From IMG/VR virus record IMGVR_UViG_3300020438_000298, positions 1-22,798 of that record: a DNA stretch of 22,798 nt; one strand, written 5' to 3'. The position numbers and the translations under genes are program-made. This DNA is from a virus. Positions within the stretch are counted from its first letter, which is position 1. Every line of letters begins with the position of its first letter. The notes beneath the pieces are model-generated. The model was not told the DNA's origin and made no database searches. It saw nothing but the letters and a program-made list of their open reading frames with translations. Positions 1-22,798 of this stretch are shown here, piece by piece.

Positions 1-1
1 G

Positions 2-124
2 GAATTAGAGACACTAAGTGACTTTAACCCACATGATATTAGCTGGGAGAAAGTATTTGAATTACAAGACAATGAGACAGTCGAAAGTGTTATCGAAGAC
101 ATGAGTAATCCTGTCAGTTGGTAG
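2..124 (+). CDS. C-terminal end of an unrecognised protein (partial)
   Basis: The second forward frame is open from the left edge to a TAG at 122-124 and gives 40 residues ending in NPVSW. The fragment is acidic (many D and E, as in ESVIEDMSNP) and has no membrane segment or recognisable motif. The other two forward frames close early (a TGA lies at 19-21 in the first frame). I do not recognise the family and cannot assign a function from 40 residues. No gene follows for about 340 bases and strong promoters begin just downstream, so this is probably the last gene of the preceding transcription unit. That it is a real gene end is an inference from the frame and the absence of any competing frame. 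Confidence 0.5.
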   Translation, partial: ELETLSDFNPHDISWEKVFELQDNETVESVIEDMSNPVSW

Positions 125-180
125 TTACTTAAGACCGACAGTTTGCTCAGAGTTATTGTTACAAACTGTGTGGGTGCTAT

Positions 181-210
181 TTGACAGTTATGGCACGAAT
201 ATGCTATAAT
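181..210 (+). promoter_or_regulatory. Consensus sigma-70 promoter with extended -10
   Basis: TTGACA at 181-186 and TATAAT at 205-210 are both perfect matches, separated by 18 bp, and TGC directly precedes the -10 box (extended -10). The expected start is near 216-218. A promoter this strong would be read by the unmodified host RNA polymerase, which in T4-like phages means early expression. The first likely target is the gene at 467, with a leader of about 250 nt that includes the stem-loop at 353-385. Confidence 0.75.
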
Positions 211-221
211 TGTTATATGCG

Positions 222-232
222 TATTTGACAGT
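222..232 (+). repeat. Second copy of the TATTTGACAGT block
   Basis: The 11 bases at 178-188, which contain the -35 box of the upstream promoter, recur exactly at 222-232, 44 bp downstream (about four helical turns). The second TTGACA (225-230) lacks a good -10 box: the best match near the right spacing is GATATC at 249-254, which shares only three positions with TATAAT. It could be a decayed duplicate promoter or a binding site that overlaps the -35 box. Confidence 0.45.
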
Positions 233-352
233 CTTATGCGTTCTCGGTGATATCGTGGGGCGGGGGCGTAGCGATTATAAAAAAGGTAGAGACCCTAACC
301 TACAGAGGTGACAATTCGAGATGTATATATAAAAATCGCCAAAATTTTTCTC

Positions 353-385
353 AGGTAAAAAACCCCCTTCAAAACCTTTTTACCT
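353..385 (+). other. AU-rich stem-loop in the leader
   Basis: AGGTAAAAA at 353-361 is an exact inverted repeat of TTTTTACCT at 377-385, giving a 9-bp stem around a 15-nt loop that contains five C in a row. The stem is weak and no T-run follows, so it does not look like a standard terminator. It lies between the two promoters, so transcripts from the 181-210 promoter would carry it and those from the 392-420 promoter would not. Confidence 0.35.
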
Positions 386-391
386 ACTTAC

Positions 392-420
392 TTGCAATTA
401 TGTTGATATTGATATATAAT
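392..420 (+). promoter_or_regulatory. Sigma-70-like promoter before the 76-residue gene
   Basis: TTGCAA at 392-397 matches four of six -35 positions. TATAAT at 415-420 is a perfect -10 box, with a 17-bp spacer. The expected start is near 426-428, leaving a leader of about 40 nt before the ATG at 467. The leader contains GCGCTTGCGC, a short inverted repeat, and an AGGG that could serve as ribosome binding site 11 nt before the start. Confidence 0.6.
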
Positions 421-466
421 AGGTGAAGGACTGCGCTTGCGCTTAACCCGTAGGGAATGACACGTT

Positions 467-697
467 ATGTACGACGAAACAACCTATCACATCTATGCCC
501 AAGATAGATGTCTTTATGCCAACCTCCCACAAGACGAATTTGAAGAGACATGGGAGATGTTAAAGGTAATGGTTGGGTTGTTAAAAACAGACTATACAGA
601 GAGAGACTTATCATATATTAAACTCGGACCAAAGTGTGGCGTTGGTGGGCCAGGTAGGGTTATCCCAACACCTATGTGGGAAGAAGATTCGTATTGA
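467..697 (+). CDS. Conserved small hypothetical protein of T4-like cyanophages
   Basis: This is a 76-residue acidic soluble protein with no signal peptide or membrane segment. The N-terminal part (MYDETTYHIYAQDRCLY, then FEETWEMLKVMVGLLKTDY and DLSYIKL) resembles, from memory, a small protein family common in T4-like cyanophages that typically begins MYD-TTYHIYAKDKCLY. No function is known to me. The C-terminal third (from about residue 53, CGVGGPGRVIPTPMW) is Gly/Pro-rich and does not resemble the family ending I remember, so it may be strain-specific. The start is an ATG with an AGGG 11 nt upstream. A sigma-70-like promoter at 392-420 points to early or host-polymerase expression. Its stop codon lies inside the -35 box of the next promoter. 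I am confident that it is a gene; the function is unknown. Confidence 0.8.
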   Translation: MYDETTYHIYAQDRCLYANLPQDEFEETWEMLKVMVGLLKTDYTERDLSYIKLGPKCGVGGPGRVIPTPMWEEDSY

Positions 698-722
698 CAT
701 TATACATACAATCGAGTATAAT
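694..722 (+). promoter_or_regulatory. Perfect sigma-70 promoter overlapping the upstream stop codon
   Basis: TTGACA at 694-699 and TATAAT at 717-722 are both exact, with the ideal 17-bp spacer. The TGA stop of the 76-residue gene (695-697) is embedded in the -35 box. The predicted start is near 728-730, so the leader of the gene at 745 would be only about 16 nt, and that leader has no evident Shine-Dalgarno sequence. Confidence 0.8.
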
Positions 723-744
723 TGAAGTGTAATTACAAAACGCT

Positions 745-1524
745 ATGGCAAAAGGATTTACTGTTAAGACAGTCCCTCCCAAGAAGAGTAAAACACCTGA
801 TTGGGATATAGATGAAATTAAGGCAAGATGGAAAGGAAAGAAGATTGTATTCTGTCTTCCAGGTAGAGGAGTATCATACATTTACTTAAAGAACTTTGTA
901 CAACTATGTTTCGACATGGTACAGAATGGAATGAGTATTCAGATCTCACAAGATTACTCATCAATGGTTAACTTTGCACGTTGTAAAGTATTAGGTGCAA
1001 ATGTTCTACGTGGGCCAAATCAATTACCTTGGGATGGTAAACTAGAATATGATTATCAGTTATGGATTGACTCGGATATAGTCTTTGATACTAACAAGTT
1101 CTGGCAACTGTGCGATCTTGCATTACCTGCTGAAGGTGAAGAAGAGAGAAAGATTGCTGCTGGTTGGTATGCTACAGAAGATGGGCAAACTACATCTGTC
1201 GCACACTGGTTAGAAGAAGATGACTTCCGTAAGAACGGTGGAGTCATGAACCATGAAACTGTGGAATCGATCAGTAAGCGTAAGAAACCTTTCACTGTAG
1301 ATTACACAGGCTTTGGTTGGGTCATGATTAAGAATGGAGTCTTTGAAGATGAAAAACTTGAGTATCCTTGGTTTGCTCCGAAGATGCAACAGTTTGAGTC
1401 AGGTGCTGTACAGGATATGTGCGGAGAAGACGTGAGTTTCTGCTTAGATGCGATTGAAGCAGGTTATGACATCTGGTGCGATCCTCGTATTAGAGTCGGT
1501 CACGAAAAAACTCGTGTTATTTAA
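745..1524 (+). CDS. Glycosyltransferase-like protein (GT-A fold)
   Basis: This 259-residue protein probably transfers a sugar from a nucleotide-sugar donor; donor and acceptor cannot be read from the sequence. A beta-strand and turn at 33-42 (KIVFCLPGRG) opens a nucleotide-binding half. WIDSDIVF at 107-114 carries a DxD-type metal and nucleotide motif (D109, D111). CGEDVSFCLDAIEAGYDIW at 226-244 resembles the [GE]-ED helix of GT-A enzymes, and VGH at 251-253 fits the late histidine that binds metal in several of those families. There is no membrane segment, so it should be cytoplasmic. It sits just before the baseplate genes and has its own perfect sigma-70 promoter (694-722), which suggests expression apart from the late genes. 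Related genes occur in cyanophages as hypothetical or glycosyltransferase proteins. A structural look-alike without activity is possible. Confidence 0.7.
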   Translation: MAKGFTVKTVPPKKSKTPDWDIDEIKARWKGKKIVFCLPGRGVSYIYLKNFVQLCFDMVQNGMSIQISQDYSSMVNFARCKVLGANVLRGPNQLPWDGKLEYDYQLWIDSDIVFDTNKFWQLCDLALPAEGEEERKIAAGWYATEDGQTTSVAHWLEEDDFRKNGGVMNHETVESISKRKKPFTVDYTGFGWVMIKNGVFEDEKLEYPWFAPKMQQFESGAVQDMCGEDVSFCLDAIEAGYDIWCDPRIRVGHEKTRVI

Positions 1525-1546
1525 CCGCCGTGTCTCGATTTACTAT

Positions 1547-1551
1547 GGAGG
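1547..1551 (+). promoter_or_regulatory. Strong Shine-Dalgarno sequence for the 45-residue gene
   Basis: GGAGG ends 9 nt before the ATG at 1561. This is the only textbook ribosome binding site in the window, and it decides the start of the small basic gene. Confidence 0.8.
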
Positions 1552-1560
1552 AATCTTAAA

Positions 1561-1698
1561 ATGGTTATGAGAAGTCCAACTGGAGTCGAAATGATCGAAA
1601 CCAGACCGAAAAAAACTCGTCAAGGAAGTGGAAAACACACAAAATATGCTGCTTCCTCTCGAAATAAAGCAAAAAAACGCACAAGAGGTCAAGGCTAA
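1561..1698 (+). CDS. Small, very basic conserved phage protein (45 residues)
   Basis: ATG at 1561 to TAA at 1696-1698 gives 45 residues. Thirteen are K or R and only two are acidic, so the net charge is about +11. The first part (MVMRSPTGVEMIETRP) is mixed; residues 15-45 are a Lys/Arg/Gly/Ser tail containing RQGSGKHTKYAASSRNKAKK, with the look of a disordered nucleic-acid-binding or ribosomal-protein-like tail. The strong GGAGG supports real translation. I remember near-identical short proteins in T4-like cyanophages, usually unannotated because of their size, with no known role. The gene lies 36 nt after the glycosyltransferase-like gene and 51 nt before gp25. RNA, DNA or polyphosphate binding is plausible from charge alone, but that is an inference. 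Confidence 0.75.
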   Translation: MVMRSPTGVEMIETRPKKTRQGSGKHTKYAASSRNKAKKRTRGQG

Positions 1699-1720
1699 TA
1701 AAAAGTGAGTGGATAAGGTG

Positions 1721-1727
1721 CTAAATA
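1721..1727 (+). promoter_or_regulatory. T4-late-type promoter motif before gp25
   Basis: CTAAATA at 1721-1727 resembles the TATAAATA element read by the T4 late sigma gp55, and the closely related forms proposed for marine T4-like phages. A start about 10 nt downstream would leave a leader of roughly 12-15 nt before the GTG at 1750. It stands at the head of the wedge cluster (25, 6, giant). The motif is short and AT-rich, so chance occurrence is possible. Confidence 0.45.
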
Positions 1728-1749
1728 AAGTTATATTTGCTTAATAATA

Positions 1750-2151
1750 GTGCCTGTCCAACGTATAAGTAAGTCATTTAAGGACATTAGTATGTCTTTT
1801 GAGGTTAATCCGTTAACCGATGACCTTATTGCGATTAAAAATCAGACAGCTATTGCACGTTCTCTAAGGAATTTGGTTCTTACCACTCCTGGAGAACGTT
1901 TTTTTAATGAAGGAATAGGTTCACAGGTCAATAACCTCTTATTTAACAACGTTGATGACATTACAGCTGTGTCTGTAAGGAATGAAATCATCAATGTTAT
2001 TGAAAATTATGAACCAAGGGTAGAATTAGGAGATGTTGATGTCTCTGCTAACATCGATGACTATGAAATGGATGTAAAAATCACATATAAAATTGTTGGA
2101 ATCGATGTTCCTGCCCAAGAATTGTCATTTGTGCTAATACCCACAAGATAA
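1750..2151 (+). CDS. 25: Baseplate wedge subunit gp25
   Basis: This is the small core subunit of the tail baseplate wedge, 133 residues, almost the same length as T4 gp25 (132). In T4 it packs with the gp6 dimer and gp53 near the tube and seeds sheath polymerisation. Members of this family, including type VI secretion TssE, share a core EPR motif, seen here as NYEPRV with EPR at residues 88-90. The segment TTPGERFFNEGIGSQV (45-60) matches the family's loop (T4 has a TTRKGSRPFDPEFGCDL stretch there). The GTG start is preferred because homologues I remember begin MPVERIS and the MPVQRIS here keeps that; an internal ATG at 1792 would remove 14 residues. No clear Shine-Dalgarno is visible. The stop abuts the gp6 start directly, which indicates coupled expression. 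Confidence 0.93.
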   Translation: MPVQRISKSFKDISMSFEVNPLTDDLIAIKNQTAIARSLRNLVLTTPGERFFNEGIGSQVNNLLFNNVDDITAVSVRNEIINVIENYEPRVELGDVDVSANIDDYEMDVKITYKIVGIDVPAQELSFVLIPTR

Positions 2152-4341
2152 ATGCCATTAGTTAATTTTGCTAATCTGGATTTTGACCAGATTAAGGTAA
2201 CAATAAAGGATTATCTCAGGTCTAACTCAGATTTTACTGATTATGACTTTGAGGGATCTAATTTATCCACTATTGTTGATGTACTTGCCTATAATACCTA
2301 CATCACTTCATACAATGCCAACATGGTATCCAATGAAGTGTTTTTGGATAGTGCTACATTGCGAGAAAATGTAGTTTCTTTAATACAAAATGTTGGATAT
2401 TTGCCAAGGTCAAGAAGAGCATCCAGAATAAACGTATCATTTTACGTTGACACTGGTGGATATGCTACACAACCACAAACTATTAAATTGAATAAGGGAC
2501 TTGTAGCTACCACAACTGAATTTACAAATGAAAGTTTTACCTTTAATATACTAGATGATATTGTAAAACCAGTTTTTAACAGAAGGGCCGTATTTACTGA
2601 TGCTGAACTTATTGAAGGAAATTATATTAACACTACTTTTACAGTAGATTCCTATGATCCAAACCAAAGATTCGTTCTTCCAAATAGTGGTGTTGATACA
2701 ACTACCATTAGAGTTACGGTAAAACCATCACAATTCTCAAGTACCAGTCGGCAATATGCTCAAACAGGTAATGTAACAAGTTGTCAGGGGCATTATACAA
2801 CAAATCAAAGTTTATTTGAAGTAAATGGGACATCAGCAGTCTATTGGATACGTGAAATAGAGGGAGAAAGGTATGAATTGATTTTTGGAGATGGTATTTT
2901 TGGTAAAAAACTAGAAGCACCAAGTTATATTGAAGTTTCTTACATCGTAACAAATGGAAAAGATGGAAATGGTATAAATTCTCTTACTTTTAATGGAAAA
3001 ATAACTTCTGGAAGAGGAAATCTTCCCTTAACATCAGGTATTTCTCTACTTAATGTTGGAGGAAGCAACCAAGGTGCTGGAGGAGGTGCTGGAGGCGGTA
3101 CTGGAGGCGGTACTGGTGGAGGTGGTGGATCATATGGAGGGGCAGATATCGAATCTATTGACTCAATTAAGAAATATGGACCTCGAGCTCATGGATCGCA
3201 GAATAGAGCAGTCACTGCAAACGATTATGAGACACTTATTCCTACAGTTTTCCCCGAAACAGAGGCAGTTTCTTGTTTTGGAGGAGAAGAATTGACTCCT
3301 CCTCGATTTGGACAAGTTTTTTGTGCAGTAAAACCAACGAATGGGTCATATTTGTCAAATGCACTTAAAGAAAACCTTAAAAATGCCGTTAAAAAATATA
3401 ATGTTGCAGGAATAAACCTAGATATTACAGATTTAAAATATTTGTATATAGAACCTGATGTATCTGTATATTATAATTGCAATTTAGGCAAATCTAAGAA
3501 TGATATTATAAGTACTGTAATGAATTCTATTTTAGAATACTTACAAGGTGATGATATAGGTAAATTTAACGGCAGATTTAAATTTAGTAAGTTCCAATGT
3601 TTAATTGATGGAGCTGATGAAGCAATCAGTTCTAATATTACATCTTTAAGGATAAGAAGGGATTTGAGAGTGGCGTTAAATAGTTTTGCGGAATACGAAA
3701 TTTGTTTTGGAAATTGCATCTTTGTTAAAAAATGCGATGGTCATAATATAAGATCTACTGCATTTAAGGTCTCTGGAATACAGGGAGATGTATATCTATC
3801 TGATAAACCAAATTCAAATGATTCTTCAAAAGGAACTATATTCCTATTCCGATTAATGTCCCCAACTCAACCTGAAATTGTGAAGCAAAATATTGGTACT
3901 ATCGATTATGAACACGGAGAAATTAAGTTAGCTCCTATTAATATAACAGATACTGATGTTAAGAGAGATTTCCCTGTAATTGAGATAGATGGAGTTCCTT
4001 GTTCTAATGATGTGTTAGGATTAAAGGATCTTTATCTCCAATTAGGTGGTAATAATGGTAATGGTGGTGATGGGGATGGTAGTAATGATGGTATTAATGT
4101 AGATGCATTTTGTGATGATACTGATAATGTGGCTTCAACCTATGGTGGCAATATACTAGTTCGTGGAGAAGTTCATTATGGATGTAATACTGATGGAATG
4201 GTAGCAGATACCTCTTCTGGAGGAGCAGCTATCGAATCTATTAACTCAATACAAACTGGAGGAGGAGGAATGACTGCTGGTGGCGGTGGTACTACTGGCG
4301 GTGGTGGCGGTGCTGCTGGTGGTGGTGGCGGTGGTTATTAA
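2152..4341 (+). CDS. 6: Baseplate wedge subunit gp6 with poly-glycine insertions
   Basis: Homologue of T4 gp6 (660 residues; 729 here), a baseplate J-like protein whose dimers join neighbouring wedges into the inner ring. Supporting segments are the N-terminal helix region up to about residue 90 (FEGSNLSTIVDVLAYNTYI and on), FGDGIFGKKLEAPSYIEVSY (245-264, the beta motif typical of the J family) and SQNRAVTANDYE (349-360) followed by PETEAVSCFGGEE. Two stretches stand out. Residues 303-328 are almost all Gly with Ala, Thr, Ser and Asn, just before the canonical ADIESIDSIKKYGPR segment. From about residue 635, the C-terminus becomes Gly/Asn/Asp-rich and ends in about 27 residues of poly-Gly after a second copy of the AIESINSI segment. 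The ATG directly follows the gp25 stop, and no strong ribosome binding site is visible. Confidence 0.92.
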   Translation: MPLVNFANLDFDQIKVTIKDYLRSNSDFTDYDFEGSNLSTIVDVLAYNTYITSYNANMVSNEVFLDSATLRENVVSLIQNVGYLPRSRRASRINVSFYVDTGGYATQPQTIKLNKGLVATTTEFTNESFTFNILDDIVKPVFNRRAVFTDAELIEGNYINTTFTVDSYDPNQRFVLPNSGVDTTTIRVTVKPSQFSSTSRQYAQTGNVTSCQGHYTTNQSLFEVNGTSAVYWIREIEGERYELIFGDGIFGKKLEAPSYIEVSYIVTNGKDGNGINSLTFNGKITSGRGNLPLTSGISLLNVGGSNQGAGGGAGGGTGGGTGGGGGSYGGADIESIDSIKKYGPRAHGSQNRAVTANDYETLIPTVFPETEAVSCFGGEELTPPRFGQVFCAVKPTNGSYLSNALKENLKNAVKKYNVAGINLDITDLKYLYIEPDVSVYYNCNLGKSKNDIISTVMNSILEYLQGDDIGKFNGRFKFSKFQCLIDGADEAISSNITSLRIRRDLRVALNSFAEYEICFGNCIFVKKCDGHNIRSTAFKVSGIQGDVYLSDKPNSNDSSKGTIFLFRLMSPTQPEIVKQNIGTIDYEHGEIKLAPINITDTDVKRDFPVIEIDGVPCSNDVLGLKDLYLQLGGNNGNGGDGDGSNDGINVDAFCDDTDNVASTYGGNILVRGEVHYGCNTDGMVADTSSGGAAIESINSIQTGGGGMTAGGGGTTGGGGGAAGGGGGGY
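3056..3168 (+). repeat. Poly-glycine cassette, internal copy, in gp6
   Basis: Residues 303-328 of gp6 are made of GGGA, GGGT and GGGG blocks encoded by repeated GGN triplets, followed by the block at 3136-3168 that encodes GGADIESIDSI. The 33 bases at 3136-3168 recur at 4219-4251 with four mismatches (29 of 33 identical). The Gly tract sits in a surface loop position relative to the J-like core, as far as the flanking conserved motifs show. Confidence 0.7.
4219..4338 (+). repeat. Poly-glycine cassette, C-terminal copy, in gp6
   Basis: The 33 bases at 4219-4251 encode GGAAIESINSI and match 3136-3168 at 29 positions. They are followed by residues 703-729, nearly all Gly with a few Ala, Thr and Met and a final Tyr. 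The order of the two parts (Gly tract, then IES block) is reversed relative to the internal copy. Repeated GGN triplets are prone to slippage, so tract length may vary between isolates. Confidence 0.7.
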
Positions 4342-4377
4342 CTCTCATATTTTTACTAAGATTAACGTATACAACAA

Positions 4378-5130
4378 ATGATATCAACAGATCTAAAAAA
4401 AGTTAAGTTACAAAGTTTAGTTGAAAATCAACTTCCTTCTTTTGTACAATCTGACTTTCCTTTATTAGGAGAATTTTTGAGAGAGTATTATACTTCTCAA
4501 GAATATCCTACTGCTTCTGCTGATGTACTTCAAAATATAGATGAATATGTTAAACTAGTAACTTTAACCACTAATTCTGATAGCACTGTATTGAGAGATG
4601 ATATAGATGAAAGTGATGATGTAATTTTTGCTTCATTTAACTTAAATTCCGATGTTATTGGAACATATGAATTTCCTGAAAAGTATGGTTTGATTCAAAT
4701 AGATAATGAAATTATTTTATATGAGGAAAAAACAAATAATTCATTTAAAGGGTGTATAAGAGGGTTTAGTGGAGTAACTTCATATAATTCAATTCATAGT
4801 GATCAATTAAGTTTTTCAGAATCTGACATTGCCCAACATATAGCTGGTGCAACCATTGTAAACTTAAGTGCTTTACTATTTGCAAGATTTTTAATTAAAG
4901 TTAAAGGTTTATACTCACCTGGATTTCAAAATAGACAATTAGATGATGATTTAAATCAAAGACTCTTTATTTCTAGAGTTAGAGATTTTTATACATCAAA
5001 AGGAAGTGATGAATCTTTTAGAATTCTTTTTGGAGCTTTATACGGAGAAGATTGTGAAGTATTGAGACCTAGAGAGTTTCTTTTTAGACCTTCAGATGCT
5101 GATTATAGATTAACCAAAGATTTGGTTGTG
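4378..5130 (+). other. gp7-like N-terminal domain of the giant protein
   Basis: Residues 1-251. The acidic helical start (SFVQSDFPLLGEFLREYY at 21-38) parallels a T4 gp7 stretch with a similar FxxFxxxYxxYL pattern, and the DFYTSKG-SF-ILFxxLYGE motif at 203-224 parallels T4 DFYSTKG-SYKFLFKVLYNE. I compare with T4 gp7 from memory. If correct, the phage keeps only the C-terminal anchor part of gp7 and has replaced or lost the first ~750 residues. Confidence 0.65.
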
Positions 5131-8100
5131 GAATCTATAAATGGTGATCCATCACAACTTTTAAATTGCACATTATTCCAAGATGCATATGATAACTATG
5201 GAATAGGGAGAGCCTATGCTCCTATTACTAATATAGAAAAAATAACTTATAATCAAACAGATTATTATAAGTTTGGAACCGACTATAGTTATACTACTGA
5301 TATTGCTTTAAGAGGAAGTGTATATGGAGAATTTTCTGTTCATCCATCCACACAGATAATAACTCAAGTTTCAGGAGGATCGAGTGTAATAGATGTAGAT
5401 TCAACTATTGGATTTCCTCCAACTGGTGAATTGGTCATTACATATGAATCAGGAGCTCCTGGAATATTAACTTATAGATCAAAGTCAGTAAATCAATTTT
5501 ATGGAGTAGGAGTAGCTAATACTACAGTTGCTGGTATTGAAAATAGTGAGTCTATTGCGTCAAAAGATGTTATTAGATTAAATGTTAATGCATATGCATA
5601 TGTTGGTATAGGAACCACTAGCAAAGTCCAAGTAAGAATAGGAAATGTTCTTGCAAACCCCATAATTGAAGAAAGCACTTATTACTATGATAAAAATGAT
5701 AGTGCAAAAGTTCAAAGTTTAGGAATTACCACTTCTGGACCAAAAGTTAATAATTGGTTTTATAATTTATCCATTAAATATGATATAGAATCAATAGTTT
5801 TGGTTGATGAATCGGATTTTACTTACACTCTGGTAACATATGATAAAAATGATTTAAAGATTGGTGATAAAGTTGTTGTAACAGATGTTACTGGTAGCAC
5901 TAACGATTCAACAGTTAGTGAAATTATAAGTTCTTATAGTTTTTCCATTAAAGGCCAAGGACGTATTAGCAATGCTGGTTCTACTGTAGAAAGAAAAATA
6001 TTAAGAGGTAATGTTGATAAAAATCTTTCAGATTATCAATATATTAATAATTATTTTGCAAATATCCAAAACACGTATGCAAAATTTAATCAGGATGTTT
6101 TAGTTGCTTCTTCATCTATTCCAAATTACTCTAATGCTCCATTAGATTTTTATGATAGAAAACTTACTTTAAATGGAAATTATAGTGGTGATACTTTTAC
6201 ATTCTTAAATGTTGATGATCATGGTTATTATACAGGAGACGCAGTTTATTATAATTCACATATTACGGAATCTGCTGACTTTTTAGGAAATATTATTAAG
6301 GTTACGAGTAAGTTTCCTGAAATGGATCCTGGTATATTTTTCGTAAAAAGAGTAAATAAAAATCAATTACAACTTGCTACTAGTCCAACTAATATTGATA
6401 ATAATAGGTTTGTGTCAGTAGCTGGTATTGTTACTTCTAATACTTTAGAATATGTTAGTTTTAATGATAAGAAAGTTGATAATCAATTATTGTTTAGAGA
6501 AATAAAATCTCCTAATAAAGAAGTTGGTAATTATGAGACACGGCCAGGATCTAGAAATGGTATCTTGATTAATGGAGTAGAAATTCTAAATTATAAATCA
6601 ACAGATGCTGTTTATCATGGAACTATTAATAATATCGCTGTTGCTGCAGAAGGTAAAAATTATGATATTATAAATCCACCTCTTTTAAATTTAGATGATA
6701 ATGTAGGTTCTGGGGCTACTGGTATATGTGCTATTAAAGGTAGTTTGCAATCCATTGATATTACTGATACGGGATATGATTATGTTTCTAAACCTATTAT
6801 TACAATAACAGGTGGAAATGGTACAGGAGCAAAAGCTTCAGTCAATACTTTAGATTTACATCATAATGTAGAATTTCAAGCGGTTGGGTTGGGTACAGAG
6901 AGATCTGATCGGGTTATTTTAGAAGATAATACAATAGGATTTTCTACATTTCATAAATTTAGAAATGGTGAAAAAATAATCTATAGAACAGATGGAGGGG
7001 TTGCCATAGGAGGAATTTCGACAGATGCTGTTTATTATGTTCATACTGTAGGTGTATCTACAGTAAGTCTTTATAGGGAACAAACAGATGCAATTAATGC
7101 AGGTGTAAATACCATATCATTAACAAGTTTTGGAACAGGAGTTCATAAATTACAAACATTTGAAAGAAAGAAAATTGTATCTAGTATAATAATTGATTCT
7201 AGTGGATCTGGTTATGAAAATAAGAAAAGAACGATAATTTCAGCAACAGGTATTAATACAGCACTTAATCAAATTAATATAGATTCTCATGGATATAAGT
7301 CTGGAGAAATTATTCAATACACTTATAATACTGATCGAATTTTAGGTATAAACTCAAATACAGATTATTTTGTCACTGAAGTTGATAATGATAACTTTAG
7401 ACTTTCTAGTGTAGGTGTAGGAACCACTGCAAAGAGTTTATATTATGATAGTAATCAATACATACAGTTTTCTTCACCTACTTTAGGGTCAGGAACTCAT
7501 TCATTCAATTATCAACCCATCACTGTGGATTTAAGTGGTGAAATTGGTGTTACTACTTACAGTGGTCAAGATTTTAAAGCTAAACTTCAACCATTATTCA
7601 AAGGATCTATTGATTCAATTCAAGTCACTAATAGTGGTGTAAGTTATGGATCATCAAGCATTTTAAATTATGACAATCAACCATTAATCACATTGAAAAA
7701 TGGTACTAATGCAGAAGTCAGTGTAGTTCTTGATAATGGTAAAATTGTTGAAAGTATTGTTACTAATGAAGGGTATGGTTATGAGGCTCCTCCTATTTTA
7801 ACTATTAATACTAATGGATCTGGAAGTTATGGAAAATTAGTTCCAATTGTTAGTGAAGGAAAATTAGTAAATGTTAGAATAGATAATGCTGGTATAGGAT
7901 ATACTGGAAATGTATTGGTTAGTGTCCTACCTAGTGGTTCAAATGCTAAATTCAGGTCTCATATTAAATCTTGGACGGTTAATTTATTTACTAAGTACTT
8001 GGATATTATTTCGGGTGATGATGGAGTGTTAGATGTATCGCAAAACTCTGAAAGAGGTATACAATATACTCATTTATATACACCTAGAAAATTAAGAGAA

Positions 8101-11100
8101 TCTGTATATGTAAGGAGTCAAAATAATCAAATAAAATATGGTCTTAGTGATTTAGAAAAAGTTGATAATCAAGAAGTTTCTGCTTCTTATCATTCTCCTA
8201 TAATAGGATGGGCTTATGATGGACATCCAATATATGGTCCTTATGGTTATACAAATCGTGATGGTGGAATTGTAAGAGCTATGGAGTCTGGTTATAAACT
8301 AACTACTCCATCTAATCGACCTCCTCTATCAGACTTCCCTCAAGGATTTTTTATTGAGGATTATGAATTTGATAACTCAGGGGACTTAGATGAACATAAT
8401 GGTCGTTTTTGCGTAACCCCAGATTATCCAAATGGAACATATGCATATTTTACTACAATCAATTCTACAAATATTGAAAACTCAGGACCATTTAATAGAT
8501 ATAGAATTCCTGAATTCCCATATTTAATTGGAAATACATTTAAATCTAAACCCAATCCATTTAATTATAGTATAAACTCTAATCAAATAAATTATGATTT
8601 AAATGATTCAGAATGGTTTAGAAATACTACTCCATATTCTTTAGATAAAAAGAATACCTCTTACGATTTCTTATTACAACCAAATAAAGCTAAAGAGTTA
8701 AAAGTAAATATATCTGATGTTTCCAAAGGAAATATTGAGAAAGTTGGTATTGTAACAGGGGGAAGTGGTTATCAAATTAATGATAAGATAATTTTTGAAC
8801 CTTTACTAGGATCTCAAGTTGCTAAAGCTAAAGTTTCTGAAATTGGAGGTGTAGAAGTAACTAATGTCAGTGTTGCTTCTAGTTTAGTCTCTGAATTAGA
8901 GATTATTCCTTTTGATGCTAGTGGAACTTATCTTGCAATTTCTACTTCACCTCATAATTTTACTAATACTAACTTAGTTTCTTTAGCGGGATTTAATACT
9001 TCAATCAGTTCTCTTCAAGGTGGATTTAACATTGGAGTAAGAACAGAAAGTGTTAATTTAACTGGAGGGGTAAGTAATACGAATGCCACTGGATTAGTTA
9101 CATATTTTGGAATTGCTGGTTCTTTAGATAATGATTTACTTTCAATTAGAGAAAACGATATTCTTGGAATTGGAACGGAAACAATAAAAGTATTAAATGT
9201 TGATAGTAAGAATTCTAGATTAAGAGTTTTAAGAGCTCAAAATGAAACCGTATCTTCTGCTCATACAGCAACTGCAGTTATAACTGAAGATTCTAGGAAA
9301 TTCACCTTTAATGCAACACCTCAAGATAATGTAATTTTTGAATCAACAAAAGAGATTTATTTTGAACCGAAGGAAGCAGTAGGATTAGGTACTCTTACAG
9401 GAGTGGGTATTGGAACAACTATTTTCTTCTCTAATCCTGGTGCTGGATTAACTCAAGTTTATATTCAATCACAATCTATTTTCTTACCTGATCATGAATT
9501 GAATACTGGTGATCTTTTAAGATATAGAAATAATGGTGGGGATTCTATTGGTGTTTCTACTGATGGCACTACATCCTTTAATTTACCAGATGAGTCTAGA
9601 GTATATGTTGGAAAAATTTCTAATAATCTTATTGGAATTTCTACATTTAGAGTGGGACTGGGATCTACTGGTACTTTCGTAGGAATTGCTGATACTAATA
9701 AGACAGGAGGATTACTCAGATTCACTGGATTAGGAACTGGTGTATATCATAGTTTTAAAACTATAAAAGATTATGTTGTTACAAGTGAAGCAACTAAGAA
9801 TGTTGTTACCGTGGCTACTGCTTCTACTCATGGATTACTGTTTAATGACAATTTAAGAATAGATGTAAACCCAGGCATTCATACTAGTATTAGTGTAAAA
9901 TATAATGATTTTAATAGAAGAATAGTTTTTGATCCTAAATCATTTGTTTCGGGGAATGTTGATACTACTAATAATGCAATTACAATTACTGATCACGGAT
10001 TAAAAGATGGTGATAAAGTAATCCACACTGCATCTACTCCTTCGGGTGGGTTAGAGGATGAAAAAATTTATTACATTGTTAGACAATCTACTAATAGTAT
10101 AAAACTATGTTTAACAAGATATGAGTCTTTAGAATTTGCTCCAGAAGTAGTTGATATAACCTCAGCTTCTGCAGGAACTATTTCTCCTGTTAATCCTACA
10201 ATAAATCTGTACAATAATAATACTGTTAAGTTTAATTTATCAGATCCTTCACTCTGTTCTTTTGTGGGGTTATCTTCTTATGCTGCATTTGATTTTAATT
10301 TATATACAGACAAAGAATTTAAAAATCCATTTTATTCAACTAGTGTAGATAATTCTTTTGAAGTATCTAAATCAGGGGTTATAGGAATTTCTACTAATGC
10401 AAATCTAACACTTGTTGTGGGCGATGAAATACCTAAAGTACTGCATTATAAGTTCAATCCAGTTCAAAATGATTTAATTGACGATATTAAAAAACAAATT
10501 GTTATCGATAGAGAAGTGGTTGGATATAATCAGATAGAAATAAAAGAAAGTATTTACTCAGGTCTTTTCCCTACAGCTGGAATTGGAACTACAACCACTT
10601 TCTCATATGAAATATTGAACACTCCTGAAAAATCATCTTATACTCCATCTGAAGGAAGTTTAAAATATTTTACAAATTCTACTACTTCCTATGGCGGTAT
10701 ATCTAAAGTTGAAATAACATCTCAAGGAAAAAATTATTCAGAAATTGTAGGTGTATCATCGATTAAAACAGGTATAGGTACTCAAGCTCTTTTTGAAGTT
10801 AGTAGTGATAGTATTGGTAAAATAAATTCAACAAGAATTGAAGATATTGGATTTGACTATCCTACAGATAATACTTTAAGACCTGTTCTAAATTTACCAG
10901 AAATTCTTATAATGGATTCTTTAAATTCATTTGAAAGTATTGGAATTAGTTCTGCTGGTAAAAATTATACTATAGCACCTGATTTAAATGTATTGGACGG
11001 ATTTACTAGAAAGAAAATTGATGATGTAGATTTAACTTATAAGATTGGAGACTCTCAAGTTACTATTCTTGAAAATGTTAAAAGTATCAATAGCACCACT

Positions 11101-14100
11101 CCCATTATTATACCAACATCAAATATTAATGGTATTGATATAAAAACTCTTTCATATGATGTTTCTACTAAAAATGTTACTATTGGATTAAATACTGCCT
11201 TTAGTGATGCATCTCCACTTGATGTAGGGGATAAAGTTTTAATTGAAAACGTAAGTGTTGGAGTTGGTACAACAGGAATTGGATATAACTCAGTTGATCG
11301 TCAATATTCCCTCTTTACTCTTGCAGATGTTAATATTCCCTTAGGAGGAGGAGTTGGAGTTGTTACTTATAGCTTAGGTGGATATTTAAGAGAAGGAGAA
11401 TTTCCTGGTAATTTTGATGCATTAAATTCAGCTGGAATAATTGTTCCTGAAAAATACTTCCCTCAATTCAATATTAAATTAAAGAAAAATAATTTCTTTG
11501 TTGGAGAAGATGTTACTAGTGGCGATAAAGTTGGTGAAGTTGAAAGTTGGAATAATCGTATTGAATTATTGAAATTATCAACAACAACTGAGTTTGATGT
11601 TGGAGATATTATTGTAGGAAACACTTCAAGAACTCAAGCAAAAGTTAAATCTAAAATTGATTTTAATGCAGAAGTTGAAATGTCTTCTGGATCAGTTGTT
11701 GCAAATGGTTGGCAAAAAGATACAGGATTTTTAAACAACAGTCTTGAAAGAATTGCTGATAATAATTATTATCAAAATTTCTCTTATTCGTTAAAATCGA
11801 AAGTTGATATAGGAACTTGGAATGAAGCTGTAAGCACTCTTAATCATCCTGCAGGATTCCTTAAATTTAGTGATTTGCGTATAGAATCTACTGATAATAA
11901 TTTCAGTGGTGTTTCTGGAAAAGAGAGTGTGTTAGTTGCATTTATAAATTTAGATGCAGAAATAGATATAAATTGTTATTCTAATTTTGATTTAGTTACA
12001 GAAAATTCTCTTAATATTAGTGATGGTAAAATAGCATCTGATGAGATTTATTTCAACTCAAGAGTATTGACAGATTATTTTGAATCAGTAGGAAATAGAG
12101 CTCTTATTATAGATGATGTAAGTACTCAATTTAATAGTGACCCAAGATCTACCAGATTCTCAGTAGTTGCCAATTTTGATGTAAAACAAAGATCTAAGAA
12201 GTGGTTAACTTTAGTAAAAGATAAAACGTTTACTGGTGAACGTCAATGTATGTTAGTGACTTTATTGCAGGATGAAACTAATGGATTTATGAATCAATAT
12301 GGTAGGGTAGAAAGCACAAGTGACCTTGGAAGTTTTGATTTTCAAGTTACTGGAAATAAAGGCCAACTTCTTTTCTATCCTACAAAATATCAAGTGAATG
12401 ATTATAATGTAAGTAATGTGAGTTTGGATATTGTTGGGTTAAGTACAGTTGGTATAGGATCTACGACTTTAGGTAGTTCAGTTGATATTCGATCTACTCA
12501 AACAACTGTAGCAGCTGGCACAACTACCACCGTGGTTGGTATTGCTTCTACTTACAGGAGTGCAAAAGTTATTGTTCAGATTAATGCTAATAATGGACAA
12601 ATGGAGTTTGATGAATTAAATATTATTCATGATGGTACTACGGTAGAACTTTTAGAGTATGGTCAAGTAACATCGGTATTTGATGAGGATTATAGTGGAA
12701 CAGGATTGGGAACTTACATTGCATCGATGGCAACTGGTTCTCTTAACATCGATTTTGTTCCTAATGCAGGTATTGCTTGTTCTGTAGATACATTAAGTAT
12801 TGCTATGGCAAGTGCCAATGCAGGTGCTGGTGGAACAGGAATAGGAACTCAGTATTTGGGAGATGGTATTCAAGATATAGCATTTGTCGATTCTTCGTTT
12901 ACTGCTATTCCTTCTGCAGCATCTCCACTTGCACATAAAATTGCTGAGTATGATATAAACAATACTGTTGCCACTAATGATCATAATGCTGCATATTATC
13001 TTATTAGTGTAGAGGATACTACTAATGGTCGATATGAAATGTCGGAAGTTATTCTTTTAAATGATAACTCTGAAGCATATATGACTGAGTATGGTAATAT
13101 TATCAGTAATATTGGATTAGGAACAGTGGGAGCTGCAGTTTCAAGTTCTACTTCACAGACTCAATTGATGTATACTCCTATTGCAGGTATTGCAGCATCA
13201 GTTCGTGTTTTCCAAATGGGTCTTCAGATTGCTGCCACGAATGATGATATAACATCTGTTTCTAAGATAGATTTAAATAATGCTTCTATAACTGCAGGAT
13301 ATGGTGATTATACTGGTACAGAAACAGATGTTCTTAGAGCATTTAATTTAACACATGACGGAAGAAATATATTCCAAAGAGATTTTGATGGTAGTAGTTC
13401 AACTGTTGTTGATCTAACTAAAAATAGTGTTACACTTCCAGAACATTTCTATGTAACAGGTGAGGAAGTTACTTATTCTTATGATGTAGATAGTGGAAGT
13501 CCAATTGGAATTGCTACTACTACTATTAGTGGAATCGGGGCTACTGATCAACTTCCAACAAATACTTTTATCGTTAAGATAGATGAAACCACTATTAAGT
13601 TTGCTAAAACTGCAGAGGATGCTTTAAAGAGCGTTCCTAATATATTACACTTATCATCTGTTGGTGGAGGTATAGGTCATACTATAACAGCAAGAAATCA
13701 GAATACAAAATGTTTAATTGCTCTTGATAATGCCATTCAATCTCCTATTGTTTCCACTGCTGTTACCACAGGTATAACCACTACATTTGGAGTAGCATCT
13801 AAAGTTCTTGAAACTGTTGGTGTAACTTCATTCTTTGGTGGTGATTTGGTTAAAGTTAATGAAGAAATAATGAAAGTAGATACTGTGAGTTATGGAAAAA
13901 CAAATAATATTTTAGTAGATCGTGCTTGGATGGGAACCAACTTAGGAGTTCATACTGCTAATTCTATTGTAACAAAGGTAGAGGGTAATTATAATATTGT
14001 TGCCAATACACTTAACTTCATTACAGCTCCTCAAGGGCCTACTCCCGTAAGTTCTACAACTAATCCACCTGAGAGTAGAGACTGGGTAGGAATAACTACA

Positions 14101-17100
14101 TTCTCTATGTTCCAAGGCAGATCCTTTATGAGAACTGCTGCTAAAGATAGCACTAATAGACCATATCAAACTAACTATGTTTTCGATGATATTTCTGATG
14201 AATTTAATGGTATAGGAAAAACATTTACTTTAACATCTAACAAATCTAATGCTGCTGGATTCTCTACAGATAATGCTGTTGTTCTTATAAACGGTGTATT
14301 GCAAGGACCAACGGGTGACTTAACAGTTGATCAAGATTATACTTTATCAGAAGGTCTTACTGGAATAAGTAGCATTACTTTCACAGGAGCAGCCACATCC
14401 GAAGCCTATGACCCTAATAGCGGTTCTATACCTGTTGGGGGTATCATTGTATCGGTAGGTTCAACTGGTGGTTTAGGTTATCAACCTCTTGTTTCTGCTG
14501 GTGGAACTGCTATTGTATCTGCTGCTGGTACTATTACTTCTATTAGTATTGGTAACACTGGATCTGGATATAGGGTAGGAGTTCAAACTACTGTAAACGT
14601 AGCAATACAAACTTCAAGTAATGGTATTCCAAATCTAACAGGAATTGGAACTGCTGCAATCACTGATGGACATATTACAGGAATAGCAATTACGAATGGT
14701 CAGGTTCTTTATGTACCAAGATCTATTTCTAATGTTGGTTATAGTTCAGTAACAGGTATTACAACCATTACCACATCGACAGCCCACGGACTTGCAGAGG
14801 GGCAGGAAGTCAAGTTAGCAGGAATTGCATTCACATGTGATTACCTCCCTGCTGTGGGCGTTCAGAGTGCCGTATACACTAGTACTACGGGTATTATGAC
14901 TGTTACCACATCTGGTGCTCATGGACTCTCTACCACTGGTAAGGCAAGCGATGTAGTACTTACGGGATTAGCATTTACATGTTCCTTAGATAATGGTGCT
15001 GCAACTCATAGTTATCCTCGAACAACTGATCCTGCGTATGGTGGAACACCTGTTACTGGAGTGGCTAGCGTAACTCAATTTACAATCAATGTCGGTATAT
15101 CAACTGTCCCAACATTCTATGTTTCTGGAGGTACAATTCAACCTGCTCTTATTGCACCTAGAACTGAAAATAATTCAGATAGTGGCGTAGATCCTGCTGC
15201 TCAAGGATCTACAATTCTGACAATTCTTAATACAACTTCCTTTACGATTAATTCTGGAGTATCTACTAGAACTCACTTCTATTCTAGAGGAGGATCTGTT
15301 AATAGGGCCATGGATGTGGTGATTGATGAACCACTTTCATATTCTAATATGCCATTAATTTATAGTTCTTCTTCAGTTGGTGTAGGAACTCAAGCAACTG
15401 TTGATATAGTTGTTGGGCAGGGATCAAGTGTTGTGAGTTTTGAAGTAAGAAATAAAGGATACTCTTATGCTGATAATCAAATCTTAACTATACCCGTAGG
15501 AGGAACTACTGGTATTCCTAAAGATCCTTCTTATACTTTTAGTGAATTCCAAATTACTATACAAGAAACTATTTCTGATCGTTTCAGTGCATGGAATTTT
15601 GGACAACTTGAAGTATTAGATAAGATTGAGAATGAATTTGATAGTTCTAAGAGATCATTTACGTTGAAGAAAGCTAGTGCTCCTGTTACAATTAGAGCAA
15701 AGGAAGGATCAAGTATTGATGTTCAAGCAACATTGCTTGTGTTTATAAATGATATCTTGCAAGTTCCTGGTGAAGGATATACTTTTACTAATGGTAGTGT
15801 ACTTACATTCTCAGAAGCACCTAAAGGACCAAATTCGGATGGAACATTTGATGGAGATACTTGTAAGATTCTCTTCTATAAAGGAAGTGGTGATATAGAT
15901 GTTACCTTTACAGATGTTTTAGAGACGGTTAAAAAAGGAGATACTCTTGAAATTCAAGGGGATGCTGATCTATGTGCAAGATCTATACAACAAGATCCTC
16001 GATTAGTAACTCAAATAGTGGCAACTGATATTGTGGATACAAATACTTACGTGGGTGTTGGTATTAATGGAAATCCAGATTGCAATAGAACAGTTACTTG
16101 GTGTAAGCAAGGTGCTGATAAGATTATTGATGGTCAGATTGTAAGTAAGAGTCGTGAAGAATTAGAAGCATTGATTAATCCAACCACTGTTATCATTCAA
16201 CCTGTTGGTGTTGGTTCAAATGTTATATTTGTTGAGAGTGTTAGATCATTCTTTGATCCTAATAATGAATCTCAGACAAGTGCTAAAACACAAAAGATCT
16301 CTATAACCTCTCAAGATAATCTCGTAGGAGCTGCTGCAAGTGCTGTTGTTTCTATTGCTGGTACAATATCTTCAGTTGTGGTGAGTTCTGGTGGAACAGG
16401 ATATACTTCTGCACCTGATGTGATTATTGGTACTCCCGTTGGGTTGGGAACAACCACTAGAGCATCTGTTACATCCACACTTACTGGAGATGCAGTTTCT
16501 GCTATTACAGTTACATCTCCTGGTACTGGTTACACTATTTCAAGTCCTCCAGAAGTTCTTATTGAAGTTCCTTCTTTAACACAAGAAATTAATGAATCAT
16601 CTTCATATCAAGGTGACTTTGGAGAAATTGTAGGAGTTGGTACAACTTCTGTGGGTATCGCATCTACAGGTGTTGTATTTGATTTGTATATTCCAACTAA
16701 TTCATTCTTGAGAGATGCTACCATAACAGGTACTGCTGTTACTATAAGTGGTATTCAAACTGGATATTACTTTACAGTTTCTAATAGTAATATTGGAAAT
16801 GGTTTGACATCTATATATCAAAATGGATCTGTATTAGGTATAGGAACTACCTTTATAGATAATGTGTATGAAGTGGCTGCAGTTTCGATTGCAGAAACTT
16901 CAACTCCTGGTATTGCAAATACATATGTTGCAAGGGTTACAACTAGTGTTTCTAGTTTCAATTCTTTATCTGGAATGGGAGTAAGTGAATTGTATGGTAA
17001 TTTCTCATGGGGTAGAATAGCATTGGGTTCTAGAGGTGTACCTCAAGCATTTAATGCATATACTCAAAATGGATTTACTGGACTTTCTACTTCTGCTCTC

Positions 17101-17145
17101 GTTACTAGAGTAGCACCTTTGAAGTCTAAAGATTATTCTGCTTAA
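4378..17145 (+). CDS. Giant gp7-position wedge/adhesin protein (4255 residues)
   Basis: It lies between genes 6 and 8, where T4 has gp7 (1032 residues). Residues 1-60 and 186-250 recall the C-terminal part of T4 gp7: RDFYTSKGSDESFRILFGAL (202-221) with LYGEDCEVLRP lines up with T4's YDFYSTKGIEASYKFLFKVL and the following LYNEEVEI. Residues 97-182 (EIILYEE, GCIRGFSGVTSY, NLSALLF, LYSPGF) are a segment I know from cyanophage relatives. The rest is beta-rich: HG[LY] modules, GxGY modules, a YHYH-like domain (about 1240-1365), a conserved block with GWQKDTGFLNNS and NYYQNFSYSLKSKV (2443-2501), a triplicated module (2608-2952), NGVLQ and NDILQ tail-protein segments (about 3262-3340 and 3735-3840), and a C-terminal domain (4070-4255). 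No signal peptide or membrane segment. Inferred role: wedge arm carrying peripheral adhesive structure. No clear ribosome binding site is visible. Confidence 0.88.
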   Translation: MISTDLKKVKLQSLVENQLPSFVQSDFPLLGEFLREYYTSQEYPTASADVLQNIDEYVKLVTLTTNSDSTVLRDDIDESDDVIFASFNLNSDVIGTYEFPEKYGLIQIDNEIILYEEKTNNSFKGCIRGFSGVTSYNSIHSDQLSFSESDIAQHIAGATIVNLSALLFARFLIKVKGLYSPGFQNRQLDDDLNQRLFISRVRDFYTSKGSDESFRILFGALYGEDCEVLRPREFLFRPSDADYRLTKDLVVESINGDPSQLLNCTLFQDAYDNYGIGRAYAPITNIEKITYNQTDYYKFGTDYSYTTDIALRGSVYGEFSVHPSTQIITQVSGGSSVIDVDSTIGFPPTGELVITYESGAPGILTYRSKSVNQFYGVGVANTTVAGIENSESIASKDVIRLNVNAYAYVGIGTTSKVQVRIGNVLANPIIEESTYYYDKNDSAKVQSLGITTSGPKVNNWFYNLSIKYDIESIVLVDESDFTYTLVTYDKNDLKIGDKVVVTDVTGSTNDSTVSEIISSYSFSIKGQGRISNAGSTVERKILRGNVDKNLSDYQYINNYFANIQNTYAKFNQDVLVASSSIPNYSNAPLDFYDRKLTLNGNYSGDTFTFLNVDDHGYYTGDAVYYNSHITESADFLGNIIKVTSKFPEMDPGIFFVKRVNKNQLQLATSPTNIDNNRFVSVAGIVTSNTLEYVSFNDKKVDNQLLFREIKSPNKEVGNYETRPGSRNGILINGVEILNYKSTDAVYHGTINNIAVAAEGKNYDIINPPLLNLDDNVGSGATGICAIKGSLQSIDITDTGYDYVSKPIITITGGNGTGAKASVNTLDLHHNVEFQAVGLGTERSDRVILEDNTIGFSTFHKFRNGEKIIYRTDGGVAIGGISTDAVYYVHTVGVSTVSLYREQTDAINAGVNTISLTSFGTGVHKLQTFERKKIVSSIIIDSSGSGYENKKRTIISATGINTALNQINIDSHGYKSGEIIQYTYNTDRILGINSNTDYFVTEVDNDNFRLSSVGVGTTAKSLYYDSNQYIQFSSPTLGSGTHSFNYQPITVDLSGEIGVTTYSGQDFKAKLQPLFKGSIDSIQVTNSGVSYGSSSILNYDNQPLITLKNGTNAEVSVVLDNGKIVESIVTNEGYGYEAPPILTINTNGSGSYGKLVPIVSEGKLVNVRIDNAGIGYTGNVLVSVLPSGSNAKFRSHIKSWTVNLFTKYLDIISGDDGVLDVSQNSERGIQYTHLYTPRKLRESVYVRSQNNQIKYGLSDLEKVDNQEVSASYHSPIIGWAYDGHPIYGPYGYTNRDGGIVRAMESGYKLTTPSNRPPLSDFPQGFFIEDYEFDNSGDLDEHNGRFCVTPDYPNGTYAYFTTINSTNIENSGPFNRYRIPEFPYLIGNTFKSKPNPFNYSINSNQINYDLNDSEWFRNTTPYSLDKKNTSYDFLLQPNKAKELKVNISDVSKGNIEKVGIVTGGSGYQINDKIIFEPLLGSQVAKAKVSEIGGVEVTNVSVASSLVSELEIIPFDASGTYLAISTSPHNFTNTNLVSLAGFNTSISSLQGGFNIGVRTESVNLTGGVSNTNATGLVTYFGIAGSLDNDLLSIRENDILGIGTETIKVLNVDSKNSRLRVLRAQNETVSSAHTATAVITEDSRKFTFNATPQDNVIFESTKEIYFEPKEAVGLGTLTGVGIGTTIFFSNPGAGLTQVYIQSQSIFLPDHELNTGDLLRYRNNGGDSIGVSTDGTTSFNLPDESRVYVGKISNNLIGISTFRVGLGSTGTFVGIADTNKTGGLLRFTGLGTGVYHSFKTIKDYVVTSEATKNVVTVATASTHGLLFNDNLRIDVNPGIHTSISVKYNDFNRRIVFDPKSFVSGNVDTTNNAITITDHGLKDGDKVIHTASTPSGGLEDEKIYYIVRQSTNSIKLCLTRYESLEFAPEVVDITSASAGTISPVNPTINLYNNNTVKFNLSDPSLCSFVGLSSYAAFDFNLYTDKEFKNPFYSTSVDNSFEVSKSGVIGISTNANLTLVVGDEIPKVLHYKFNPVQNDLIDDIKKQIVIDREVVGYNQIEIKESIYSGLFPTAGIGTTTTFSYEILNTPEKSSYTPSEGSLKYFTNSTTSYGGISKVEITSQGKNYSEIVGVSSIKTGIGTQALFEVSSDSIGKINSTRIEDIGFDYPTDNTLRPVLNLPEILIMDSLNSFESIGISSAGKNYTIAPDLNVLDGFTRKKIDDVDLTYKIGDSQVTILENVKSINSTTPIIIPTSNINGIDIKTLSYDVSTKNVTIGLNTAFSDASPLDVGDKVLIENVSVGVGTTGIGYNSVDRQYSLFTLADVNIPLGGGVGVVTYSLGGYLREGEFPGNFDALNSAGIIVPEKYFPQFNIKLKKNNFFVGEDVTSGDKVGEVESWNNRIELLKLSTTTEFDVGDIIVGNTSRTQAKVKSKIDFNAEVEMSSGSVVANGWQKDTGFLNNSLERIADNNYYQNFSYSLKSKVDIGTWNEAVSTLNHPAGFLKFSDLRIESTDNNFSGVSGKESVLVAFINLDAEIDINCYSNFDLVTENSLNISDGKIASDEIYFNSRVLTDYFESVGNRALIIDDVSTQFNSDPRSTRFSVVANFDVKQRSKKWLTLVKDKTFTGERQCMLVTLLQDETNGFMNQYGRVESTSDLGSFDFQVTGNKGQLLFYPTKYQVNDYNVSNVSLDIVGLSTVGIGSTTLGSSVDIRSTQTTVAAGTTTTVVGIASTYRSAKVIVQINANNGQMEFDELNIIHDGTTVELLEYGQVTSVFDEDYSGTGLGTYIASMATGSLNIDFVPNAGIACSVDTLSIAMASANAGAGGTGIGTQYLGDGIQDIAFVDSSFTAIPSAASPLAHKIAEYDINNTVATNDHNAAYYLISVEDTTNGRYEMSEVILLNDNSEAYMTEYGNIISNIGLGTVGAAVSSSTSQTQLMYTPIAGIAASVRVFQMGLQIAATNDDITSVSKIDLNNASITAGYGDYTGTETDVLRAFNLTHDGRNIFQRDFDGSSSTVVDLTKNSVTLPEHFYVTGEEVTYSYDVDSGSPIGIATTTISGIGATDQLPTNTFIVKIDETTIKFAKTAEDALKSVPNILHLSSVGGGIGHTITARNQNTKCLIALDNAIQSPIVSTAVTTGITTTFGVASKVLETVGVTSFFGGDLVKVNEEIMKVDTVSYGKTNNILVDRAWMGTNLGVHTANSIVTKVEGNYNIVANTLNFITAPQGPTPVSSTTNPPESRDWVGITTFSMFQGRSFMRTAAKDSTNRPYQTNYVFDDISDEFNGIGKTFTLTSNKSNAAGFSTDNAVVLINGVLQGPTGDLTVDQDYTLSEGLTGISSITFTGAATSEAYDPNSGSIPVGGIIVSVGSTGGLGYQPLVSAGGTAIVSAAGTITSISIGNTGSGYRVGVQTTVNVAIQTSSNGIPNLTGIGTAAITDGHITGIAITNGQVLYVPRSISNVGYSSVTGITTITTSTAHGLAEGQEVKLAGIAFTCDYLPAVGVQSAVYTSTTGIMTVTTSGAHGLSTTGKASDVVLTGLAFTCSLDNGAATHSYPRTTDPAYGGTPVTGVASVTQFTINVGISTVPTFYVSGGTIQPALIAPRTENNSDSGVDPAAQGSTILTILNTTSFTINSGVSTRTHFYSRGGSVNRAMDVVIDEPLSYSNMPLIYSSSSVGVGTQATVDIVVGQGSSVVSFEVRNKGYSYADNQILTIPVGGTTGIPKDPSYTFSEFQITIQETISDRFSAWNFGQLEVLDKIENEFDSSKRSFTLKKASAPVTIRAKEGSSIDVQATLLVFINDILQVPGEGYTFTNGSVLTFSEAPKGPNSDGTFDGDTCKILFYKGSGDIDVTFTDVLETVKKGDTLEIQGDADLCARSIQQDPRLVTQIVATDIVDTNTYVGVGINGNPDCNRTVTWCKQGADKIIDGQIVSKSREELEALINPTTVIIQPVGVGSNVIFVESVRSFFDPNNESQTSAKTQKISITSQDNLVGAAASAVVSIAGTISSVVVSSGGTGYTSAPDVIIGTPVGLGTTTRASVTSTLTGDAVSAITVTSPGTGYTISSPPEVLIEVPSLTQEINESSSYQGDFGEIVGVGTTSVGIASTGVVFDLYIPTNSFLRDATITGTAVTISGIQTGYYFTVSNSNIGNGLTSIYQNGSVLGIGTTFIDNVYEVAAVSIAETSTPGIANTYVARVTTSVSSFNSLSGMGVSELYGNFSWGRIALGSRGVPQAFNAYTQNGFTGLSTSALVTRVAPLKSKDYSA
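6193..7515 (+). repeat. HG[LY] beta-modules 1-3 in the giant protein
   Basis: Three ~70-85-residue modules start at about residues 606, 846 and 962. They share the pattern DxHG[YF]xxGExxxY, a variable IGGI/LGIN stretch, a YYV or YFV strand, an N-x-[FL]-x-L strand, and an ending GTGVHKL or GSGTHSF. Key segments are DDHGYYTGDAVYY (613-625), FHKFRNGEKIIYR (858-870) and DSHGYKSGEIIQY (969-981). Modules of this pattern are common in very large bacterial adhesins and phage tail proteins. Confidence 0.65.
6628..7960 (+). repeat. GxGY beta-modules, first cluster
   Basis: Short modules of about 35-45 residues with the pattern I-x-[IV]-x-x-x-G-x-x-Y followed by PxLxI and a Gly-rich GTGAxA turn. Members: AEGKNYDIINPP, TDTGYDYVSKPIITI with GNGTGAKASV, SSGSGYENKKRTI, and a clean run of three at 7603-7960 (NSGVSYGSSS, NEGYGYEAPPILTI, NAGIGYTGNVLVSV). 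They alternate with the HG modules. Further members occur at 8725-8840, 10690-11000, 14500-14700, 15415-15510 and 16340-16590. Confidence 0.65.
8095..8472 (+). other. YHYH-like domain within the giant protein
   Basis: Residues 1240-1365. GWAYDGHPIYGPYGY (1277-1291) is the hallmark segment of the YHYH domain family, followed by DLDEHNGRFCVTPDYPNG at 1335-1353. The namesake YHYH tetrad, expected directly after PNGT, reads YAYF (1355-1358) here, so the histidine pair is lost. In the family the conserved histidines suggest metal binding, so this copy may be structural only. Confidence 0.75.
9457..10191 (+). repeat. HG[LE] beta-modules, second cluster
   Basis: Members at about residues 1694-1797 (PDHELNTGDLLRYRNNGG and an ending GLGTGVYHSF), a short one at 1808-1830 (ASTHGLLFNDNLRI), and 1865-1938 (TDHGLKDGDKVIH, then KIYYIVRQSTNSIKLCL). 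They share the H-[GE]-[LY]-x-x-x-D turn and the strand order of the first cluster. Confidence 0.6.
11704..11880 (+). other. Conserved tail-protein block in the giant protein
   Basis: Residues 2443-2501 contain GWQKDTGFLNNSLERIAD, NYYQNFSYSLKSKV and LNHPAGFLKFSDLR. I recall closely similar blocks in giant structural proteins of marine T4-like phages. The aromatic-rich FLN / YYQNFSY / HPAGF pattern is far more complex than the surrounding low-complexity modules, so it is probably a distinct folded element, perhaps an oligomerisation point. Confidence 0.5.
12199..13233 (+). repeat. Triplicated ~80-residue module
   Basis: Three diverged copies lie at residues 2608-2686 (nt 12199-12435), 2727-2811 (12556-12810) and 2869-2952 (12982-13233). 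Shared landmarks are a first strand (KWLTLV, KVIVQI, YYLISV), then TNG or NNG plus an acidic E-x-x-[IL] strand (MSEVILLN in copy 3), then an EYG or QYG turn (NQYGRVES, LEYGQVTS, TEYGNIIS), then LG[TS] and a final ...P...ax.SV strand. Linkers of 40 and 57 residues separate them. Confidence 0.65.
14761..15318 (+). repeat. Nested duplicated HGL/AFTC/FTIN modules, GC-rich at the left
   Basis: Residues 3462-3647 contain two HGL turns (STAHGLAEGQEV, SGAHGLSTTG), each followed by an AFTC segment (GIAFTCDYLP, GLAFTCSLDNG). Then come one SYPRTTDPAYG segment and two FTIN blocks (FTINVGISTVPTFYVSGG at 3568-3585, FTINSGVSTRTHFYSRGG at 3622-3639). This order looks like partial tandem duplication of one HGL-AFTC-YPR-FTIN unit, a unit I have seen in marine phage tail proteins. 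Confidence 0.6.
16585..17142 (+). other. C-terminal domain of the giant protein
   Basis: Residues 4070-4255: SSYQGDFGEIVGVGTT, then FDLYIPTNSFLRD, GYYFTVSNSNIGNG, NVYEVAAVSIAETS, then YGNFSWGRI and an ending with VTRVAPLKSKDYSA. The non-repetitive, conserved-looking sequence suggests a folded terminal domain. I recall similar endings in cyanophage structural proteins in the same genomic position. Confidence 0.55.
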
Positions 17146-17152
17146 CAATCTT

Positions 17153-17160
17153 AATAAATA
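17153..17160 (+). promoter_or_regulatory. T4-late-type promoter motif before gp8
   Basis: AATAAATA at 17153-17160 matches the NATAAATA form of the T4-like late promoter. It lies in the 32-nt gap between the giant gene and gp8, 17 nt before the ATG, so the transcript leader would be very short. It would let gp8 and the DUF4815 gene be transcribed without reading through 12.8 kb of the giant gene. Confidence 0.55.
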
Positions 17161-17177
17161 ACTAAAAAATTGTCACA

Positions 17178-18731
17178 ATGGCCGCAATTATAACTGATCA
17201 ACTTCGTATTTTGAATACTAAAGATTTTGTTGCTAGTGTAGCTGCAACTACTAATTCATTTTATACATGGATTGGTTTGCCCAATGCTACACAAGTTGAT
17301 TCTGATTGGAATACGACTCCACCAAATCCCAGAGATTCTTTTAATCAGGAGAATGAATATTGGGATACTATGATTGCGTTGAAAAAAATAACGACATCAG
17401 ATGTTAAACAGGTTGTAGATAAAAATAGTTGGACATCGGGAATTACTTATGATATGTATAGGAATGATATTCAAGCAGAGAGTCCTTCCAAACCATCAAA
17501 TGCGATAAGTTTATATAATGCAAATTATTTTGTTATGAACTCTGATTACAGAGTTTATATCTGCTTACAGAATGGAAACGATCCTGATAATCCAGAAGGT
17601 AAAGCATCACTAGATGAACCAACATTTACAGATTTAGAACCAAGAGCTGCTGGAACAAGTGGAGATGGATATGTTTGGAAATATCTTTATACGATTAAAC
17701 CAAATGATATTGTAAAATTTGATTCTACAAACTTTATGCCTGTTCCTAAGGATTGGGCAACTAATGCACGGGATGCAGCAGTAAGAGATAATGCATCGAC
17801 GAGTGGACAACTCAAAATTATTACTATTACAAATAGGGGAGTTGGACTAGGTACTGCTAATCAAACTTATACAAAAGTTCCTGTTAGAGGTGATGGAACA
17901 GGTGCAGAAGCAACTGTTGTTGTCAATAGTGCATCTAAAATTGAATCAGTAACTATTTCAAAAGGTGGTGCGGGATATAGTTTTGGTACTTTGGATGTGA
18001 TAGCAGGTGGAGTACCAGCAGGAAGCACAGCTCCTGTATTTGATGTTATTATTCCTCCAGAGGGTGGTCATGGTGCTGACATTTATAGAGAACTGGGGGC
18101 AAAAAATGCTCTTGTTTATTCAAGGATTGAAAACGATACAGAAAATCCTGATTTTATAACAGGAAATGAATTTGCTCGTGTTGGAATTGTTCAAAATCCA
18201 AAATCTTATGGAACTAGTTCTAATTTAGAACTTGATAAGGCAAGTGCAGTTTATGCATTAAAACTTGTTGGTGCTGGTGCAAGCACTGCTACTTTTACTG
18301 CAGATAATTTTATTAGTCAGACTATTTCAGCTGGATCTACTGCTGAAGGAAGAGTCATTTCTTATGATCAAACTACTCAAGTTTTGAAATATTGGCAAGA
18401 CAGAACAGTTGCTGGATTTAATACTAACGGAACTAAAAACACTGATCCTGAGTATGGATTCCAACTTAACAGATTTACAAGTAATATTGTAGGTGGTGGT
18501 TCTTTCAATATTCTTGGTGGATCTGCAACTTTAGCAATTCATAGTTCATTTACAGGTGTATCTACTGTAATAAATAGTAAGACGTATTATCTTGGACAGT
18601 CATTCACTAAAGGAGTGGCAAATCCAGAAGTAAGAAAATATTCTGGTAATATTATCTACGTTGACAATAGACCTTCAATTACAAGGTCTACTAACCAAAA
18701 AGAAGATATCAAAGTCATTTTGCAATTCTAA
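17178..18731 (+). CDS. 8: Baseplate wedge subunit gp8, enlarged by a GxGY insertion
   Basis: This protein joins gp7 and gp10 in the arm of the T4 wedge. It has 517 residues against 334 in T4. Correspondences with T4 gp8 run in order: FYTWIGLP near 28-35 with WDTMIALKKIT (62-72), NSWTSGITYDMYR (83-95), YRVYICLQ (124-131), SGDGYVWKYLYTIKP (161-175; T4 GDGYVWEYLFEIPP), RVGIVQNPKSYG (334-345; T4 has ISIITNPLEAK) and the end SGNIIYVDNRPSITR with QKEDIKVILQF (T4 SGEMIYMENRPPIIM with QTEEINILFTF). The extra length lies in residues about 211-296, which carry two GxGY-type modules like those of the giant protein, and in 350-485. ATG start; no clear ribosome binding site. An AATAAATA late-type motif lies 17 nt upstream. 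Confidence 0.92.
   Translation: MAAIITDQLRILNTKDFVASVAATTNSFYTWIGLPNATQVDSDWNTTPPNPRDSFNQENEYWDTMIALKKITTSDVKQVVDKNSWTSGITYDMYRNDIQAESPSKPSNAISLYNANYFVMNSDYRVYICLQNGNDPDNPEGKASLDEPTFTDLEPRAAGTSGDGYVWKYLYTIKPNDIVKFDSTNFMPVPKDWATNARDAAVRDNASTSGQLKIITITNRGVGLGTANQTYTKVPVRGDGTGAEATVVVNSASKIESVTISKGGAGYSFGTLDVIAGGVPAGSTAPVFDVIIPPEGGHGADIYRELGAKNALVYSRIENDTENPDFITGNEFARVGIVQNPKSYGTSSNLELDKASAVYALKLVGAGASTATFTADNFISQTISAGSTAEGRVISYDQTTQVLKYWQDRTVAGFNTNGTKNTDPEYGFQLNRFTSNIVGGGSFNILGGSATLAIHSSFTGVSTVINSKTYYLGQSFTKGVANPEVRKYSGNIIYVDNRPSITRSTNQKEDIKVILQF
17808..18065 (+). repeat. GxGY modules inside gp8
   Basis: Residues 211-296 of gp8: LKIITITNRGVGLG, then VPVRGDGTGAEATVVV, then KIESVTISKGGAGYSFGTLDV and VPAGSTAP. 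The pattern (IxSI/IESVxI, GxGY, Gly-rich GTGAxA turn) is the one that recurs in the giant protein, as in SLQSIDITDTGYDYVSKP with GNGTGAKASV. It falls between the GDGYVWKYL segment and the YRELG segment and so looks like an insertion into the gp8 core. Confidence 0.65.
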
Positions 18732-18737
18732 AGAATT

Positions 18738-21700
18738 ATGTCACAGGAAACCAATCTTAACGTAGCACCCTACTTTGACGATTTTAATGCAAATAATGAC
18801 TATTATAAGGTTTTATTTAAACCTGCTTATCCAGTACAAGCACGAGAGTTAAACAACCTCCAATCAATCTTACAAAATCAGATTGAGAAATTTGGTCAAC
18901 ACTTCTTTAAAGAAGGGGCTAAAATAGTACCTGGAAATACGACATATACAACCCCATATGAAGCAGTACAACTTGAAAATGTATATCTAGGAATTCCTGT
19001 ATCTGATTATATTAATCAATTAAATGGCAGAAAAATTACTGGATTAACATCAGGAGTAACAGCAGTTGTAGATACAATTCTATCAGCAAGAAATTCTGAG
19101 AAAGGAAATACAACTCTTTATGTAAAATATGTTGGATCAGGTTCTAATGATAATTCTACATCTAAGTTTTTAGATGATGAACTATTAAGTGTTGATAGAG
19201 ATGTTATATCTGCTAATACCACAATTGTTGCAGGTGAACCATTAGCATCTACATTGGTTTCAGATGCTACATCTGCTGGATCTGCATTTTCTATAGCAGA
19301 AGGAATATATTTTACAAGAGGTCAATTTGTAAACGTAAGTAGTCAGAGGATTATTCTTGATCAATATTCAAGCACCCCTAATTATAGAGTTGGTCTTTAT
19401 ATTGATGAACAAGTAATTAATGCTGACATCAATCCAAGTTTAAATGATAATGCAAGAGGATTTACTAACTTTGCAGCTCCAGGAGCAGATAGATTTAAAA
19501 TAACCACTTCTTTAATTAAAAAATCTTTAGATGATTTTGATGACAATAATTTTATTGAACTTGCAAGTATTGAAAATGGTATAATAAAATCTAAAAAAGA
19601 AAAAACAGAATATAATATTATAGCTGATGAATTGGCAAGAAGAACCTATGCTGAATCTGGTGATTACTATGTAAAACCTTTTGGAGTTAAATTAAAGGAT
19701 TCTTTAAATAATTATCAAGGAAATAATGGAATATTTAATATTAATCAATCAACCCCTAGTGGTAAATCACCTGCAAAAAATCTTGGATTATATCAAATTT
19801 CTCCAGGTAGAGCATTTGTAAAAGGATATGATATAGAGACAATTAGTGCGACATATTTGGATGCTCCTAAACCAAGAACAACTCAAACTTTAGAGGATCA
19901 AGCACTTGAGTTTAGTACAGGATCTACTTTAAAATTAAATACTGTTTATGGATCACCTCAAATTGGTATTGGTAATACTTATATTATTAGTTTAAGAGAT
20001 AAAAGAGTAGGACTTGCGGCTACAATACCAGCAGGTAAAGAAATTGGAGTTGCAAGAGTATATGATGCCGATTTAAATTCAGGTTCCTATAGTAGGGAAC
20101 TTTCAAATACTAATGAATGGGATTTAAAACTATATGACTTACAGACAGTTACTGAAGTTACTTTAAATGAAAATATAACATTAACTGTTCCAACTCATGT
20201 TAAAGGAAAGCACAGTGGAGCTACTGCATTTTTAAAAGATGCAGTAACTAGTAGTACTGCATTATCTTTATATGAAGTAGAAGGAGATTTTATAAAAAAT
20301 GAGAATTTTATAATTGATGGTGTAGAAAATACAAGAGTTGCTATTGCGGTAACTGCTTTTGGTATTTCTGATGTTAAATCAGTGTTTGGTAATACTAATG
20401 GTGTCGGCATGAATACTGTTGGTGCTGCACAGACATTTTCTGCAGACACTATTCAGACTGATACCACTAGTATTGGTATTGCCACTATTACTCCTCATCG
20501 ATATGATGTTGGTCTTTTAGGATATCCAAGTCGTTCTATTAGTACATGTAGAAGTACTAATCCATTGTTTCCTGGAAATATTAAAGTTGGTAATATTCTT
20601 AAATTTAGTCCTAGTGAGACAAGTGTATATAATGAACCAATTATGGCATCTGTAGTCAGTGTTGGTACTACTCATGTTGTTGTAACAGGTGTCAATACGG
20701 TTAGTGGTGTAGCTGATGGTAAATTACCTTCTGTTATCACTCAGGTTTCTGATTTAACAGTTGTCAGCACAGATTTGCAAGATTCTGATGATAATTCTTT
20801 CTATACTAAATTACCAGTTCCTAATATTTCTAATGTTAATTTAACTGATGGAACTATAAGAATAAGAAAGACTCAAAGTGTACTCGTAACTGGTAATCAA
20901 CTTTCAGAGCAGGTTGCATCTGGTACAAATGAAACATTCTTACCCTTTACTCCTGAAAGATATACTCTAATTAAAGGAGATGGAACAACAGAAGTTTTAA
21001 CGGAAGATAAAGTTAAAATAACTTCTGGTTCTACTAGATTACAAATTCAAGGTTTAAGTGCTGGTATAGATGACGCAACTCTCATAACCACATTAAAGAA
21101 ACAAAAACCTAAAGCAAAAGAAAAAATTAGAAATAGAGTTAATAGCATTTTAGTAGACAAATCCACTGCTTCTGCATCAGGTATTGGTTCTACCACTCTT
21201 AATGATGGATTAACTTATGGCAATTATCCATATGGTACAAGAGTACAAGATAATGATATTTCTTTGAATGTTGCAGACTTAATAACTGTACATGCTGTTT
21301 ATGAATCGGTTAATACTTCTGCTGCTGCAGCTCCTACTGTAATTTTAACAGCATTAAGTGGATCAACAGGAACAACTTCTGATTTAGTAGTAGGTGAAAA
21401 AATAACAGGAAAAACTACTAGTGCATGTGCAATTGTTGCTGAAATAATTTCTGCTAGTAAAATTGCAATTATCAATGAAAATGATATCAATTTTAAAGAG
21501 GGTGAGGCAGTTTCTTTTGAAGAATCTAAAATTGAAGGATCAGTCGTTACTTTAGGTTATACAAGTTCTAACATCTCTTCCAATTATACTTTTGAAAATG
21601 GTCAGAATCAATCTTTCTATGGATACCCATCTCTTCAAAGAAAAGCAGATTCAGATGCACCTGCTAAACAATTAAAAATATATTTTTCAAATGGTTATTA

Positions 21701-22798
21701 TCAATCTACTGATAATGGTGATATTACCACTAAAAATTCTTATGATACCTTTGATTATACTACCGAAATTCAGACAGTAAATGGTATCAGAAATACTGAT
21801 TTAATTGATATTAGACCTAGAGTTTCTGATTACACTGTGGCTGAAGATGTACGATCTCCTCTAGAATTCTATGGAAGAGAATTTAATGCGTCTGGAAATT
21901 CTGCTGCAAATATTTTAGCATCAGATGAAACAATATTGATTGATTTTTCATATTATCTTGGTAGAATAGATAGCATTTATGTAACAAAAGATGGTAATTT
22001 CCAAGTAAAATATGGTACTCCTTCAGAGGATCCTCAAGAACCAGTAATAGTTGATGATGCATTGAAGATTGCAACTGCCTCTTTACCTCCATATCTTTAT
22101 AATACATCTAATGTTTCTATAAGTTTCTTAGACTATAAGAGATATAAAATGTCGGATATTAACCGACTTGAAAAAAGAATTACTTCTTTAGAATATTATA
22201 CATCTCTTTCTTTATTAGAAGCAAATACTGCAAGTCTTTTCCTTCCTGATTCAGCAGGATTTAATAAATTTAAAGCTGGATTCTTTGTAGATAATTTTAC
22301 TAATTTCCTTGCTCAAACAACTCTTGTTGGATATAAGAATAGTTTAGATCTAGCAAATCAAATTTTAAGACCAGAGCATTATACAACGGCAGTGGATCTA
22401 GAATTAGGGCCTGTGGAGGGAATAAATGCCAATGCAGATAAAAGATTTATTAATCCACAAGGAACTAATATTAAAAGAACAGGAGATGCTATAACACTTA
22501 GTTATAATGAAGTTGAATGGTTAAAACAATCGGCAGGAACTAGAAGTGAGTCTGTAACTCCTTTCTTAGTATCTTTTTGGCAAGGAACTCTAGATCTTAC
22601 ACCAGCATCTGATAACTGGCTTGATACAACAAGATTAGAAGCAAATATTATTAATGTTGAAGGTGATTTTGCAGAAACGGTTGCTGAATTTACTCAACAA
22701 TTTGGTGGAAATCCTCAAAGTGGATTTGGATCAGTGGTTTGGGATTCATGGGAAACTAATTGGACAGGAGAAGTAGAAACTAGAAGAGTAAATGTATC
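18738..22798 (+). CDS. DUF4815 virion structural protein (C-terminus beyond window)
   Basis: 1353 codons are visible and the frame is still open at the right edge. The N-terminus (NLNVAPYFDDFNANNDYYKV, LFKPAYPVQARELNNLQSIL, then GQHFFKEGAKIVPGN) matches the DUF4815 family, which I know as large virion proteins next to gene 8 in T4-like cyanophages. Other family landmarks are LARRTYAESGDYYVKPF, YQISPGRAFVKGYDIETI with TYLDAPKPRTT, a heptad-like helix INRLEKRITSLEYYTSLSLL (1141-1160, nt 22158-22217), and FLVSFWQGTLDLTPASDNW near the edge. The position after gp8, where T4 has gp9, suggests a peripheral baseplate or fibre-network role; that is inference. The start is 6 nt after the gp8 stop, with only a weak AAAG as possible ribosome binding site. 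Total length is unknown. Confidence 0.88.
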   Translation, partial: MSQETNLNVAPYFDDFNANNDYYKVLFKPAYPVQARELNNLQSILQNQIEKFGQHFFKEGAKIVPGNTTYTTPYEAVQLENVYLGIPVSDYINQLNGRKITGLTSGVTAVVDTILSARNSEKGNTTLYVKYVGSGSNDNSTSKFLDDELLSVDRDVISANTTIVAGEPLASTLVSDATSAGSAFSIAEGIYFTRGQFVNVSSQRIILDQYSSTPNYRVGLYIDEQVINADINPSLNDNARGFTNFAAPGADRFKITTSLIKKSLDDFDDNNFIELASIENGIIKSKKEKTEYNIIADELARRTYAESGDYYVKPFGVKLKDSLNNYQGNNGIFNINQSTPSGKSPAKNLGLYQISPGRAFVKGYDIETISATYLDAPKPRTTQTLEDQALEFSTGSTLKLNTVYGSPQIGIGNTYIISLRDKRVGLAATIPAGKEIGVARVYDADLNSGSYSRELSNTNEWDLKLYDLQTVTEVTLNENITLTVPTHVKGKHSGATAFLKDAVTSSTALSLYEVEGDFIKNENFIIDGVENTRVAIAVTAFGISDVKSVFGNTNGVGMNTVGAAQTFSADTIQTDTTSIGIATITPHRYDVGLLGYPSRSISTCRSTNPLFPGNIKVGNILKFSPSETSVYNEPIMASVVSVGTTHVVVTGVNTVSGVADGKLPSVITQVSDLTVVSTDLQDSDDNSFYTKLPVPNISNVNLTDGTIRIRKTQSVLVTGNQLSEQVASGTNETFLPFTPERYTLIKGDGTTEVLTEDKVKITSGSTRLQIQGLSAGIDDATLITTLKKQKPKAKEKIRNRVNSILVDKSTASASGIGSTTLNDGLTYGNYPYGTRVQDNDISLNVADLITVHAVYESVNTSAAAAPTVILTALSGSTGTTSDLVVGEKITGKTTSACAIVAEIISASKIAIINENDINFKEGEAVSFEESKIEGSVVTLGYTSSNISSNYTFENGQNQSFYGYPSLQRKADSDAPAKQLKIYFSNGYYQSTDNGDITTKNSYDTFDYTTEIQTVNGIRNTDLIDIRPRVSDYTVAEDVRSPLEFYGREFNASGNSAANILASDETILIDFSYYLGRIDSIYVTKDGNFQVKYGTPSEDPQEPVIVDDALKIATASLPPYLYNTSNVSISFLDYKRYKMSDINRLEKRITSLEYYTSLSLLEANTASLFLPDSAGFNKFKAGFFVDNFTNFLAQTTLVGYKNSLDLANQILRPEHYTTAVDLELGPVEGINANADKRFINPQGTNIKRTGDAITLSYNEVEWLKQSAGTRSESVTPFLVSFWQGTLDLTPASDNWLDTTRLEANIINVEGDFAETVAEFTQQFGGNPQSGFGSVVWDSWETNWTGEVETRRVNV

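Follow-up and report, generated by a model that had tools for sequence, protein, structure and literature searches.

Relation to Described Systems

Baseplate wedge proteins are normally regarded as conserved. Gp6 of phage T4 (PDB 5iv5, 5hx2, 3h2t), which shares both its sequence family and its fold with the protein analyzed here, ends at residue 660, soon after the last weakly alignable segment, and appears to have no low-complexity tail: It is by such an extra tail that gp6 proteins of the cyanophage type differ from it. In the Kyanoviridae S-SM2, P-TIM68, and Bellamy this tail ends in tyrosine, and gene 6 lies between gp25 and a giant gp7, with gp8 following next in S-SM2. Glycine-rich motifs beside variable sequence are moreover found in the poly-glycine adhesins gp38 of S16 and PP01, which, unlike gp6, are receptor-binding proteins of the fibre tip, where poly-glycine type II (PGII) helices pack into a structured lattice with protruding hypervariable loops (PMC12892980).

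The window analyzed here is the whole stretch of 22,798 nucleotides of a 22.8-kb IMG/VR virus record and contains a baseplate operon: gp25 (1750-2151) is followed by gene 6 (2152..4341), which encodes 729 amino acids, by a giant ORF of 4255 amino acids (4378-17145) that matches the wedge subunit PHROG 2885, by gp8 (17178-18731), and by a DUF4815 ORF that runs off the window end. The order gp25-gp6-gp7-gp8 is thus found in the window and is identical in S-SM2. Residues 1266-1366 of the giant ORF also match the Pfam domain YHYH. Gene 6 and the features in and directly behind it that are described below all lie on the plus strand.

By domains and fold, the 729-residue ORF is a T4-type gp6 baseplate wedge subunit. 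It matches PHROG 219 (1.2e-174), and the Pfam domains Gp6-like_1st, Gp6_C-I, and Gp6_C-III score above cut-off; T4 gp6 matches the profile with an E-value of 4e-59, which places both proteins in one sequence family. The AF2 model (mean pLDDT 75) has the gp6 fold, and its top structure matches are gp6 of T4 and KP1 (5iv5/9f4a). The best 60 matches in the phage collection all belong to Prochlorococcus or Synechococcus phages or to marine single-cell virus records, with about 48-51% identity for the top matches. The protein is hence closest to cyanophage gp6 and indicates, by its sequence, a myovirus of the T4-like cyanophage (Kyanoviridae) type, whose cyanobacterial host is putative. In its clade, which comprises the window and L082-L100, gp6 has 10-14 cysteines, compared with mostly 0-4 in other cyanophage-type gp6 and a maximum of 7 among L003-L015. 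Compared with T4 gp6, the window protein also has a glycine-rich loop insert and, in its tail, a copy of an internal segment; the sampled Kyanoviridae isolates, whose gp6 is about 48-51% identical to it, have neither.

Duplication of an Internal Segment in the Tail

The copied segment, termed here the IES block, occurs at two sites. The internal block SYGGADIESIDSI (3130..3168) leads from a loop into the predicted helix 336-348, and relatives have a block at this place; the diverged second copy SSGGAAIESINSI (4213..4251) lies in the tail. A preliminary description made from the sequence had reported that 3136-3168 and 4219-4251, encoding GGADIESIDSI and GGAAIESINSI, agree at 29 positions, and we reproduced this exactly (29/33 nt). 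The ungapped match extends to 3130-3167 and 4213-4250, with 87% of 38 nt identical. Two of the four nucleotide differences are synonymous and two nonsynonymous, so that 9 of 11 residues are identical, one D being replaced by A and another by N. In codon-shuffled versions of gp6 the best 33-nt self-match reached 26 positions, compared with 29-30 observed (300 shuffles each, with the glycine tracts kept or removed). The duplication is therefore above chance.

The direction of copying that had been proposed, from the internal site to the C-terminus, is borne out by comparison with relatives: Whereas the internal segment is conserved at the same position of gp6, an IES-like peptide occurs in one of the 83 tails examined, namely that of the window. 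The internal segment is, as judged from this distribution, ancestral and the C-terminal one the copy. The sister L098, whose gp6 is 90% identical to that of the window (support 99/98), has a glycine-rich tail and no internal glycine insert, and carries the threonine-rich linker DTTEVITTTTTLTQDGNVTGTTTTQTTQITQAGGGMTGGGGGGGGGY where the window has DTSSGGAAIESINSIQTGGGGMTAGGGGTTGGGGGAAGGGGGGY; the copy has thus replaced such a linker.

With regard to the donor, the tail copy agrees at 29 of 33 positions with the internal blocks of the window, L097, L099, and L100, at 28 with that of L098, and at no more than 26 elsewhere, which identifies, at the level of DNA similarity, the internal gp6 block of the window's own lineage as the source. 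A foreign donor was considered in L102, whose internal site encodes the identical peptide GGAAIESINSI, but its DNA agrees at 26/33 positions as opposed to 29/33 for the own lineage, and this candidate was rejected. Duplicated core fragments in the remaining tails were rejected as well, since the strongest matches behind that of the window paired one glycine tract with another.

The Glycine-Rich Tracts

Gp6 of the window has two glycine-rich tracts. The internal one (about 3058..3135, residues 303-328) is an insert of about 21 extra residues in the loop before helix 336-348 and is based at the DNA level on a 12-nt unit repeated 4.8 times (TRF); the C-terminal one (4258..4338, residues 703-729) ends in GGGGGGY. 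Internally the glycine tract precedes the IES block, at the C-terminus it follows it, and because the order is opposite at the two sites, a point not made in the preliminary description, the unit they share is the IES block only. Nor is the DNA of the two tracts more alike than that of codon-shuffled tracts (p=0.53; p=0.27 in another shuffle test). On the first of these tests, with a best match of 25/33 (p=0.53), we also rejected a derivation of the loop tract from the window's own tail tract.

Glycine-rich inserts at the internal site are present in the window, L083, L088, L092, and L094, all of one clade and together 5 of 124 non-redundant gp6 proteins, and are absent from L001-L080 and from the sister L098. 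Two of the carriers, L092 and L094, have a second glycine-rich insert in a nearby upstream loop. On the tree the carriers are interspersed with sisters that have no insert, implying that it was gained, lost, or exchanged several times. The tract of the window is closest to that of L083 (31/33), both being repeats of one 12-nt unit, and a common origin of these two is likely, though not proven, from their sequences. Glycine-rich tail ends also occur in L098, L097, L094, L084, L087, L091, and others, and in L084, L087, L091, L097, L098, and L100 the glycine-rich tail is found without an internal tract; conversely, L092 has an internal tract and a proline-rich tail. In an alignment with related gp6 proteins the two tracts thus occur independently of each other, as L098 and L092 show, and by this sequence comparison the internal tract is an insert separate from the glycine-rich tail.

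The loop that accepts the insert is flanked by a pair of cysteines (GNG[IV]C and ..CS.GG) in L001, L084, L087, L090, L091, L093, L096, and L098, at positions equivalent to about residues 275 and 305 of the window; within the clade both cysteines are present or neither. Glycine inserts are restricted to clade members that lack the pair, and it is possible that a disulfide or metal site was replaced here by a loose loop.

Variability and Predicted Structure of the Tail

The hypervariable, low-complexity tail (4165..4338) lies 3' of a conserved LVR motif and ends in a tyrosine codon followed by TAA. In 83 of 124 non-redundant gp6 proteins, a mostly metagenomic sample that leaves out many P-SSM2-like loci (L194-L273), LVR is followed by a low-complexity tail of 12-107 residues, and 41 proteins stop there. 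These tails are rich in threonine, serine, glycine, or proline, 15 of the 83 being glycine-rich. Among cultured phages, S-SM2 (...GGGSYGY), P-TIM68 (...SGGGGGGGY), Bellamy (...GGGGGY), RN05-S (...SRASY), and SynMITS9220M01 (...NNNQY) have such a tail, and P-SSM2, S-PM2, and DSL-LC02 have none. A glycine-rich gp6 tail, which had been called unexpected in the preliminary description, is therefore not so in marine T4-like cyanophages. We found no literature on gp6 tails, which does not prove its absence.

The AF2 model of gp6 has a pLDDT below 50 at residues 679-729, and likewise at residues 305-324, with no secondary structure in either stretch; in this low-confidence, single-chain model, a low pLDDT is weak evidence for disorder. 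The folded core of gp6 is accordingly predicted to end near LVR (residue 671) and to be followed by an intrinsically disordered tail. Upstream of LVR, a third glycine-containing stretch, rich also in aspartate and asparagine, GGNNGNGGDGDGSNDGINVD (4045..4104, residues 632-651; more narrowly delimited, 4045..4099, residues 633-648), which is present in shorter versions in relatives, bears a faint likeness to a calcium-binding loop.

Tail ends may also have moved between phages. Between some distant phages the next 45 nt after the tail end are 89-93% identical compared with 70-73% for the cores, and in pairs such as L001/L004 and L098/L012 the tail ends together with these 45 nt are more alike than the cores. 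Tail ends and flanks that are closer than the cores suggest an exchange of tail ends, with constraint on the intergenic stretch as the alternative. Directly 3' of the gp6 stop, an in-frame LSYFY-stop (4342..4359) corresponds to LSYSY-stop in L098 and L012; this LSY[F/S]Y-stop is conserved between distant relatives and is possibly what remains of an earlier end of the tail. In L099 the reading frame is shifted and an N is located inside the gp6 tail (4300-4470 of that sequence), probably because the repeat was misassembled.

The Terminal Tyrosine

A terminal tyrosine is found in 79 of the 83 tails, the exceptions being L010, L015, L044, and L090, compared with 1 of 41 tail-less gp6 proteins and 0 of 71 other ORFs. 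In the structural modules of S-SM2 and P-TIM68 that we read, a low-complexity tail ending in tyrosine occurs only in gp6. In an earlier sample the tyrosine codon was TAC in 35 and TAT in 24 cases, with TAA always next; as both codons are used, selection is likely to act on the amino acid, and a cause at the DNA level was rejected on account of this codon usage and of the differing 3' flanks. The 79 tyrosine-ended tails do not represent 79 independent events, since they share recent ancestry and recombination is possible. The near-universality of the residue suggests an unrecognised anchoring point; with about one third of the relatives tail-less and four tails lacking the tyrosine, some phages evidently do without it. 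We tentatively regard the tail as a tether whose terminal tyrosine putatively docks on the baseplate.

Weighing of the Explanations

The preliminary description had joined glycine tract and IES block into one poly-glycine cassette copied within gp6. That the IES block is truly duplicated and that a glycine tract adjoins each copy would fit, but one tract precedes the block and the other follows it, at the DNA level the tracts resemble each other no more than shuffled ones do, six relatives have the glycine tail without the internal tract, and L092 combines the internal tract with a proline-rich tail; we consider this cassette very improbable. Nor are the second IES block and the glycine tracts easily put down to misassembly or a chimeric join around the GGN repeats, a reading that might be invoked because the window is an IMG/VR record, often a fragment, and because the tail of L099 contains an N and leaves the frame: Misassembly should yield identical copies, whereas these differ at 4 of 33 positions, the frame stays open to the tyrosine and stop and continues into a 3' flank nearly as in L098, and four relatives have inserts at the internal site. 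An artefact is thus unlikely, the exact tract lengths in the window being uncertain.

As for function, the glycine-rich strings and the marked variability of the tails recall the host-binding surface formed by a PGII bundle in gp38 of T2-type phages, and a relation to the S16 adhesin had been raised before. However, most tails are rich in threonine, serine, or proline rather than glycine (15 of 83), the tail is predicted, in a single-chain model of low confidence, to be unstructured and lends no support to a PGII lattice, PHROGs and Pfam return no match of gp6 to a tail-fibre adhesin family, and the established cases are fibre-tip proteins with a PGII lattice and protruding hypervariable loops (PMC12892980), which makes this the reading we credit least. 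The tail copy could instead be functional, imitating the internal loop with the beginning of its helix and binding to the same site of a neighbouring gp6 subunit, as the preservation of 9 of 11 residues might suggest; but of the four differences two change the amino acid, the copy lacks the KKYGPR helix part that follows the internal block, it occurs in one phage only, and it is predicted to be disordered, so that we give such mimicry a small probability.

We favor, with moderate confidence, the reading of the tail as a disordered tether of variable composition that ends in tyrosine, in which a copy from the own gene serves as linker and the glycine tracts are separate features; this reading builds on the observed copy, its direction, the variability of the tail, the conservation of the tyrosine, and the predicted disorder. 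The terminal glycine tract was present in the clade before the IES block was copied. A threonine-rich linker in the tail was then replaced by a 33-38 nt copy of the internal IES segment, probably through short-homology recombination or template switching, long enough ago for four substitutions to have accumulated since. The internal glycine tract is a separate insert that, in view of its 12-nt unit, may have grown by repeat slippage in a tolerant loop. The tail would most likely be a flexible tether with its terminal tyrosine docking on a neighbouring baseplate subunit; the composition of the linker would be nearly free, and the IES copy would probably be a linker or spacer only.

More generally, selection on gp6 tails might chiefly concern the docking of a C-terminal tyrosine in a putative conserved baseplate pocket, with linkers rebuilt from scavenged fragments and by repeat expansion, a proposal that we consider possible rather than probable. 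If it is true, a short linear motif would be working within a contractile phage tail by means of sequence-free linkers. That gp6 tails with little else conserved nearly always finish in tyrosine, in viruses abundant in the sea, hints at a baseplate contact of cyanophages that has yet to be described, and gp6 of the window would provide an example of a disordered protein tail rebuilt from a copied piece of its own gene.
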